Shown in pieces: positions 1 to 64,000 of a DNA stretch of 64,000 nt. The translations under genes and the position numbers were made by a program. The notes under the pieces are model-generated. The model did no database searches. It was given only the letters and a program-made list of their open reading frames with translations, and had not been told where the DNA came from. Source of the stretch: Mycolicibacterium gadium (GTDB lineage Bacteria > Actinomycetota > Actinomycetes > Mycobacteriales > Mycobacteriaceae); the NCBI RefSeq assembly GCF_010728925.1, contig NZ_AP022608.1, positions 4,092,001 to 4,156,000 on the forward strand, in the 5' to 3' direction. The stretch's first letter is position 1; each line of letters starts with the position of its first letter.

Positions 1-742
<742 letters not shown>

Positions 743-752
743 TTACCCGCGG

Positions 753-2789
753 TTAGGGCCCGGTAGCCGGCATCCCGGTGTACGGCTCGCGCGTCGGCTC
801 CGGTACCTCCAGCCCGCAGCGCTGCAGCTCGTAGAGCGGCACCCGATCAATCCGATACTGAGTCAACGAATACGCGTGCATCAGATTCGACAGGAACCGG
901 CGAGGCCCCATCTCGCCCCTGATGGCGTTGAGCATCGCGTCGGTCGCCGGGCACTCCAGCGCGGCCTCGGCCTGCGCGATCCAGTCCTCGTCGATATAGG
1001 ACGGAATGAAGGGGCGGGTCTTGAGGAACGGACCCTCGGCCACCGCCCAGTCAGGGAACAGATTCTTGTCGTGACCGATGCGGCCGTCTTCCAGACGAGC
1101 GGTGTGCGCGGCAAGCGGGTTGGCCAATCCGATCTGGTCGATCACCCGGACATCCAGTCCGACGTTCATTCCGAGCATGCCGAGATTCGTGAAAAACACT
1201 GTGTGCGGGCCGGTTCGACCCTTGACGTCCGGTGGTGCGTCCGGAGGTGGCGGGATGGCGGGCACGACGTCCCACTGGTCGTAGTTGCCGGACGGCAGCA
1301 GCAGGGCGCCGTCGGGTGTGTTCTCGATCGCGGTCATCACCGCACGCATGCGGGGATAATCCAGGTAGTCGGCCGCGGTCAGCGGATGCGCGTTGCCCGT
1401 GGCCTGGGCATAGAACCGACGTTCGTCGACGATGCCGCTGTAGGTCACGCGGGTCGCGTCAGGTCCCATGCCGCTCGAATTGGCCACCCACAGCGACCAT
1501 CCGACGATCGACACCCACAGCAGGCTCGTGGCCCCGACGAACAAATAGCCTGCGCCACGGGCCATTCGGCGCCCATCGGGCAGCACCAACGGAATCACCG
1601 AGATTGGCGCGAGCAGACAGAACAACGGGGTCAACAGGACTCGGCCGTGCATGAAATCGCCGCCCTGGCGGATCCAGTAGAGCGCCTGCAACAATCCGCT
1701 CACGAGCATGAAAGCCACCACGGCCTGCGGGCTCTGAACCGTCCGCGCCAGCCATCCCTGGCCGGGCGCCGTCGTATGACGGATACCCCACGGGCGGCCG
1801 CGCGTCACCATCACCACGGCTGCCAAGCCGATCAGCAAGACGGCGGGCGCCCACAGCAGGTAGGGATTGTTGAAGTTGGACAGGTACACGAAGCCCTGAG
1901 ACCACTTGGAACCGGAGGCGTCCTTGGCCAGTGCGGTGCCGGGAACAATCAAGCCGTAGTAGCCCATTCGGAAGATCTCGTAGGCGACGGGTACCAGACC
2001 GCCCGCGAGCACGATCAGCCCGCGGCGGCGCCAATCACGCGCGGCGATCAGCATCATCACCAGAGCCAGCCCGCCGATCAACGCCAACTCGGGCCGAACC
2101 AGCACACTCATGCCTGCGACGAAAGCGAGTGCGCCGTCGAACAACCCGCTGACCGTGCGTGCGTCCGCCGCCGGTCCGACCGGCTGCCTGCGAATGGTCG
2201 GTGGGCCGCCACGGAACACCGGCGCCGCGTTCGCAGGACCGGGTGCGCGCAGCGCCTGCGCCCAGCACACCATCATCCACCACAGCAAGCCGAGATATGC
2301 CAGCACCAAACCGTTTTCCAGCCCGGAGGTGGCGAAGTCACGGGCCGGTGGAACCGCGATGTAGACCAGCGCACCCGCGGGGAGCATCAACGCGCGTCGA
2401 CCTCGCAGGCTCGGCGCGTACAGCCGCGCGGTGCCCAGCATGATGAACACGACACCCAACACGCTGAGCGTCAGCGCCAGGTACAGCGCCACGTACTCCA
2501 GCTGTACAGGTCCGCCGACCCATGCGCCCAAATAAATCAGATAGGTCCACACCGTCGACGTGTTCGCCTCGACACGCTCGCCGGCGTTGAATACCGGACC
2601 GTTGCCCGCCAAGAGGTTTCGCACGGTCCGCAGGACGATGAGGCCGTCGTCGGCGATCCAGCGCCGCTGCCACGCGCCCCAACCGAACAGGCCCGCGACG
2701 ACGATCACGCTCACCCACAGGCTGATTCGCACGGTGACGTCGTAGGGAAAGGCGGGCGCGCGCGACAAGCGGTCGCCGAGGCCGTCCAT
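753..2789 (-). CDS. aftB: Arabinofuranosyltransferase AftB
   Basis: Membrane GT-C enzyme that adds the terminal beta-1,2-arabinofuranose of arabinogalactan and lipoarabinomannan using decaprenyl-phospho-arabinose. The N-terminus has a TM helix followed by the loop WQRRWIADDGLIVLRTVRN, whose Asp pair is typical of the GT-C first extracytoplasmic loop. Many further hydrophobic segments follow, then a soluble C-terminal part of about 200 residues. The reading frame is open from 2849, which would overlap ubiA by 23 bp; I chose ATG 2789 because CGGAG lies at a normal distance upstream. Family members in M. tuberculosis are about 627 aa and this is 678, so a start still further in (GTG 2732) is possible. 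It lies between ubiA, which makes the donor precursor, and the mycolyltransferase that acts on its product. Confidence 0.9.
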   Translation of the reverse strand: MDGLGDRLSRAPAFPYDVTVRISLWVSVIVVAGLFGWGAWQRRWIADDGLIVLRTVRNLLAGNGPVFNAGERVEANTSTVWTYLIYLGAWVGGPVQLEYVALYLALTLSVLGVVFIMLGTARLYAPSLRGRRALMLPAGALVYIAVPPARDFATSGLENGLVLAYLGLLWWMMVCWAQALRAPGPANAAPVFRGGPPTIRRQPVGPAADARTVSGLFDGALAFVAGMSVLVRPELALIGGLALVMMLIAARDWRRRGLIVLAGGLVPVAYEIFRMGYYGLIVPGTALAKDASGSKWSQGFVYLSNFNNPYLLWAPAVLLIGLAAVVMVTRGRPWGIRHTTAPGQGWLARTVQSPQAVVAFMLVSGLLQALYWIRQGGDFMHGRVLLTPLFCLLAPISVIPLVLPDGRRMARGAGYLFVGATSLLWVSIVGWSLWVANSSGMGPDATRVTYSGIVDERRFYAQATGNAHPLTAADYLDYPRMRAVMTAIENTPDGALLLPSGNYDQWDVVPAIPPPPDAPPDVKGRTGPHTVFFTNLGMLGMNVGLDVRVIDQIGLANPLAAHTARLEDGRIGHDKNLFPDWAVAEGPFLKTRPFIPSYIDEDWIAQAEAALECPATDAMLNAIRGEMGPRRFLSNLMHAYSLTQYRIDRVPLYELQRCGLEVPEPTREPYTGMPATGP

Positions 2790-2826
2790 GAAACGGCTCC
2801 GGCCGGCAACCGGGGAACTCAACTTG

Positions 2827-3789
2827 TCAACTGAGGAAGATGGCGGCACCGATGGTTCCGATCCACGCCAGGGCCAGCAGCTGCAGAACCCGGTCCTTCA
2901 ACGCGATTTCCTCGGGCTCACCGGCCATGCCCCCGTCGACGTCGACCGCGTACCGCAGGATCGCGATGACGAACGGGATCATCGACACCACGAACCAGGA
3001 GGTGCCGCCGGTGTCGTCGCGCTCGAACGCCCACAGGCCGTAACACAGCACCAGCGCCGTCGCCGACAACGTCCACACGAAGCGCAGGTAAGAGCTGGTG
3101 TAGCTCTCCAGCGACTTGCGAATCTTGGCCCCGGTACGCTCGGCGAGCTGGAGTTCGGCGTAGCGCTTACCCGCCGCCATGAACAGCGAGCCGAAGGCCA
3201 TCATCAGCAGGAACCATTGCGACAGCGGCACATCCGCGGCGACGCCACCGGCGATCGCGCGGATCAGAAAGCCCGACGAGACGATGCAGATGTCGATCAC
3301 GGGCTGGTGCTTGAGGCCGAAGCAGTACGCCAGCTGGATCACGATGTAGATCCCGATCACCAGCGCCAGGTTCGGCGTCACCAGCCAGGAGATCACCAGC
3401 GACGCCACACCGAGCGCCACCGCCAGGGTGTAGGCCAACCACTCCGGAACGACGCCTGCGGCGATGGGGCGGAACCGCTTGGTCGGGTGCGCCCGGTCGG
3501 CCTCGACGTCCCTCGCGTCGTTGACGAGGTACACGCACGAGGCGGCGAGACTGAAGACCACGAACGCCAACAACACCTGAACGAGGACTTCGCGGTAGTC
3601 GTAGGCGTATCGCGCGTCGCCGAGTGCGGCCACCGGTGCGGCGAACACCAGGACGTTCTTGACCCACTGCCGCGGCCGGAGTGCCTTGATGATTCCGGTG
3701 ACGAGGTTGCGCGGTGGGCCCTTCTCGGGCACCGGCTCGTGATTCACCTGCGGGGTGCTCTCTGCACTGCTCTCGCTCGAGATGCTCAT
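2827..3789 (-). CDS. ubiA: Decaprenyl-phosphate phosphoribosyltransferase (DPPR synthase)
   Basis: Membrane prenyltransferase of the UbiA superfamily that joins phosphoribosyl pyrophosphate to decaprenyl phosphate, the first committed step to decaprenylphosphoryl-arabinose. The 320-aa protein shows the Asp-rich NDARDVEAD motif near residue 90 and a second motif, DICIVSSGFLIRAIAGG, in the later half, within about nine hydrophobic segments. Its ATG shares one base with the stop codon of the upstream PAP2 gene (TGATG), so the two are translationally linked. The PAP2 product probably dephosphorylates the UbiA product. Ortholog of Rv3806c by sequence and order. Confidence 0.95.
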   Translation of the reverse strand: MSISSESSAESTPQVNHEPVPEKGPPRNLVTGIIKALRPRQWVKNVLVFAAPVAALGDARYAYDYREVLVQVLLAFVVFSLAASCVYLVNDARDVEADRAHPTKRFRPIAAGVVPEWLAYTLAVALGVASLVISWLVTPNLALVIGIYIVIQLAYCFGLKHQPVIDICIVSSGFLIRAIAGGVAADVPLSQWFLLMMAFGSLFMAAGKRYAELQLAERTGAKIRKSLESYTSSYLRFVWTLSATALVLCYGLWAFERDDTGGTSWFVVSMIPFVIAILRYAVDVDGGMAGEPEEIALKDRVLQLLALAWIGTIGAAIFLS

Positions 3790-4302
3790 CAGACTCCTTC
3801 GGCCCGCTCTGTGACCATGGTGACCGCCTTCGCGACGGCCGCCCCAACCGCCACGCCGGTCAGCACGTCACTCGGGTAGTGCACACCGAGCACCAACCGC
3901 GACAACGCCATTGGTGGCACCAGGATCGCAGGCAACGGCAGGCCGGTGGCCCGACCCAACAGGATCGACGCCGCGGTGGTCGACGTCGCGTGCGCCGAAG
4001 GGAAACTCAGCCGGCTCGGAGTGCCCACGTTAACGGCGATCGCCGGGTGGTCGGGCCGTTCGCGCCGCACGACGCGCTTGATCACCACGGCGGCCGCGTG
4101 GGCTCCGAACGCGCCCACCCCAGCGGCAAGAAATGCTTTTCGCCGTGCCGGTCGCAGCAGCGCACCGAGCGCGGCGACCGCGAGCCACCCGATGCTGTGC
4201 TCGCCGAAGTGCGAAAGGGCGCGCGCGGCAGGCAGCACGCCGGGACGATCGGCGAGCGCAGACTGGACGGCGACCAGCACGGCGTCCTCGCCATGGGGAC
4301 TT

Positions 4303-4310
<8 letters not shown>
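3789..4310 (-). CDS. PAP2-family phosphatase, probable decaprenylphosphoryl-5-phosphoribose phosphatase
   Basis: Small membrane phosphatase of 173 aa. The three PAP2 signatures are visible: KRVVRRERP, PSAHA and SRLVLGVHYPSDV, giving the catalytic Arg and His residues. It corresponds to Rv3807c, which has been proposed to remove the 5-phosphate from decaprenylphosphoryl-phosphoribose before epimerisation to the arabinose donor. The start overlaps the end of glfT2 by 8 bp and the stop overlaps ubiA by one base, so it is embedded in the operon. The specific substrate is inferred from context; the fold assignment is firm. Confidence 0.88.
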
Positions 4311-7678
<3,368 letters not shown>

Positions 7679-8620
7679 GTGCCGAACCGACGTCGACGCA
7701 GGCTCTCGACAGCCATGAGCGCAGTCGCCGCCCTGGCCGTCGCGAGTCCAGCCGCTGTAGTCGCCGTATCCGAATTGTCCGCGAGCATCGATCCGCAGCC
7801 CCAGAAGCGCGAGTTCGTCCAGGCCGCGACGATCACCGACCTGCCCAACGAACTGATGTCAGCGCTGTCACAGGGCCTCTCGCAGTTCGGCATCAACCTG
7901 CCGCCCATGCCCACGGGTGTGCTGACGGGTACCGGCGCGAGCACGCCGACGACGCTGACCTCACCCGGCCTGACCTCGCCTGCGCTCACCACGCCCGGTC
8001 TCACCACGCCCGGGCTGACGACACCGGGTCTGACCACACCGGGCCTGACGACACCGGGACTGACCACACCGGGACTGACGACACCCGGTCTTGACGTCCC
8101 GAGTGCGACCGTCCCCGGTCTCACCGCGACCGGTCCGTCGTTGACCGATCCGGCGCTGGCCAACCCCGCACTGACGAGTCCGTCGCTGTCCAGCCCGGGT
8201 CTGACCAGCCCGACGGCTGACGCGGGCGGCCTGACCACGCCCGCTGCGTCGCTCACCGATCCGGCGCTGGCACCGCTCGCCACCAGCGCCCTGCCCGCCC
8301 CCGGCGAGGTACCGATCTCGGCGCCGATCGGGCTGGATCCCGGCGCGGGCATGTACCCGATCCTGGGTGACCCGTCGCTGGCGACCATGCCGGCGAGCAC
8401 CGGCGGCGGCAGCACCGGCATCATCGGCGACCTGTCGAGCATGGCCAACCAGCTCGGCGCGGGTCAGGCGATCGACCTACTCAAGGGCATGGTGATGCCC
8501 GCGATCATGTCGGCGGTCAAGCCTGCGGGTGCCCCGGCAGTCGCAGGTGCGGCCCCCGCGGCCGCGGCTGAGGCGGCCCCGGCCGCAGCGGCAGGAGCCT
8601 CGACGGGCGCCGGCGCTTAA
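7679..8620 (+). CDS. erp: Exported repetitive protein Erp (PirG)
   Basis: Exported mycobacterial surface protein that in M. tuberculosis contributes to virulence and wall integrity; its biochemical role is unknown. The 313-aa protein starts at GTG 7679 behind GAGGAG. A basic N-terminus (PNRRRRRLSTAMS) and a hydrophobic stretch form the signal or anchor. A conserved segment TDLPNELMSALSQGLSQFGI follows, then a central repeat domain of PGLTT/PGLTS pentapeptides (about residues 94-139) with degenerate copies to residue 190, and a C-terminal hydrophobic helix followed by an Ala/Pro-rich tail. The repeat number and the PGLTT form vary between species, so this domain is expected to be polymorphic. 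Confidence 0.95.
   Translation: MPNRRRRRLSTAMSAVAALAVASPAAVVAVSELSASIDPQPQKREFVQAATITDLPNELMSALSQGLSQFGINLPPMPTGVLTGTGASTPTTLTSPGLTSPALTTPGLTTPGLTTPGLTTPGLTTPGLTTPGLTTPGLDVPSATVPGLTATGPSLTDPALANPALTSPSLSSPGLTSPTADAGGLTTPAASLTDPALAPLATSALPAPGEVPISAPIGLDPGAGMYPILGDPSLATMPASTGGGSTGIIGDLSSMANQLGAGQAIDLLKGMVMPAIMSAVKPAGAPAVAGAAPAAAAEAAPAAAAGASTGAGA
7960..8093 (+). repeat. Tandem 15-bp repeats encoding PGLTT in erp
   Basis: About nine in-frame units of 15 bp, each close to CCGGGTCTGACCACA, encode TSPGLTSPALT followed by seven units that begin PGL. Third-base differences between units mean they are not fresh duplications. This is the variable repeat block of Erp. Confidence 0.9.
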
Positions 8621-8632
8621 GACCTGTCACCG

Positions 8633-8675
8633 AACGGCACCGCAGAAGCCTTCCCCCGGGCTCTGCGGTGCCGTT
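8633..8675 (+). terminator. Terminator hairpin after erp
   Basis: A perfect 14-bp inverted repeat, AACGGCACCGCAGA (8633-8646) and TCTGCGGTGCCGTT (8662-8675), starts 13 bp after the erp stop. It has a 15-nt loop and no T-tract, as is common in mycobacteria. Confidence 0.75.
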
Positions 8676-8758
8676 GCGTGTGGATTCGCCACCAGATTGG
8701 TACGCGCCGGCGCGTGTCGAATCATTGGTAACAACTGGCACATACGTAACATCAGTCC

Positions 8759-10387
8759 GTGCTGTATCGCCGCCCGCTGCCGTCGATGCTGTTCACCGCC
8801 GTTGCGGCGACGGCAGTCGTCCTTCCGATGGCGATCTACGGAATCCCCGGTGTCGGCGATGACGACCCGCAAGCTCGTGCTCCACAGCTTGCCCAGCAGC
8901 CGCTGACCGGTCTCGGCGGCGGGGAGACGATTCGGGAGATCCACCAGGCCACCCCCTTCTCACTGGTCGCGCTGACCTCGGAGAAGGGAGGTGACCTCGC
9001 CGGCACTTCGGCCCGGATCCGCGCCAAGAAACCCGACGGCAGCTGGGGCCCCTGGTACGAGGCGGAAGCCATGGACGGCCTCGGACCCGACACCCCGACG
9101 CCCGGCGCCCCCGACGGCACAGAACCGGTCTTCGTCGGCCGCACGACGACGGTGCAGATCGCGGTCACCCGGCCGCCGCAAGCGCCGAAGCCGCCCAAGC
9201 CCGCCGACGATCGGCCTCAGTTGGGCTACGTGCCTGCCAACGTCGAGCAACCGTTGCCCCAGAACATCAACGCGGTGCTGATCAGCCCGCCGGAGGCGCC
9301 GGTGGATACGTTGCCCCGGCCCTCGGCGGTCACGGCGCCGGGATCGCCGCCACAGATCATCAACCGCGCGGGGTGGGGCGCCGACGAGGGAATGCGATGC
9401 GGAAACCCCGTGTACGACAAGGGGATCCGAGCCGGAATCGTCCACCACACCGCAGGCAGTAACGACTACGCGCCAGCGGATTCGGCCGGCATCATCCAGT
9501 CGATTTACGAGTACCACACTCGCACGTTGGGCTGGTGCGACATCGCCTACAACGCGATGGTCGACAAGTACGGCCAGGTCTTTGAAGGTCGCGCGGGCGG
9601 CATCGACAAGCCCGTGGAGGGCGCCCACACCGGTGGTTTCAACCGTGACACCTGGGGTGTGGCGATGCTGGGCAACTTCGACCAGGCGGCGCCGACACCG
9701 ATTCAGTTGGAGAACACGGGCCGACTGCTCGGATGGCGCCTCGGCCTCGATCACATCAACCCCAAGGGCACGGTGATACTCGCCTCTGCCGGCGGCTCGT
9801 TCTCCAAGTTCGCGTTCGGCGCCACCCCGACGCTGCCGACCATCTTCACCCACCGCGATGTCGGCATCACCGAATGCCCGGGCGGTGCTGCGTATGCCGC
9901 GATGGGCCAGATCCGGGACATCGCAGCACGATTCAACAGGCCCCCGGGTCCGGCCGATCTCGCGGACACGCTGCGCGGCGGTGCGATCTTCATGCGCTGG
10001 GAGTCGATGGGCGGCCCGAACGGTGCTCTCGGCGCACCGCGGTCGCCGGAGGCGTCGGGTGAGGGCCCGACTCGATACGCGAACTTCGAGCGCGGCGCGA
10101 TCTACTGGTCGCCGACCAGCGGGGCCGAGCCGGTCACCGGCGAGATCTACAAGGCGTGGGGCGCACTCGGCTTCGAGCGCGGCGCACTGGGCCTGCCGAC
10201 GAGCGGCGAAATCCAGGAGCCGCAGTGGATCGTGCAGAACTTCCAGCACGGCACGCTGAACTTCGACCGCCAGAACGGCACCGTCACCCGCGTCATCGAC
10301 GGCGTTCCCACCGAACTGCCCAAGGCCGATACCGCCAAGACTCCGATTCAGCTGGAGCGGTTCACGCCGCCCATCAGCCCCGCCTGA
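8759..10387 (+). CDS. Secreted N-acetylmuramoyl-L-alanine amidase with LGFP repeats
   Basis: Peptidoglycan amidase of the PGRP/Amidase_2 type. The 542-aa protein starts at GTG 8759, with a signal peptide in about the first 28 residues. After a linker region rich in Pro (140-195), the amidase domain spans about residues 199-375. Zinc ligands are seen in IVHHTAG (229-233) and in THRDVGITECPG, whose Cys is the usual third ligand. The C-terminal third has LGFP-type repeats (GALGAPRSPEASGEG, GALGLPTSGEIQEP) that are thought to anchor such enzymes to the wall. It corresponds to Rv3811. Its stop lies one base from the stop of the convergent HAD gene. Confidence 0.92.
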   Translation: MLYRRPLPSMLFTAVAATAVVLPMAIYGIPGVGDDDPQARAPQLAQQPLTGLGGGETIREIHQATPFSLVALTSEKGGDLAGTSARIRAKKPDGSWGPWYEAEAMDGLGPDTPTPGAPDGTEPVFVGRTTTVQIAVTRPPQAPKPPKPADDRPQLGYVPANVEQPLPQNINAVLISPPEAPVDTLPRPSAVTAPGSPPQIINRAGWGADEGMRCGNPVYDKGIRAGIVHHTAGSNDYAPADSAGIIQSIYEYHTRTLGWCDIAYNAMVDKYGQVFEGRAGGIDKPVEGAHTGGFNRDTWGVAMLGNFDQAAPTPIQLENTGRLLGWRLGLDHINPKGTVILASAGGSFSKFAFGATPTLPTIFTHRDVGITECPGGAAYAAMGQIRDIAARFNRPPGPADLADTLRGGAIFMRWESMGGPNGALGAPRSPEASGEGPTRYANFERGAIYWSPTSGAEPVTGEIYKAWGALGFERGALGLPTSGEIQEPQWIVQNFQHGTLNFDRQNGTVTRVIDGVPTELPKADTAKTPIQLERFTPPISPA

Positions 10388-10388
10388 G

Positions 10389-11213
10389 TCACCACCACCA
10401 GCGCTCGAGCACCCGCGCCACCCCGTCGTCGGCGTTCGTCGCGGTGACCTCGTCGGCCGCGGCGAGCGCTTCCGGATGCGCGTTGCCCATCGCGACCCCG
10501 AGCCCGGCCCACGCCAGCATCGGCACATCATTGGGCATATCGCCGAAAGTGACCACCTCTTCGGCTGTGATACCCAATGGTTCTGCCACCTCGGCGATTC
10601 CGGTCGCCTTGCTGATACCAAGCGGCATGATCTCGATCAGACCGTTGTTGGTCGAATAGGTGATATCGCCTTGCAGACCAACATGTTTCGCCAACACCTC
10701 GGCCATGTCCGCACTGGGTGCCCCCACCTTGCGGATGAGCAGCTTGATCGCGGGCGCACTCAGCAGGTCGTCGATCGACACCTCGGTGTTGTCGGGGTTC
10801 AGCCACGCGTGCTCGTAACCCGGCGAGCTGACGAACTGCGGCGTGGCGGCGTCGTGGGCACTGCGGCCCACCCGCTCGACGGCCAGGCCGGCGCCGGGAA
10901 TGACTCGGGTCGCGATCTCGGCGAGCTCACCGAGCAGGTCGGCGGACAGCGTGCGCGCCGATACGATGCGATCCGTTGACGGGTCGTAGATCACAGCGCC
11001 GTTGGCGCACACCGCCATTGGCGCGAAGCCCAGGGCATCGACGACCGGTGAGATCCAGCGCGGCGGACGTCCCGTCGCGAGCACGAACTGGGTTCCGGAG
11101 TCCACGGCCGCCAGGACCGCGGCGCGAGTGCGGTCGGAGATGGCGTCGACGTCGTCGTCATCGGTGAGTAGCGTGCCGTCCACATCGGAGGCAACCAGGC
11201 GGGGCAGGGTCAC
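10389..11213 (-). CDS. HAD-superfamily hydrolase, Cof type
   Basis: Predicted sugar-phosphate or nucleotide phosphatase of 274 aa, related to Rv3813c. Motif I is DVDGTLLTDDDD with the nucleophile Asp near residue 10. Motif II is the TGR of VLATGRPPR, Lys of motif III is in APAIKLLIRK or SKATGI, and motif IV is FGDMPNDVPML. The type-II cap between motifs II and III is typical of Cof/YbiV enzymes. The substrate cannot be told. Its ATG overlaps the stop of the upstream acyltransferase by 4 bp (ATGA), so three genes here form one transcription unit. Confidence 0.9.
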   Translation of the reverse strand: MTLPRLVASDVDGTLLTDDDDVDAISDRTRAAVLAAVDSGTQFVLATGRPPRWISPVVDALGFAPMAVCANGAVIYDPSTDRIVSARTLSADLLGELAEIATRVIPGAGLAVERVGRSAHDAATPQFVSSPGYEHAWLNPDNTEVSIDDLLSAPAIKLLIRKVGAPSADMAEVLAKHVGLQGDITYSTNNGLIEIMPLGISKATGIAEVAEPLGITAEEVVTFGDMPNDVPMLAWAGLGVAMGNAHPEALAAADEVTATNADDGVARVLERWWW

Positions 11214-11962
11214 CGAGACTGCCGCTCAGCCTGCTTACGGGCGCGCTCGGCCAATTCGGCCTCGTCCAACGCTTTCGCTTCCTCCATCGTGGGAGCCGAG
11301 CCACCCAGCCGCCGCGGCACCCAGTACGCCCCGGGAGGGTGTTCGTAGGATTCCTGCACCTGGTGGAGGAGGTCGGTCATCGCGTTGCGCATCGCCGTGT
11401 CGGTCTGCTCGACGGTCTCCGCCGGTGGTATCGGCGTACCGACCTCGACGGTCATCGGAATCTTGGCGCGGCCCAGCTTGCGCGGATGGCCCTTCGTCCA
11501 GCGTCGCTGCGCACCCCAGACGATGAGCGGGATGATCGGTACCTGAGCCTCCACCGCCATGCGCGCCGCCCCGCTCTTGAAGTCCTTCAGCTCGAAGCTG
11601 CGGCTGATGGTGGCCTCCGGGTAGACCGCGATGAGCTCGCCGGCCCGCAACTGCTCGACGGCGATCGCGTAAGCACCGGCACCGGCCTTGCGGTCGACGG
11701 GGATGGTGCCGGAGTGCTTGATCAGGAAGTTGACGACCCTCACCTCCTGCATCTCCGACTTGATCATGAAGCGCAGCCGGCGCCGCACCTGGTAGGCGGA
11801 CAGCGCCGCGGGCATCCAGTCGACATAGCTGGTGTGGTTGATGGCGACAACCGCACCACCGTGTTTGGGGTAGTTCTCGAGTCCGCGGAAGGTGATGCGG
11901 CTCCCGGAAACCGCGACGCCCGCTGTGCAGGCGATCTCGAGCATGCGGAAAACCGGCTCCAT
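11210..11962 (-). CDS. PlsC-family 1-acylglycerol-3-phosphate O-acyltransferase
   Basis: Membrane-associated lysophospholipid acyltransferase, similar to Rv3814c. The HX4D catalytic motif is NHTSYVD, the glycerophosphate-binding motif is near YPEATISRSFELK, and a hydrophobic N-terminal segment (MEPVFRMLEIACTAG) is present. I chose ATG 11962 because GGAG lies at good spacing and the start then sits four bases after the stop of the upstream paralog; the frame is open further upstream. 250 aa. The next upstream gene is a paralog in tandem; M. tuberculosis has three such genes here and this genome shows two. Confidence 0.9.
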   Translation of the reverse strand: MEPVFRMLEIACTAGVAVSGSRITFRGLENYPKHGGAVVAINHTSYVDWMPAALSAYQVRRRLRFMIKSEMQEVRVVNFLIKHSGTIPVDRKAGAGAYAIAVEQLRAGELIAVYPEATISRSFELKDFKSGAARMAVEAQVPIIPLIVWGAQRRWTKGHPRKLGRAKIPMTVEVGTPIPPAETVEQTDTAMRNAMTDLLHQVQESYEHPPGAYWVPRRLGGSAPTMEEAKALDEAELAERARKQAERQSR

Positions 11963-11966
11963 CGCG

Positions 11967-12752
11967 CTACTCCGGCGCTCCCGTGGGGTCCCCCTGTGCG
12001 CGACGGGCGGCCTTCGCCTGGGCTTTCTGGACAGCCTCCTCGGCGTCCATCCGGTTGGCCTCGGCCAGCGTCGGCGCTCCACCACCGAGGCGGTGCGGAA
12101 CCCAGAACTCACCCGGTGGGTATGGCCCGTAGTCGTCCTGGACCCGTTCGAGCAGATGTTGCATCCGCGAATGCAGCAGCGCGGTCAGTTCGGCAGGCGG
12201 CAGCGTCGGATAGATCGGCTCCCCCACCGCCACAGCGATCGGCACCTTGGGCCGCCGCATGTTCTTGGGGTGCCCCTTGGTCCAGACGCGCTGGGCGCCC
12301 CACACGATGTGCGGGATGATCGGCACGTCGGCGGCAATCGCCATGCGCGCCGCACCGGACTTGAAGTCCTTGATCTCGAAGCTGCGGCTGATCGTGGCCT
12401 CGGGGTAGACGCCCACCAGCTCGCCTTCCTTGAGCTTGCGGCAGGCCTCGTCGAAGGACGCGGCACCGCTGTCGCGGTCCACCTCGATGTGGCGCAGGCT
12501 GCGCATGATCGGGCCCGTGATCTTGTTGTCGAAGACTTCCTTCTTCGCCATGAATCGCACCTTGCGGCCGCGCTTCTGCCGGTAGGCGGGCAGGCCGGCG
12601 AACGTGAAGTCCAGGTAGCCGGTGTGGTTGATGGCGATGACCGCGCCGCCTTCGGCCGGCAGGTGCTCGACGCCGGTGACGGTGAACGTCAGACCCTGAA
12701 AGCGCCAGAGCAGCCTGGCGAATTGGATGACTGTTCCGTAAACCGGCTCCAC
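11967..12752 (-). CDS. PlsC-family 1-acylglycerol-3-phosphate O-acyltransferase (paralog)
   Basis: A second acyltransferase with the same organisation: EPVYGTVIQFARLL at the N-terminus, HX4D motif NHTGYLD and the YPEATISRSFEIKDFKSG block shared with its neighbour. The GTG at 12752 gives 261 aa and matches the start of the paralog; an upstream open stretch to 12860 looks non-coding. Likely acylates lysophosphatidic acid or a related glycolipid precursor. First gene of a three-gene minus-strand unit with the second PlsC gene and the HAD phosphatase, which suggests phospholipid or glycerol-phosphate metabolism. Confidence 0.9.
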   Translation of the reverse strand: MEPVYGTVIQFARLLWRFQGLTFTVTGVEHLPAEGGAVIAINHTGYLDFTFAGLPAYRQKRGRKVRFMAKKEVFDNKITGPIMRSLRHIEVDRDSGAASFDEACRKLKEGELVGVYPEATISRSFEIKDFKSGAARMAIAADVPIIPHIVWGAQRVWTKGHPKNMRRPKVPIAVAVGEPIYPTLPPAELTALLHSRMQHLLERVQDDYGPYPPGEFWVPHRLGGGAPTLAEANRMDAEEAVQKAQAKAARRAQGDPTGAPE

Positions 12753-12862
12753 ATACGGCAGCCTAGTCGCGTGACGCGTCTCACCGAACCCGTGTATCTG
12801 CGGCGCCCGTTTGCGTCCGGCTAGTCTTGATGCCGCACACGCGGTAGCGGGAAAGGGCATCA

Positions 12863-14437
12863 GTGCAGGTCACCAGCGTCGGACACGCAGGCTTCCGGAT
12901 AGATACGAACGCCGGAAGCGTCTTGTGTGATCCGTGGGTCAACCCGGCGTACTTCGCGTCGTGGTTCCCGTTCCCGGACAACAGCCAGCTGGACTGGGAT
13001 GCCCTCGGCGACTGCGACTACCTGTACGTCTCGCATCTGCACGCCGACCACTTCGACGCGAAGAACCTGAGTGCCCACGTCAACAAGGACGCGGTGGTAC
13101 TGCTGCCCGACTTCCCGGTGCCGGACCTGCGTCGCGAACTCGAAAGGATCGGATTCCACCGGTTCTTCGAGACGACGGATTCGGTCAAGCACCGGGTCAG
13201 CGGCCCCAGGGGCGACCTCGATGTGATGATCATCTCGCTGCGCGCCCCGGCCGACGGCCCCATCGGAGACTCCGGCCTGGTGCTCGACGACGGCGAGACG
13301 GTCTGCTTCAACATGAACGACGCCCGACCGGTGGACCTCGACGTGGTGCACGCCGACTTCGGCGCCGTCGACGTCCACATGCTGCAGTACTCCGGGGCCA
13401 TCTGGTACCCGATGGTCTACGACATGCCCGCCCGCGCCAAGGAGGCGTTCGGCACCCAGAAGCGGCAGCGGCAGATGGACCGGAGCCGCCAATACATCGC
13501 ACAGGTCGGGGCGACGTGGGTGATCCCGTCTGCAGGTCCGCCGTGCTTCCTCGACCCCGCGCTGCGCGACCTCAACGACGATCACGGCGATCCCGCCAAC
13601 ATCTTTCCCGACCAGGTGGTGTTCCTGGACCAGATGCGAGCCAACGGCCACCACGGCGGTCTGCTGATGATGCCCGGGACGGTAGCTGATTTCACTGGCG
13701 CACAGATGAATTCGCTTACCCACCCGCTACCCGACGACGAGGTGCAGGCCATCTTCACCACCGGCAAGGCTGCCTATATCGCCGACTTCGCCGAACGGAT
13801 GGCACCGGTGCTGGCCGCGGAGAAGGCCACCTGGGCCCCCGCGGCCGGCGAACCGTTGCTGGAGCCGCTGCGCGCGCTCTTCGAGCCGATCATGCTGCAG
13901 AGCGACCAGATCTGCGACGGCATCGGCTATCCGGTGGAACTGCGCCTTCGCGGTGGCGGCCACGACGAATGCGTGGTGCTGGACTTCCCGAAACGGGCTG
14001 TCCGCGAACCGATTCCGGATGAGAAGTTCCGCTACGGCTTCGCCATCGCCCCGGAACTCGTACGCACGGTGCTGCGGGACGACGAGCCCGACTGGGTCAA
14101 CACCATCTTCCTGTCCACCAGGTTCACGGCGTGGCGTGTGGGTGGCTACAACGAGTACCTCTACACGTTCTTCAAGTGCCTGACCGACGAACGCATCGCC
14201 TATGCCGACGGCTGGTTCGCCGAGTCGCACGACGACACCGCGTCGATCACGTTGGACGGATGGGAGATTCAACGACGTTGTCCGCATCTGAAGGCCGACC
14301 TGTCGAAGTTCGGCGTGGTCGAGGGCTCCACAATGACGTGCAACCTGCACGGATGGCAGTGGAATCTGGAGAACGGCCGGTGCCTGACGACCAAGGGCCA
14401 CGAGCTGCGCTCGGCCCGCCAGGGAGCGCAATCGTGA
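12863..14437 (+). CDS. Metallo-beta-lactamase fold protein with C-terminal Rieske domain
   Basis: A 524-aa two-domain protein, ortholog of Rv3818. The N-terminal MBL domain has the metal motif HLHADH at residues 58-63 and further His/Asp ligands. The C-terminal Rieske [2Fe-2S] domain has CPH (Cys473, His475) and CNLH (Cys493, His496). This pairing resembles the CMP-N-acetylneuraminate hydroxylase and UlaG-like families, in which electrons enter through the Rieske cluster to a metal site, but the substrate here is unknown. Start GTG 12863 follows GGGAAAGGG. The stop overlaps the start of the next gene by 4 bp (GTGA), so the small downstream protein is probably a partner. Confidence 0.9.
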   Translation: MQVTSVGHAGFRIDTNAGSVLCDPWVNPAYFASWFPFPDNSQLDWDALGDCDYLYVSHLHADHFDAKNLSAHVNKDAVVLLPDFPVPDLRRELERIGFHRFFETTDSVKHRVSGPRGDLDVMIISLRAPADGPIGDSGLVLDDGETVCFNMNDARPVDLDVVHADFGAVDVHMLQYSGAIWYPMVYDMPARAKEAFGTQKRQRQMDRSRQYIAQVGATWVIPSAGPPCFLDPALRDLNDDHGDPANIFPDQVVFLDQMRANGHHGGLLMMPGTVADFTGAQMNSLTHPLPDDEVQAIFTTGKAAYIADFAERMAPVLAAEKATWAPAAGEPLLEPLRALFEPIMLQSDQICDGIGYPVELRLRGGGHDECVVLDFPKRAVREPIPDEKFRYGFAIAPELVRTVLRDDEPDWVNTIFLSTRFTAWRVGGYNEYLYTFFKCLTDERIAYADGWFAESHDDTASITLDGWEIQRRCPHLKADLSKFGVVEGSTMTCNLHGWQWNLENGRCLTTKGHELRSARQGAQS

Positions 14438-14769
14438 CAGGACCGCGCCAGTACTACGACGACGGCCTCATCCTGCTGGACCGCGAGGCAATCACCCTGC
14501 GGCGCTACCACTTCCCGTCGGGCACCTCGAAGATCATCCCGCTGCGCAATGTCCGCGGGTACAAGGCCGAATCGCTGAGCTTCCTCAACGAGCGGTTCCG
14601 ACTCTGGGGCAGCTCGAGCCTGAGCCGGTGGCTGCCGCTGGACGTCTGGCGGCCGATCAAGTCCACGCTGGTCACCCTCGACGTGGCCGGTGCGCGCACC
14701 AACCCGGCGTTCACACCGCAGCGGCCGACGGAATTCCTGGCCAAGCTCGACGAACTGCTGGAGCGCTAG
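14434..14769 (+). CDS. Conserved hypothetical protein (Rv3819-like)
   Basis: A 111-aa protein with no recognised catalytic motif. It starts at a GTG inside the stop of the MBL-Rieske gene. The beta-rich opening (YYDDGLILLDREAITLRRYHF) followed by KIIPLRNVRGYK looks like the beginning of a PH-like or small barrel domain; that is inference. It shares a CTAG tetranucleotide with the stop codon of the convergent oxidoreductase gene, so both genes end in the same four bases. Confidence 0.8.
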   Translation: MTGPRQYYDDGLILLDREAITLRRYHFPSGTSKIIPLRNVRGYKAESLSFLNERFRLWGSSSLSRWLPLDVWRPIKSTLVTLDVAGARTNPAFTPQRPTEFLAKLDELLER

Positions 14770-15887
14770 AACGCAGGCACGCCGTCGCGGTGTGGATGCA
14801 ATGCGCCGATCGCCGAGGTAAGGGGCAGGTGCAGCGCGTCAACGATGCCCGGCGCGGCCTCGCACACCCAGGGAATCGCGTTGACCGCGCGCATGCCGGT
14901 GGCGAGTAGTCCATGGTCGCTTGCGCTTTCGCCGTCGCGGTGACCCACTTCGAACTCCCCGTCGAACGACGGCTCACCGTCGATGAGCACCCGCCAGATA
15001 CCGTCGGTGGCTCCGGTTCGACCCGTCGGCCAGTCCGGTGCCAGATCGTCGGCCATCCGGTCGACATGCTCGAGGCTGACGACCTCCTCACCATCGACGA
15101 CCCCGATGCACTTTGCGTACGTGGCGCCGACGGTTCCTGCCGGGATGAGACCGCACGCGGTATGCAGATCGCGCGGGGTCGGAAGGAATTCACACGTCTC
15201 ACGGATCGCGTCGAACTCGACACCGAGTGCGTCGGCGACCATCGTGATCGCCGCGCCCCAACCCCACCTCAGGACCCCCGGCTGCTTCAAACCGCCCTGA
15301 TAGTCGAGCGGCTGACCGAACCCGAACAACTCGCGGACGTCCCACTCGACGGGATACTCCGAGTAGTTCGTGATCTCGATACCGCGTACCGCATACACCT
15401 TGTGCGACATCGTCATCAGCGCAATCGGGAAGAGGTCGCAGCCGAAGCCGGGTTCGATGCCGGACGAGAAGATCGAGCTGCGGCCGGCGGTCGTCGCTTC
15501 GCGGATCGGATCGAGAAAGCGCTGGGAGAGCGAACCCTTTTCGTAGACGAGGCCGGGCAACGATGTGGTGACGACGTTGGTACCCGACGACAGGATGCGG
15601 CAGAAATCGGCGAGCGCCTCCGCCGGACGGGGGCCGGCGGGCGCGGCGTACATCACGCAATCCACACCCGAGGCCAGCAGCGCATCGACGTCGCGGGTGG
15701 CAGTGACGCCGACCGGATCGAGGCCGGCCAACACCCCGACATCCTGGCCGTCCTTGGCCTCCGAATGCACCCACGCACCGGCGAGTTCAAGGTTGGGCCG
15801 GTCCATGATCGTCCGGATGGCGTAGCGCCCGACCCCGCCGGTGGCCCATACCGCGACGCGGTACCTCTTGTCCGATGGCTGCGCCAT
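14766..15887 (-). CDS. NAD(P)-dependent oxidoreductase, DapB/2,4-diaminopentanoate dehydrogenase-like
   Basis: A 373-aa protein with an N-terminal Rossmann fold (VAVWATGGVGRYAIRTI) and the C-terminal domain found in diaminopentanoate dehydrogenase-like proteins that are frequent in mycobacteria. The second half of the binding fold reads DCVMYAAPAGPRP and the active-site region includes SSGIEPGFGCDLFPIAL. ATG 15887 follows GAGGGAG at good spacing. Divergent from an SDR gene, with a perfect palindrome between them, and paralogous to the product of 16855-17928. The substrate is unknown; the context suggests catabolism of a hydrophobic or cyclic compound. Confidence 0.82.
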   Translation of the reverse strand: MAQPSDKRYRVAVWATGGVGRYAIRTIMDRPNLELAGAWVHSEAKDGQDVGVLAGLDPVGVTATRDVDALLASGVDCVMYAAPAGPRPAEALADFCRILSSGTNVVTTSLPGLVYEKGSLSQRFLDPIREATTAGRSSIFSSGIEPGFGCDLFPIALMTMSHKVYAVRGIEITNYSEYPVEWDVRELFGFGQPLDYQGGLKQPGVLRWGWGAAITMVADALGVEFDAIRETCEFLPTPRDLHTACGLIPAGTVGATYAKCIGVVDGEEVVSLEHVDRMADDLAPDWPTGRTGATDGIWRVLIDGEPSFDGEFEVGHRDGESASDHGLLATGMRAVNAIPWVCEAAPGIVDALHLPLTSAIGALHPHRDGVPAF

Positions 15888-15919
15888 TGATTTCTCCCTC
15901 GACTCGCTCTTGCGCAGAA

Positions 15920-15937
15920 ACATTACATCTGTAATGT
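15920..15937. promoter_or_regulatory. Perfect 18-bp palindromic operator between divergent oxidoreductase genes
   Basis: ACATTACA and TGTAATGT form exact arms with a 2-bp spacer (TC). The site lies 33 bp upstream of the minus-strand ATG and 35 bp upstream of the plus-strand GTG, where one dimeric regulator could control both. The TetR gene at 17938 is the obvious candidate. Confidence 0.75.
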
Positions 15938-15971
15938 CTTTTCGTGGTCGAAGTCAGGAACGGAGACGAAG

Positions 15972-16835
15972 GTGGGCGAACTCGATGGCAAGGTGGCCAT
16001 TGTCACCGGGACCAGCCGCGGCGTCGGGGTAGGTATCGCGCATGAGCTGCTGCGGGCCGGCGCCACGGTGATCGGCTGCTCACGGTCGGCACTCGACGCG
16101 ATGCCGGGTACGCAGGAAAATTCCGACTGGGCGCGGCGATCTGACCAAATGGTCTGTGACCAAGCCGATTACACGGCCATCGACGCATTCGTTCAGCGCG
16201 TCGTCGATCGCTTCGGCCGACTGGACATCCTGGTCAACAACGCAGGTGGCACCGTGCCGTCGCCGTCGGTCGACGAGGTTCCGGCGCTGGTGTCGCGTAT
16301 CCAGGGCGCACCGGCGAGCGACGACGACTACGAGCGCAGCGCTCTGTTTCACGCGTTCGCCGTTCAGATGAATCTCATCAGCCCGCTCTGGTTCGCGATT
16401 CGGGCATACCGGCAGATGAAGACCCAGGACGGAACCGGCTGCATCATCAACGTCTCCAGCGGCGCCGGCCATCCCGCCGGATCGCCGACCCTGGTGTCCT
16501 ACGGGGCCGCGAAGGCGGGGCTGAACCAGATGACCCGCTCACTTGCTCAGGAATGGGGTCCGGCGGTCCGGGTCAACTGCGTCGCCCTCGGACCGACGAT
16601 CACCGAGAACTTCCGGTCGTTCGTCCTGCCCAAGGACGATCCCACCGGGGCCGAATATTTCGTCAACGTCCCGATGCGCCGCGGCGGAGAGCCGGCCGAA
16701 GTCGGACGCACCTGCGTCTTCCTCGCTTCCGGCACAGCCGATTTCGTCAACGGAACCACGATCGAGATCGACGGCGGGATGCTGCCCGGGGTGCTGTACG
16801 ACGCTGGACTCAAGACCATCACCGATCTGTTGTAA
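15972..16835 (+). CDS. Short-chain dehydrogenase/reductase
   Basis: Classical SDR of 287 aa. The cofactor motif TGTSRGVGVG (residues 13-22), NNAGG, catalytic Ser in INVSSGAG and YGAAK (Tyr, Lys) are all present. An insertion around residues 100-125 after SVDEVPALVSR is longer than in typical SDRs. GTG 15972 follows GGAGACGAAGG. It is followed by a 19-bp gap and the second DAP-dehydrogenase-like gene, then a TetR regulator, so the three read as one operon. The substrate cannot be told. Confidence 0.9.
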   Translation: MGELDGKVAIVTGTSRGVGVGIAHELLRAGATVIGCSRSALDAMPGTQENSDWARRSDQMVCDQADYTAIDAFVQRVVDRFGRLDILVNNAGGTVPSPSVDEVPALVSRIQGAPASDDDYERSALFHAFAVQMNLISPLWFAIRAYRQMKTQDGTGCIINVSSGAGHPAGSPTLVSYGAAKAGLNQMTRSLAQEWGPAVRVNCVALGPTITENFRSFVLPKDDPTGAEYFVNVPMRRGGEPAEVGRTCVFLASGTADFVNGTTIEIDGGMLPGVLYDAGLKTITDLL

Positions 16836-16854
16836 GGACGCGAGGACACCGAGA

Positions 16855-17928
16855 ATGACACGGCGCATCATCCAGTTCTCCACCGGCAACGTTGGCGTAC
16901 ACGCACTGCGTACGATCATCGAACGTCCGGATCTCGAGTTGGTGGGCCTGCACGCGGCCAGCGCCGACAAGATCGGTCGGGACGCGGCGGAGCTGTGCGG
17001 GAGCGCCGAATCGACCGGAGTGATCGCCACCGACGACATCGACGCGCTCTTGGCGCTCGGCGCCGATTGCGTGGTCTACACCTCGCAGGCCGAGACCCGC
17101 GCGGCGGAGGCGGCCGAAGACATCGCGCGCTTCCTGCGCGCCGGAACCAACGTCGTCGGATCATCGTTCGTCTGGCTGGTCGCGCCCGAGTTCACCGCCG
17201 AATGGCTGCGGAGACCTCTCGAAGAGGCTTGTCGGCAGGGCAATTCGACGCTGTACATCAACGGGATCGATCCCGGTTACTCCGGCGATACGCTCGTGTA
17301 CACGGCGCTGAGCCTGGCCGGTCGCGCCGACTCGATCACCGTTCAGGAGATCTGCGACTACGCCACCTATGACGACGCCGAATTCACCGGCGTCACCTTT
17401 GGTTTCGGCACCGAACCGGATCAGCAACCGATCCTCTTCATGCCGGGCGTGCTGGAGTCGATGTGGGGAATCCAGGTGCGCAGCCTCGCCGCGGACCTGG
17501 GAGTGGAACTCGACGAAATACGCGAGCGCCACGAGAAATGGACTACGCCCGAACCGATCTCGTGCACGATGATGGATGTCGAGGTGGGCAAGGTCGCGGC
17601 CGTGCGCTTCGGTGTCGAAGGCATCCGCAACGGCGAAGTCGTCATCACCATGGAACACGTGAACCGGTTGACCGACGCCGCCGCTCCGCACTGGGCCGTC
17701 CCGCCGGACGGCCGCCCGGGAGTGCATCGCGTTGTCGTGGAAGGCGACCCCGGTGTCGAGATCAACACCCATGTCGGCCTCGGCGGGACGGACCACAACC
17801 AGGGCGGCGTGATCGCCACCGCAGCACGACCGATCAACGCCATCGAAGCGGTGTGCCGGGCACCCGCCGGAATTCTCGCCGCTCACGACCTCCGACCGCT
17901 GGATCACATCCGCGGTGTCATGTGGTGA
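16855..17928 (+). CDS. NAD(P)-dependent oxidoreductase, DapB/2,4-diaminopentanoate dehydrogenase-like (second copy)
   Basis: A 357-aa paralog of the 14766-15887 product. Rossmann motif FSTGNVGVHALRTIIERPDLE, then DCVVYTSQAETRAAEAAED and NGIDPGYSGDTLVYTAL in the positions that correspond to the first copy. Start ATG 16855, 19 bp after the SDR stop. Two diverged copies on opposite arms of one regulated locus suggest that they act on related intermediates of the same pathway, which is inference. Confidence 0.85.
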   Translation: MTRRIIQFSTGNVGVHALRTIIERPDLELVGLHAASADKIGRDAAELCGSAESTGVIATDDIDALLALGADCVVYTSQAETRAAEAAEDIARFLRAGTNVVGSSFVWLVAPEFTAEWLRRPLEEACRQGNSTLYINGIDPGYSGDTLVYTALSLAGRADSITVQEICDYATYDDAEFTGVTFGFGTEPDQQPILFMPGVLESMWGIQVRSLAADLGVELDEIRERHEKWTTPEPISCTMMDVEVGKVAAVRFGVEGIRNGEVVITMEHVNRLTDAAAPHWAVPPDGRPGVHRVVVEGDPGVEINTHVGLGGTDHNQGGVIATAARPINAIEAVCRAPAGILAAHDLRPLDHIRGVMW

Positions 17929-17937
17929 AGTCTGTCC

Positions 17938-18570
17938 ATGGCAGGTGCAGTCCAACCGCGGCGTCCCCCAGGGGGTAACCAGCTGCGCGCCGAGCGGACC
18001 CGGCAGATGGTGATCGACGAGACCGTCCGCTACATCCTCGACGAGGGCTTCGCCGCGCCCAGCGTGCGTCGCATCACCGAGCGGGCCGGGGTGACCTGGG
18101 GCGTGGTGCAGTACCACTTCGGCGATCTGAACGGACTCCTCATCGCGGTCGTCGACGAAGGTTTCCGCCAGCTCACCGAGATTCTCGCCGCGGTACCCGA
18201 CACCACCGCCGACCTGGCTATCGAACAACGCACGCAGGTGGTCGTCGATGCGGCGTGGTCGGCGTTCTCGAGCCCGACGTCGATGGCGGCCATCGAGATA
18301 CTGATCGCCACACGTTCGGGCCGTGACGATGCGGTCAACAAGCGGCTGGCGGACACCATGCGTCAGCTCACCGAGCTCGGCCGACACCTCGGTGCGGGCC
18401 TGGACCCCAGGCACGCCAAGGAGATCGGGAACCACATCTGGGCATGTCTTCGGGGAATTGTTGTGGCACAGATCATTTCGTCACAGCCGCTGGATACGTC
18501 CAGGGACCGGCGCGCATTGGTCGACGTACTGACAGCCTACGTGCAGACGCACAGCGCCGAGCGGCGCTGA
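17938..18570 (+). CDS. TetR-family transcriptional regulator
   Basis: A 210-aa regulator with an N-terminal HTH (ERTRQMVIDETVRYILDEGF, then VRRITERAGVTWGVVQYHFG). The VVQYHFG end of the recognition helix is characteristic of the TetR family. The ligand domain has no recognisable subclass. It begins 9 bp after the oxidoreductase stop and probably represses the local cluster through the palindrome at 15920. It ends four bases from the serS stop on the other strand. Confidence 0.88.
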   Translation: MAGAVQPRRPPGGNQLRAERTRQMVIDETVRYILDEGFAAPSVRRITERAGVTWGVVQYHFGDLNGLLIAVVDEGFRQLTEILAAVPDTTADLAIEQRTQVVVDAAWSAFSSPTSMAAIEILIATRSGRDDAVNKRLADTMRQLTELGRHLGAGLDPRHAKEIGNHIWACLRGIVVAQIISSQPLDTSRDRRALVDVLTAYVQTHSAERR

Positions 18571-18574
18571 GACC

Positions 18575-19834
18575 CTACGATTTGGGCTCCAGCACTTCGG
18601 TTCCGACGAAGGGCACCAGGGCTTCTGGCACCCGCACGCTGCCGTCGGGCTGCTGGTGATTCTCCAGGATCGCCACCAGCCAGCGCGTCGTGGCCAGCGT
18701 GCCGTTGAGGGTGGCCGCGGTCTGGGGCTTGCCGTTCTCGTCGCGGTAGCGCACCGAAAGACGGCGCGCCTGAAACGTGGTGCAGTTCGAGGTGGAGGTC
18801 AGCTCCCGGTACGTCTGCTGCGTCGGGACCCACGCTTCGCAGTCGAACTTGCGTGCGGCCGACGAGCCCAGATCCCCTGCAGCGATGTCGATCACGCGAT
18901 ACGGGACGTCGATCTTCGCCAGCATCTCGCGCTCCCAGCCGAGCAGCCGCTGGTGTTCGGCCTCGGCCTCGTCCGGCTTGCAGTAGATGAATCCCTCGAC
19001 CTTGTCGAACTGGTGCACCCGGATGATGCCGCGGGTGTCCTTACCGTGGCTGCCCGCCTCGCGTCGAAAGCACGTCGACCACCCCGCGTAGCGCAGCGGG
19101 CCGTCGGACAGATCGAGAATCTCGTCGGCGTGATAACCGGCCAAGGCCACCTCCGACGTACCGACGAGGTACAGATCGTCTGCCTCCAGGCGGTAGACCT
19201 CCTCGGCGTGCGCACCGAGAAAGCCGGTGCCCGCCATGACTTCTGGGCGCACCAGCACCGGAGGCACCATCAGCGTGAAACCGTTGTCCTGGGCCAGCCG
19301 CGCGGCCAGCTGCAGCAGTCCGAGCTGGAGCAGCGCTCCCGCGCCGGTCAGGAAATAGAACCGCGCGCCGGACACCTTGGCGCCGCGCTCGAGATCGATG
19401 AGCCCCAGCGACTCGCCGAGTTCGACATGGTCCTTCGGGTTCTCGATGGCGCGGGGTTCGCCGACGGTGTCCAGCACCACGAAGTCGTCCTCACCACCGG
19501 CGGGGACACCGTCGATGATCACGTTCGCGATGGCCATGTGCGCAGCGGTGAACGCCGCTTCGGCCTGGCTCTGCTCGGCTTCGGCGGCCTTGACTTTGTC
19601 GGCCAGTTCCTTGGCCGCAGCCAGCAGCGCGGGCCGCTCGTCCGCGGACGCCTTGCCGACCTTCTTACTGGCCGTCTTCTGCTCGGCGCGCAGATTGTCG
19701 CCGGACGACACCGCGGACCGTCGCGCGGCATCGGCGTCGAGGAGGGCATCGACGAGACCAGGATCTTCTCCGCGGGCGCGTTGCGATGCGCGCACCACGT
19801 CCGGGTTGTCGCGCAGCAGTTTGAGGTCGATCAC
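18575..19834 (-). CDS. serS: Seryl-tRNA synthetase
   Basis: Charges tRNA-Ser. The 419-aa length with GTG 19834 matches mycobacterial SerS exactly, although the frame is open far upstream. It begins [15 protein letters not shown], followed by the long coiled-coil arm (about residues 30-105) that grips the tRNA. Class II motifs are seen: motif 2 as [22 protein letters not shown], abbreviated here, and motif 3 around [20 protein letters not shown]. An essential single-copy gene, divergent from the septum-formation gene. Confidence 0.97.
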
Positions 19835-19949
19835 GGGCGCAACACTACTTTTGGCGGCCGGTGGGGAACAGCCGAGGTCGCTGCCCCAGCCACAACCTCG
19901 TAACGTTACAACTGCAACACTTGTCACAGGGCCCGACACGCCTGTCACA
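19835..19949. promoter_or_regulatory. Divergent promoter region serS / Rv3835-like gene
   Basis: A 115-bp region. It holds a 10-bp palindrome GTAACGTTAC (19900-19909) and two direct copies of TGTCACA (19922-19928 and 19943-19949) 21 bp apart, two helical turns. GTCACA direct repeats resemble reported MtrA half-sites; this is a weak match and no -10 box was assigned. Confidence 0.4.
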
Positions 19950-21359
19950 ATGGAGCAGATGTCTGAAGCACCCACCCTGGAATATCCGCACGACGACGAG
20001 GCAGGCCGGCCCTCGTCGCGGGCGCCTTGGTGGCGCAGCCTGCAGGCGGCCTCGACCCGCCGCGCACTGCTGCTGACCGCGCTCGGCGGCCTGCTCATCG
20101 CCGGATTGATCACCGCGATTCCACAGACCGAAAGCTCGGGCCTGACGGCGAGCACAATCTCCCTGGGCCCCCGCGGCAACGACACCTTCAAGCACGCGAA
20201 GGCCGGCGACTGCCTCAACTGGCCCGACCGCACGCCCGATGCCGCGGAGATCGTCGACTGCAAGGACGAGCACCGCTTCGAGGTCGCCGAGTCGGTGGAC
20301 ATGCGGACGTTCCCCGGCAGCGAGTACGGTCCCGACGCGGCGCCGCCGTCGACCGCCCGGATCCAGCAGATCAGCCAGGAGCAGTGTTCGGCCGCGGTCA
20401 AGCGCTACCTGGGCACCGACTTCGACCCGAATAGCCGCTTCACCATCAGCATGCTGTGGTCCGGCGACAAGGCGTGGAAGCAGTCCGGCGAGCGGCGGAT
20501 GCTCTGCGGGATGCAGCTGCCCGGCCCCAACAACCAACAGTTGGCGTTCAAGGGCAAGGTCGCCGACATCGACCAGTCGAAGGTGTGGCCCGCGGGGACG
20601 TGCCTGGGTATCGACCCGTCGACCAATCAGCCCACCGACATTCCGATCGATTGCGCAGCACCGCACGCGATGGAGGTCACCGGCGCGGTCAACCTGGCCG
20701 AGAAGTTCCCCGCCGGCCTGCCCCCCGAGTCCGAGCAGGACAGCTTCATCAAGGACGCGTGCACCCGGATGACGGACGCCTACCTGGCGCCCATCCAACT
20801 TCGAAGCACCACCCTGACCCTCATCTACAGCACGATCTCGCTGCCGACGTGGTCGGCGGGCAGCCGCCAGGTCTCGTGCAGCATCGGGGCGACCCTCGGA
20901 AACGGCGGCTGGTCAACGCTTCTCAACAGCGCCAAAGGCCCGTTGATGATCAACGGTCAGCCGCCCGTGCCGCCGCCGGACATCCCCGAGGAGCGGCTGA
21001 ACTTCCCGCCGATCCCCATGCCCGACGAGCCCGAAGAGTCATCCTCGTCGTCGTCGTCGTCGTCGTCGTCCTCATCGTCCTCGACGGACGACTCCGACTA
21101 CGGCAACCAGACCCAGCACATGCCGGGCTCCGCGCAGGCCACCGAAACGCCCGCGCCGACGACGGACCCCGCCGCGCCCGGCAACACCTTCCTCAACGGG
21201 CCTCCCCCACCGCCCGGTGCGCCACCACCACCGCCCCCACCCCCGGGGGCTCCGCCACCACCGCCGCCACCGGAACTGCCCCCGCCGCCACCACCGCCGG
21301 CACCCGCGCCGGCACCACCGCCACCGGCGGTGCCTCCGCCGCCTGCACCGGTGCCGTAG
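19950..21359 (+). CDS. Septum-formation-domain membrane protein (Rv3835-like)
   Basis: A 469-aa membrane-anchored protein with one TM helix at about residues 39-57 and a large extracytoplasmic part. That part carries two copies of a module with the pattern [10 protein letters not shown]...[11 protein letters not shown] and [10 protein letters not shown]...[13 protein letters not shown], typical of the Septum_form (PF13845) family, with paired Cys residues. A run of 15 or more Ser (from about residue 363) and a long poly-Pro tail (residues 410-469) follow, probably spanning the wall. An in-frame ATG at 19959 is an alternative start. The next gene follows 4 bp later. Confidence 0.88.
21043..21085 (+). 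repeat. TCG/TCC trinucleotide tract coding for poly-Ser
   Basis: About 14 consecutive Ser codons, mostly TCG with TCC and TCA interruptions, within the septum-formation gene. Candidate slippage-prone tract; length changes would stay in frame. Confidence 0.85.
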
Positions 21360-21363
21360 CCGC

Positions 21364-21717
21364 GTGACCGTGCGGATGAGCCCGCAACGGTTTGACGAAC
21401 TGGTATCCGACGCGCTCGACCTGATCCCCCAAGAGCTGACGAAGGCGCTCGACAACGTCGTCGTCCTCGTCGAGGACCGCAACGCCGACGAACCCGACCT
21501 GTTGGGGCTCTACGAGGGGGTCGCGCTGACCGAGCGGGACAGTTGGTATGCCGCGGGATCGCTACCGGACACCATCACGATCTACCGCGGCGCCCTGCTG
21601 GACTACTGCGACACCGAGGCGGAGGTCGTCGACGAGGTGGCCATCACCGTCATCCACGAAATCGCGCACCACTTCGGCATCGACGACGACCGTCTGCACG
21701 AACTCGGCTGGGGTTAG
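21364..21717 (+). CDS. Zincin-type metallopeptidase family protein (Rv3836-like)
   Basis: A small protein of 117 aa with the extended zinc motif HEIAHHFGIDD near its C-terminus, as in the MPN/zincin-like DUF1025 family of minimal metallopeptidases. It starts at GTG 21364, four bases after the preceding stop; ATG 21376 (MSPQRFDELV) is an alternative. Preceding residues (VSDALDLIPQELTKALDNVVVLVED) are typical of the family. Targets are unknown. It is likely co-transcribed with the septum-formation gene. Confidence 0.85.
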   Translation: MTVRMSPQRFDELVSDALDLIPQELTKALDNVVVLVEDRNADEPDLLGLYEGVALTERDSWYAAGSLPDTITIYRGALLDYCDTEAEVVDEVAITVIHEIAHHFGIDDDRLHELGWG

Positions 21718-21776
21718 CCCGCCGACACGCCGCGCTGTTGGAGCACATGCGTGCCGTCGCGCGAGAAACTGGGCAG

Positions 21777-21986
21777 ATGAGCAGCCGATGCCGTGCCTGT
21801 GTGGCCGGGGTCGAGCACTGCCATGGCACCGTCATCCACCACGCACTGGCCCGTACCGAATGCACCGAGCCGGATTGCCGAACTCCTGAAGTGGTGCACG
21901 GTTTCGCGATCGACTGCGAAGCGGTCGGCTGCACGTGCGCTGAGGCGGCTCAGCCCATCGGGTCGGCCGACTCGAGAGCGTCCTGA
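21777..21986 (+). CDS. Small Cys/His-rich protein, possible zinc-binding
   Basis: A 69-aa protein with seven Cys and several His, arranged as CRACVAGVEHCHGTVIHH, TECTEPDC, AIDCEAVGCTC. The pattern resembles small conserved actinobacterial proteins of unknown function that I recognise only in outline. The start ATG 21777 has no strong ribosome binding site. Its last 37 bp overlap the end of the convergent phosphatase gene, which argues for caution, but the ordered Cys spacing favours a real product. Confidence 0.6.
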   Translation: MSSRCRACVAGVEHCHGTVIHHALARTECTEPDCRTPEVVHGFAIDCEAVGCTCAEAAQPIGSADSRAS

Positions 21987-22636
21987 ACGGGATCCACGTC
22001 GGGCTCGGGATAGAACGGCGGCAGTATCGTCCCCCACTGCACACAGCTCCAGCGTCCATCGGTGATCGGCGCCAGCACCACCGCCTCCGTATTGCCCAGG
22101 TGGTGGTCGAGGGCAAAGCTGCTCTCGACGCCGGCCAGCACGGCCGAGGCCAGCCGGATTGCGGCGCCGTGGCTGACCACGACGATGTCGCCGGAGAACG
22201 AGTCGTCGTCGAGGTAGCGGATGCGCAACTGGGTGACGACCGGCAGGTAGCGCTCCAGCACCTGGCTGGCCGTCTCCCCGGCGGGCAGCGACAGGTCGAC
22301 ATGGCCCTCGTGCCATCGCTGGTAGATGCTGTTGAACTCCTCGATGGCCGCGTCGTCGTGACGATCTTCGAGGTGACCCACTTGAACCTCGTGGATCCCC
22401 TCCAGCTCGTGGGTGTCCACGCCGAGTTCGTCGGCGATCTCACGCGCGGTCTGCGAGGCGCGTACCGCGATCGAATGCGCGATGAGGCCGGGCTTGTCGG
22501 TGAGTCCGCGCGCGAAGGACCGGGCCTGGTCGCGACCGAGGTCGGTCAGTTCCGCCCCCGGCGGCCTGGTGTCGAGCCGACGCTCGACGTTGGCGTGTGA
22601 CTGTCCGTGCCGGACCAGCACCAGCCGTCCAGTCAC
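21950..22636 (-). CDS. Histidine phosphatase (phosphoglycerate mutase-like)
   Basis: Histidine phosphatase superfamily member of 228 aa (Rv3837c-like). The phospho-acceptor motif is LVLVRHGQSHAN near the N-terminus and the second catalytic His is in VVVSHGAAIR. The length and acidic loop resemble broad phosphatases rather than the glycolytic mutase. GTG 22636 overlaps the pheA stop by 4 bp (GTGA), so the two are translationally coupled; a longer open frame to 22726 lies inside pheA. Confidence 0.88.
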   Translation of the reverse strand: MTGRLVLVRHGQSHANVERRLDTRPPGAELTDLGRDQARSFARGLTDKPGLIAHSIAVRASQTAREIADELGVDTHELEGIHEVQVGHLEDRHDDAAIEEFNSIYQRWHEGHVDLSLPAGETASQVLERYLPVVTQLRIRYLDDDSFSGDIVVVSHGAAIRLASAVLAGVESSFALDHHLGNTEAVVLAPITDGRWSCVQWGTILPPFYPEPDVDPVQDALESADPMG

Positions 22637-23517
22637 CCTTCTTCCTCCCGCACCTGGTCTTCCCACACCTGCGTCCGTGTGGCCGAGCCCATTGGCCATG
22701 AACCGAGATATCGCACATCCACACAACGTTCGACCAAAGCCTTGAGTGCCTCGGCGACGGGCGCATCGTCGACGTGACCGACGCAGTCGAGGAAGAAGAT
22801 GTAGGTACCCAATTCGGTGCGGGTTGGCCGCGATTCGATGCGGGTCAGGTCGATGTCGCGGGCGGCGAACTCCCCGAGCGCCGATGCGAGCGCCCCGGGA
22901 ACGTTGGCGAGCCGCAGCACCACCGATGTGCGGTCGGCGTGGGTCCGCCGCGGTGGTGGGCCGACCGGTCCCGCCAGCACGAACCGGGTGCGTGCGTTGG
23001 GTTCGTCGACAACGCCGGCGGCGAGCACCTCCAGCCCGTGGCGTTGCGCGGCAAGCGCGGTGGTGACGGCGGCATCGGCGCGGCCTTCGGCGACGTCGAC
23101 GGCCGCCGCGGCGTTGGAGTTCGCCGCCTGGAATTCAGCGTCTGGATAGTTCTTCGCGACCCACTTCGCGACCTGGGCGCGCGCCACCGGAAACGCGGCG
23201 ATCGTGGCGGGATCGGCCACGCCGCTGCGCGCCGCGATCGTGAAGGCGATGTCGAGGGTGTATTCGGCGAAGATCTGTAGTGGCGAACCGGTCGCCAGGT
23301 TGTCCAGTGTCGGGAGCACGGAACCGTCGATCGAGTTCTCGATCGGCACGCACGCTAAGGCGGCGTCTGCGGATCGCACCATTTCCAGCGCGGCGGCTGG
23401 GCTGCTCGTCGGAAACCATTCGAACTCGGTCACGGGAACGAGTCGAGCCTCGACCATGCCCCGCAAGGCCGCCTCGGTGAAGGTCCCCTCGGGTCCGAGA
23501 TATGCGATACGGGTCAC
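22633..23517 (-). CDS. pheA: Prephenate dehydratase
   Basis: Converts prephenate to phenylpyruvate in phenylalanine synthesis. The 294-aa protein has the catalytic PDT domain (residues 1 to about 180; YLGPEGTFTEAAL, CVPIENSIDGSV and the TRF motif in ARTRFVLAG) and a C-terminal ACT domain (about 195-275) with the ESRP motif (IESRPTRTELG) that binds Phe for feedback inhibition. Start codon is GTG 23517. Single-function actinobacterial type, not fused to chorismate mutase. Confidence 0.95.
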   Translation of the reverse strand: MTRIAYLGPEGTFTEAALRGMVEARLVPVTEFEWFPTSSPAAALEMVRSADAALACVPIENSIDGSVLPTLDNLATGSPLQIFAEYTLDIAFTIAARSGVADPATIAAFPVARAQVAKWVAKNYPDAEFQAANSNAAAAVDVAEGRADAAVTTALAAQRHGLEVLAAGVVDEPNARTRFVLAGPVGPPPRRTHADRTSVVLRLANVPGALASALGEFAARDIDLTRIESRPTRTELGTYIFFLDCVGHVDDAPVAEALKALVERCVDVRYLGSWPMGSATRTQVWEDQVREEEG

Positions 23518-23592
23518 GGTCCAACCCTATCGGTTCACCTGGGTAATCCCGTTCCGCTGCGCGTAAGCCTTGCGCGACCGCAGGCTCCATAG

Positions 23593-23611
23593 TTAAGTTA
23601 GGCTCACCTTA
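23593..23611. promoter_or_regulatory. IdeR/DtxR iron box
   Basis: TTAAGTTAGGCTCACCTTA matches 16 of 19 positions of the mycobacterial IdeR consensus. It lies 18 bp upstream of the ATG at 23629, overlapping the expected promoter, so iron-loaded IdeR should repress the DUF2470 gene. Rv3839 is IdeR-regulated in M. tuberculosis. Confidence 0.88.
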
Positions 23612-23628
23612 TCTACGGGAGGTTGGCC

Positions 23629-24426
23629 ATGACAGAGCTGGAGACCAAAGCCACACCGACGACGGCCGAGCGCATCCGCAGCGCATTCGCACGGGCCGGC
23701 GGGGCGATGCTCGCGGTCGAAGGGCTGGAACCCGCCGAATCTCCGGTGCACCACCTGCTCGACGACGGTTCGTTCGCGATCACCGTTCCGATCGACGGCG
23801 CCGTCGCTCACATGGTGGTTTCGGCGGGTGCGGCCGGTGTCCAGGCGGTGCTGGAAATGACCGACTACGCCCCGCTGCCACTGCGTGAACCGGTGCGGTC
23901 ACTGGTGTGGATCCGCGGCCGCTTGCACGACGTCCCCTCCGGCGAGGTCCGTGCGCTGCTCGACCTCATCGCGGCCGAGGATCCGAATCCCGCCTTGCTC
24001 CAGGTGAACTCGGGACCCGACTCCGAGAAGGACACCCGCTACTCGTTGATGAGGCTCGAGATCGACTCCGTTGTCGTCGCCGATTCCACCGGGGCCGAAT
24101 CCGTCGGCTTGAGCGCGCTGCTGGGTGCGCGACCCGACCCCTTCTGCGCGATGGAGTCGTGCTGGCTGCAGCACATGGAGTCCGCGCACCGCGAGGTGGT
24201 CGACCGGTTGGCCAGCCGACTTCCCGGCTCGCTGCGCCGCGGACGCGTCCGTCCCCTCGGCCTGGATCGCTACGGTGTCCAGCTGCGTATCGAGGGCGAT
24301 GACGGCGACCACGACGTTCGGCTGCCCTTCGCAAAGCCGGTCGACGACGTCAGCGGTCTGTCCCAGGCGCTCCGGGTGCTGATGGGCTGCCCGTTCCTCA
24401 ACGGCTTGCGCGCGCGTCGGCTCTGA
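23629..24426 (+). CDS. DUF2470 protein, iron-regulated (Rv3839-like)
   Basis: A 265-aa protein of the DUF2470 family. This domain is found at the C-terminus of HugZ-like haem-degrading or flavin-split-barrel proteins, so a role in haem or iron handling is plausible but not shown. Conserved stretches include GGAMLAVEGLEP and ESCWLQHMESAHREVV, followed by VRPLGLDRYGVQLRI and DVRLPFAKPVDD. ATG 23629 follows GGGAGG (23617-23622). The IdeR box directly upstream supports derepression under low iron. Confidence 0.85.
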   Translation: MTELETKATPTTAERIRSAFARAGGAMLAVEGLEPAESPVHHLLDDGSFAITVPIDGAVAHMVVSAGAAGVQAVLEMTDYAPLPLREPVRSLVWIRGRLHDVPSGEVRALLDLIAAEDPNPALLQVNSGPDSEKDTRYSLMRLEIDSVVVADSTGAESVGLSALLGARPDPFCAMESCWLQHMESAHREVVDRLASRLPGSLRRGRVRPLGLDRYGVQLRIEGDDGDHDVRLPFAKPVDDVSGLSQALRVLMGCPFLNGLRARRL

Positions 24427-24454
24427 GCCGCCGCCAGGCCGCTAGCCTGGCCCG

Positions 24455-25222
24455 GTGACCGGCGCCCCCGACGACCTGACAGACGCGCAGCGCCGTGGGC
24501 TGCGCATCGAGATCGTCGTCGTATTGGCGGTCACCTTCGGACTGTCGGCCTACACCGCCCTGCTCAACCTCATCGAAGCAGTCCTGCTCGGGCTGTCCGG
24601 ACAGGTCGTGGCGCTCAACCCGCGACGGTCACCATTCGACCTGATCGACCTCGGGTTGAACCTCTCGTGGGTTTTCCAGCTGCTGGCGTGGGGTGCTCTC
24701 GGTCTATACCTGTTGTGGCGCAGCGGGTTCGGTCCCGCCCAAATTGGGCTGGGCAGAATCCAGTGGCGTCCCGACCTCCTCGGCGGCGTCGGCCTGGCAC
24801 TGCTGATCGGGCTGCCCGGCCTGGCGTTCTATCTGCTCTCACGAGTGCTGGGCATGAACGCCTCGGTGGAACCCGCGGAGCTGTACGACACCTGGTGGCG
24901 CATTCCCGTGCTGCTGCTCGTCGCGTTCGCGAACGGCTGGGCCGAGGAGGTGATCGTCGTCGGGTTCCTGCTCACCCGCCTGCGCCAACTGCGGATCAGC
25001 CCGCTGACCGCGGTGATCATCACGAGCCTGTTGCGCGGTCTGTACCACCTGTATCAGGGTTTCGGCGCCGGCCTCGGCAACGTGGCGATGGGCCTGGTCT
25101 TCGGCTACGTGTACCTGCGCACCGGGCGGTTGTGGCCGCTGATCGTCGCGCACGCGCTGATCGACGCGGTCGCATTCGTCGGATACGCATTGGCGGCGGG
25201 CCAGCTGAACTGGCTGCAGTAG
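24455..25222 (+). CDS. CPBP-family intramembrane metalloprotease
   Basis: A 255-aa polytopic membrane protein with about seven hydrophobic segments. The family motifs are present: WAEEVIVVGFLLTRLR (EExxxR-like Glu pair), RGLYHLYQG (His) and VAHALIDAVAF (HxxxD). These are the proposed metal ligands of Abi/CPBP (Rce1-like) proteases. Start GTG 24455, 28 bp after the DUF2470 gene. Substrates are unknown; it may be co-transcribed with the LCP gene 25 bp downstream. Confidence 0.88.
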   Translation: MTGAPDDLTDAQRRGLRIEIVVVLAVTFGLSAYTALLNLIEAVLLGLSGQVVALNPRRSPFDLIDLGLNLSWVFQLLAWGALGLYLLWRSGFGPAQIGLGRIQWRPDLLGGVGLALLIGLPGLAFYLLSRVLGMNASVEPAELYDTWWRIPVLLLVAFANGWAEEVIVVGFLLTRLRQLRISPLTAVIITSLLRGLYHLYQGFGAGLGNVAMGLVFGYVYLRTGRLWPLIVAHALIDAVAFVGYALAAGQLNWLQ

Positions 25223-25247
25223 GGTCCGGCCGACGTACATTCTTGCT

Positions 25248-26465
25248 GTGGACGACAACCGGCAGCAGCACCCGGGTTTCGACCCGTATCAACGCCGGGA
25301 GCCGTCGCAGGTGATCCGGCGCGATCCCAACTACCGGCCTTCGGCGCTACCGAAGCCACCCAACCCTCGGCATCGACTCCCGCCACCGCCACCGCCACCG
25401 CAGCGGAGGCCGCCACCGCCGCACCGGCCACCACCGCCACCGCCACGGGTGCGGCCGCCGGCACCTCAGGCCCGCCCACCAGCGCCGCCGGCACCGAAAA
25501 AGCCGCGGCGCAAACGTCATTGGGGCCGAACACTGCTTGTGCTGCTGCTCCTGTTCGTCGTCGCCATCGTGGGCGGTGGAGTCTGGATCGACTCGTCGCT
25601 GCACCGCATCCCGGCACTGGCCGACTACCCGGACCGACCCACGGCGGGCTCAGGTACGACATGGTTACTCGTGGGGTCGGACAGCCGACAGGCGCTGACA
25701 CCCGAACAACAGGCGGAGTTGGCCACCGGCGGCGACCTCGGTAGCGGCCGCACCGACACGATTCTGCTGGTCCACATCCCCGGTCTCGGTTCCAGCACCC
25801 CGACGACGATGGTGTCTATCCCGCGCGACTCGTACGTGGACATCCCCGGCTACGGCAGCGACAAGATCAACGCGGCATTCCTGGAAGGCGGGGCGCCGCT
25901 GTTGGCTCAGACCGTAGAACAGGCCACCGGGCTTCGCTTGGACCACTACGCCGAGATCGGATTCGACGGGTTCGCCGTCATGGTCGACGCGGTGGGCGGC
26001 GTGACCATGTGTCCCGCCGAGCCGATCGACGATCCGCTGGCGGGTATCAACCTGCCCGCGGGCTGTCAGAAGCTCGACGGCCGCACCGCGCTCGGCTATG
26101 TCCGCACGCGGGCCACGCCGCGGGCAGATCTGGACCGGATGGTGAATCAGCGCGAGTTCATGTCCGCCCTGCTGCACCGCGCGGCCAGTCCCGCGGTGTG
26201 GCTGAACCCGCTGCGCTGGTATCCGATGGCGCACGCCGCGTCGGGGGCGGTCACCGTCGGCCAGGAGGACCACATCTGGGACCTGGCGCGGCTCGGTTGG
26301 GCGCTGCGGGGGGACGTCACGACGACGACGGTGCCGATCGGCGAGTTCGCCGAGGGCGACTCGGGATCGATCGTGGTGTGGGACAGCGAGGTCGCCGACC
26401 AATTGTTCGCCGCACTGAAAACCGACGCGCCGGTACCACAGGACGTCATCGACGCACAGCCCTGA
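25248..26465 (+). CDS. LytR-CpsA-Psr (LCP) family wall ligase
   Basis: LCP enzymes attach polymers such as arabinogalactan to peptidoglycan from lipid carriers. The 405-aa protein has a long cytosolic Pro/Arg-rich N-terminus (residues 35-90), one TM helix (94-113) and an extracytoplasmic LCP domain from about residue 137. Conserved pyrophosphate-binding features include LLVGSDSR, GRTDTILLVHI, VSIPRDSYVDI and LDRMVNQREF with Arg and Asp in the expected places. GTG 25248 is the start. It is full length, whereas Rv3840 at this position in M. tuberculosis is annotated as much shorter, to my recollection. Confidence 0.88.
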   Translation: MDDNRQQHPGFDPYQRREPSQVIRRDPNYRPSALPKPPNPRHRLPPPPPPPQRRPPPPHRPPPPPPRVRPPAPQARPPAPPAPKKPRRKRHWGRTLLVLLLLFVVAIVGGGVWIDSSLHRIPALADYPDRPTAGSGTTWLLVGSDSRQALTPEQQAELATGGDLGSGRTDTILLVHIPGLGSSTPTTMVSIPRDSYVDIPGYGSDKINAAFLEGGAPLLAQTVEQATGLRLDHYAEIGFDGFAVMVDAVGGVTMCPAEPIDDPLAGINLPAGCQKLDGRTALGYVRTRATPRADLDRMVNQREFMSALLHRAASPAVWLNPLRWYPMAHAASGAVTVGQEDHIWDLARLGWALRGDVTTTTVPIGEFAEGDSGSIVVWDSEVADQLFAALKTDAPVPQDVIDAQP

Positions 26466-26551
26466 CAGGCGGCCTTGGCGGCGTCATGGCGCGATTCAGG
26501 CTGATTTCTCGACGTGCGGTTACGCGCGACAAACGCCCACGGCGGCGCGCT

Positions 26552-27376
26552 CTAGTCGCTCTGCACCCCGGTCAGCCCGTTCTGCAGCCAGTCCTTGGTG
26601 CGGCCCGGGTGGTTGGTCGCCACCCAGGCGACGCCGACGTCTCGGCAGTAGTGCACGTCCTCGTAGTGGTCGACGGTCCAGCAGTACAACGCCCGGCCTT
26701 GGGCGGCGGCGCGATCCACCAGTTCGGGATGCTCGCGCAGCGTCGATATCGACGGGCCCACCGCGGTCGCGCCGACGGTCGTCGCGGCGCTGCCGCCGAG
26801 AAAACGCGACGTCTCTCCTAGTAGCACGGTCGGCAGCATCGGCGCCGCGCGCCGGATGCGCCACACCGCCGCGGCCGAGAACGACATCACCACGGCGCGC
26901 GACAGATCGGCCGAAGCCGGTGCTGCGACGCCGTACCGATGCAGCAGTGCGAGGACCTTGCTTTCGACCAGCGCGCCGTAGCGAACGGGATGTTTGGTCT
27001 CGATGAAGAGTTTCACCGGGCGGTTCCAGTCCAGCACCAGCTTGACGAGGTCGTCGAGCGTCAGCAGTCCCGTGTCACCGGTCGCACCGCCGACTTCCCG
27101 GCTGGGATGCCAAGCGCCGTAATCCAATTCGCGCAGCTGAGCCAGCGTCATCTCGCTCACCAGTCCGCTTCCGTTGGACGTCCGGTCCACCCTGCGGTCG
27201 TGCACGCAGACCAGGTGACCGTCGCGGGTCAGCCGCACATCGCATTCGACGCCGTCGGCACCTTCCTTCAGTGCCAACTCGTAGGCAGCCAGGGTGTGCT
27301 CGGGGCGTTCACCGGACGCACCGCGGTGCGCCACGACGAACGGATGGCCGGCGAGCGTGCCGTCGCCCGAGTTCAT
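26552..27376 (-). CDS. glpQ1: Glycerophosphodiester phosphodiesterase
   Basis: Hydrolyses glycerophosphodiesters to an alcohol and glycerol-3-phosphate. The 274-aa protein shows HRGASGERPEHT near the N-terminus (catalytic His), DGVECDVRLTRDG (metal-binding Glu/Asp) and VCVHDRRVDRTSNG (second catalytic His). No clear signal peptide is seen, so it is probably cytosolic. It starts at ATG 27376, seven bases after the upstream DUF4328 gene stops, which suggests one transcript. Confidence 0.92.
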   Translation of the reverse strand: MNSGDGTLAGHPFVVAHRGASGERPEHTLAAYELALKEGADGVECDVRLTRDGHLVCVHDRRVDRTSNGSGLVSEMTLAQLRELDYGAWHPSREVGGATGDTGLLTLDDLVKLVLDWNRPVKLFIETKHPVRYGALVESKVLALLHRYGVAAPASADLSRAVVMSFSAAAVWRIRRAAPMLPTVLLGETSRFLGGSAATTVGATAVGPSISTLREHPELVDRAAAQGRALYCWTVDHYEDVHYCRDVGVAWVATNHPGRTKDWLQNGLTGVQSD

Positions 27377-27382
27377 AGGTAC

Positions 27383-28396
27383 CTATGCTGCCGGGTTTTG
27401 GCCTTCGGACTCAACCGCAGCGGCATTCTCGGGTTCGGTGTCGCGTCGCGTCTCGGTGTTCACGGCGGCGTCGGGCACGATCACCCAGCGCTTGGACGGT
27501 TTCTCGACGGGTTGGCGCTCGAACCCGTCGAACACTTTCATGGCGAGCAGAACGGCGGCCAACGCCAGTAGATACGCCACGGTGGTCGTCACCGTGTTGT
27601 CGGCGATGGCCTGGGCCTCGGTGGCGAAGCTCGTCGCAATGGAGAACACCGACACCGCGGTGCTGGCGACCCACACCAGCCACCACACCGCGATGGATCT
27701 GCGGAGCCAGGTGAACCGCTCCTCGACGCCAGCCAGTTCGATGACGAACACCGGCGCCCAGGCCAGGTTGACGACGGGCACAAGGCAACCCGCACGAAGC
27801 GACCACAGCGACCGCGGGTCCGGCTGCCCCCGATAGGCGTAGGCGGCGGCCCTGCGGCCGATGAGCCAATTCGTCAGCACCACCGCGCTGGCGACCACCG
27901 TGAACATCGCGATGACACTGAGCACGACGCCGATCCACGTCACGCCACCCGCCACCCATGGGTTGAGCAACGTGCTGCGATTGACGATGAGCAGTGCGTA
28001 GCGCACCAGATGCGCGAGCGCCGCTGCGCCGAGCACGGCCATGGTCGCGACCAGGGTGGTTCGCACGATCCCGGCGGACGGGCCAGGGCGCTGCGGCGCC
28101 TGCTGCTGCCGATCGATCGAGTCGAAACGGTCGACGAGGCCCCAGCGCGGGATGAATGCGTAGCGCGGGGTCGGACCGAGGGGGCGACGAGTCGGGCGCG
28201 GTGGTGGCGCCGATCCCGGACGCACCGCGATCCAGCGATACCCCGGCGGCAGTCTCCTACCTGACGGTGGGGCCCCCGGTGCAGCGGAGGCTGGACCCGT
28301 CGGCGCGAGCAGCGCGCCGTTGCAGCGCGGGCACCAGTCCCGTCGGCGGTCACGCACGTTCCAGCGCGTTCCGCACGTGGAACAGACCTGGATCAT
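27383..28396 (-). CDS. DUF4328 membrane protein with N-terminal zinc ribbon (Rv3843c-like)
   Basis: A 337-aa protein. The N-terminus is a four-Cys zinc ribbon (CSTCGTRWNVRDRRRDWCPRC). A Pro/Arg-rich linker leads to a membrane domain of about six helices, typical of DUF4328, with NPWVAGGVTWIGVVLS and CLVPVVNLAWAPVFVIEL. The C-terminal tail is polar and acidic. The function is unknown; the zinc ribbon suggests a cytosolic contact with nucleic acid or protein. Confidence 0.85.
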   Translation of the reverse strand: MIQVCSTCGTRWNVRDRRRDWCPRCNGALLAPTGPASAAPGAPPSGRRLPPGYRWIAVRPGSAPPPRPTRRPLGPTPRYAFIPRWGLVDRFDSIDRQQQAPQRPGPSAGIVRTTLVATMAVLGAAALAHLVRYALLIVNRSTLLNPWVAGGVTWIGVVLSVIAMFTVVASAVVLTNWLIGRRAAAYAYRGQPDPRSLWSLRAGCLVPVVNLAWAPVFVIELAGVEERFTWLRRSIAVWWLVWVASTAVSVFSIATSFATEAQAIADNTVTTTVAYLLALAAVLLAMKVFDGFERQPVEKPSKRWVIVPDAAVNTETRRDTEPENAAAVESEGQNPAA

Positions 28397-28430
28397 CCGA
28401 CCAGCCTAACCAGCAATTGGCAGCGATTGC

Positions 28431-28772
28431 TCAGACGACGCCCGCACCACCGTCGTCGGTGACCACCGGTCGTCCGGCGTCCGCCCACGCGTGCATGCCA
28501 CCGCTGACATTGATGGGCGCGTACCCGTTCTGCGCCAGGTATTGGGCGACCCGCTGCGAGCGGCCCCCGACCCCACATACGACGTACAACGTGGCCGAGG
28601 TGTCGATCTCGGCCATACGGGCCGGAATCTGGCCCATTGGGATGTGCCGGGCGCCTGGCGCGTGGCCGCGCTGCCACTCGTCGTCTTCGCGAACGTCGAG
28701 CAAGATCACCGATTCGTCGAAGTTCGCCGGAACGGTCGCGATGTCGGCCTGCGGGACCGCGTCGGAGTCCAT
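28431..28772 (-). CDS. Rhodanese-like sulfurtransferase domain protein
   Basis: A single-domain rhodanese of 113 aa. VILLDVREDDEWQRGHAPGA is the CH2A-type opening, and the active-site Cys lies in the six-residue loop VVCGVGGRS. Likely carries persulfide sulfur or detoxifies cyanide or sulfide; the partner is unknown. It starts at ATG 28772 and its upstream region carries the DnaA-box-like cluster. Confidence 0.88.
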   Translation of the reverse strand: MDSDAVPQADIATVPANFDESVILLDVREDDEWQRGHAPGARHIPMGQIPARMAEIDTSATLYVVCGVGGRSQRVAQYLAQNGYAPINVSGGMHAWADAGRPVVTDDGGAGVV

Positions 28773-28824
28773 GGGCCAATGCTCGCATATGGCGGCGGGT
28801 CCGCCCAGGCCAGCAATTCCCGGC

Positions 28825-28923
28825 TATCCACAGTTTCCACAGGTTCATCCACAGGCCCAAGATCAGGACAAAAGGAGTCTGAGCCGGTGAATCTGTGCGG
28901 TTACTCAAGATCACTGTGGATAA
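28825..28923. other. Cluster of DnaA-box-like 9-mers
   Basis: Four matches to the DnaA box lie within 100 bp of intergenic DNA: CTATCCACA (28825-28833), GTTTCCACA (28834-28842), TCATCCACA (28846-28854) and an exact TTATCCACA on the minus strand (28915-28923). Three are in the same orientation and close together. Possible DnaA titration or regulatory site; the chromosomal origin is expected nearer dnaA itself. Confidence 0.55.
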
Positions 28924-29164
28924 CTGGGATGTGATCAAGCCGACAATCAACAGCCGGAGCGAGCCTGAGCGAAATACCTCGCCAGGCTAACCATCCGCCT
29001 CTTGACGGCTGTCGCGGGTTTTGTACCCCCCACCTGCGGTTCTAAACACTTCTTCGCGCCGATTTCTTCCGACCAGCGGCAGGGGTTATGATCGCGGTCA
29101 CTACGTGGGCATTGTGACCGATCTCACCGGGGAGGGTATCGATCGTGCAGGTCAGGAGCTGTTA
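28924..29164. promoter_or_regulatory. Upstream region of the small membrane-protein gene
   Basis: No gene is seen between the DnaA-box cluster and ATG 29165. TATGAT at 29086-29091 is a reasonable -10 box for the small gene; a -35 box is unclear. CAGGAG at 29151-29156 is the probable ribosome binding site. Confidence 0.4.
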
Positions 29165-29326
29165 ATGACGTCGTCGCATCCGATTGGGCCGGGGTCCGCG
29201 GTACCGCCGTCTGAGTGGCATTCCTCCGCCAACATCTACACCCGGGGCCAGTTGATGGCCTGTATGCGGGCCGGTGTGATCGCGCTCGTCCTGTTGGGCG
29301 TGCTCGCCTTGATCGTCCTGTACTGA
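29165..29326 (+). CDS. Small single-pass membrane protein
   Basis: A 53-aa protein with a polar N-terminus (MTSSHPIGPGSAVPPSEWHS) and one C-terminal TM helix (GVIALVLLGVLALIVLY). ATG 29165 has AGGAG at normal spacing. No known family was recognised. It lies in front of the shared terminator hairpin and is convergent with sodN. Confidence 0.6.
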   Translation: MTSSHPIGPGSAVPPSEWHSSANIYTRGQLMACMRAGVIALVLLGVLALIVLY

Positions 29327-29358
29327 TCGACGTCGCTCCGGGAAAACTCACCAGCACG

Positions 29359-29392
29359 AAAAAACGGGCCTGCTCGCGGTGAGCAGGCCCGT
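29359..29392 (-). terminator. Intrinsic terminator of sodN
   Basis: A 12-bp stem ACGGGCCTGCTC / GAGCAGGCCCGT with a 5-nt loop is followed, on the minus strand, by six T residues (29359-29364). It lies 15 bp after the sodN stop. This is a canonical L-shaped terminator, unusual for mycobacteria, and the hairpin may also serve the convergent small gene. Confidence 0.88.
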
Positions 29393-29406
29393 CTTCATGT
29401 CAGTCG

Positions 29407-29829
29407 CTATGCGGGCGGGTAGACGCCCATCTGCTTGCCCTTGTCGGTCTGCCAGAAGATGTCGGCGATCTCGTCGATCGTCTTGAGCAGCTTCTCGGCG
29501 ACGGCGGCGTCGAGGGACTTCTTGACGTCACCCGCGCCGTGCACGCCGTCCCAGAACAACTGGTGCAGGTTGGGGAACTGCTCGAAGTGGTCCTTGGTGA
29601 AGAAGTCGGCCCACAACACCATGAGGTGGTGCTTGACCTCTTCGGCCTGGCGCTCCTTGATGATGATCGCGCGGGCCTTGAAATGGTCATCGTCCGAGTC
29701 GTGGTACTTCTGGATCGTCTTCAGACACGAGAGCGCCTCGATCTTGGCCTGGGCCGGATCGTAAACACCGCAGTACAGGTCGCAGTGGGCGTGGGCAGGG
29801 GTGGCGTTGTTCATGAGTCGATGCAGCAT
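29407..29829 (-). CDS. sodN: Nickel-dependent superoxide dismutase
   Basis: Ni-SOD of 140 aa as a precursor, which dismutates superoxide in the cytoplasm as a homohexamer. A 14-residue leader (MLHRLMNNATPAHA) must be removed to expose the nickel hook: mature His1, Cys2, Cys6 and Tyr9 are all present in HCDLYCGVYDP. Position 5 is Tyr where the canonical hook HCXXPCXXY has Pro. The four-helix bundle part (AKHH-type helix here EEVKHHLMVLWADFF, and IFWQTDKGK) fits Streptomyces SodN. ATG 29829 is preferred over ATG 29814 because of the leader length and AGG upstream. M. tuberculosis has the Fe/Mn enzyme sodA in this position. Confidence 0.93.
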   Translation of the reverse strand: MLHRLMNNATPAHAHCDLYCGVYDPAQAKIEALSCLKTIQKYHDSDDDHFKARAIIIKERQAEEVKHHLMVLWADFFTKDHFEQFPNLHQLFWDGVHGAGDVKKSLDAAVAEKLLKTIDEIADIFWQTDKGKQMGVYPPA

Positions 29830-29851
29830 GGCCCTAACCTACCCTTCGAGG

Positions 29852-30199
29852 GTGCCGCGAAACCATCCTCCACCCCGTTGGCCATTGCGTTTGTTCAGGG
29901 TTGTCGAGGACTCGATGCGCCCGGCGCTGCGACCAGGCGACGGCTTGGTGGCATGGCGCGACGGCGTACTCCGCACCGGCCAGCTGCGGTTGTTCCGCGA
30001 CCCGCGCCGGTCCACCCGTTGGCTCGTCAAACGAGTCGGCGAGGTGTACGGCACCGGCCCGAACGCGATATTCGAAGCTCGGTCGGACAATCCCACAGCA
30101 CCGGGTGCCGTCGACTCCCACGAACTGGGATGGGTGTCCGCCGCAGGCACCTATCGCGTCGTCTATACGGTCCGGGCACCAGGCGGCCGCGGCCGATGA
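29852..30199 (+). CDS. sodX: Ni-SOD maturation protease SodX (S26 signal-peptidase-like)
   Basis: Small serine protease of 115 aa that should cleave the SodN leader. The catalytic Ser is in VEDSMRPALRPGDGLVAWR and the general-base Lys in RWLVKRVGEV; the box E-like RSDNPTAPGAVDSHELGWV follows, as in type I signal peptidases. It lacks a TM anchor, as expected for a cytosolic protease. GTG 29852 is the chosen start; the frame is open back into sodN (29801). The genes are divergent with only 22 bp between them, so their promoters must overlap coding sequence. Confidence 0.85.
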   Translation: MPRNHPPPRWPLRLFRVVEDSMRPALRPGDGLVAWRDGVLRTGQLRLFRDPRRSTRWLVKRVGEVYGTGPNAIFEARSDNPTAPGAVDSHELGWVSAAGTYRVVYTVRAPGGRGR

Positions 30200-30299
30200 T
30201 TGCGTGTCCGCTTGCGCGCCGGTGAGAACCTGCGCATTCTGGTCTGATCGACCCACAGTCGTGTCGGGCTTCACCGAACAACGATGGTGCGGAGGCGAG

Positions 30300-30833
30300 A
30301 TGGAAATGGAGTCTGGTCGGGCGATCGAGATCGCCCCCTTTCATTCGCGCGGATCACTCAAGGGCTTCGTGATCTCGGGTCGCTGGCCGGATTCCACCAA
30401 AGAGTGGGCACAGCTACTCATGGTCGCCGTCCGCGTGGCATCGCTTCCTGGATTACTCTCCACCACAACGATTTTCGGTGCGCGCGAAGAGCTACCCGAT
30501 GAACCCGAGCCCAACACGGTCGGCCTCGTTGTCGCTGAGGGTACGGTCGTCGGCGAATCGGCGGTTCCGCCAGGGTATTTCGCGCAGCATCAGCCACCAG
30601 CCCTATTGATGCTGCACCCGCCGTCCGAAACCATGCCGTCGCTGCCTGAGTGCTCGGGTGCGGCCTCGGGTTGCGTACTGCTGCCCGGTCTCCCCCACCT
30701 GGGTCTCGAACATCGCGCGGCGTGGGTCGAGGCAGAGGCCGACGGCACCGTCACGTCGATGGTGAGCCGGGTCGGCGTCGACCCGATCAGCCACCCCGAC
30801 ACCGCGATCCTTGCCATGCTCCTTGCCGCGTAA
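30300..30833 (+). CDS. Conserved hypothetical protein (Rv3847-like)
   Basis: A 177-aa protein, the same length as Rv3847, which follows sodA in M. tuberculosis. ATG 30300 follows GGAGG (30290-30294). No catalytic motif was recognised. Its first residues (SGRAIEIAPFHSRGSLKGFV) and the C-terminal WVEAEADGTVTSMVSRVGVDP are well-folded looking alpha/beta segments. Its presence right after sodN/sodX shows that this SOD locus is syntenic with the sodA locus. Confidence 0.75.
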   Translation: MEMESGRAIEIAPFHSRGSLKGFVISGRWPDSTKEWAQLLMVAVRVASLPGLLSTTTIFGAREELPDEPEPNTVGLVVAEGTVVGESAVPPGYFAQHQPPALLMLHPPSETMPSLPECSGAASGCVLLPGLPHLGLEHRAAWVEAEADGTVTSMVSRVGVDPISHPDTAILAMLLAA

Positions 30834-30943
30834 GGGTTTTCGAAGGCGGCCGAACCCGCAAACCTGAACGGTCGATTCGGCTACCCGAAATTGTTGTGCT
30901 GACTGGCGTGTCGCCATGACCGCCGGTAGAGTCGAGTTATCAG

Positions 30944-31065
30944 CGAAGGGGAGTAGCCCCCAATCGTCGTGTCGACATACTGGCGCAAGCCCGGCCGACG
31001 AACCGCACCTCAGCACGAGGGTGGTGGGCGAGACCTTCGACCGTTGTTTGGTCGAAAGGTCGTGC
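30944..31065 (+). ncRNA. yybP-ykoY manganese riboswitch
   Basis: The aptamer spans about 30944-31039. The conserved loop GGGGAGTAGC (30948-30957), the second consensus block GTCGACATACTGG (30971-30983) and GCGAGACCTTCG at the 3' end are present. P1 pairs CGAAGG (30944-30949) with CCTTCG (31034-31039). Downstream, GACCTT-CGACC (31032-31042) can pair with GGTCG-AAAGGTC (31050-31061), a hairpin that competes with P1 for CCTTCG and covers AAAGG, the only SD-like sequence before ATG 31073. Mn2+ binding would stabilise P1 and free the SD, an ON switch. Yybp-ykoY RNAs sense Mn2+ and often precede Mn exporters. Confidence 0.9.
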
Positions 31066-31072
31066 CCAACCC

Positions 31073-31780
31073 ATGGTTACCGCAATTCTCATCAGCCTCG
31101 CGGTCGTGTTCGTGGCCGAACTCGGCGACAAGTCGCAGCTGATCACCATGACCTACGCACTGCGCCATCGATGGTGGGTGGTGTTGTCAGGTGTCGCGAT
31201 CGCCGCCACGCTGGTGCACGGACTGTCCGTGGCGATCGGCCATTTTCTCGGCTTGACACTTCCCGAACGACCGATCGCCTTCGCCGGTGCCATCGCCTTC
31301 CTGTTGTTCGCGATCTGGACATGGCGCGAGGGCCGCGCCGATGACGGCGCCGATGAGGTCCGCGTCGCCGAGCCACGTTTCGTCATCTTCGCGATCGTCT
31401 CCTCGTTCGTCCTCGCCGAGCTCGGCGACAAGACGATGCTTGCCACCGTCACCCTCGCCAGCGATCACAACTGGCTGGGCGTCTGGATCGGGGCCACCGT
31501 CGGAATGGTGCTCGCCGACGGCGTCGCGATCGCTGCGGGCGTCCTGCTGCACAAGCGACTGCCCGAGGGCTTCTTGCACCGGCTCGCCAGCGTGCTGTTT
31601 CTGGTGTTCGGCCTCTGGCTGCTCTTCGACGGCGCGCTCGGGTTGCGCTGGGTCGCGCTCGCGGTCACGGGCTCGGTGGTCGTCCTCGTCGGCACCGTGG
31701 CGCTGATTCGCTTCGCGCGGCGGCCGGATTCGGCGCCGGCGGCCGCATCGACGGCGCCGTCCTCGTGCGATTCGCCCTGA
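31073..31780 (+). CDS. GDT1/UPF0016-family manganese exporter
   Basis: A 235-aa membrane protein with six hydrophobic segments in two repeats. Each repeat carries the family signature E-x-G-D-(K/R)-(T/S): ELGDKS at residues 16-21 and ELGDKT at 116-121. Bacterial members such as MneA export Mn2+; the plant and yeast relatives handle Mn2+ and Ca2+. The Mn riboswitch directly upstream strongly supports Mn2+ efflux. Corresponds to Rv3848. A Ser/Ala-rich C-terminal tail is probably disordered. Confidence 0.9.
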   Translation: MVTAILISLAVVFVAELGDKSQLITMTYALRHRWWVVLSGVAIAATLVHGLSVAIGHFLGLTLPERPIAFAGAIAFLLFAIWTWREGRADDGADEVRVAEPRFVIFAIVSSFVLAELGDKTMLATVTLASDHNWLGVWIGATVGMVLADGVAIAAGVLLHKRLPEGFLHRLASVLFLVFGLWLLFDGALGLRWVALAVTGSVVVLVGTVALIRFARRPDSAPAAASTAPSSCDSP

Positions 31781-32159
31781 CGTGGATTCGCGCCGCCGGC
31801 AACTATTGCTCGTGCGGATGTGATCCCGCCATTTGCATCCAAACAGCAAATGTTCGATCCGCCATTGCCAGTGGCTATAGACGTTGCCAGTGGTGAAAAT
31901 CGGGATTACTGTGGCAATCGGGACAACACCCCGAGTACGGCAATTTTGACGATGTCGAACTTATTTGCCCGACCGCACCATGCGACCGCCGTTCTTGCGT
32001 ACTCTGACAATGTCGCCACTGGTGGGGGAGCCCTGAGATCGCGGAAGGTGGGTTAACTTTCCTAGTTTGCACTTGGGTTTGGGCACAACACTCGCTACGA
32101 TGATCAGCAAATACGCCGCCAAATAGTCCGCTCGTCTACGCATGTGGAGGTCAATACCG
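31781..32159. promoter_or_regulatory. Long AT-richer region upstream of espR
   Basis: A 379-bp stretch without a gene, noticeably richer in A and T than its surroundings. It contains a direct repeat TTGCCAGTGG (31865-31874 and 31884-31893, 19 bp apart) and an inverted relative GCCACTGG (32015-32022). A strong GGAGG at 32145-32149 precedes espR. EspR is a nucleoid-associated regulator known to bind its own promoter region, so these may be binding sites; that is inference. Confidence 0.5.
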
Positions 32160-32558
32160 ATGAGCAAGACGTTCGCCGCCCGTCTAAACAGACTTTTCGA
32201 CACGGTCTACCCGCCCGGTCGCGGTCCGCATACTTCCGCCGAGGTGATCGCCGCACTCAAGTCCGAGGGCGTGACAATGTCCGCTCCGTACCTGTCGCAG
32301 CTGCGCTCTGGCAACCGAACCAACCCCTCCGCAGCGACCATGGCTGCCCTTGCCAACTTCTTCCGTATCAAGCCGGCGTACTTCACCGACGACGAGTACT
32401 ACGAGAAGCTCGACAAGGAGCTCACCTGGCTCGCGAACATGCGGGACGAAGGCGTCCGTCGCATTGCGGCGCGCACTGTCGGCCTGTCTGTTGAGGCCCA
32501 GCAGGACATCGTCCAGAAGGTCGATGAGCTGCGTCGCCAGGAGCATCTGGACGATTAG
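32160..32558 (+). CDS. espR: Nucleoid-associated regulator EspR
   Basis: A 132-aa DNA-binding protein, identical in length to EspR of M. tuberculosis. The N-terminal XRE-type HTH runs from MSKTFAARLNRLFDTVYPPG through SAPYLSQLRSGNRTNPS (recognition helix), followed by FFRIKPAYFTDDEYYEKLD. The C-terminal helices (residues 90-132) form the dimerisation domain. In M. tuberculosis it controls the espACD locus, lipid genes and its own gene. It converges with a membrane protein/ImmA pair across a 37-bp gap. Confidence 0.96.
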   Translation: MSKTFAARLNRLFDTVYPPGRGPHTSAEVIAALKSEGVTMSAPYLSQLRSGNRTNPSAATMAALANFFRIKPAYFTDDEYYEKLDKELTWLANMRDEGVRRIAARTVGLSVEAQQDIVQKVDELRRQEHLDD

Positions 32559-32565
32559 CCCGCGG

Positions 32566-32590
32566 TCGCCGGCATTACGGTCGCCGGCGA
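32566..32590. terminator. Hairpin between convergent espR and membrane-protein gene
   Basis: TCGCCGGC (32566-32573) pairs with GCCGGCGA (32583-32590) around a 9-nt loop, in the 37-bp gap between the two stop codons. It could terminate transcripts from both sides; no T-tract is present. Confidence 0.5.
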
Positions 32591-32595
32591 AGTCG

Positions 32596-33768
32596 TTACG
32601 TAGAAGTCTTCTCTGACCTCACGAGCGTGCGGTACTGCGTGGCAATCTCGAGGATCCATTCGCGGTCCGAGTAGACGCTGGGCTGCCGCAACCATCTCAA
32701 ACCGGGGAACTTCGGGTCCCCGTTCTTCCGTGCACCCTCGCGGCCGGCGTAGATCCACAGCGCGACGGCGTGCGCCTGCTCCTCGGGTGACACCGGCGGC
32801 GGCTCCATCTCGGCGTCCTCCCCATCGATGTCGCCGTCGTCCTCCTCGGCGTCACGATCGGCGAGCGCACCGGTCGGCCCGACCCGCTTTCGCGTGACAT
32901 CCGCAGCGGTCGCCTCCAGAAACAACGCATCCGAGATCAACGACATCCGTTCAGCCACCCGGAACGCGAGCGGACCGCGCGGGCGCACGCCGATTCCGAC
33001 ATCCGGCTGCCGGCGCCCCAGTTCGCCCAGCAGCGGCTGGATCACCCTGAGCTCGCGGCGCGCACCGAACCAGTCCTCGATGCTCGGCAGCAGCGAGCCC
33101 GCGGCGACCACCAGCATCGCGCATCCGAGCAGGGTGGCCGCGGCGCCCACCCCCACGGGTCCGGTCCGGCCCACGGCCCGGAAGAAAAAGAATCCTGACG
33201 CGAAGACGATCAGCACGATGCCGACCGTGAACACGAACAACGCCCTGCCGCGACGGCTGCGGTTCGAGTACCGGAGTCCGGCCCACGACACCAGCGTCAG
33301 CGCCAGCAGTACGTACAGCAGCGGCAACAGCCAGGGCAGCGAGTTGCCGTCCGCGGCCAGGGTCCGCTGCAGATACTCCTCGGGCGCCATCTCTGGCTGC
33401 TGCTCCGCCGAGAAGAACGTCACCAGGCTCACCGCCGCGATGACAACCGCCACGGTGTACTGCGCGATCGCGATCCTTCGGATGGTGGCCGGTTTACGCC
33501 CGGACGCGACGGTGGTGATCATCACGCAGCTGCCCGCCGCGCACATCACCAGCGCAACCTGCGACAGACCCATCGAGATGTTCGGCCACCGCAGGACGGT
33601 GTCGACGAGGAGCGTCAGGGGCTGCCAGTTCAGTGCGGCGACCAGCCCGAGGCTTCCCAGCGCGAAGATCATCGCGGTGCTCACCAGTGATTGCTTGTTG
33701 ACCAGCGCCCATCCGATACGTAAACCGGTGGCCAATCCGAGCAGACCGGCGATCACCCAGATGATCAA
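32596..33768 (-). CDS. MAB_1171c-like 7-TM membrane protein with cytosolic C-terminal domain
   Basis: A 390-aa protein whose first 235 residues form seven predicted TM helices (about 1-23, 27-46, 64-88, 98-119, 143-167, 176-199, 205-230). The rest is a cytosolic region with an acidic stretch around residues 305-325 (DAEEDDGDIDGEDAEMEPP) and a conserved-looking end (WLRQPSVYSDREWILEIATQ). The layout matches the actinobacterial MAB_1171c family, annotated as putative transporters. Its ATG overlaps the stop of the metallopeptidase gene by 4 bp, so the two are translated together. 7 TM plus tail is also the layout of a sensor; no transport motif is visible. Confidence 0.75.
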   Translation of the reverse strand: MIIWVIAGLLGLATGLRIGWALVNKQSLVSTAMIFALGSLGLVAALNWQPLTLLVDTVLRWPNISMGLSQVALVMCAAGSCVMITTVASGRKPATIRRIAIAQYTVAVVIAAVSLVTFFSAEQQPEMAPEEYLQRTLAADGNSLPWLLPLLYVLLALTLVSWAGLRYSNRSRRGRALFVFTVGIVLIVFASGFFFFRAVGRTGPVGVGAAATLLGCAMLVVAAGSLLPSIEDWFGARRELRVIQPLLGELGRRQPDVGIGVRPRGPLAFRVAERMSLISDALFLEATAADVTRKRVGPTGALADRDAEEDDGDIDGEDAEMEPPPVSPEEQAHAVALWIYAGREGARKNGDPKFPGLRWLRQPSVYSDREWILEIATQYRTLVRSEKTST

Positions 33769-34256
33769 CCAAACGCCTCTCCGAGCCGGACCTGAACGAT
33801 GGAAGCGCGATCGGAGGGTAACCGCCCCAACCGATACAGCAGCAGCGCCGCGAAGTCCTCGGCTTCCTGCTCCGCGTCCTCACCATTGGGTCCCATACAT
33901 CCGGTGCGCTGGTTCAGCATGTAGCCGATCAACTCGGAGCTGGCCATCTCGGTGTTCTCCATGGCGGCCTCGACGACCGGCATGCCGTCGTGTCCGAGGA
34001 CCAAGTGGCCGAGCTCATGTGCGAGGGTGCGGTCCCATGCCGGCAGACCCTTTTGAATCAGAAACACGTCGCGATCGGCGTATTGACGCCATTGCCCGCA
34101 TACACCGGGCGGCAGATCGGCTGTCTTCAGCTCGATCGGACGCCCCCTGTCCTTACTGACCGCATCGACTAGCCGGGTGAGCGACACCTCCCCGTGGCGC
34201 GGAGCGAGATCCAGAACCGCACTCACTGCGCGGGTGACGTTGCGGCTGGCAGGCAT
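33765..34256 (-). CDS. ImmA/IrrE-family metallopeptidase
   Basis: A 163-aa protein with the zinc motif HELGHLVLGHD (residues 80-90) and a downstream Glu-containing helix EQEAEDFAALLL that supplies the third ligand in this family. ImmA cleaves the phage-element repressor ImmR and IrrE/PprI cleaves DdrO, both XRE-type regulators. The start ATG 34256 has AAGGGGGAA upstream. It is coupled to the 7-TM gene and lies 1.2 kb from espR, itself an XRE-type regulator. Its target is unknown. Confidence 0.85.
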   Translation of the reverse strand: MPASRNVTRAVSAVLDLAPRHGEVSLTRLVDAVSKDRGRPIELKTADLPPGVCGQWRQYADRDVFLIQKGLPAWDRTLAHELGHLVLGHDGMPVVEAAMENTEMASSELIGYMLNQRTGCMGPNGEDAEQEAEDFAALLLYRLGRLPSDRASIVQVRLGEAFG

Positions 34257-34323
34257 AGATTCCCCCTTTCGACCAATCCACTATGCGCTGTTCGGGCCGT
34301 CGAAGCAGCGGTTCCCCAACAGT

Positions 34324-35298
34324 TCAGTCCATAAATCTTGCGGCGGCTCCGGCGCGTACCGCGTGCCCCGCCTTTGCCTGTCGGTAACCAACGAGGCCAC
34401 CGACACCGGTGAGAAGCACCATGCCGGCGAGGCCAGGTGCCGCCACGAGGGCAACCTGTGAAATCCCTGCGTTGCGCAGGTATTCGGTGTACCCGGCGCG
34501 GTAAGACGCGGGCGGGGCCGCGACGTTGCTGGCCGTCTCGGCAGGCGGCGCCTGCCGCCCGGCGGGCGTTTCGGCCGCGGGTACGCGCGGCGACGCCGGG
34601 ACCGGCTCGGTGGGTAGCCCGCTCGGAGCTGCGCCACCAGGGAGTGCCACCGGGGGCGCCACGACGATCGGTAGGGCGAACGGCGCGACCGGAAGTTGCG
34701 GCGCGGCGATGCCGATGCCGGGTTCGGCGTCGACCACGCCCGGCTGCGACGGCGTGTGCTCGGGCAGCAGATGTGGCGGCAGTTGCATCGGCGGCGCATG
34801 CGGCCGACCCGCCGGCGGACGGATAGGTGGGCCCACACCTCCACCGTTACCCGGGGGCGACGGGTCGGGCCGCGGACCGGGTGGCCATTGCCAGCAGTCG
34901 TCTGGCTCTTCCTTGCCCGGCGGTTCTTCCCGCGGTGGCTCTTTGGGCGGAGTTTCGGCGCGACCGCCGTCCTCGGTCTGCGGCCGCTGATGGGGAACGC
35001 GTCCGCTTCCGAATTTGCGTTCCCGCGGCTTACGACCGGCTGGCTCGTCCCGTCGAGATCCGGTGCCCGGCGACGCTTGGTCACGGCCGCCCGGCCGGGC
35101 CGCCGACGGCGTTCCCTCGTTTCGCCGGGATTCGGTCCTGCCGTCATCTGCGTCGTTGGCCCCGACCGAGCCGGGCGCCGGGGTCGCATTCGCAGGAATA
35201 TTGCCGGCACCGCCGACCAACAGCCCGTAAGCGACGAGGAAGCCGGCCGCGGCGATGCCCACACGCGAACCCACTTCTGCACCACCCATCACACGCAT
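34324..35298 (-). CDS. Exported Pro-rich protein with C-terminal TM helix
   Basis: A 324-aa low-complexity protein. An N-terminal hydrophobic segment (VGIAAAGFLVAYGLLVGG) acts as signal or anchor. The middle is rich in Pro, Arg, Glu and Gly (KEPPREEPPGKEEPDD, then Pro/Ala-rich to residue 260). A C-terminal TM helix (ALVAAPGLAGMVLLTGVGGL) is followed by a short basic tail. ATG 35298 is a guess: ATG 35289 and 35427 are alternatives and none has a good ribosome binding site. I recognise no family. It lies 67 bp upstream of the ImmA/7-TM pair on the same strand and may belong with it. Confidence 0.65.
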   Translation of the reverse strand: MRVMGGAEVGSRVGIAAAGFLVAYGLLVGGAGNIPANATPAPGSVGANDADDGRTESRRNEGTPSAARPGGRDQASPGTGSRRDEPAGRKPRERKFGSGRVPHQRPQTEDGGRAETPPKEPPREEPPGKEEPDDCWQWPPGPRPDPSPPGNGGGVGPPIRPPAGRPHAPPMQLPPHLLPEHTPSQPGVVDAEPGIGIAAPQLPVAPFALPIVVAPPVALPGGAAPSGLPTEPVPASPRVPAAETPAGRQAPPAETASNVAAPPASYRAGYTEYLRNAGISQVALVAAPGLAGMVLLTGVGGLVGYRQAKAGHAVRAGAAARFMD

Positions 35299-35454
35299 CG
35301 CCGCTGCGGATTTGCCGTCAAGCGATTGTCGCACAGGTGCGTTGGCCGTTTTGCCCACGACCGAATCGGCATCGCGTCGGGCCAGGGCCACGGGCGACAC
35401 GCACCGGGAGATAGTGTTGTGCGGCATCGACAACGCGACCGGGAGACTGCTGGG

Positions 35455-36108
35455 ATGAGCCTGTTCAAGCGCAAAACCCGCGCCACCCGAAAGGCCGAGG
35501 CCCGCGCCATCAAGGCGAAGGCGAAACTCGAGGCCAGACTGGCGGCCAAGAACGAAGCTCGCCGCATCAAGGCCGAGCACCGGACGGAAACGCGCGCCCT
35601 GAAGGCTCAACTCAGGGCCCAACGCGAAACCGACCGCGCCGCGCTCAAGGTCGCAGACCTGCAGCTCAAGGCCGCGCGTGAAGGTAAGTTGTTCTCGCCC
35701 ACCAGGATTCGCCGCTTCCTCACGATCACGCGGCTGCTCGCACCGGTGGCGGTGCCACTGGTGTACCGGGCCTCTATCGCAGCGCGTGGTTACGCCGACG
35801 AGCGCCGCGCTGCCCGCCTCGGTGTTCCGCTGAGCCAGCTCGGTCAGTTCTCCGGCCACGGCGGGGAACTCTCGGCGCGGATCGCCGGCGCCGAGCAGTC
35901 GCTGCGGATGGTCGCCGAGAAGAAGCCCAAGGACGCCGAAACGAAACAGTTCGTCGCGGCGATCACCGATCGCCTCGGTGATCTGTCGGCCGCCGTCGCC
36001 GCGGCGGAGAACATGCCACTCGCGCAGCGTCGTTCGGCCCATGCCGCCATCGCCAAGCAACTCGACGGCATCGACGCCGACTTGATGGCCCGGCTCGGCC
36101 TGGTCTGA
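35455..36108 (+). CDS. Conserved hypothetical protein with basic coiled coil (Rv3850-like)
   Basis: A 217-aa protein, matching Rv3850 in length and order. The first 80 residues are a highly basic helix with repeated KAKAKLEARLAAKNEARR-type sequence, likely a coiled coil. A short hydrophobic stretch (LLAPVAVPLVYRASIAARGY) follows, then an amphipathic helical region to the end. The function is unknown. ATG 35455 follows GGGAG. It marks the right edge of the segment inserted next to espR relative to M. tuberculosis. Confidence 0.8.
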   Translation: MSLFKRKTRATRKAEARAIKAKAKLEARLAAKNEARRIKAEHRTETRALKAQLRAQRETDRAALKVADLQLKAAREGKLFSPTRIRRFLTITRLLAPVAVPLVYRASIAARGYADERRAARLGVPLSQLGQFSGHGGELSARIAGAEQSLRMVAEKKPKDAETKQFVAAITDRLGDLSAAVAAAENMPLAQRRSAHAAIAKQLDGIDADLMARLGLV

Positions 36109-36123
36109 CGTGCGCACAGTCGA

Positions 36124-36666
36124 ATGAGATCTGCTAAGCACCTTGCCGCCGTTGCGGTTCTGATATTCGGCCTGGCGGTGGGAACGCTGGGCAATGCCGG
36201 TGTCGCTGCCGCGCACGCCGCCCTGATCGCGTCCGACCCCGTCGAGAATGCCTCACTGCCGCAGGCACCGGACCGGGTCAGCGCGACGTTCAACGAAGAG
36301 ATGCAACCCCAGTTCGCGGCGATGACGGTGGTCGGTCCCGACGGCAACCTGTGGTCCACCGGTGAGCCGGCGGTCGACGGCACCGTCATCAGCGTCGGGG
36401 TCCGTCCGCTCGGCCCCTCGGGCAGATACACGGTCAACTATCGCGCCACATCGGCCGATGGCCATGTCGTCTCGGGCTCGTGGTCGTTTCAGCTGACCGC
36501 GGCGGGTAGCGGTGTCGCCGGACCGCCTGTCGGTGCCGCTCCACCGGCCGGTGATTCGTCCGGTACATCCGAGGACGACGGCGGAGTTCCGGTGTGGCCC
36601 TTCTACGTCGGCGCCGTACTGATCGTGGGTGCCGGTGTGCTGTGGGCGGCGCGGCGCCGGACGTGA
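36124..36666 (+). CDS. CopC-domain copper-binding protein, membrane-anchored
   Basis: A 180-aa exported protein. The signal peptide ends near AAAHA, leaving the His at the mature N-terminus that binds Cu(II) in CopC; the second site is in SADGHVVSG. The beta-barrel core covers about residues 30-125, followed by a Pro/Gly linker and one TM helix (VWPFYVGAVLIVGAGVLWAARRR). The start of the CopD-like gene overlaps the stop by 4 bp (GTGA), a common CopC-CopD arrangement for copper uptake or handling. Confidence 0.9.
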   Translation: MRSAKHLAAVAVLIFGLAVGTLGNAGVAAAHAALIASDPVENASLPQAPDRVSATFNEEMQPQFAAMTVVGPDGNLWSTGEPAVDGTVISVGVRPLGPSGRYTVNYRATSADGHVVSGSWSFQLTAAGSGVAGPPVGAAPPAGDSSGTSEDDGGVPVWPFYVGAVLIVGAGVLWAARRRT

Positions 36667-37586
36667 GACGTTCCGCGGCGCTGGCCGGCGGGACGCTGGT
36701 GGTGGTCGCCGCGTCGGTGGTGGCGTGGGCGCTGGCGTACCCGCAGACCTCACTGCCGGTGACGCTCGTGCGTGCGGTCGCCGACTGCGCGGCGGTCGTC
36801 TGTCTCGGGCTGGCGGTCGTGCCGATGCTCGACGACGAGCGCCACCGCCGCGAACTCGTCGGTCGCGCCACCGTGCCGTTGTCCGCCGCGGGCGCGGTGT
36901 GGCTGGCGGCCGAACTCGGGCGGCTGATCGCCGTCGCCGCCCAGGCAGGCGCGGTCCCGGTCTGGCGACTGAGCGCATCGACGACGATCGATTTCGCGAT
37001 GGACACCGCGGCGGGGCGCGCAGGGATCCTGGCCATTGCGGCGACCGCAGCGCTGTGTGTGGCAACGGTCGCGGCGCCGCGGACCGCGGCGGTCAATGTC
37101 GTGGTGGCCGGTCTTTCCGCGGTCGGACTGACGAGCCGCCTGATCACCGGTCACTTCTTCGAAAGCGCGCTCGGCGGTCTGGCGCTGGCCGTTCACACGC
37201 TGGCGGCCGCGCTCTGGTGCGGTGTGCTGGCGGGCCTGGTGCTGACGGTCGACCATCGCGGTCAGTGGGCGCGTGTGTTGCCGCGATTCTCCCAGTTGTC
37301 CCTGTGGTGTGTGCTGGCGCTGCTGCTCGGCGGCGCGGTGGCCGCGGTCGACCGGCTCGGGTCGCCTGCCGAGTTGTACTCCACCGGCTACGGCCGGCTG
37401 CTGACGGCCAAGGTGGCGGCGGCGGCGGTGCTGATGACGATGGGCTGGCGCAACCGCACGATCTGGGTGCCCGCGGCACGGACGCACCGAAGCACCGCCG
37501 TGCTGTCGCGATCCCGGTCACTGGCCGAATTGGCGGTGATGGCCGTGGCGCTCGCTCTGGCGGCCGGTCTGGCCGCCACCGGTTAG
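36663..37586 (+). CDS. CopD-domain copper-handling membrane protein
   Basis: A 307-aa protein with about eight TM helices. CopD features are GHFFES, AVHTLAAALWCGVLAGL (His in a helix) and the conserved ending YGRLLTAKVAAAAVLMTMGWRNR. It starts at GTG 36663 within the copC stop and works with CopC to move copper across the membrane, importer direction in Pseudomonas and unclear in actinobacteria. Confidence 0.88.
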   Translation: MRRSAALAGGTLVVVAASVVAWALAYPQTSLPVTLVRAVADCAAVVCLGLAVVPMLDDERHRRELVGRATVPLSAAGAVWLAAELGRLIAVAAQAGAVPVWRLSASTTIDFAMDTAAGRAGILAIAATAALCVATVAAPRTAAVNVVVAGLSAVGLTSRLITGHFFESALGGLALAVHTLAAALWCGVLAGLVLTVDHRGQWARVLPRFSQLSLWCVLALLLGGAVAAVDRLGSPAELYSTGYGRLLTAKVAAAAVLMTMGWRNRTIWVPAARTHRSTAVLSRSRSLAELAVMAVALALAAGLAATG

Positions 37587-37677
37587 CGCTATAGCCGACC
37601 TGGCATGATGGGGGCCACTGCCGGTACCCGCGCTGACGCCGGACGTGCGCAGACAAGACACTGCAAAGGAGCAGCCG

Positions 37678-38139
37678 ATGGCAGACGAGCAGGACCGACC
37701 AGACGAAGGTGCCCAGTCCACGCCGCCTGGGTCCACGCCGCCTGCGGCCACGCCACCGGCCAAGAAGGCTCCCGCCAAGGGCGCGAAGAAGGCTCCTGCC
37801 AAGAAGGCCTCGGCGAAGGCTGCGAAGAAAGCCGCCCCCGCGAAGAAGGCCGCCCCGGCCAAGAAAGCCGCGAAGAAGGCCCCGGCCAAGGAGGCTCCCG
37901 CCAAGACGACACCGCCGAAGCTGGCGGATACCAACGGCGATCTCACCGCGGCCGCGCGTGAAGCCGCGGCCAAGGCCAAGGCCACCGTCGCCACCGCGAG
38001 CAACCCGGTCGCCGGCCCCGAGCCAGTGCCGTTCATCGGGCCCGAGCCATCCCGGCTGCCGATCGCAGCGGCGATCGCCGCCGGTGTGCTGGCAATCCTC
38101 GTAGTGTTGATCATGCGTCGCGGCTCTGACGAGGGCTGA
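37678..38139 (+). CDS. hns: Lys-rich H-NS-like protein (Rv3852 Hns)
   Basis: A 153-aa protein with a Lys/Ala/Pro-rich N-terminal half containing repeats such as PAKKA and KKAAPAKKAA (residues 27-85), like eukaryotic H1 tails, and a C-terminal TM helix (RLPIAAAIAAGVLAILVVLIM). Rv3852 binds DNA and is membrane-associated, though its role as a true H-NS is disputed. ATG 37678 follows AAAGGAG. Confidence 0.88.
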   Translation: MADEQDRPDEGAQSTPPGSTPPAATPPAKKAPAKGAKKAPAKKASAKAAKKAAPAKKAAPAKKAAKKAPAKEAPAKTTPPKLADTNGDLTAAAREAAAKAKATVATASNPVAGPEPVPFIGPEPSRLPIAAAIAAGVLAILVVLIMRRGSDEG

Positions 38140-38150
38140 ACCGAATTCAC

Positions 38151-38181
38151 TTGACCCTCACGCGACGTCAGGGTCGATAGT
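38151..38181 (+). promoter_or_regulatory. MerR-type promoter and operator, probably leaderless
   Basis: A -35 box TTGACC (38151-38156) and a -10 box GATAGT (38176-38181) are 19 bp apart, the long spacing that MerR activators twist into shape. The spacer holds an inverted repeat GACCCTCACG-cga-CGTCAGGGTC (38153-38175) with one mismatch. The -10 box ends 6 bp before ATG 38188, so the mRNA probably begins at the start codon. Confidence 0.8.
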
Positions 38182-38187
38182 GGCGTT

Positions 38188-38943
38188 ATGGACGTCAGGA
38201 CCGTTGGAGCGGTAGCCGCACTCACCGCCGTCTCGGTACGCACCCTGCACCATTACGACCACATCGGTCTGGTGGTGCCGAGCGTCCGCACCCCGGCGGG
38301 GTACCGCGGTTACACCGACGCCGATATCGAACGGCTGCACTTGGTGCTGGTCTATCGCTCCGTCGGGCTGCAACTCGAGGACATCCGTGCACTGCTGGAC
38401 GACGGCGACGCCGATGTGCTCGAACACCTCCGGCGGCAGCACCGGCTGTTGCTGGACCAGGCCGACCGGCTGCAACACACGATCAAGGCAGTGGAGGAAC
38501 TGATGAGCGCACACCGCAGCGGTATTCAGCTGACCGCGGAGGAACAGGTCGAGATCTTCGGCACCACCGCGTTCGGGGAGGATTACGCCGTCGAGGCCGA
38601 ACAGCGTTGGGGGCAGACCGACGCGTGGAAACAGTCACAGCAGCGGGCCGCGGCGCTCACCAAGCAGGACTGGATCGACATCAAGGCAGAGGGTGACGCG
38701 TTGCTGCAGGCGCTGGCCGAGGCCAAGCGCGAGGGCGTCCAACCGGGTTCCCGGGTGGCCGACGAGCTGGTCGCCCGGCATCGTGCCGCGATCGAGAGGT
38801 TCTACGACTTCGGCGGCGAGATGCACCGCAACCTTGTCGAGATGTATGTGGCCGACGAACGATTCACCCGCTACTACGACGACGTCGAGCCGGGTTTGGC
38901 GCAGTTCGTCCGTGACATCGTGATCGCTAACATCGACGGGTGA
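38188..38943 (+). CDS. TipAL-like MerR-family regulator
   Basis: A 251-aa regulator. The N-terminal MerR winged HTH is seen in [41 protein letters not shown], shortened here in effect to residues 5-50. The C-terminal half (about 110-251) is a TipAS domain ([27 protein letters not shown], [18 protein letters not shown]) that binds varied antibiotics in Streptomyces TipA. It is probably autoregulated by the promoter upstream. The stop overlaps the start of rraA by 4 bp (GTGA); this gene is inserted between hns and rraA relative to M. tuberculosis. Confidence 0.88.
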
Positions 38944-39422
38944 GCATCGATTTCCGTCCCACCGCAGACCTCGTCGACGATATCGGCCCGGATGTCCGCA
39001 GCTGTGATCTGCAGTTCCGCCAGTTCGGCGGACGATCCGAGTTCGCCGGGCCGATCACCACGGTGCAGTGCTTCGAGGACAATGCCTTGTTGAAATCCGT
39101 ACTGTCCCAACCGGGTAACGGCGGTGTGCTCGTCATCGACGGCGGGGGTTCGCTGCACGCCGCGCTCGTCGGTGACGTCATCGCCGGCCTGGCCGTCGAC
39201 CACGGCTGGGTCGGCATCATCATCAACGGTGCGGTACGGGACTCGTCGACGCTGCGCACCCTCGACATCGGCGTCAAGGCACTGGGCACCAACCCCCGCA
39301 AGAGCACGAAAACCGGTGACGGTCAAGGTGATGTGGCCGTCGAGTTCGGTGGCGTGGCGTTCGCCCCGGGCGAGATCGCCTACAGCGACGACGACGGCAT
39401 TGTCGTCGTCGCTGCAGACTGA
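38940..39422 (+). CDS. rraA: RraA-family protein (Rv3853-like, formerly MenG)
   Basis: A 160-aa trimeric-type RraA protein. E. coli RraA inhibits RNase E; related proteins are HMG/oxaloacetate aldolases. The signature [20 protein letters not shown] is followed by [22 protein letters not shown], where the G-x-R-D region is conserved. The start GTG 38940 overlaps the regulator stop. Whether it acts on RNase E or as an aldolase cannot be told from the sequence. Confidence 0.88.
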
Positions 39423-39426
39423 GACT

Positions 39427-40902
39427 CTAGGCCGAAGCCGTCACCGGCGCACGGTGCTTGCTGAAGTGCAGGGCCTCATCGGTGACCTTGCCGCGCCGGA
39501 TCAAGCGCAGGTCCAGCAGGTAGTTCTGCTTGAGCCGCCACGGCGCGATGTGTCCGGACTTCGGCAGGTAATCCAACGCGCGCAACACGTAGCCGGGAGT
39601 GAAGTCCATCAGCGGAGCCTCGTCGACACTGTCTCCGGGATGCTGCGGTTCGACGGTGTCGAAGCCCTTGGCGTCCATGTAGTTGATCACCCGGCAGAAG
39701 AACTCGGACACCAGGTCGGCCTTCAGCGTCCACGACGCGTTTGTGTAGCCGATGGTGAACGCCATGTTGGGCATGTGGGTCAACATCGTGCCCTTGTAGG
39801 CCATCGTCTCGTTCAGTTCGATCGGCACACCATTGCGTGAGATCTTCGCCCCTCCGAAGAGCTGCAGGTTCAAACCCGTTGCGGTGACGATGATGTCGGC
39901 TTCCAGCTCCTCGCCCGAGGTCAGCTTGATACCGGTCTTGGTGAACCGCTCGATCGTGTCGGTGACGACGTCGGCCTTGCCCTTCTTGATGGTCTTGAAC
40001 AGGTCACCGTTCGGCGCCAGGCACAACCGCTCGTCCCACGGGTTGTACCTCGGGCCAAAATGCTTGTCGACGTCATAGCCCTCGGGCAGTCGCCGTTGCG
40101 CCATCGTCATCAGCTGCTTGCGCATGAAGTTCGGGAATCGCCTGCTGATTCGGTACTGCGCGGACTGGAAGAGGATGCTCTTCCACCGATTCAGGACGTA
40201 CGCCACCTTCGTTGGCAGCATCTTGTTCGTCTGGACGGTGAACGGGTCCACGTCAGGCAGCGCACCGATATAGGTCGGCGAGCGCTGCAGCATCGTGACA
40301 TGCCCGGCGCCTGAATTGGCAAGGGCGGGAATCAAAGTCACCGCGGTCGCGCCACTGCCGATCACGACGATCTTCTTGCCTGCGTAGTCCAGGTCCTCCG
40401 GCCAGTGCTGCGGGTGGATGATCGTGCCCTCGAAGTCGTCGCGTCCCGCAAACTCCGGGCAGTAGCCCTCGTCGTAGTTGTAGTAGCCACTGGCGGCGAA
40501 CAGGAAGGACGCGGTGATCTCACGCACCTCGCCGTCCGCTTCGATGCGGACGGTCCAGCGATTGTCGGCGTCGGACCAGTCCGCACCGAGAACGCGGTGG
40601 CCATAACGGATGTGCTTGTCGATGCCGTACTCGGCAACCGTGTCCTTCAGATAGGACATGATCGACGGCCCGTCGGCGATGGCCTTTTCCGACGTCCACG
40701 GCTTGAACCGGAAGCCGAGCGTGAACATGTCGGAGTCGGAGCGGATCCCGGGGTATTTGAACAGGTCCCAGGTGCCGCCGAGATTGTCGCGGCGCTCCAG
40801 GATCGCATAACTCCTGGTCGGGCAGCGGTCCTGCAGGTGCCAGGCGGCGCTGATGCCGGAGATCCCGGCTCCCACGATGACGACGTCGAGGTGTTCGCTC
40901 AT
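39427..40902 (-). CDS. ethA: Baeyer-Villiger monooxygenase EthA
   Basis: FAD/NADPH-dependent monooxygenase that activates ethionamide in M. tuberculosis; natural substrates are ketones. The 491-aa protein shows the FAD motif VVIVGAGISGISAAWHL, the NADPH motif VVIGSGATAVTLIPALA and the FxGxxxHxxxWP-type fingerprint in the form FEGTIIHPQHWPEDLDYAGK. ATG 40902 gives a length close to 489 aa. Divergent from ethR across a 79-bp region with EthR-like repeats. Confidence 0.95.
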   Translation of the reverse strand: MSEHLDVVIVGAGISGISAAWHLQDRCPTRSYAILERRDNLGGTWDLFKYPGIRSDSDMFTLGFRFKPWTSEKAIADGPSIMSYLKDTVAEYGIDKHIRYGHRVLGADWSDADNRWTVRIEADGEVREITASFLFAASGYYNYDEGYCPEFAGRDDFEGTIIHPQHWPEDLDYAGKKIVVIGSGATAVTLIPALANSGAGHVTMLQRSPTYIGALPDVDPFTVQTNKMLPTKVAYVLNRWKSILFQSAQYRISRRFPNFMRKQLMTMAQRRLPEGYDVDKHFGPRYNPWDERLCLAPNGDLFKTIKKGKADVVTDTIERFTKTGIKLTSGEELEADIIVTATGLNLQLFGGAKISRNGVPIELNETMAYKGTMLTHMPNMAFTIGYTNASWTLKADLVSEFFCRVINYMDAKGFDTVEPQHPGDSVDEAPLMDFTPGYVLRALDYLPKSGHIAPWRLKQNYLLDLRLIRRGKVTDEALHFSKHRAPVTASA

Positions 40903-40916
40903 GGTACCGGAGCGTA

Positions 40917-40968
40917 TCAACGGTGTGTCGATATAGTCAACGGTGTGTTGAGAAACTCGACACTGTGT
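40917..40968. promoter_or_regulatory. ethA-ethR operator region with three 20-bp-period repeats
   Basis: TCAACGGTGTGT occurs at 40917-40928 and 40937-40948, with a degenerate third copy TCGACACTGTGT at 40957-40968. The exact 20-bp period puts every copy on the same DNA face. In M. tuberculosis EthR binds cooperatively, as an octamer, to a 55-bp region here. Confidence 0.8.
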
Positions 40969-40981
40969 AGACTCGGACCCT

Positions 40982-41626
40982 GTGACCACCGCCAACCGGG
41001 CCTCTGTCTCCCGTGCCCGCCGATCGACCCGCCCCTCGGGTGACGATCGTGAACAGGCGATCCTCACGACCCTGGAACGCCTGCTCGAGCAGCGGCCGCT
41101 GGCGGAGATATCGGTGGATGACCTCGCCAAGGGAGCGGGTCTGTCGCGGCCGACCTTCTACTTCTACTTCCCGTCCAAGGACGCAGTACTGCTGACGCTG
41201 TTCGAAAAGGTTCTCGCCGAGGCCGACGCCACCTTCGAGGGTCGGGCCGACGACTACTCCACCGACCCGGCGCGCGCGTGGCACGACAGCATTTACGCCT
41301 TCTTCGAACCCCTGCGCACTCACGTGGCCGTCGTGCTCGCGGGCGTCGGTGCCACCGCGACCAACGCAGAATTGCGCGAACTCTGGTCGACGTTCATGCA
41401 GAAGTGGGTCGACCGCACCGCTGCCGTCATCAACGCCGAACGCGCCCGCGGCGCGGCGCCGGACACCGTGCCTGCCCAGGACCTCGCCGCGGCCCTCAAC
41501 CTGATGAACGAGCGGGCCATGTTCGCCTCCTACACGGGCCAACGTCCGTCGATCGCCGAGGACTCGGCGCTCGACACCGTTGTGCACGTGTGGATCGCCA
41601 GCATCTACGGCAAGACCCCCCATTAG
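40982..41626 (+). CDS. ethR: TetR-family repressor EthR
   Basis: Repressor of ethA. The 214-aa protein has the HTH EISVDDLAKGAGLSRPTFYFYF followed by SKDAVLLTLFEKV, highly similar to EthR. The ligand domain retains LNLMNERAMFA and the EthR-like ending. Start GTG 40982. The N-terminal 20 residues are basic and probably disordered. Confidence 0.93.
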   Translation: MTTANRASVSRARRSTRPSGDDREQAILTTLERLLEQRPLAEISVDDLAKGAGLSRPTFYFYFPSKDAVLLTLFEKVLAEADATFEGRADDYSTDPARAWHDSIYAFFEPLRTHVAVVLAGVGATATNAELRELWSTFMQKWVDRTAAVINAERARGAAPDTVPAQDLAAALNLMNERAMFASYTGQRPSIAEDSALDTVVHVWIASIYGKTPH

Positions 41627-41646
41627 TCATACCGCGATGCGAACAT

Positions 41647-42876
41647 GTGTTCGTGTCATCTGGATCGACGGCTCGGCCGTCGGCGACGATCCTGCACGCT
41701 GATCTCGACTCCTTCTACGCATCGGTCGAGCAGCGCGACGACCCCGCGCTGCGCGGCAGGCCGGTGATCGTCGGCGGCGGCGTCGTGCTCGCCGCCAGCT
41801 ACGAGGCCAAGGCCTACGGGGTTCGCACCGCGATGGGCGGGCGACAGGCGCGCGGCCTGTGCCCGCACGCGATCGTCGTGCCGCCGAGGATGTCGGCGTA
41901 CTCCGAAGCCAGCCGCGCGGTGTTCGAGGTGTTCCACGACACCTCGCCCATCGTCGAGCCGCTCAGCGTGGACGAGGCGTTCCTCGACGTCGCCGGGCTC
42001 CTGCGGGTCTCCGGCACCCCGGTGGAGATCGGCGCGCAACTACGCACGGCGGTGCGCGAGCGGGTGGGGCTGCCGATCACCGTCGGCATCGCCCGCACCA
42101 AGTTCCTGGCCAAGGTCGCCAGCCAGGAGGCCAAGCCCGATGGCCTGCTACTCGTTCCGCCGGACCGCGAGCTCGCCTTCCTGCATCCGCTGCCGGTGCG
42201 ACGGCTCTGGGGCGTCGGCGCCAAGACCGCCGAAAAATTGCAAGCACACGGCATCGAGACCGTCGCCGACGTCGCCGAGTTGTCGGAGTCGACGCTGTCG
42301 TCGTTGTTGGGCGGGGCGATGGGTTACCGGCTGTTCGCGTTGTCCCGAAACATCGACCGCCGGCGGGTGGTGACGGGTGTGCGGCGCCGTTCGGTCGGCG
42401 CGCAGCGCGCCCTGGGCAGGCGTGGAAACACGATGTCGGACGCGGAGGTCGACGCCGTCGTCGTCAACCTCGTCGACCGGATCACCCGCCGCATGCGCAA
42501 GGCGGGCCGCACCGGACGAACTGTCGTGCTGCGCCTTCGTTTCGACGACTTCGGCCGCGCGACGCGGTCCCACACCATGCCACGGGCAACCGCGTCGACC
42601 GACATGATCCTCGACGCCGCACGCACCCTCGTCGCGTCGGCCGCCCCGCTGATCGCCGAACGCGGCCTGACGCTCGTCGGTTTCGCCGTGTCCAACATCG
42701 ACCGCGACGGCGCGCAGCAACTGGAGCTGCCGTTCCCGCCTGCGCCCGCCCACGACGTCATCGCGTTGGACGACGCCGTCGACCGGGTGCGGAAGCGCTA
42801 TGGCAACGCCGCCGTGATGCGCGGCGTCCTGCTCGGGCGCGATCCGGGGCTCGAGATGCCGCACCTGCCGGACTGA
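41647..42876 (+). CDS. DNA polymerase IV, DinB3-like (Y-family)
   Basis: Translesion polymerase of 409 aa. Catalytic residues are intact: HADLDSFYASVEQ (first Asp) and PLSVDEAFLDV (Asp-Glu). The position of the steric gate is Tyr in DSFYAS, so ribonucleotides should be excluded, unlike Leu-gate DinB2. The thumb and little-finger regions are complete, and QLELPF near the C-terminus matches the beta-clamp motif. The location next to ethR matches the third dinB of M. smegmatis (MSMEG_6443), which M. tuberculosis lacks here. GTG 41647 or GTG 41653 could be the start; no strong ribosome binding site. Confidence 0.9.
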   Translation: MFVSSGSTARPSATILHADLDSFYASVEQRDDPALRGRPVIVGGGVVLAASYEAKAYGVRTAMGGRQARGLCPHAIVVPPRMSAYSEASRAVFEVFHDTSPIVEPLSVDEAFLDVAGLLRVSGTPVEIGAQLRTAVRERVGLPITVGIARTKFLAKVASQEAKPDGLLLVPPDRELAFLHPLPVRRLWGVGAKTAEKLQAHGIETVADVAELSESTLSSLLGGAMGYRLFALSRNIDRRRVVTGVRRRSVGAQRALGRRGNTMSDAEVDAVVVNLVDRITRRMRKAGRTGRTVVLRLRFDDFGRATRSHTMPRATASTDMILDAARTLVASAAPLIAERGLTLVGFAVSNIDRDGAQQLELPFPPAPAHDVIALDDAVDRVRKRYGNAAVMRGVLLGRDPGLEMPHLPD

Positions 42877-42932
42877 CGAATTGAGTAATCTCACTCAGCC
42901 GTCGGCGCTGCGCTCACGCCACGCTGAAACCC

Positions 42933-43223
42933 ATGAACACTTTGAATGCTCCGTCGAAGAACACCGCCGCGTTCTTTCTGCAGGCCGCCATCGCGTTCGG
43001 CGTCAGCCTCCTGGGCGTGCTCGGCGGGATCGTCTTCCTGCCCCTGGACATGTGGCAACGGATGTTCCTCGCCATGACCGTCCTGTTCCTGGTCACTAGC
43101 GCGTTCACCCTGGCGAAGGTCATTCGGGATCAGGAAGAAGCCGCCACCATCCGGGTGCGGTTGGACGAGGCGCGAATGGAAAAGCTACTGGCAGAACACA
43201 ATCCATTCACGACATCAAGCTGA
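42933..43223 (+). CDS. YiaA/YiaB two-helix domain protein
   Basis: A 96-aa inner-membrane protein with two TM helices (about residues 12-36 and 44-64) and a charged C-terminal helix (RDQEEAATIRVRLDEARME). The hairpin layout and the KNTAAFFLQAAIAFGVSLLG start resemble the YiaAB domain family. Its function is unknown. ATG 42933 is the only good start. Confidence 0.75.
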   Translation: MNTLNAPSKNTAAFFLQAAIAFGVSLLGVLGGIVFLPLDMWQRMFLAMTVLFLVTSAFTLAKVIRDQEEAATIRVRLDEARMEKLLAEHNPFTTSS

Positions 43224-43235
43224 CCTCCAGCACGC

Positions 43236-45752
43236 CTAGGCCTCGACCTCCGACACCTCCAAGAGTTCGCCGATCTGTTCGACCGGGATGACCGCGATGC
43301 CGCCGCTGGTAGTCACGTAGACAAACCCGTCTGCCACGTCGATGTCGGTGGGGTTGTTGCCGACCTCGAGCTCCCCGATCACCCCGCCCGACTCCGGAGC
43401 GATCACCGTGATGCTGTCGCCAACGCGGTTGGCGACGAAAACCAACTCGCCTCCGGGCAGTGCAGCGGCGCTGGCTGGGCGGGCCCCCACGTCGTAGGTG
43501 CCGATGATCGTGTTGGTGTCGGTGTCGATGACCGCCAATTTGTTGTTCAACCCGTCGGTGACGTACGCCCGGTTGCCGACGACAGTGATGCTTTGGTCGG
43601 CAACGTTCATGCCGTCGTACGTGCCTGTGGGCAGAACCGTGTAGTTCCCCGTGGCGATGTTGACGACCCGCACGTCGTTGATGATGCTGCCGACGTACAG
43701 GGTGGTGCCGTCCTCGCTGAGAGCGATCGCACTGCTCTGCAGCCCGGTGTTGATGATCGTGAAGTCGCCTGTGTCGGTGTCGATCACCGACACGGTGCCG
43801 TCCTGGTTGTTGGTGACGTACAGCGTGCCGCCGTCGGCGCTGATCGCCATGGCCGTCGGCTGTCGCACCCCTCCGATCGGTGTGGAGGTGCCAGTCTCGA
43901 CATCGATTCTTCCGACAGGAACGAAATCTGTTCCAGACGAATAGGTTCCGACGTAGGCGTATCGCCGGTCCGGACTCATCGCGAAGCTGAACGGGATGGC
44001 GCCGAGTCCGACGGTGTCGAGCCACTCCCCGGTTGTGGGGTCCACAATCCGCAGTTGACTTCCCGTCCGCACGAAAATGCGGGTCGGGTCGTCGGTCGTG
44101 ATGACCTCCGTCGGTATCCCGCCGTCCTCGAAGGTGATCACGTTGAAATTCGCCTCGACCATGACGGTCACCGTGGCGGTGGCGGTGGCGTCGTTTGCAT
44201 CGGCGACGGTGTAGCTGAACGAATCGGTGCCGGTGAAACCGGCGTTCGGAGCATAGGTGAGGACACCATTCTCCAATGCCACTACGCCATTTTCGGCTGC
44301 CTGGACACCGAGGATCGTCAGGACATCGCCATCGGGATCGGTGTCGTTGTCCAAAACATCGATCACCGTGGGTCCGGACCCCGCTTCCACCGTCACGGTG
44401 TCGTCGACGGCCACCGGGCCATCGTTGACCGCCCCGACCGTCACCGTGACGGTCACGGTGTCGGTGTGCAGGGCGTCGCCGCCGAACACCGCGGCCAGCA
44501 AGCCGCGCCACCCGTGTAGGTGCCACCCACTGCCCGCATCGGAGATTGTGTAGGTGAAGGTGTCGGTGCCGTGGAAATCGGTTTTTGGGGCGTAGGTCAG
44601 CGTGCCGCCGTCGACGGTGACCACACCGTTTTGCGGCTGGGTCACCGAAGTCACTGTGACCACATCGCCGGCATCGGCATCGGGGTCGGTGCCACTGACC
44701 ACGTCAATTGTGACGCCGGCGTCCTCCGAGGTGGTGGCGGTGTCGACGACCGCCTCGGGGGTTTGGTTGAAGAAGGTGCGCTGAATCTCCCGGCGCGTCC
44801 ATGCGAGCAGCGCCCACAGCAACGGCGGTTCCGCGGGGGCCACTGGCCCGGGCGCCAGGAACGGTGCCAGCATCGCGGCCACCACTGCGCCCGCCACACC
44901 GGTGAACGTGGTCGGAATCCCCATCGACGACTGCGCCGCGATGGCTTGATCGTCAGCCGACATCCTCGACTGCACCAGTGCACCGCCCCGACCAATGTCG
45001 TCGAGCACCAGGTTGACCCGGCTGGCCAACGGCGAAGCAGGCGTCTCTTCGACGTCGCCGTCACCATCGAAATCCGGCTCATCCGGCACCGTATAGTCGA
45101 CCACCAGCTTCGACGCGAAAGTATCGGGCGTCCACGACGAGTCTGAGCCCGCTGTGGGCGGCTCGATCTCAGACATCGTGTCCAAGGCTGAGTCTTGTTG
45201 ATTGCCAGCTGTTTCCGGTTCGGTGGCGCTGCCTTCGCCGACAGCCAGCTCGAGGTCATCGCCCTCGACGTCGTCCTCGACGTCGTCCTGGTCGTCGCTG
45301 AGCTCGTCATCGCCGACGATCGAGTCGGTCGACTGCCCTATGTCGTTCACGGAGGTATCCACCGATCCTGAATTGCCATAGTTCATGGCGGGCGCTGAAC
45401 CCGTGGCGTGGCCGCTCGCCGTGCCCTGGCCGCTGCCGTTGTTGTCAACGACGCCGCTGTCATCGGCGGTCAGTTGTTCGGTTGAACTCGGCGGGCTGCT
45501 CTCCGATTTCGTTCCCGGCTGCGACGACGCATCCGCGTCGCCGGCCTGAGGGGTTCCGCTGTTTTGGGAGTTGTCAGTAGGGCCGTTGCCCGCCCACGCC
45601 GGCCCGATGCCTCCGGTCGCGACTGCTACACCGATGCCCAACGCCACGGCCAGGGCGCCGACGCGACCCACATGCCGACCCGCGGTTGATACCGCCGAAG
45701 CGGCTACGAAATAGTTGCTGACAGGAATTCTCCTGTACGGCTCCACGGCCAT
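43236..45752 (-). CDS. Large secreted Ig-like/beta-propeller surface protein
   Basis: An 838-aa exported protein. The long signal region ends near IGPAWAG (residue 55). A low-complexity acidic/Ser-rich part (60-290) leads to two Ig-like/cadherin-like repeats (about 330-420 and 445-530), with the DNDTDPDGD calcium-type loop and GTDSFSYTVADA ending of the VCBS/Ig-like class. The C-terminal 290 residues form a YVTN-type beta-propeller (repeats such as GTLYVTNNQDGTVSVIDTDTG). ATG 45752 follows GAGGAC. No C-terminal anchor is seen. Probably binds a surface or polymer; adhesin is an inference. Confidence 0.85.
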   Translation of the reverse strand: MAVEPYRRIPVSNYFVAASAVSTAGRHVGRVGALAVALGIGVAVATGGIGPAWAGNGPTDNSQNSGTPQAGDADASSQPGTKSESSPPSSTEQLTADDSGVVDNNGSGQGTASGHATGSAPAMNYGNSGSVDTSVNDIGQSTDSIVGDDELSDDQDDVEDDVEGDDLELAVGEGSATEPETAGNQQDSALDTMSEIEPPTAGSDSSWTPDTFASKLVVDYTVPDEPDFDGDGDVEETPASPLASRVNLVLDDIGRGGALVQSRMSADDQAIAAQSSMGIPTTFTGVAGAVVAAMLAPFLAPGPVAPAEPPLLWALLAWTRREIQRTFFNQTPEAVVDTATTSEDAGVTIDVVSGTDPDADAGDVVTVTSVTQPQNGVVTVDGGTLTYAPKTDFHGTDTFTYTISDAGSGWHLHGWRGLLAAVFGGDALHTDTVTVTVTVGAVNDGPVAVDDTVTVEAGSGPTVIDVLDNDTDPDGDVLTILGVQAAENGVVALENGVLTYAPNAGFTGTDSFSYTVADANDATATATVTVMVEANFNVITFEDGGIPTEVITTDDPTRIFVRTGSQLRIVDPTTGEWLDTVGLGAIPFSFAMSPDRRYAYVGTYSSGTDFVPVGRIDVETGTSTPIGGVRQPTAMAISADGGTLYVTNNQDGTVSVIDTDTGDFTIINTGLQSSAIALSEDGTTLYVGSIINDVRVVNIATGNYTVLPTGTYDGMNVADQSITVVGNRAYVTDGLNNKLAVIDTDTNTIIGTYDVGARPASAAALPGGELVFVANRVGDSITVIAPESGGVIGELEVGNNPTDIDVADGFVYVTTSGGIAVIPVEQIGELLEVSEVEA

Positions 45753-46037
45753 GTTCTGTCCTCTATCAGGCTCCCGGCGCCGCCGAAAAAGTGGCTGACG
45801 CCAATATGAATCCAATAATTTGAGACGTTAACACTGGCATTGAGCTGGGTTAATGGTTTTTGAGTAATTGTCTCGACAAGGATGTTGGCTATCCGTCGCA
45901 TCTACTCGAAGCGGCGCAACCAACGGACGCCAGGCGGGCGACTACCAAGATTTTCGCGCAGCTCAATATTAGCCACGAGGGCGAGCGCGCTATCCGGAAT
46001 ACCCGATCAATCGCGGCTATATGACGTTAACGTCAAT
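45753..46037. promoter_or_regulatory. AT-rich region upstream of the surface-protein gene
   Basis: A 285-bp region unusually rich in A and T. A perfect 14-bp palindrome TGACGTTAACGTCA lies at 46022-46035, next to the stop of the PHP gene. Its core GACGTTAAC recurs at 45824-45832, about 70 bp before the start codon. Probable regulator sites; no promoter boxes were assigned. Confidence 0.5.
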
Positions 46038-47042
46038 TTAAGCAGTGGTCCAGTCCGTCAACCGCTCGACCGGCCACGTATTGACGATCCGCTCGGCCGG
46101 CACTCCGGCGTCCAGCGCACGCTGCGCACCGTAGCCCAGAAACTCGAGCTGACCCGGCGCGTGCGAGTCGGTGTCGATGGAGAACACGCAGCCGATCTCG
46201 AGCGCAAGGTTCAGCAGACGGGTCGGCGGATCCCGGCGCTCGGGCCGCGAGTTGATCTCGACGGCGGTGCCGTTGTCGCGGCACGCGGTGAACACCTTCT
46301 CGGCGTCGAACTTCGATTCGGGCCGCACCCCTCGACCGCCGGTCACCAACCGTCCGGTGCAGTGGCCCAGCACATCGGTGTGCGGATTGGCCACGGCCTT
46401 GAGCATGCGCCGGGTCATCGCGGTCGAATCCATGGACAGCTTCGAATGCACGCTGGCCACCACGACGTCGAGGCGCTCGAGCAGGTCGTCCTCCTGGTCG
46501 AGCGATCCGTCGTCGAGGATGTCGACCTCGATGCCGGTCAGGATGCGCATCGGCGCGACCATGTCACGGATCTCGTCGATCACGTCCAGTTGTTCGCGTA
46601 GCCGCTCCGGTGAAAGCCCGTTGGCCACCCGCAGCCGCGGCGAGTGGTCGGTCAGCGCACAGTACTCGTGGCCCAATTCCATTGCCGCCAGCATCATCTC
46701 CTCGATCGGTGCAGAACCGTCAGACCAGTTCGAGTGCACATGCAGATCGCCGCGCAGGGCCGCGCGGATATCACCACCCCCGAGATCGGCTGCGTTCGAG
46801 CGTAATTCGACAAGCACCTCGGGTTCGCGGCCGGCCCAGGCCTGCGCGATGACCTTCGCGGTCTTGGGTCCGATTCCCGACAGCGACTGCCAGCTGTTGG
46901 CCGCGCCGTGACGATCACGCTCGGCGTCCGTCAACGCCTCGACGACGTCGGCGGCGTTCCGGTAGGCCATCACCCGGCGGGGATCTTCCCGCGCCCGGTC
47001 CTTGAAGTAGGCAATCTGGCGAAGGGCGATGACCGGATCCAT
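46038..47042 (-). CDS. PHP-domain phosphoesterase with N-terminal helix-hairpin-helix
   Basis: A 334-aa protein like Rv3856c. The N-terminal part has an HhH motif (LSGIGPKTA, residues 54-62) as in the DNA-binding region of PolX. The PHP metal site is built from HVHSNWSDG (His101, His103), LTDHS, GIEVDI, VHSKL and INSRPER, with DSHAPGQL near the end. It resembles the C-terminal half of PolX without the polymerase palm, so a 3'-5' exonuclease or phosphoesterase acting on DNA ends is likely. Confidence 0.88.
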   Translation of the reverse strand: MDPVIALRQIAYFKDRAREDPRRVMAYRNAADVVEALTDAERDRHGAANSWQSLSGIGPKTAKVIAQAWAGREPEVLVELRSNAADLGGGDIRAALRGDLHVHSNWSDGSAPIEEMMLAAMELGHEYCALTDHSPRLRVANGLSPERLREQLDVIDEIRDMVAPMRILTGIEVDILDDGSLDQEDDLLERLDVVVASVHSKLSMDSTAMTRRMLKAVANPHTDVLGHCTGRLVTGGRGVRPESKFDAEKVFTACRDNGTAVEINSRPERRDPPTRLLNLALEIGCVFSIDTDSHAPGQLEFLGYGAQRALDAGVPAERIVNTWPVERLTDWTTA

Positions 47043-47157
47043 GGTTCAAGTGTGCCCGGTCAGGGCCGACGCCGAACCCACGGTTTGCGTGGGCGGCGTG
47101 AGCCTCGATAGCATCGATTGCGAATTCGTTCAATCCATCAATTGGCTAGGTCGTAGG

Positions 47158-47535
47158 ATGCCGCATCGCTTTCCAAGTAGTCCCGAGCTACCCCTATACG
47201 AAATCAAGGCCAACTTGTTCAAGGCGCTCGCCCATCCGGCGCGCATTCGTGTGCTCGAGATCTTGTCGGCCAACGGCCGAGCCACGTCGGTCGCCGAGAT
47301 CCTCACCGACACCGAGCTGGAACCGACCCTGTTGTCCCAGCACCTGGCGGTACTCAAACGGCACCACGTTGTCACCGCGCAGCGCGTCGGCAACGCGGTG
47401 TACTACGAGCTCGCGCACCCGAAGATCTCCGAATTGCTCGTCATTGCCAGGACCTTTCTCACCGACGTCCTCGGTGGCCACCGCGACCAATGGGAAGCAC
47501 TCCAGCGCCTGCCGCCCCTTGGGCGTGACGTGTGA
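47158..47535 (+). CDS. ArsR-family transcriptional regulator
   Basis: A 125-aa winged-helix regulator. ANLFKALAHPARIRVLEIL is the typical ArsR opening, followed by LLSQHLAVLKRHHVVTAQRVG (recognition helix and wing). There is no CxC metal motif of classic ArsR/SmtB sensors, so the signal may be redox or something else. ATG 47158 is the chosen start; an upstream GTG/ATG frame extends to 47029. It overlaps the SulP gene by 4 bp and probably regulates it. Confidence 0.88.
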   Translation: MPHRFPSSPELPLYEIKANLFKALAHPARIRVLEILSANGRATSVAEILTDTELEPTLLSQHLAVLKRHHVVTAQRVGNAVYYELAHPKISELLVIARTFLTDVLGGHRDQWEALQRLPPLGRDV

Positions 47536-49175
47536 TCGCCGCGGTCGGCGATCTCGCCCGCTTGTTGCCGAACCGACGCGACTATGCCGAACTGCGGTCG
47601 TCGTGGCGGCGGGACGTCCTGGCCGGCGTCACCGTCGGTGTCGTCGCGCTGCCGCTGGCGTTGGCCTTCGGCATCAGCTCGGGTGTCGGCGCGGCGGCCG
47701 GGTTGATCACGGCGGTGGTGGCCGGCCTGGTTGCCGCAGTCTTCGGTGGTTCGCACGTGCAGGTTTCCGGGCCAACGGGTGCGATGGCCGTCGTCTTGGC
47801 ACCTGTTGTCGCCCAGTTCGGTCTGGCCAGCGTCGCGCTTGTGACGGTGCTCGCCGGCATCCTCGTGCTCGCCGCCGGCCTGACCGGCCTCGGCCGGGCG
47901 GTCACCTTCATCCCATGGCCCGTCATCGAGGGATTCACGCTCGGCATCGCGGCGATCATCTTCCTGCAGCAGATACCCGCCGCGCTCGGGCAAGGCGTCC
48001 CGGCCGGTAGCCGCACCCTAAGCGCCGCGTGGTCCGCCGTCAGTCACGTCGAATGGGCATCCGCTGCGAAAACCCTTGGTGTTGTTGTGTTTATCGCCAT
48101 CTCGATGGCGATCCTGCCCCGCCTGCACCGCGGTATCCCGGAATCGCTCACAGCCGTGGTTGTCGTGACGTTGGCCGTCGCGGCGCTCGGTATCTCGGTG
48201 GCCAGCATCGGCGAACTGCCATCGCGCCTGCCCACACCGGTGCTGCCACATGCTGACGGGGCCGCCATGCGCACTCTGGTGGGTGCCGCGTTGGCGATCG
48301 CAGCGCTGGCGGCAATCGAATCGCTGTTGTCCGCACGGGTCGCCGCGACGATGGCACCGACGGGTCCCTACGATCCCGACCGCGAGTTGGTCGGCCAGGG
48401 CCTGGCTTCCATGGCCTCGGGTGCGTTCGGCGGTATGCCCGCGACCGGCGCAATCGCGCGCACCGCCGTCAACGTCCGCTCCGGCGCGCGCACGCGCGTC
48501 TCGGCGATCGTGCATTCGCTCGTGTTGCTCGCTGTCGTATACCTCGCGACGGGACCGGTGTCGGCAATCCCGTTGTCCGCCTTGGCAGGTGTGCTCATGG
48601 TGACCTCGTTCCGGATGATCTCGGCGGGCACCGTCCGCAAGATCCTGCGATCCACCCGGTCGGATGCCTTGACGTTCATCCTCACCGCCGCGATCACGGT
48701 GTGCTTCGATCTGGTGGAGGCCGTTGAGATCGGCATCGTCGTCGCGGCATTTTTCGCGCTACGCGCCGTGGCGCGGCGCAGCAGCGTCGTACGCGAGGAC
48801 CTTCCGGATACCTACCGCCCCGGCGATGAACAGATCGCTCTTCTCCGACTCGATGGCGCAATGTTCTTCGGCGTGGCCGAACGAATCTCGAGCGCGATCG
48901 TCGACGCCGATCATCCCCATACATCCGTGGTGATCATCCGAATGTCGCAGCTGGGCATGCTGGACGCCACCGGCGCGCACACGCTCGCGCAGATCTGCAC
49001 CGAGCTGGAAGCTCGCGGCATCACAGTGATCATCAAGGGCGTCCGGGACGAGCACATGAACTTGCTGACCAACGTCGGCGTCTTCGAGACGCTACGTCAC
49101 GAGAACCATCTGCTGGACTCACTCGATGAGGCGATCTGCCATGCGCGCACCCATGTGGCCCGTCAGCCGCACTGA
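47532..49175 (+). CDS. SulP-family anion transporter with STAS domain
   Basis: A 547-aa transporter. The membrane part (about residues 25-420) has the family signature HVQVSGPTGAMAVVLAP and about 12 TM helices; GSRTLSAAW and VAATMAPTGPYDPDRELVGQG lie in the conserved helices. The C-terminal STAS domain (about 440-540) has the nucleotide-binding-like LDATGAHTLAQI. Known members carry sulfate, bicarbonate or carboxylates; the anion here is not determined. GTG 47532 lies in the stop of the ArsR gene. Confidence 0.9.
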   Translation: MIAAVGDLARLLPNRRDYAELRSSWRRDVLAGVTVGVVALPLALAFGISSGVGAAAGLITAVVAGLVAAVFGGSHVQVSGPTGAMAVVLAPVVAQFGLASVALVTVLAGILVLAAGLTGLGRAVTFIPWPVIEGFTLGIAAIIFLQQIPAALGQGVPAGSRTLSAAWSAVSHVEWASAAKTLGVVVFIAISMAILPRLHRGIPESLTAVVVVTLAVAALGISVASIGELPSRLPTPVLPHADGAAMRTLVGAALAIAALAAIESLLSARVAATMAPTGPYDPDRELVGQGLASMASGAFGGMPATGAIARTAVNVRSGARTRVSAIVHSLVLLAVVYLATGPVSAIPLSALAGVLMVTSFRMISAGTVRKILRSTRSDALTFILTAAITVCFDLVEAVEIGIVVAAFFALRAVARRSSVVREDLPDTYRPGDEQIALLRLDGAMFFGVAERISSAIVDADHPHTSVVIIRMSQLGMLDATGAHTLAQICTELEARGITVIIKGVRDEHMNLLTNVGVFETLRHENHLLDSLDEAICHARTHVARQPH

Positions 49176-49187
49176 CACCGAGCGCGC

Positions 49188-49760
49188 TCAGCGCCCACTC
49201 CACGCCGGGTCCCGACCCGTCAGCCCGACGATCCGGTCCAGCACCGAAGCATCGTCGGGAACGGGCACCGCACGGTCGAACAGCCCCTCGACCGGCTCTT
49301 CCGCAGCGAACTGGGCGACGTGCGGCACGACCGCGTCGGCGGTGGCATCGTCGATGTCATACGGCTGACCGGTGGCCTTGGCCAGATCCCAACCGTGCAC
49401 CACCACCTCGGTCAACGCGACCATCCCCGCCACCTCGCTGGGAAAGTCGACTCCACCGGCCCGGCTCATGCCCTGCCAGGCATCGGGTTCACCGAATGCC
49501 GTGGCCAGCTCCGACAGGCGCTGCGGGTAGACGGTGCGCCAGTCGTCCTCGAGAGCTCCGTCGAAGGTCGGCGGTGTGTCGGTCAGCGGTCCGAAGTCCT
49601 TGCGCGCGGCCGCGGTGAACGCCAGAGCGAGGCCACCGACGTGCGCCACCAGTTCATCGACGAGCAGCTTCTCGCACGGGGTGGATGCGCTCAGCTGCTC
49701 GTCGGTCACGTTCGCCAACACCTGGGCCGTGCGTTGGCAGGCTGCAGTCAAATCGATCAT
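49188..49760 (-). CDS. TIGR03086-family / mycothiol-dependent maleylpyruvate isomerase-like protein
   Basis: A 190-aa DinB-like four-helix protein. The start DLTAACQRTAQVLANVTDEQL and the metal-binding CEKLLVDELVAHVGGLA with VVVHGWDLAKATGQP give the three His ligands. The mycobacterial TIGR03086 family is mostly uncharacterised. Convergent with the SulP gene across 12 bp. Confidence 0.85.
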   Translation of the reverse strand: MIDLTAACQRTAQVLANVTDEQLSASTPCEKLLVDELVAHVGGLALAFTAAARKDFGPLTDTPPTFDGALEDDWRTVYPQRLSELATAFGEPDAWQGMSRAGGVDFPSEVAGMVALTEVVVHGWDLAKATGQPYDIDDATADAVVPHVAQFAAEEPVEGLFDRAVPVPDDASVLDRIVGLTGRDPAWSGR

Positions 49761-49790
49761 GTCCGTACAGACCGGCGCCGCGGCCGGAAC

Positions 49791-50468
49791 TCATCGCTCG
49801 CCGAGCGCTCGTGTCGCCTCCTCGACAAAGGCGGCCACCTGGCTCCGGGCGCCGCCCGCGAAGAACAGCATCTCGTCGCCGGCCTCGAGCACATCGTCCG
49901 GCTTCGGAAACACGATTCCGCTCTCGCGGATCACGATCGCCAATGCGGTGTTGTCCGGCAGGGGCAGATCCCGCATCCGCCGACCGACCAGTGGATCGCC
50001 CTCGGGCAGCGTAAGTTTCGCCAAGCTCACCTGTCCCTGGCGCAGTTCCATCAGCCGCACGACATGGCCGATGTCGATGGCTCCCTCGATCGCCGCGACC
50101 ATGGCGGCCGGTGCCGAAACGGCGACGTCGACACCCCATGACTCGGTGAACAGCCATGCGTTGCGCATGTCGTTGACGCGCGCCACCACTCGGTCGACGC
50201 CGAACTCGGTCTTGGCCAGCAGCGACGCCGCCAGGTTCACCTTGTCGTCGCCGGTCGCGGCGATCACCACGTCGCAGGTCTGGATCCCCGCGTCCTCGAG
50301 TGAGGTCAGCTCGCACGCGTCGGCCAGCAGCCAGTCCGCGTCCGGCACGGTGTGCGGTTCGTAGTGGCGGACGTTGTGCTCGATCAGCAACACCTTGTGC
50401 CCGTAGCCGAGCAGTTCCTGCGCGACGGAGCGGCCGATCGCTCCGGCGCCTGCGATGCCGATGCGCAT
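49791..50468 (-). CDS. TrkA-type potassium channel/transporter regulatory protein
   Basis: A 225-aa cytosolic protein with TrkA-N (RIGIAGAGAIGRSVAQELL, the NAD-binding motif, and VIAATGDDKVNL) and TrkA-C (VRLMELRQGQVSLAKLTLPEG, then EMLFFAGG). It resembles CeoC in mycobacteria. ATG 50468 is the start; the frame continues upstream. The divergent antiporter gene carries its own RCK_C-like tail, so both may respond to the same ion or nucleotide signal. Confidence 0.88.
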   Translation of the reverse strand: MRIGIAGAGAIGRSVAQELLGYGHKVLLIEHNVRHYEPHTVPDADWLLADACELTSLEDAGIQTCDVVIAATGDDKVNLAASLLAKTEFGVDRVVARVNDMRNAWLFTESWGVDVAVSAPAAMVAAIEGAIDIGHVVRLMELRQGQVSLAKLTLPEGDPLVGRRMRDLPLPDNTALAIVIRESGIVFPKPDDVLEAGDEMLFFAGGARSQVAAFVEEATRALGER

Positions 50469-50623
50469 CTTCCGTCGTTCGTCGACACGACCCGATTCCT
50501 CGGTTTTTCGCCGCGTCAATCGGAACATCGGTTCATCGTCGCACCTGACCACGGCGCTTCCCGGCCGTGGTAGGTGTTTACTGCACGTCAAGGCTCACTG
50601 GCACCTTCCCGAAAGCGATTCGA

Positions 50624-52120
50624 ATGACCTTGGAGCAGCTGTATCTGATGCTGCTCGCCGGTGGGCTCGTGCTGTTGGCCAGCATCGTCGCCACCCGGGC
50701 GGCGAGCCGGGTGGGTCTACCCAGCCTGCTGTTGTTCCTCGGCGTCGGCGTGATCGTCGGCGAGGACGGGCTCGGTCTGCAGTTCGACAACTACCTGCTT
50801 GCCGACCACCTCGGCACCGTCGCGCTGGCTGTCATCCTCGTCGAAGGCGGGTTGACGACGCGGTTCTCGGACATTCGCAAGGTATTGGCTCCCGCGGGCG
50901 CGTTGGCCACCATCGGCGTGGCGGTCAGTACGGCGGTCACCGCGGCGGGTGCCCATCTGCTGCTCGGCATCGACTGGCAGCTGGCGGTGCTGCTCGGCGC
51001 CGTCGTCTCCATCACCGACGCGGCCGCGGTGTTCTCGGTGCTGCGCGTCGTGCCGCTACCTCGCCGGGTTGCGGGTCTGCTCGAGGCCGAGTCCGGTTTC
51101 AACGACGCGCCGACCGTCATCCTCGTGCTGATGTTCAGCGTGACGCCGCTCGAATTGTCTGCAGGGCATGCGATCGCACAAGTCGTCTACGAGCTGGTTG
51201 CGGGTGCGGCGATTGGGTTGGGCTGCGGATTCCTGGGCTCAATAGCGCTGCGCCGCATCGCACTTCCCGCATCCGGGCTGTATCCGCTGGCCACTTTTGG
51301 CTTTGGCATGGTGGCGTTCGCCGCCGCCGGCAGCGCTCACGCCAGCGGCTTCCTCGCCGCGTATCTGGCGGCCGTCGTGCTTGCCAACACCGGGCTGCCC
51401 CACCGCGCGGCCACGCGGTCGTTTGCGGAGGGGCTCGGCTGGCTGGCGCAGATCGGCCTGTTCGTCCTGCTCGGTCTGCTCGTCGATCCCAGCGATCTGG
51501 GCGCCGAGTTGGCGGCGGGGATCGTGATCGGTCTCGTCCTGCTCCTGATTGCCCGGCCGGTGTCGGTGTTCGCCTCGCTGGTCTGGTTCCGGGTGCCGTG
51601 GCGCGAGCAGATCTTCATCTCCTGGGCCGGTCTGCGGGGCGCGGTGCCGATCGTTTTGGCGACGTTCCCGATCGTCGGAGGCGTGCCGGACAGTATGCGC
51701 ATCCTCAACATCGTGTTCATCCTGGTGGTGGTCTACACGCTGGTGCAGGGGCCGAGCCTGCACTTCCTCGCGCACCGCCTGGGACTCATCCCGAAGGAAG
51801 CCACCCGGGAGCTCCAGGTCGAGGCGGCACCACTGGACGTGCTCGACGCGGAGCTGCTGACGATGACGGTGCAGGATCCGTCCCGGCTGCACAACGTGAC
51901 GGTCCTGGAGCTGCGATTGCCCGACCCGAGCGTGATCACGTTGATCATCCGCGACGGCCATACGTTCGTCCCGCAGCCCGATACCCGTATCGAGATCGGT
52001 GACGAACTGCTGATCGTCACCACCACCAAGACCAGGGCGGCGGCAGAACGCCGCCTGCGGGCGGTGAGCCGACGCGGCAAGCTGGCGCACTGGTTCGGCG
52101 AATTCGGTGAAACCGAATAG
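50624..52120 (+). CDS. CPA1-type cation/proton antiporter with TrkA-C tail (NhaP2-like)
   Basis: A 498-aa antiporter. About 12 TM helices end near residue 385; the conserved ion-path motif is ESGFNDAPTVILVL (Asn-Asp) and further GLRGAVPIVLATFP is typical of NhaP2/KefB. The C-terminal 100 residues are a TrkA-C/RCK_C domain (LRLPDPSVITLIIRDGHTFVPQPD). Likely exports K+ or Na+ for H+. Divergent from the TrkA gene. Confidence 0.9.
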   Translation: MTLEQLYLMLLAGGLVLLASIVATRAASRVGLPSLLLFLGVGVIVGEDGLGLQFDNYLLADHLGTVALAVILVEGGLTTRFSDIRKVLAPAGALATIGVAVSTAVTAAGAHLLLGIDWQLAVLLGAVVSITDAAAVFSVLRVVPLPRRVAGLLEAESGFNDAPTVILVLMFSVTPLELSAGHAIAQVVYELVAGAAIGLGCGFLGSIALRRIALPASGLYPLATFGFGMVAFAAAGSAHASGFLAAYLAAVVLANTGLPHRAATRSFAEGLGWLAQIGLFVLLGLLVDPSDLGAELAAGIVIGLVLLLIARPVSVFASLVWFRVPWREQIFISWAGLRGAVPIVLATFPIVGGVPDSMRILNIVFILVVVYTLVQGPSLHFLAHRLGLIPKEATRELQVEAAPLDVLDAELLTMTVQDPSRLHNVTVLELRLPDPSVITLIIRDGHTFVPQPDTRIEIGDELLIVTTTKTRAAAERRLRAVSRRGKLAHWFGEFGETE

Positions 52121-52185
52121 AACGCCGGAGCCGGTGAAACCGACTGACGGGTTATCCCCAGGAATCCGGACTACGCTCGATCTAC

Positions 52186-53043
52186 GTGAGATTCGCATTC
52201 AAGACTTCCCCGCAGAACACCACGTGGTCCGACATGCTCGCCGTCTGGAAGACCGCCGACGATATCGAGGTCTACGAGTCGGGCTGGACCTTCGACCACT
52301 TCTATCCGATCTTCTCCGACTCGACGGGGCCGTGCCTGGAGGGGTGGGTCACGTTGACCGCGCTGGCACAGGCGACACAGCGGCTACGGGTGGGTGTGCT
52401 CGTCACCGGCATCCACTACCGTCACCCCGCCGTGCTCGCGAATATGGCTGCGGCACTGGACATCGTCTCCGACGGCCGCCTGGAACTCGGCATTGGCGCC
52501 GGGTGGAACGAGGAGGAGTCCGGCGCCTACGGGATCGAACTCGGCTCGATCAAGGAGCGCTTCGATCGGTTCGAGGAGGCGTGTGAGGTGCTGACGAGCC
52601 TGCTCTCCAAGGAGACGACGACGTTCGACGGACAGTTCTATCAGCTCAAGGAGGCTCGCAACGAGCCCAAGGGCCCACAGCAACCGCACCCGCCGATCTG
52701 CATCGGCGGCAGCGGCGAGAAGCGCACCCTGAAGATCACCGCCCGCTACGCCCAGCACTGGAACTTCGTCGGCGGTCCGCCGGAGGAATTCGCCCGCAAG
52801 CGCGATGTGCTCGCCGGGCACTGCGCGGACATCGGCCGGAATCCCAAGGAGATCATGCTGTCGGCTCATGTCCGGTTGGGCGAGGACCGTGATTACGGCA
52901 GGGTCGTCGAGGAAGCCGCCGCGCTCGGCACCGAGGGGTTGGACTTGGCGATCATCTACCTGCCGCCGCCGTATGACCCCGCCGTTCTCGAGCCGCTCGC
53001 CAACGAGATCAGGGCGTCGGGACTGCTGAGTAGCAAAGATTAG
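52186..53043 (+). CDS. LLM-class F420-dependent oxidoreductase
   Basis: A 285-aa luciferase-like TIM-barrel enzyme. SGWTFDHFYPIF near the N-terminus, GIHYRHPAVLANMAAALDIVSDGRLELGIGAGWNEEE with the F420-binding loop, and HPPICIGGSGEKRTLK are the family hallmarks. Probably a hydride-transfer enzyme on an unknown substrate. GTG 52186 is the start. Confidence 0.9.
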   Translation: MRFAFKTSPQNTTWSDMLAVWKTADDIEVYESGWTFDHFYPIFSDSTGPCLEGWVTLTALAQATQRLRVGVLVTGIHYRHPAVLANMAAALDIVSDGRLELGIGAGWNEEESGAYGIELGSIKERFDRFEEACEVLTSLLSKETTTFDGQFYQLKEARNEPKGPQQPHPPICIGGSGEKRTLKITARYAQHWNFVGGPPEEFARKRDVLAGHCADIGRNPKEIMLSAHVRLGEDRDYGRVVEEAAALGTEGLDLAIIYLPPPYDPAVLEPLANEIRASGLLSSKD

Positions 53044-53441
53044 CGGCGGTAACGGAAAGATAACGATTCGGCAAAGGGTGAATCACGGCGCCGCGGCGAG
53101 ACCGCCGGGCGGTAACGGAATTCGCTAGACGCCGAAGCGGACCAGTTCGTCGGCGGTGATCAGGCGCTCGGCCTTGGCCGGGAATTCGCGGCTCTTCAGG
53201 GGATGTCGGAACAGTGACCAGGCGATTCGATTCACCCGTGACCGAGATAGCGGGTTGAGGTACACAGTGATGACTCCTGCGTCGATACCGATAGCTGCTC
53301 GGGGCCTTACCCTAGCGCAATGCCCTCATCAAGTCATTAGATACCGGTGAGTTGGCAAACGGGGCGAGGCGCGCCGAAAAATCATCTGATGTTTCTGGTG
53401 TGACTGGTGTTGTTTTTGGGACTCGGCAGAAAGCCGTCGGA
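53044..53441. other. Gap between the F420-oxidoreductase gene and gltD
   Basis: Apart from one likely small gene (53125-53265, minus), nothing coding is seen in this 398-bp stretch. A 15-bp sequence at 53395-53409 is the reverse complement of one upstream of erp, which is not significant by chance expectation. A weak hairpin follows the gltD stop on the minus strand. Confidence 0.5.
53125..53265 (-). CDS. Putative small basic protein upstream-convergent to gltD end
   Basis: A 46-aa open frame from GTG 53265 to the stop at 53125: the product begins VYLNPLSRSRVNRIAWSLF and ends ADELVRFGV, with Lys/Arg-rich middle. The ribosome binding site AGGAG at 53274-53278 is 8 nt upstream of the start. 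No family is recognised. Support is the good ribosome binding site and the non-random composition; it could still be spurious. Confidence 0.4.
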   Translation of the reverse strand: MYLNPLSRSRVNRIAWSLFRHPLKSREFPAKAERLITADELVRFGV

Positions 53442-54908
53442 CTAGCGCTGCGGAACCGCCGTCGGCTTGATCGGCGCGGGCAGCGCGGTGGTGCCCATCA
53501 GGTAGCGGTCCACACCGGCGGCCGCGGCGCGACCCTCGGCGATCGCCCACACGATCAGCGACTGGCCGCGACCCATGTCGCCGGCCACGAAGACGCCGGG
53601 CACCGTTGTCGCGAACTCATTGTCACGCGCGACGTTGCCGCGGTCGGTGAACTCGACACCGAGCTCGGTCAGCAGCCCCTCACGCTCGGGACCCACGAAG
53701 CCCATGGCCAGCAACACCAGATCGGCCTCGAGCTCGAAGTCGCTGCCGTCGACCTTCTCGAACTTGCCTGCCTTCATCTCGACCTCGTGGCCGCGCAGAT
53801 GCGTGACCCGGCCGTCGGTGCCGAGGAACTCCTCGGTGTTGACCGAGTAGACACGCTCGCCGCCTTCTTCGTGGGCCGAGCTGACCCGGAACATCAGCGG
53901 GTAGACCGGCCACGGCGTGCTGTCGGCACGCTCCTCCGGCGGGCGCGGCATGATCTCGAACTGGTGCACGCTTTCCGCACCCTGGCGGTGCGAGGTGCCC
54001 AAGCAGTCGGCACCGGTGTCGCCGCCGCCGATGATGATCACCTTCTTGCCCTTGGCGGTGATCGGCGGCTCGCCATCCTCGCCGAGCACGTCATCGCCCT
54101 GCTGGACGCGGTTGGCCCACGGCAGGAACTCCATCGCCTGATGGATGCCGTCCAGGTCACGTCCCGGGATCGGCAGGTCACGCCACGCGGTCGCACCACC
54201 GGCCAGCACCACGGCGTCGTAGTTCAGCCGCAGCTGCGCAACGGTGACGTCGACGCCGACGTTGACCCCGGGCCGGAAATGCGTGCCCTCGGCCTTCATC
54301 TGTTCGAGGCGCCGATCGATGTGGCGTTTCTCCATCTTGAACTCGGGGATGCCGTAGCGCAGCAGTCCACCGATACGGTCCTCGCGCTCGAACACCGTCA
54401 CCGAATGGCCCGCGCGCGTGAGCTGCTGGGCGGCGGCCAGCCCGGCCGGGCCCGAGCCGACGACCGCCACCTTCTTGCCGGTGAGCTTGTCCGGCGGCAG
54501 CGGAACGACCCAGCCCCTGTCGAAGGCGTTGTCGATGATCTCGACCTCGACCTGTTTGATCGTCACCGGATCCTGGTTGATGCCGAGCACGCAGGAGCCT
54601 TCGCACGGCGCCGGGCACAGCCGCCCGGTGAACTCGGGGAAGTTGTTGGTCGCGTGCAGCCGTTCGAGCGCGTCACGCCACCGGTCGTTGCGCACCAGGT
54701 CGTTCCATTCCGGGATCAGGTTTCCCAGGGGGCATCCGTTGTGGCAGAAAGGGATACCGCAATCCATGCAGCGGGTCGCCTGCTCGCGCAGGGTGTCGTG
54801 GGAGAAGTCCTCGTAGACCTCTTTCCAGTCGCGAAGCCGCAACGGGACCGGCCGCCGCTGCGGGGTCTCGCGCGTCGTGTACTTCAGAAAACCACGTGGA
54901 TCAGGCAC
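53442..54908 (-). CDS. gltD: Glutamate synthase small subunit
   Basis: Small, electron-input subunit of NADPH-GOGAT: it oxidises NADPH on FAD and passes electrons through [4Fe-4S] clusters to GltB. The 488-aa length (GTG 54908) equals the M. tuberculosis protein. The N-terminal Cys motifs [17 protein letters not shown] and [12 protein letters not shown] bind the clusters, followed by the FAD motif [17 protein letters not shown] and the NADPH motif [15 protein letters not shown]. The start overlaps the gltB stop by 8 bp. Confidence 0.96.
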
Positions 54909-57900
54909 CGGCGGCCGCCATGATCGCTTCGTCGACGTTCTCGCCGGTTCGCTCGGCCTCGGCAATCGCCTCCAGCACCCGCTTGAAGTCGCGGGGCATG
55001 ACCTTGGTGAAGTGCTTCACGGTGTTGTCCCAGTCGCTCAAAATACGCTGTCCGACAGCGGAATCAGTGGCATCGACATGCGCTCGGAGCATGTCGTGCA
55101 GCCACTCGAGGTCCTCGTCGTCGAGGCTTTCCAGTTCCACCATCTCGGAGTTCAGGTTGTCCGGCAGGTTGCCGTCCGGGTCGTAGACATAAGTGATTCC
55201 GCCAGACATACCCGCCGCGAAGTTGCGGCCGGTCGGTCCGAGAATGGCGATCTTGCCACCGGTCATGTACTCGCATCCGTGGTCGCCGACACCTTCCACG
55301 ACCGCGTGCGCGCCGGAGTTGCGCACTGCGAACCGCTCGCCCACCTGTCCGCGGATGAATGCCTGACCGCTGGTGGCGCCGAACAGGATCACGTTGCCGG
55401 CGATGATGTTGTCCTCGGCGACGTAGTCGGCGGGCGCCTTGTCGGACGGACGCACCACGATCCGTCCACCCGACAAGCCCTTGCCGACGTAATCGTTGGC
55501 CTGGCCGTACACACGCAGCGTGATGCCGTGGGGCACGAAGGCACCAAAGCTGTTGCCCGCCGAGCCCTCGAATGTGATGTCGATGGTGCCGTCCGGAAGC
55601 CCCTGGCCGCCATAGGCTTTCGTCACCTCGTGACCCAGCATCGTACCGACGGTCCGGTTGACGTTCGCGATCGTTGTCGAAAAACGGACCGGTGAAGCCG
55701 AATCGAGCGCTTCGCGGCACATCACGATGAGCTGCTGATCCAGCGCCTTGTCTAGACCGTGGTCCTGACGCGAGCTGCAGTAGAAATCCTGGTTCATGAA
55801 GGCCGACTCGGGCTCGTGCAACACCGGCGTCAGGTCCAGCTTGTAGGCCTTCCAGTGCTCGGCGGCCTTCGTGGTGTCCAAGGCGCCTACCTGGCCGACC
55901 ATCTCGTTGACGGTGCGGAAGCCCAACTGGGCCATCATCTCCCGCACCTCTTCGGCGATGAACATGAAGAAGTTCTCGACGAACTCGGGCTTACCGTTGA
56001 ACCGTTGGCGCAGCACCGGATTCTGCGTCGCCACACCGACAGGGCAGGTATCGAGGTGACAGACGCGCATCATGATGCAGCCCGACACCACCAGAGGTGC
56101 GGTGGCGAAACCGAATTCCTCAGCGCCTAGCAGCGCGGCGATGACGACGTCGCGGCCGGTCTTCAGCTGGCCGTCGACCTGCACGACGATGCGGTCACGA
56201 AGTCCGTTGAGCAGCAACGTCTGCTGGGTCTCGGCCAGGCCGAGCTCCCATGGCGCACCCGCATGCTTCATGGACGTCAGCGGCGTCGCACCGGTGCCGC
56301 CGTCGTGGCCCGAGATCAACACGACGTCGGCGTGCGCCTTCGACACACCCGCCGCCACGGTGCCGACACCGTTCTCGCTCACCAGCTTCACGTGCACGCG
56401 CGCCTGCGGATTGGAGTTCTTCAGGTCGTGGATCAGCTGCGCCAGATCCTCGATCGAGTAGATGTCGTGGTGCGGGGGCGGCGAGATCAGCCCGACGCCC
56501 GGCGTCGAGTGCCGCACCTCGGCCACCCACGGATAGACCTTGTTGCCCGGAAGCTGGCCACCCTCACCGGGTTTCGCCCCTTGGGCCATCTTGATCTGGA
56601 TGTCCGTGCAGTTACTCAGGTAGTGGCTGGTCACCCCGAAGCGGCCCGATGCCACCTGCTTGATGGCGCTGCGGCGCCAGTCACCGTTCTCGTCGCGGTC
56701 GAAGCGCTGCACGGCCTCGCCACCCTCGCCCGAATTCGACCGTCCGCCAAGGCGGTTCATCGCGATCGCCAGCGTCTCGTGGGCCTCGGCGGAAATCGAC
56801 CCGTAGCTCATCGCACCGGTGGAGAACCGCTTGACGATCTCGCTGGCCGGCTCGACCTCGTCGAGCGGCACGGCCGGACGCTGCCCGTCCTTGAACTTCA
56901 GCAGGCCACGCAGCGACGCCATCCGCTCGCTCTGATCATCGACCAGGGCGGTGTACTCCTTGAAGATTGAGTACTGGCCGGTGCGGGTGGAGTGCTGCAG
57001 CTTGAACACCGTGTCCGGGTTGAACAGGTGGTACTCGCCCTCGCGGCGCCACTGGTACTCGCCGCCGACCTCGAGCTCGCGGTGCGCCCACTCGTCGGGA
57101 CGGTCCAGGTACGCGAGCGCATGCCGGGTGGCGACGTCGTCGGCGATGTCGTCGAGATCGATACCGCCGACGGGGCACGTCAGGCCGGTGAAGTACTCGT
57201 CGAGCAGCTGCTGGCTGATGCCGATGGCCTGGAACAGCTGCGCACCGGTGTAGGACGCCAGTGTGGAAATGCCCATCTTCGACATCACCTTCAGCACGCC
57301 CTTGCCCGCCGCCTTGACGTAGTTGGCCTTGGCCTGGTCGCTGGAGATGCCGGCGATCACCCCGCGGTCGACCATGTCTTCGATCGACTCGAACGCCATG
57401 TACGGGTTGATCGCCGCCGCGCCGAAGCCGACCAGGCAGGCCATGTGGTGCACCTCGCGGGCGTCACCCGCCTCGACGACCAGCCCGACCTGGGTGCGGG
57501 TGCGGTCGCGGACGAGGTGGTGGTGCACGGCGGACACGCTGAGCAGTGACGGGATGGGCGCCATCTGCTCGTTGGACTCGCGGTCGGACAGCACGATGAT
57601 CCGTGCGCCGTCACGGATGGCCGCCGACACCTTGGCCCGGACGTTGTCGAGCGCCTCCTTGAGGCCCTGCCCGCCACGGTTCACCGGATACAGACATCGA
57701 ATGACGGCCGCGCGCATGCCGTGCTTGTGGCCGCGGATTTCGTGGTCGGGGTCGACGCACATCAGCTTGGACAGTTCGGCGTTGCGCAGGATCGGCTGCG
57801 TCAACACGATCTGGCGGCAGGAGTCGGCATTGGGGTTGAGCACGTCGCCCTCGGGGCCGACCGTGCCCTGCAGGCTGGTCACCACCTCCTCGCGGATGGC

Positions 57901-59496
57901 GTCCAGCGGTGGGTTCGTGACCTGGGCGAACAGCTGCTGGAAGTAGTCGTAGAGCATCCGGGGTCGCTGGGACAACACGGCGACGGGCGTATCGGTGCCC
58001 ATCGAGCCCAGGGGCTCGGCTCCGGTGCGTGCCATCGGGGCGACCAGCAGGTTCAGCTCTTCGTACGTGTAGCCGAAGGCCTGCTGCCGCAATACGACCC
58101 GGTGGTGCGGCATCCGCACGTAGTCACCGGCGGGCAGGTCCTCGATCTTGAAGAGGCCGGCATCCAGCCATTCCTGGTACGGGTGCTCGGCGGCGAGCTC
58201 GGCCTTGATCTCCTCGTCGTCGACTATGCGGCCCTGTGCCGTGTCCACCAGGAACATGCGGCCGGGCTGCAAGCGCATCTTCTTCACGACGGTCGACGGG
58301 TCGAGGTTCAGCACGCCGGCCTCCGACGCCATCACCACGAGGCCGTCCTCGGTGACCTCGATGCGCGACGGCCGCAGGCCGTTGCGGTCCAGCACGGCGC
58401 CGATCACGGTGCCGTCGGTGAACGTCATCGACGCGGGGCCGTCCCACGGCTCCATCAGCGAGGCGTGGTACTCGTAAAACGCCCGCCGGGCCGGGTCCAT
58501 CGACTCGTTGCGCTCCCACGCCTCGGGAATCATCATCAGCACCGCGTGCGGCAGGCTGCGGCCGCCGAGATGCAGCAGCTCGAGAACCTCATCGAAGCGC
58601 GCGGTGTCCGATGCTCCCGGCGTACAGACCGGGACGATCTTGTCGAGCCCGTTTTCGCCGAACACGTCGGTGTTGATCAGGGCCTCGCGGGCCCGCATCC
58701 AGTTCTCGTTGCCGGTGACGGTGTTGATCTCGCCGTTGTGGGCGATCCGCCGGAACGGGTGGGCCAGCGGCCACGAGGGGAACGTGTTGGTCGAGAACCG
58801 CGAGTGCACGATGCCGAGCGCGCTGGTGAGCCGGTCGTCCTGCAGATCCAGGTAGAACGCCTTGAGCTGTGGCGTCGTCAGCATGCCCTTGTAGACGAAG
58901 GTCTGACCGGAAAGGCTTGGGAAATAAACGGTTTCGCGTCCCGGGCCGTCCTGTCCCGGGCCTTTGGTGCCGAGTTCGTGCTCGGCGCGCTTGCGCACGA
59001 CGTAGGCGCGGCGCTCCAGGTCCATGCCCGAGGCGCCGGCCATGAAGACCTGCCGGAAGGTCGGCATGGCGTCGCGGGCCAGGGCACCCAGAGACGAGTC
59101 GTCGGTGGGCAGGTCGCGCCAGCCCAATACCTCGAGCCCTTCGGCCTCGGCGATCTTCTCCACGGCTTCACAGGCGGTGGCGGCGTCCTTGGACGACTGA
59201 GGCAGGAATGCGATGCCGGTGGCATAGCTGCCGTACTCGGGCAGCTCGAAGGAGGCTCCCTGGTCCTTCAAGACCTCCCGCAGAAATTCGTCGGGAACCT
59301 GCAGCAGGATGCCCGCACCGTCACCGGTGTGGGGTTCGGCGCCCTGGGCGCCGCGGTGTTCGAGGTTCACCAGGGCGGTGATCGCGGCGTCGACGATGGT
59401 TCGGCTGCGGCGGCCGTGCATGTCCGCGACCATGGCTACGCCACACGCGTCATGCTCGAACGCGGGGTTGTACAGCCCTTGACTGCTGGGCGCCAT
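54901..59496 (-). CDS. gltB: Glutamate synthase large subunit
   Basis: Catalytic subunit of 1531 aa, which makes two glutamates from glutamine and 2-oxoglutarate. The N-terminal class II amidotransferase domain begins after the propeptide cleavage point: catalytic Cys18 in EHDACGVAM. The central and FMN domains follow, and the 3Fe-4S motif is [15 protein letters not shown]. The C-terminal GXGXG-type beta-helix (about 1260-1480) is present. ATG 59496 is preferred; GTG 59502 is two codons earlier. Forms the operon gltB-gltD. Confidence 0.96.
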
Positions 59497-59911
59497 TCCC
59501 ACCTACCCTTTTCCGAACGCCGAACGAGGATTCCGCCGGCCAACCAATTCGAGGACGGCCGCTGGCCGTTTCAGCGAGGGCGGTTCCTTCGTGCAGCACT
59601 GAACGACGGCCCAATTCCCACTCGCCACAAGTGGACAAAACGATATGACAAACTCGGGTTGACATGCCAACTTAGGCGGACCTAACAACGCATTTCGGGC
59701 CAGCCCGCGGTCCCAGCGAATCCAGCTGGGCGATTCGTCGAAACACGGTGCAGCCATTGATATTTCGGGAGCGCGTCGGCCCGGGGGTCAGAATACGAAA
59801 CATGTGTCGCCACGGAGCGCCTCCCTTCATCTGTTTGCTGAATCTTCAGGGCATCCGCTTACCCAGCTTTTATTGCATCACGCAGGGTTTGCACAAAGCC
59901 TAGCCAGATTC
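59497..59911. promoter_or_regulatory. Upstream region of gltB / downstream of the P1B ATPase
   Basis: A 415-bp gene-free stretch. TTAGGCGGACCTAA at 59672-59685 matches 12 of 14 positions of the core half of an IdeR box but lacks the flanking half. It lies 176 bp before gltB. An A/T-richer region follows. No terminator was recognised. Confidence 0.45.
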
Positions 59912-61987
59912 TTAGAGAACGGCCCGCACGCTCGACTCGGGCCGGAGGTCGAGTCTGCGCAGGAGTTGGGCGTTGGCGGCCACCACCACGGTGGACGCCG
60001 ACATCAAGATCGCACCCACCGACATCGGCAGCACGAACCCGACGGGCGCCAGCACGCCCGCGGCGAGCGGCACCGAGATCAGGTTGTATCCCGCTGCCCA
60101 CCAAAGGTTCTGCTTCATCTTGCGATAGGTCGCCTTCGACAAGGCGATCACGGAGAGCACCGATCGCGGGTCAGAACTGGCGAGGATCACCCCAGCCGAG
60201 GCGATCGCCACGTCGGTGCCTGCGCCGATCGCGATGCCCACATCCGCCTGCGCCAGCGCGGGCGCGTCGTTGACGCCGTCCCCGACGAAGGCCACTCCCT
60301 GCCGCTCGCCCCGCCTTCCGCCGAGCCCCTCGTCCTGCAGCTCGGCGACCTTTGCGGCCTTATCCCCTGGTCGGACACCCGCGAACACCCGATCTATGCC
60401 CAGGTCGTCGGCCACCGCACGGGCCACGGACTCGGCGTCGCCTGTGATCATCACCACCTCGATGCCCAGCCGATGCAATGCGTCGACAGTCTGACGGGAT
60501 TCCGGCCGCACCTCGTCGGCGAGCTTGAGCGCCCCGACGACGTCGTCGTCGACCAGCACGTGCAGCACGATCGCACCTTCGTCGCGCCACGGCACCACCG
60601 CGGACAGTTGGTCGGAACCCACCTCCGCCAGCAGCCGAGGGCCGCCCACCCGCACCCGCCGACCGTCCACCAGGGCCGCGACCCCCACGGCGGGCGACGA
60701 GCTGAATTCCGACGATCGCGGAACCGTCAACCCGCGCCTACGGGCCGCCTCGACGATCGCGCGCGCCAGCGGGTGCTCGGAGTCGGCCTCCGCTGCCGCG
60801 GCCCATGCCAGCACCTCGTTTTCGGGCCGTCCCGTCGTCGCAATGCCGGTGACGGTCGGCTCCCCCTTGGTCAGCGTCCCGGTCTTGTCGAACAGCACTG
60901 CGCCAACGGTGCGCATGCTTTCCAGCGCCAACCGGTCCTTGATCAGGACGCCGCCACGGGCCGCGCGCTCGGTCGCGATCGACACCACCAGCGGGATCGC
61001 CAGACCCAGCGCGTGCGGGCAGGCGATCACCAGCACCGTGATGGTGCGCACCACCGCCTCGTCCGGTAGGCCGATCAGGCTCCAGACGACCGCGGTGACG
61101 ACGGCGGCGCCCAGCGCGAACCAGAACAGCCAGCCGGCCGCCTTGTCCGCCAGCCGCTGCGCGCGCGACGACGAGTTCTGCGCCTCGGTGACCAGGCGCT
61201 GGATTCCGGCCAGCGCCGTGTCGTCGCCGACCGCACTCACCGTGACGCGCAGTCCGGAATCGGTGGCGACCGTCCCCGCGATCACGTGGTCGCCGACGCC
61301 GCGCCGCACCGGACGCGATTCGCCGGTCACCATCGACTCGTCGACGTCCGCCGATCCGTCGACGATGTCGCCGTCGGCCGGAACACTGCCACCGGGCCGG
61401 ACCAGCACGACATCACCCACGTGTAGCTCGGACGGCGCGACCGTCTCTGTTGTCCCACCCACCACACGTTCCGCCTCGTCCGGCAGCAATGCCGCCAGTG
61501 AGTCCAACGCCGAAGTGGTCTGCGCCAGCGACCGCATCTCGATCCAATGGCCCAGCAGCATGATCACGATCAGCAGCGCCAGCTCCCACCAGAAGTCGAG
61601 CTGGTGATGCAACACACCGAGGCTGGCACCCCACGACGACACGAACGCCACCGTGATGGCCAGGCCGATCAACAGCATCATTCCCGGTGCGCGCGAACGG
61701 ATCTCGCTCACAGCACCCGTCAGAAACGGCCTACCGCCCCACGCGTACATCACCGTGCCCAGCACCGGCGACACCCACTGCGCGCCGGGGAACGCCGGCA
61801 CGGTGTAGCCCAGGATCATCGCGAACATCGATGACAGCGCGACCGTCGGGACGGCCAGCACGAGCATCACCCAGAACAGCCGCCGGAACGCCGCGACGTG
61901 GTCACCGTGCCCGCCGTGCCCGCCATGGGCCTCATGGCCTTCGTGACCCGCGTGCGCCTGCTGTTGGGTGTGGTCCACCTCGGTCAT
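59912..61987 (-). CDS. Copper-translocating P1B-type ATPase (CopB-like)
   Basis: A 691-aa efflux ATPase. The N-terminus has eight His in the first 30 residues (HAGHEGHEAHGGHGGHGDH) instead of a CxxC domain. The TM6 metal motif is CPH (IACPHALGLA) with the later YN and MSxST (LMSASTV) features of P1B-3, the Cu2+/Ag+-type subgroup. The phosphorylation site DKTGTLT, SEHPLA and GDGVNDAP are present. The start ATG 61987 lies 11 bp from a CsoR-like operator, and no ribosome binding site is present, so the mRNA may be leaderless. Confidence 0.93.
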   Translation of the reverse strand: MTEVDHTQQQAHAGHEGHEAHGGHGGHGDHVAAFRRLFWVMLVLAVPTVALSSMFAMILGYTVPAFPGAQWVSPVLGTVMYAWGGRPFLTGAVSEIRSRAPGMMLLIGLAITVAFVSSWGASLGVLHHQLDFWWELALLIVIMLLGHWIEMRSLAQTTSALDSLAALLPDEAERVVGGTTETVAPSELHVGDVVLVRPGGSVPADGDIVDGSADVDESMVTGESRPVRRGVGDHVIAGTVATDSGLRVTVSAVGDDTALAGIQRLVTEAQNSSSRAQRLADKAAGWLFWFALGAAVVTAVVWSLIGLPDEAVVRTITVLVIACPHALGLAIPLVVSIATERAARGGVLIKDRLALESMRTVGAVLFDKTGTLTKGEPTVTGIATTGRPENEVLAWAAAAEADSEHPLARAIVEAARRRGLTVPRSSEFSSSPAVGVAALVDGRRVRVGGPRLLAEVGSDQLSAVVPWRDEGAIVLHVLVDDDVVGALKLADEVRPESRQTVDALHRLGIEVVMITGDAESVARAVADDLGIDRVFAGVRPGDKAAKVAELQDEGLGGRRGERQGVAFVGDGVNDAPALAQADVGIAIGAGTDVAIASAGVILASSDPRSVLSVIALSKATYRKMKQNLWWAAGYNLISVPLAAGVLAPVGFVLPMSVGAILMSASTVVVAANAQLLRRLDLRPESSVRAVL

Positions 61988-61997
61988 GATGGCGAGT

Positions 61998-62018
61998 ATA
62001 TACCCCCATGGGGTATAT
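61998..62018. promoter_or_regulatory. CsoR-like copper operator overlapping the ATPase promoter
   Basis: A perfect inverted repeat with arms ATATACCCC (61998-62006) and GGGGTATAT (62010-62018) around CAT. On the minus strand TATACT (61995-62000) is a good -10 box, about 8 bp from ATG 61987, so the repressor would block RNA polymerase directly. It may also control the plus-strand gene. Confidence 0.85.
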
Positions 62019-62050
62019 GGCTAGCCGTGGTGTCGTCACGCTGGATCGCG

Positions 62051-62866
62051 ATGTCTCACCCGTTGAACACCCCGTTGGGCCGCTTCGGCATCGTCACCTC
62101 CGAAGACGGTCCCGACGGCTGCGTGGCGTCGATACCCGCAGGCGAGATGGTCAATCCGATCACCGGCACGCTCACGATCGCGCCGCTGGCCATGCTGGTC
62201 GACCACGTCGGCGGACTGGTCAACCACCGCCGCCGGGGCCCCGGCGAGTGGACGGTGTCCAGCGAGCTGTCATTCGAAGTCCGCCCCGACGCGGTCGACG
62301 TCATCGCCGAAGACCCCGCCGAGCCGGTCACGGCGATGTCGAAGCCGTTCGCCGCCAAGAGCGACGTCGCGCTGGGCCTGTGCGAGTTGTCCCATCGCGG
62401 CACCACGCTGGCCATGGCCACGGTGCGGTCCTTCTTCATCAGCGCGCCGGAGCACATCGGCGAATTCCCCGACGGACCCACGGGTCCCCTGCCGCCCGGC
62501 ACGCTGGCCGACCGAATGGCGGTTCGAGTCGCCGAGAGTGGCGGTTCGGCCAAAACCCTGCAGCAGTTGCCGGATCCGGTACTGAACAACAGCCTCGGCA
62601 TTGTGCACGGCGGGGTGTCGGCGATGGCACTCGAACTGGTGGCGTCGGCGGCAGTCAACGCAAGCCGAGACGATCGGGTGCTGCGTACCGCATCGCTGCG
62701 GGTGAATTTCATCCGACAGTTCTTCAGCACTCGGGAAGACCGCCCTGAATCTCGTTATGTTGGAACGGCTTTACGAGTGGGCCGCCGGAGCGGTATCGGC
62801 GAGGCGCAAGCCATCGGCCCCGACGGCGAGGTGGCGATCGTCGCGCGCCTCACCGCCTACGCTTAG
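62051..62866 (+). CDS. PaaI-like (double hotdog) acyl-CoA thioesterase
   Basis: A 271-aa protein with two hotdog domains in tandem. The first (about 25-140) lacks a clear catalytic residue, while the second has the PaaI-type motif NNSLGIVHGGVSAMALELVAS with the HGG turn and a downstream Ser/Thr/Asn site. Start ATG 62051 has no ribosome binding site; GTG 62027 or 62030 upstream would fit a leaderless transcript. Substrate unknown. Confidence 0.82.
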   Translation: MSHPLNTPLGRFGIVTSEDGPDGCVASIPAGEMVNPITGTLTIAPLAMLVDHVGGLVNHRRRGPGEWTVSSELSFEVRPDAVDVIAEDPAEPVTAMSKPFAAKSDVALGLCELSHRGTTLAMATVRSFFISAPEHIGEFPDGPTGPLPPGTLADRMAVRVAESGGSAKTLQQLPDPVLNNSLGIVHGGVSAMALELVASAAVNASRDDRVLRTASLRVNFIRQFFSTREDRPESRYVGTALRVGRRSGIGEAQAIGPDGEVAIVARLTAYA

Positions 62867-62877
62867 CGTCGAAATCC

Positions 62878-62918
62878 GAGTTTTGTCGCAAAAGTTCGAG
62901 AAGACTTCTACAAAACTC
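62878..62918. promoter_or_regulatory. Compound inverted repeat upstream of the bicupin gene
   Basis: GAGTTTTGT (62878-62886) and ACAAAACTC (62910-62918) are exact inverted arms. Just inside the second arm lies AGAAG-A-CTTCT (62899-62909), a second inverted repeat. It lies 24 bp before ATG 62943, in the position of a promoter operator. Confidence 0.5.
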
Positions 62919-62942
62919 AGCTTTCGAGGCGAGCATGTGGAT

Positions 62943-63992
62943 ATGCCCTCCACACCCCAGACCCCAAGCCTGCACGCCACCTCGTTGACCGACGGCGAAG
63001 TCGTCGAGCAGAACGACCTCGGGTCCATCACGCGAGTCACCGCCGACACGTTCCCGATCCTGTTCGGCATGTCGATCAAACGGATCGTGGTCAACCCCGG
63101 TGCAATGCGTACACCACACTGGCATGCCAACTGCAACGAGCTCACTTACTGCATATCCGGTATCTCGCTGGTGTCGGTGCTCGACAGCTACAGCAAGTTC
63201 TCCAGCTTCACCGTCGGGCCGGGCGAGATGTTTCACATCGACTCCGGGTCACTGCATCACATCGAGAACATCGGAGACGATCCCGCCGAGTTCATTCTCG
63301 CGTTCCGCAGCGAGCGGCCCGAAGACTTCGGTCTGGCAGCGTCTTTCGGCGCCATGACGGACGCCGTGCTCGGCAACACCTATGACCTGCCCGCCGCTGA
63401 CTTCGCCAAGATGCGGCGCGACACCACGGACCGAAAGTTCGCCGCTCGCGCCGGAAGTCCGGACGTTCCGTCAACTGCCCGGTTCGACGATCCACACAAG
63501 TTCGCCGTCGAGGCGCAGAGTCCGGCAATCGGCGTCGCGGTCGGCTCGGCTCGGCTGGCGCGGGCTCAGTACTGGCCCGCGCTGAAGGATTTGTCGATGT
63601 ACTCGCTGCGAATTCGCGAGGACGGTATGCGGGAACCGCACTGGCATCCCATCACTGCCGAAATGGGCTACGTGCACAAGGGAAACGGCCGGATGACCGT
63701 GATGGACCCCGATGGTTCGGTCGACACCTACTACCTCAAGGAGGGCGACGTCTACTTCATCCCGCGCGCCTATCCGCACCACATCGAGGTCGTGGACGCC
63801 CCCGACATTCACTTCGCGATCTTCTTCGACCAGCCCATGCCCGGCGACATCGGGTATCGCGCATCGGCGAGCGCGTACTCGCGGGAAGTGCTGGCCGCGA
63901 CGTTCAACATGCACATCGACGATCTCCCGGCATTCCCGTTCACCAAGACCGACCCACTGATCGTCAACCGCTGCAACCCCGTGGACGCGTAA
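62943..63992 (+). CDS. Bicupin protein, oxalate decarboxylase-like
   Basis: A 349-aa protein with two cupin domains. The metal motif is complete in both: HWHANCNE (His59, His61, Glu66) and HWHPITAE (about residues 233-240), each followed by a conserved G and later His in YIDSGSLHHIEN-like and IPRAYPHHIEV segments. This is the layout of the Mn-dependent oxalate decarboxylase/oxidase family. ATG 62943 follows GAGGCGAG; GTG 62937 is two codons earlier. The reaction needs testing by family; oxalate is likely, not shown. Confidence 0.85.
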   Translation: MPSTPQTPSLHATSLTDGEVVEQNDLGSITRVTADTFPILFGMSIKRIVVNPGAMRTPHWHANCNELTYCISGISLVSVLDSYSKFSSFTVGPGEMFHIDSGSLHHIENIGDDPAEFILAFRSERPEDFGLAASFGAMTDAVLGNTYDLPAADFAKMRRDTTDRKFAARAGSPDVPSTARFDDPHKFAVEAQSPAIGVAVGSARLARAQYWPALKDLSMYSLRIREDGMREPHWHPITAEMGYVHKGNGRMTVMDPDGSVDTYYLKEGDVYFIPRAYPHHIEVVDAPDIHFAIFFDQPMPGDIGYRASASAYSREVLAATFNMHIDDLPAFPFTKTDPLIVNRCNPVDA

Positions 63993-64000
63993 CCGAGGCA

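What the first reader, a model, noticed from the sequence alone, without database searches (positions are those of the whole stretch)
32596..35298. Insertion next to espR: ImmA/IrrE protease coupled to a 7-TM protein with cytosolic tail, plus a Pro-rich exported protein
Relative to the M. tuberculosis order espR-Rv3850, three minus-strand genes are inserted. The metallopeptidase (HELGH) and the 7-TM protein share an ATGA stop/start, so they are made together. ImmA/IrrE proteases classically cleave XRE-type regulators, and EspR is an XRE-type regulator 1.2 kb away, convergent across one hairpin. A 7-TM sensor that controls a cytosolic protease acting on EspR, or on a paralog, would be a new way to relay a membrane signal to a nucleoid regulator. 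The families are known; the pairing and the EspR link are inference.
Basis: partly seen in the sequence, partly recalled or inferred. Interest (0 to 1): 0.75.

Follow-up and report, generated by a model that had tools for sequence, protein, structure and literature searches.

The report
EspR's lost protease-and-sensor partner genes
Beside the gene for EspR, a much-studied DNA-binding regulator of mycobacteria, many species keep a protease gene and a membrane-protein gene that accompany EspR-like regulators across the actinobacteria, and in species without the pair one short stretch of EspR has lost its conservation, which suggests that the protease acts there.

Summary
The genes are real. EspR (32160-32558 +) converges on a 7-TM protein (33768-32596) preceded by an IrrE-fold HELGH protease (34256-33765). 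Corrections: the protease/7-TM overlap is TTGA, not ATGA; the hairpin is no better than shuffles; the block looks lost elsewhere rather than inserted here; the 7-TM protein is below the MAB_1171c family cut-off.

In 118 Mycobacterium genomes, 63 of 64 protease orthologues lie within 4 kb of EspR. Among 197 Actinomycetes genomes, 17 of 18 EspR-like genes outside the family have an HExxH protease in the locus. Of 19 places of the MAB_1171c family, 17 have the protease and 15 an EspR-family XRE gene.

New: EspR residues 100-110 (RRIAARTVGLS) are identical in 92 of 98 EspRs with the module and in 0 of 44 without. On the tree the segment changed 5 times with the module and 55 times without, about 25-fold after scaling; the DNA-binding part differs 1.4-fold. 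This nominates the protease contact or cut site. Against: 42 of the 44 are one clade, and the Nocardia/Rhodococcus-type clade is not relaxed. Cleavage and sensing are inference.

The parts
32160..32558 (+). EspR, XRE-type DNA-binding regulator (132 aa), the presumed substrate
   Evidence: 230 bits to solved EspR 3r1f; 294 bits to the EspR profile
32457..32489 (+). codons for EspR residues 100-110 (RRIAARTVGLS), conserved in mycobacterial EspRs that have the protease module; candidate contact or cut site (A104-R105 at 32469-32474)
   Evidence: DdrO analogy from passages of PMC8072749
32596..33768 (-). 7-TM protein with cytosolic tail (390 aa, TTG start), distant relative of the MAB_1171c / DUF6545 family; presumed sensor
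   Evidence: NF042915 33.8 bits, below cut-off 100; PF20182 17.9 bits, below 24.4; topology; model
33765..33768 (-). TTGA stop/start overlap of protease and 7-TM gene
   Evidence: 77 of 80 loci TTGA, 3 GTGA
33765..34256 (-). ImmA/IrrE-type zinc metallopeptidase (163 aa)
34005..34019 (-). HELGH zinc-binding motif (residues 80-84)
   Evidence: H80, E81 and H84 invariant in 42 of 42 aligned orthologues
34324..35289 (-). Pro-rich protein with an N-terminal hydrophobic segment and a conserved C-terminal TM (start uncertain); mycobacterial add-on upstream of the pair
   Evidence: translations; C-terminus in 76 of 80 near loci and 4 of 55 family loci
31073..31780 (+). GDT1-family transporter gene, left syntenic flank
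   Evidence: PF01169 143.5 bits; present in 29 of 44 module-less loci as fetched
35455..36108 (+). DUF6474 gene, right syntenic flank; follows espR where the block is missing
   Evidence: PF20079 264 bits; same strand beside EspR in 44 of 44 module-less loci

Best explanation
The locus is a membrane-linked proteolytic switch. A 7-TM protein in the membrane (inferred sensor) controls a co-translated cytosolic IrrE-type zinc protease. When active, the protease cuts, or at least binds, the C-terminal dimerisation domain of EspR around residues 96-110, most likely near A104-R105. Since the EspR C-terminus is needed for dimerisation, a cut there would inactivate EspR and change its regulon. The three-gene set (EspR-family XRE, IrrE-type protease, 7-TM protein) recurs across actinobacteria. 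Mycobacterial lineages that lost the pair, among which M. tuberculosis EspR falls by sequence, kept EspR as an orphan that no longer has to preserve the contact site. Shown here: gene identities, linkage, fold, absence in part of the genus, site-specific relaxation. Inferred: that EspR is bound and cleaved, the bond, the sensor role, the signal.
Against: No cleavage is shown. Midpoint-rooted parsimony gives 3 losses, but 42 of 44 module-less tips are one clade, the other two are single tips (L265, L304), and on a protein tree the well-supported branches force only one change, so another change in that clade could explain the relaxation. Residues 81-95 (5.8-fold) and 96-99 (18-fold) are also relaxed, so the effect is a segment, not one bond. 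In the Nocardia/Rhodococcus-type clade 17 of 17 module-less EspRs keep RAFDLS, and over all unlinked rows scoring at least 55 bits R105 is kept in 19 of 25. The 7-TM fold search gave only weak 7-TM matches (best E 0.035). XRE-ImmA adjacency is common in bacteria, so low-scoring linked cases say little about EspR.
Confidence: 0.66

Rival explanations
1. The protease recognises EspR but does not cut it: EspR and the protease form a regulatory complex (partner-switch or chaperone-like), with EspR 96-110 as docking surface and the 7-TM protein tethering the complex to the membrane.
For: Relaxation spans residues 81-110 rather than one bond. Some plasmid cassettes have EspR-like proteins that end soon after the A-x-R position (L086, L094-L096), so little would be left to cut off.
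Against: HExxH is present in the protease hits of the class-level loci and H80, E81, H84 are invariant in 42 of 42, which suggests that catalysis matters. Known relatives cut their XRE partners (DdrO and ImmR: PMC8072749 passages; CapH: recalled).
Confidence: 0.2
2. Neighbourhood regulation only: EspR represses or activates the pair, and the protease's real target is another XRE protein or paralogue.
For: EspR regulates its own promoter and many loci (PMC3315491, abstract). Three EspR paralogues away from the module, in genomes that have it, keep the A/S-R pair (L321-L323).
Against: Would not explain why EspR's C-terminal segment, rather than its DNA-binding part, is relaxed where the protease is absent.
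Confidence: 0.12
3. EspR of the module-less clade changed for its own reasons (new dimer or nucleoid-protein role), and loss of the protease block in the same lineage is coincidence.
For: 42 of 44 module-less mycobacterial tips are one clade and supported branches force only one change of state. The Nocardia/Rhodococcus-type module-less EspRs are not relaxed in RAFDLS.
Against: The two isolated module-less tips also changed: L265 RRIASRSVGLS, L304 RRIATLAAELS, though L304 is a long branch and S at 104 also occurs in one linked EspR (L308). Diverged EspRs with the module hardly change.
Confidence: 0.17
4. Toxin-antitoxin pair (the protease homologues are annotated 'toxin' in two Streptomyces records), with the 7-TM protein as effector.
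For: Names 'toxin-antitoxin system, toxin component' in L089 and 'toxin' in L103.
Against: EspR without the protease is common (117 of 118 genus genomes have EspR, 63 the protease orthologue); IrrE-type fold; annotation is by name only.
Confidence: 0.04

Closest known systems
IrrE (PprI) - DdrO of Deinococcus
   Same: IrrE fold protease acting on an XRE repressor with C-terminal dimerisation domain; DdrO is cut between Leu106 and Arg107 (PMC8072749, passages)
   Different: No 7-TM partner is mentioned in the passages seen; IrrE has an extra GAF-like domain and is thought to answer zinc and oxidative stress
CapP - CapH (CBASS regulators; recalled) and ImmA - ImmR (mobile elements)
   Same: XRE plus IrrE-like protease pair; PADLOC models capP and capH score the window's protease and EspR
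   Different: Chromosomal locus kept in synteny here; a membrane protein beside the pair; convergent order
BlaR1 - BlaI / MecR1 - MecI (recalled)
   Same: Works like: membrane sensor that switches a zinc protease against a DNA-binding regulator
   Different: Sensor and protease are one polypeptide of another family; not a member
MAB_1171c family (NF042915) / DUF6545 (PF20182)
   Same: Membrane protein with C-terminal domain, beside IrrE-type protease at 17 of 19 places and an EspR-family XRE at 15 of 19; MAB_1171c knockout had about half the biofilm mass (PMC8707978, passages)
   Different: The window's protein is below both cut-offs (33.8 of 100 bits; 17.9 of 24.4)
EspR of M. tuberculosis
   Same: EspR orthologue, nearest in sequence to EspRs of module-less Mycobacterium genomes

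Membership tests
ImmA/IrrE (M78) metallopeptidases | HExxH zinc motif | tested here: met
   HELGH, H80/E81/H84 invariant in 42 of 42
ImmA/IrrE (M78) metallopeptidases | IrrE-type fold | tested here: met
ImmA/IrrE (M78) metallopeptidases | Pfam PF06114 gathering score | tested here: inconclusive
   17.4 bits against 22 for the window protein; of six cassette homologues scanned, L091 (24.1) and L088 (23.0) are over it, three below, one without match
ImmA/IrrE (M78) metallopeptidases | Cleaves a cognate XRE regulator | not testable with these tools
   needs biochemistry
EspR | Full-length sequence match to solved EspR and same flanking genes as other mycobacterial EspRs | tested here: met
   230 bits over 1-131; DUF6474 beside EspR in 44 of 44 module-less loci
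MAB_1171c family (NF042915) | Score over the curated cut-off of 100 bits | tested here: not met
   33.8 bits; described as a distant relative only
DUF6545 (PF20182) C-terminal domain | Score over 24.4 bits | tested here: not met
   17.9 bits; of three plasmid cassette members scanned, two reach 67 and 131 bits, one has no match
CapH-CapP / DdrO-IrrE type pair | XRE gene and IrrE-type protease gene close together, conserved | tested here: met
   here the 7-TM gene lies between them
CapH-CapP / DdrO-IrrE type pair | Response to DNA damage, or link to CBASS or mobile genes | not tested
   no expression data; CBASS genes were not searched for
BlaR1-type sensor protease | Sensor and protease in one membrane protein | tested here: not met
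   two separate ORFs

The most novel reading that the evidence does not exclude
EspR, known as a nucleoid-associated protein and ESX-1 regulator of the tubercle bacillus, descends from the substrate of a 7-TM-controlled protease switch spread across actinobacteria. One large group of mycobacteria, to which the tubercle bacillus belongs by its EspR sequence, lost the switch, which fixed EspR in a stable, unswitched state and let its contact site drift. In species with the module the switch still turns the EspR regulon off on a membrane signal, possibly a small molecule, since sister cassettes lie beside P450, methyltransferase or FAD-enzyme genes.
Probability: 0.45. Interest if true: 0.9.

Novelty: new variant of a known kind. 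Interest (0 to 1): 0.78.

Why it matters
EspR has been studied as a nucleoid protein and virulence regulator, and I saw no report of a proteolytic switch for it (searches named in Tried and rejected). If true, many mycobacteria control it by proteolysis from the membrane, and the tubercle bacillus carries the orphaned half of that system. It would give a natural experiment (with and without the switch), a named 11-residue target, and a function for a large family of actinobacterial membrane proteins of unknown role.

Tried and rejected
Rejected: the ATGA overlap; the hairpin as a special element; 'insertion' polarity; filing the 7-TM protein in the MAB_1171c family. The Pro-rich protein was not pursued beyond its distribution. 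Led nowhere: 7-TM tblastn against plasmids found nothing; sequence search of solved structures with the protease profile gave three unrelated weak hits; Foldseek for the 7-TM model gave 7-TM receptors at E 0.035 or worse, not used. A first rate test used 111 of 141 gathered sequences because an exact-word filter dropped 30; it was replaced (142 of 144; L042 and L043 dropped because EspR is cut there), with the same result. The Nocardia/Rhodococcus-type clade was checked for the same relaxation and does not show it. Literature, open-access library only, listings by title and abstract start: EspR with IrrE, 0 papers; DUF6545, 0; MAB_1171c, 1; EspR, proteoly and Rv3849, 5, none on EspR proteolysis by title; (27 returned no paper; the others showed 12 to 20 of larger sets) listed none on an EspR protease.

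Full report
WHAT IS THERE. The window lies in a 5.96-Mb genome whose protease is 98% identical to that of Mycolicibacterium tusciae and 99% to that of an unclassified Mycobacteriaceae MAG. On the + strand are a GDT1-family transporter gene (31073-31780) and EspR (32160-32558). On the - strand, reading towards EspR, are a Pro-rich protein (35289-34324, start uncertain), a 163-aa protease (34256-33765) and a 390-aa 7-TM protein (33768-32596). A DUF6474 gene follows on the + strand (35455-36108). The protease stop and 7-TM start overlap as TTGA (77 of 80 related loci; GTGA in 3), not ATGA. EspR and the 7-TM gene converge with 37 bases between their stop codons in the window, median 50 in 80 loci. 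The inverted repeat between them folds no better than shuffles.

LINKAGE. From the protease: the 80 nearest loci of 157 found all hold protease, 7-TM and convergent EspR (EspR is cut by the contig end in L042 and L043). In 151 genomes of the family the profile gave 91 places in 72 genomes. I fetched the 90 other than the window's, and 83 hold an EspR-profile ORF, 55 of 55 for those scoring 52 bits or more and 28 of 35 below. The weaker ones may be ordinary XRE-ImmA pairs, which are common. In 118 genomes of the genus, 63 carry a protease orthologue (64 places of at least 285 bits), 117 carry EspR, and 63 of 64 places lie within 4 kb of EspR; the exception is in a fragmented genome. From EspR: in 197 Actinomycetes genomes 30 have a hit at E 1e-6. 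All 18 hits outside the family were fetched, and 17 have an HExxH protease in the locus, 12 also a 7-TM profile hit; a control of 20 EspR-only family loci had 0. From the 7-TM family NF042915: 19 places in 14 of 60 genomes, with protease at 17 and an EspR-family XRE at 15, two of them weak (24 and 37 bits); 3 of the 19 are Mycobacterium, the window included. On named plasmids such sets lie in Rhodococcus, Tomitella, Corynebacterium, Tsukamurella, Dietzia, Nocardia, Mycobacterium and Streptomyces (with 62 and 99), convergent or co-directional. EspR-like genes without the protease also occur there (4 loci: checked).

POLARITY. A tree of 144 EspR-family proteins from 157 loci given (118 linked, 26 not; few columns, many weak forks) needs 11 changes of linkage against 23.9 for shuffled labels, with unlinked rows among linked ones. 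In 44 Mycobacterium loci without the block, DUF6474 lies beside EspR on the same strand in 44 of 44, and none has a protease or 7-TM profile hit, against 85 of 85 linked loci. In 20 EspR-only loci (4 of this genus) a tblastn search found no protease or 7-TM remnant at E 1, only one weak Pro-rich match (E 0.46, L209). On the midpoint-rooted mycobacterial EspR tree 3 losses and no gain are inferred: one clade of 42 and two single tips, L265 and L304; on a protein tree the supported branches force only one change. So 'insertion' is better read as an old block lost elsewhere.

THE SITE. EspR residues 100-110 are RRIAARTVGLS in 92 of 98 EspRs with the module and in 0 of 44 without, which show 32 versions (100 and 44 given, 2 dropped). 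Leaving the motif codons out of the tree, the motif changed 5 times on 196 with-module branches and 55 times on 82 without. Scaled by third-position changes this is 0.29 against 7.77 per 100. The DNA-binding part (4-80) is 4.86 against 6.92, and 111-130 is 8.03 against 12.99. Of 117 windows of 11 residues, 100-110 ranks first by both tree methods. Residues 96-99 (0.17 against 3.11) and 81-95 (1.50 against 8.76) are relaxed too. Controls: linked EspRs with low overall scores (267-281 bits) keep the motif, exactly in L305-L307, L309 and L310, with one exchange in L308 (A104S) and L311 (V107I); unlinked ones with scores of 278-286 bits (L265, L266, L267) do not. Across ten diverse linked EspR-family proteins A103 and R105 are among ten invariant positions. 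Against: in the Nocardia/Rhodococcus-type clade 17 of 17 module-less EspRs keep RAFDLS; only position 104 differs somewhat (S or A in 31 of 31 linked, 6 of 17 unlinked).

MECHANISM. IrrE cuts DdrO between Leu106 and Arg107 in the dimerisation domain and so inactivates it (PMC8072749, passages). EspR dimerises through its C-terminal domain, and removing ten C-terminal residues prevents dimerisation and espACD activation (PMC3315491, abstract and passages). By analogy the protease would cut EspR near A104-R105 and switch it off; no alignment of DdrO and EspR C-termini was obtained (only the HTH parts matched). A 7-TM gene overlapping the protease gene is most simply the membrane input. Both steps are inference. 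No ligand is known; sister cassettes next to P450, methyltransferase or FAD-enzyme genes suggest a small molecule.

VERDICT. It is a new variant of a known kind (XRE plus IrrE-type protease), with a membrane partner and with a well-known regulator as the likely substrate.

Noticed in passing
L091 6140-8587, L100 1663-9269, L101 6613-8016, L102 6741-8153, L103 6745-7923, L089 7576-9300: Plasmid cassettes (HTH gene, protease, MAB_1171c/DUF6545) are followed by P450, methyltransferase or FAD-dependent enzyme genes; L100 has two tandem cassettes, each with a P450.
   Followed up: partly
L086 6056-6625, L087 1495-2094, L088 5986-6549, L095 6062-6643, L096 6053-6655: In Rhodococcus, Tomitella and Corynebacterium plasmid forms a small PAP2-like membrane protein sits between the 7-TM gene and the EspR-like gene, often with a second XRE gene beyond.
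   Followed up: no
L086 6629-6988, L094 6666-7010, L095 6640-6987, L096 6659-7015: EspR-like proteins of these plasmids end within about 20 residues after the A-x-R position.
   Followed up: no
L321, L322, L323: EspR paralogues away from the module in genomes that carry the module keep the A/S-R pair (VAARAIGLS, IASRAVGLS), as if also exposed to the protease.
   Followed up: partly
L324 (G349): EspR beside the module appears altered after about residue 92, and the match ends early; described only.
   Followed up: no
L092, L097, L098, L104: Orphan EspR-like genes on Mycolicibacterium, Nocardia and Rhodococcus plasmids without protease or 7-TM hit in the fetched stretch.
   Followed up: partly
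genus code g30, for example G053, G113, G148; L146-L155, L157-L159, L167, L168: Genomes of one unnamed genus of the family carry up to four protease places each, in these loci convergent with EspR-like genes.
   Followed up: no
G000:C1:4933020-4933382 (L001): The only PF06114 match at E 0.001 in the window's own genome, in a 494-aa open frame; the window's protease is not found by that model.
   Followed up: no
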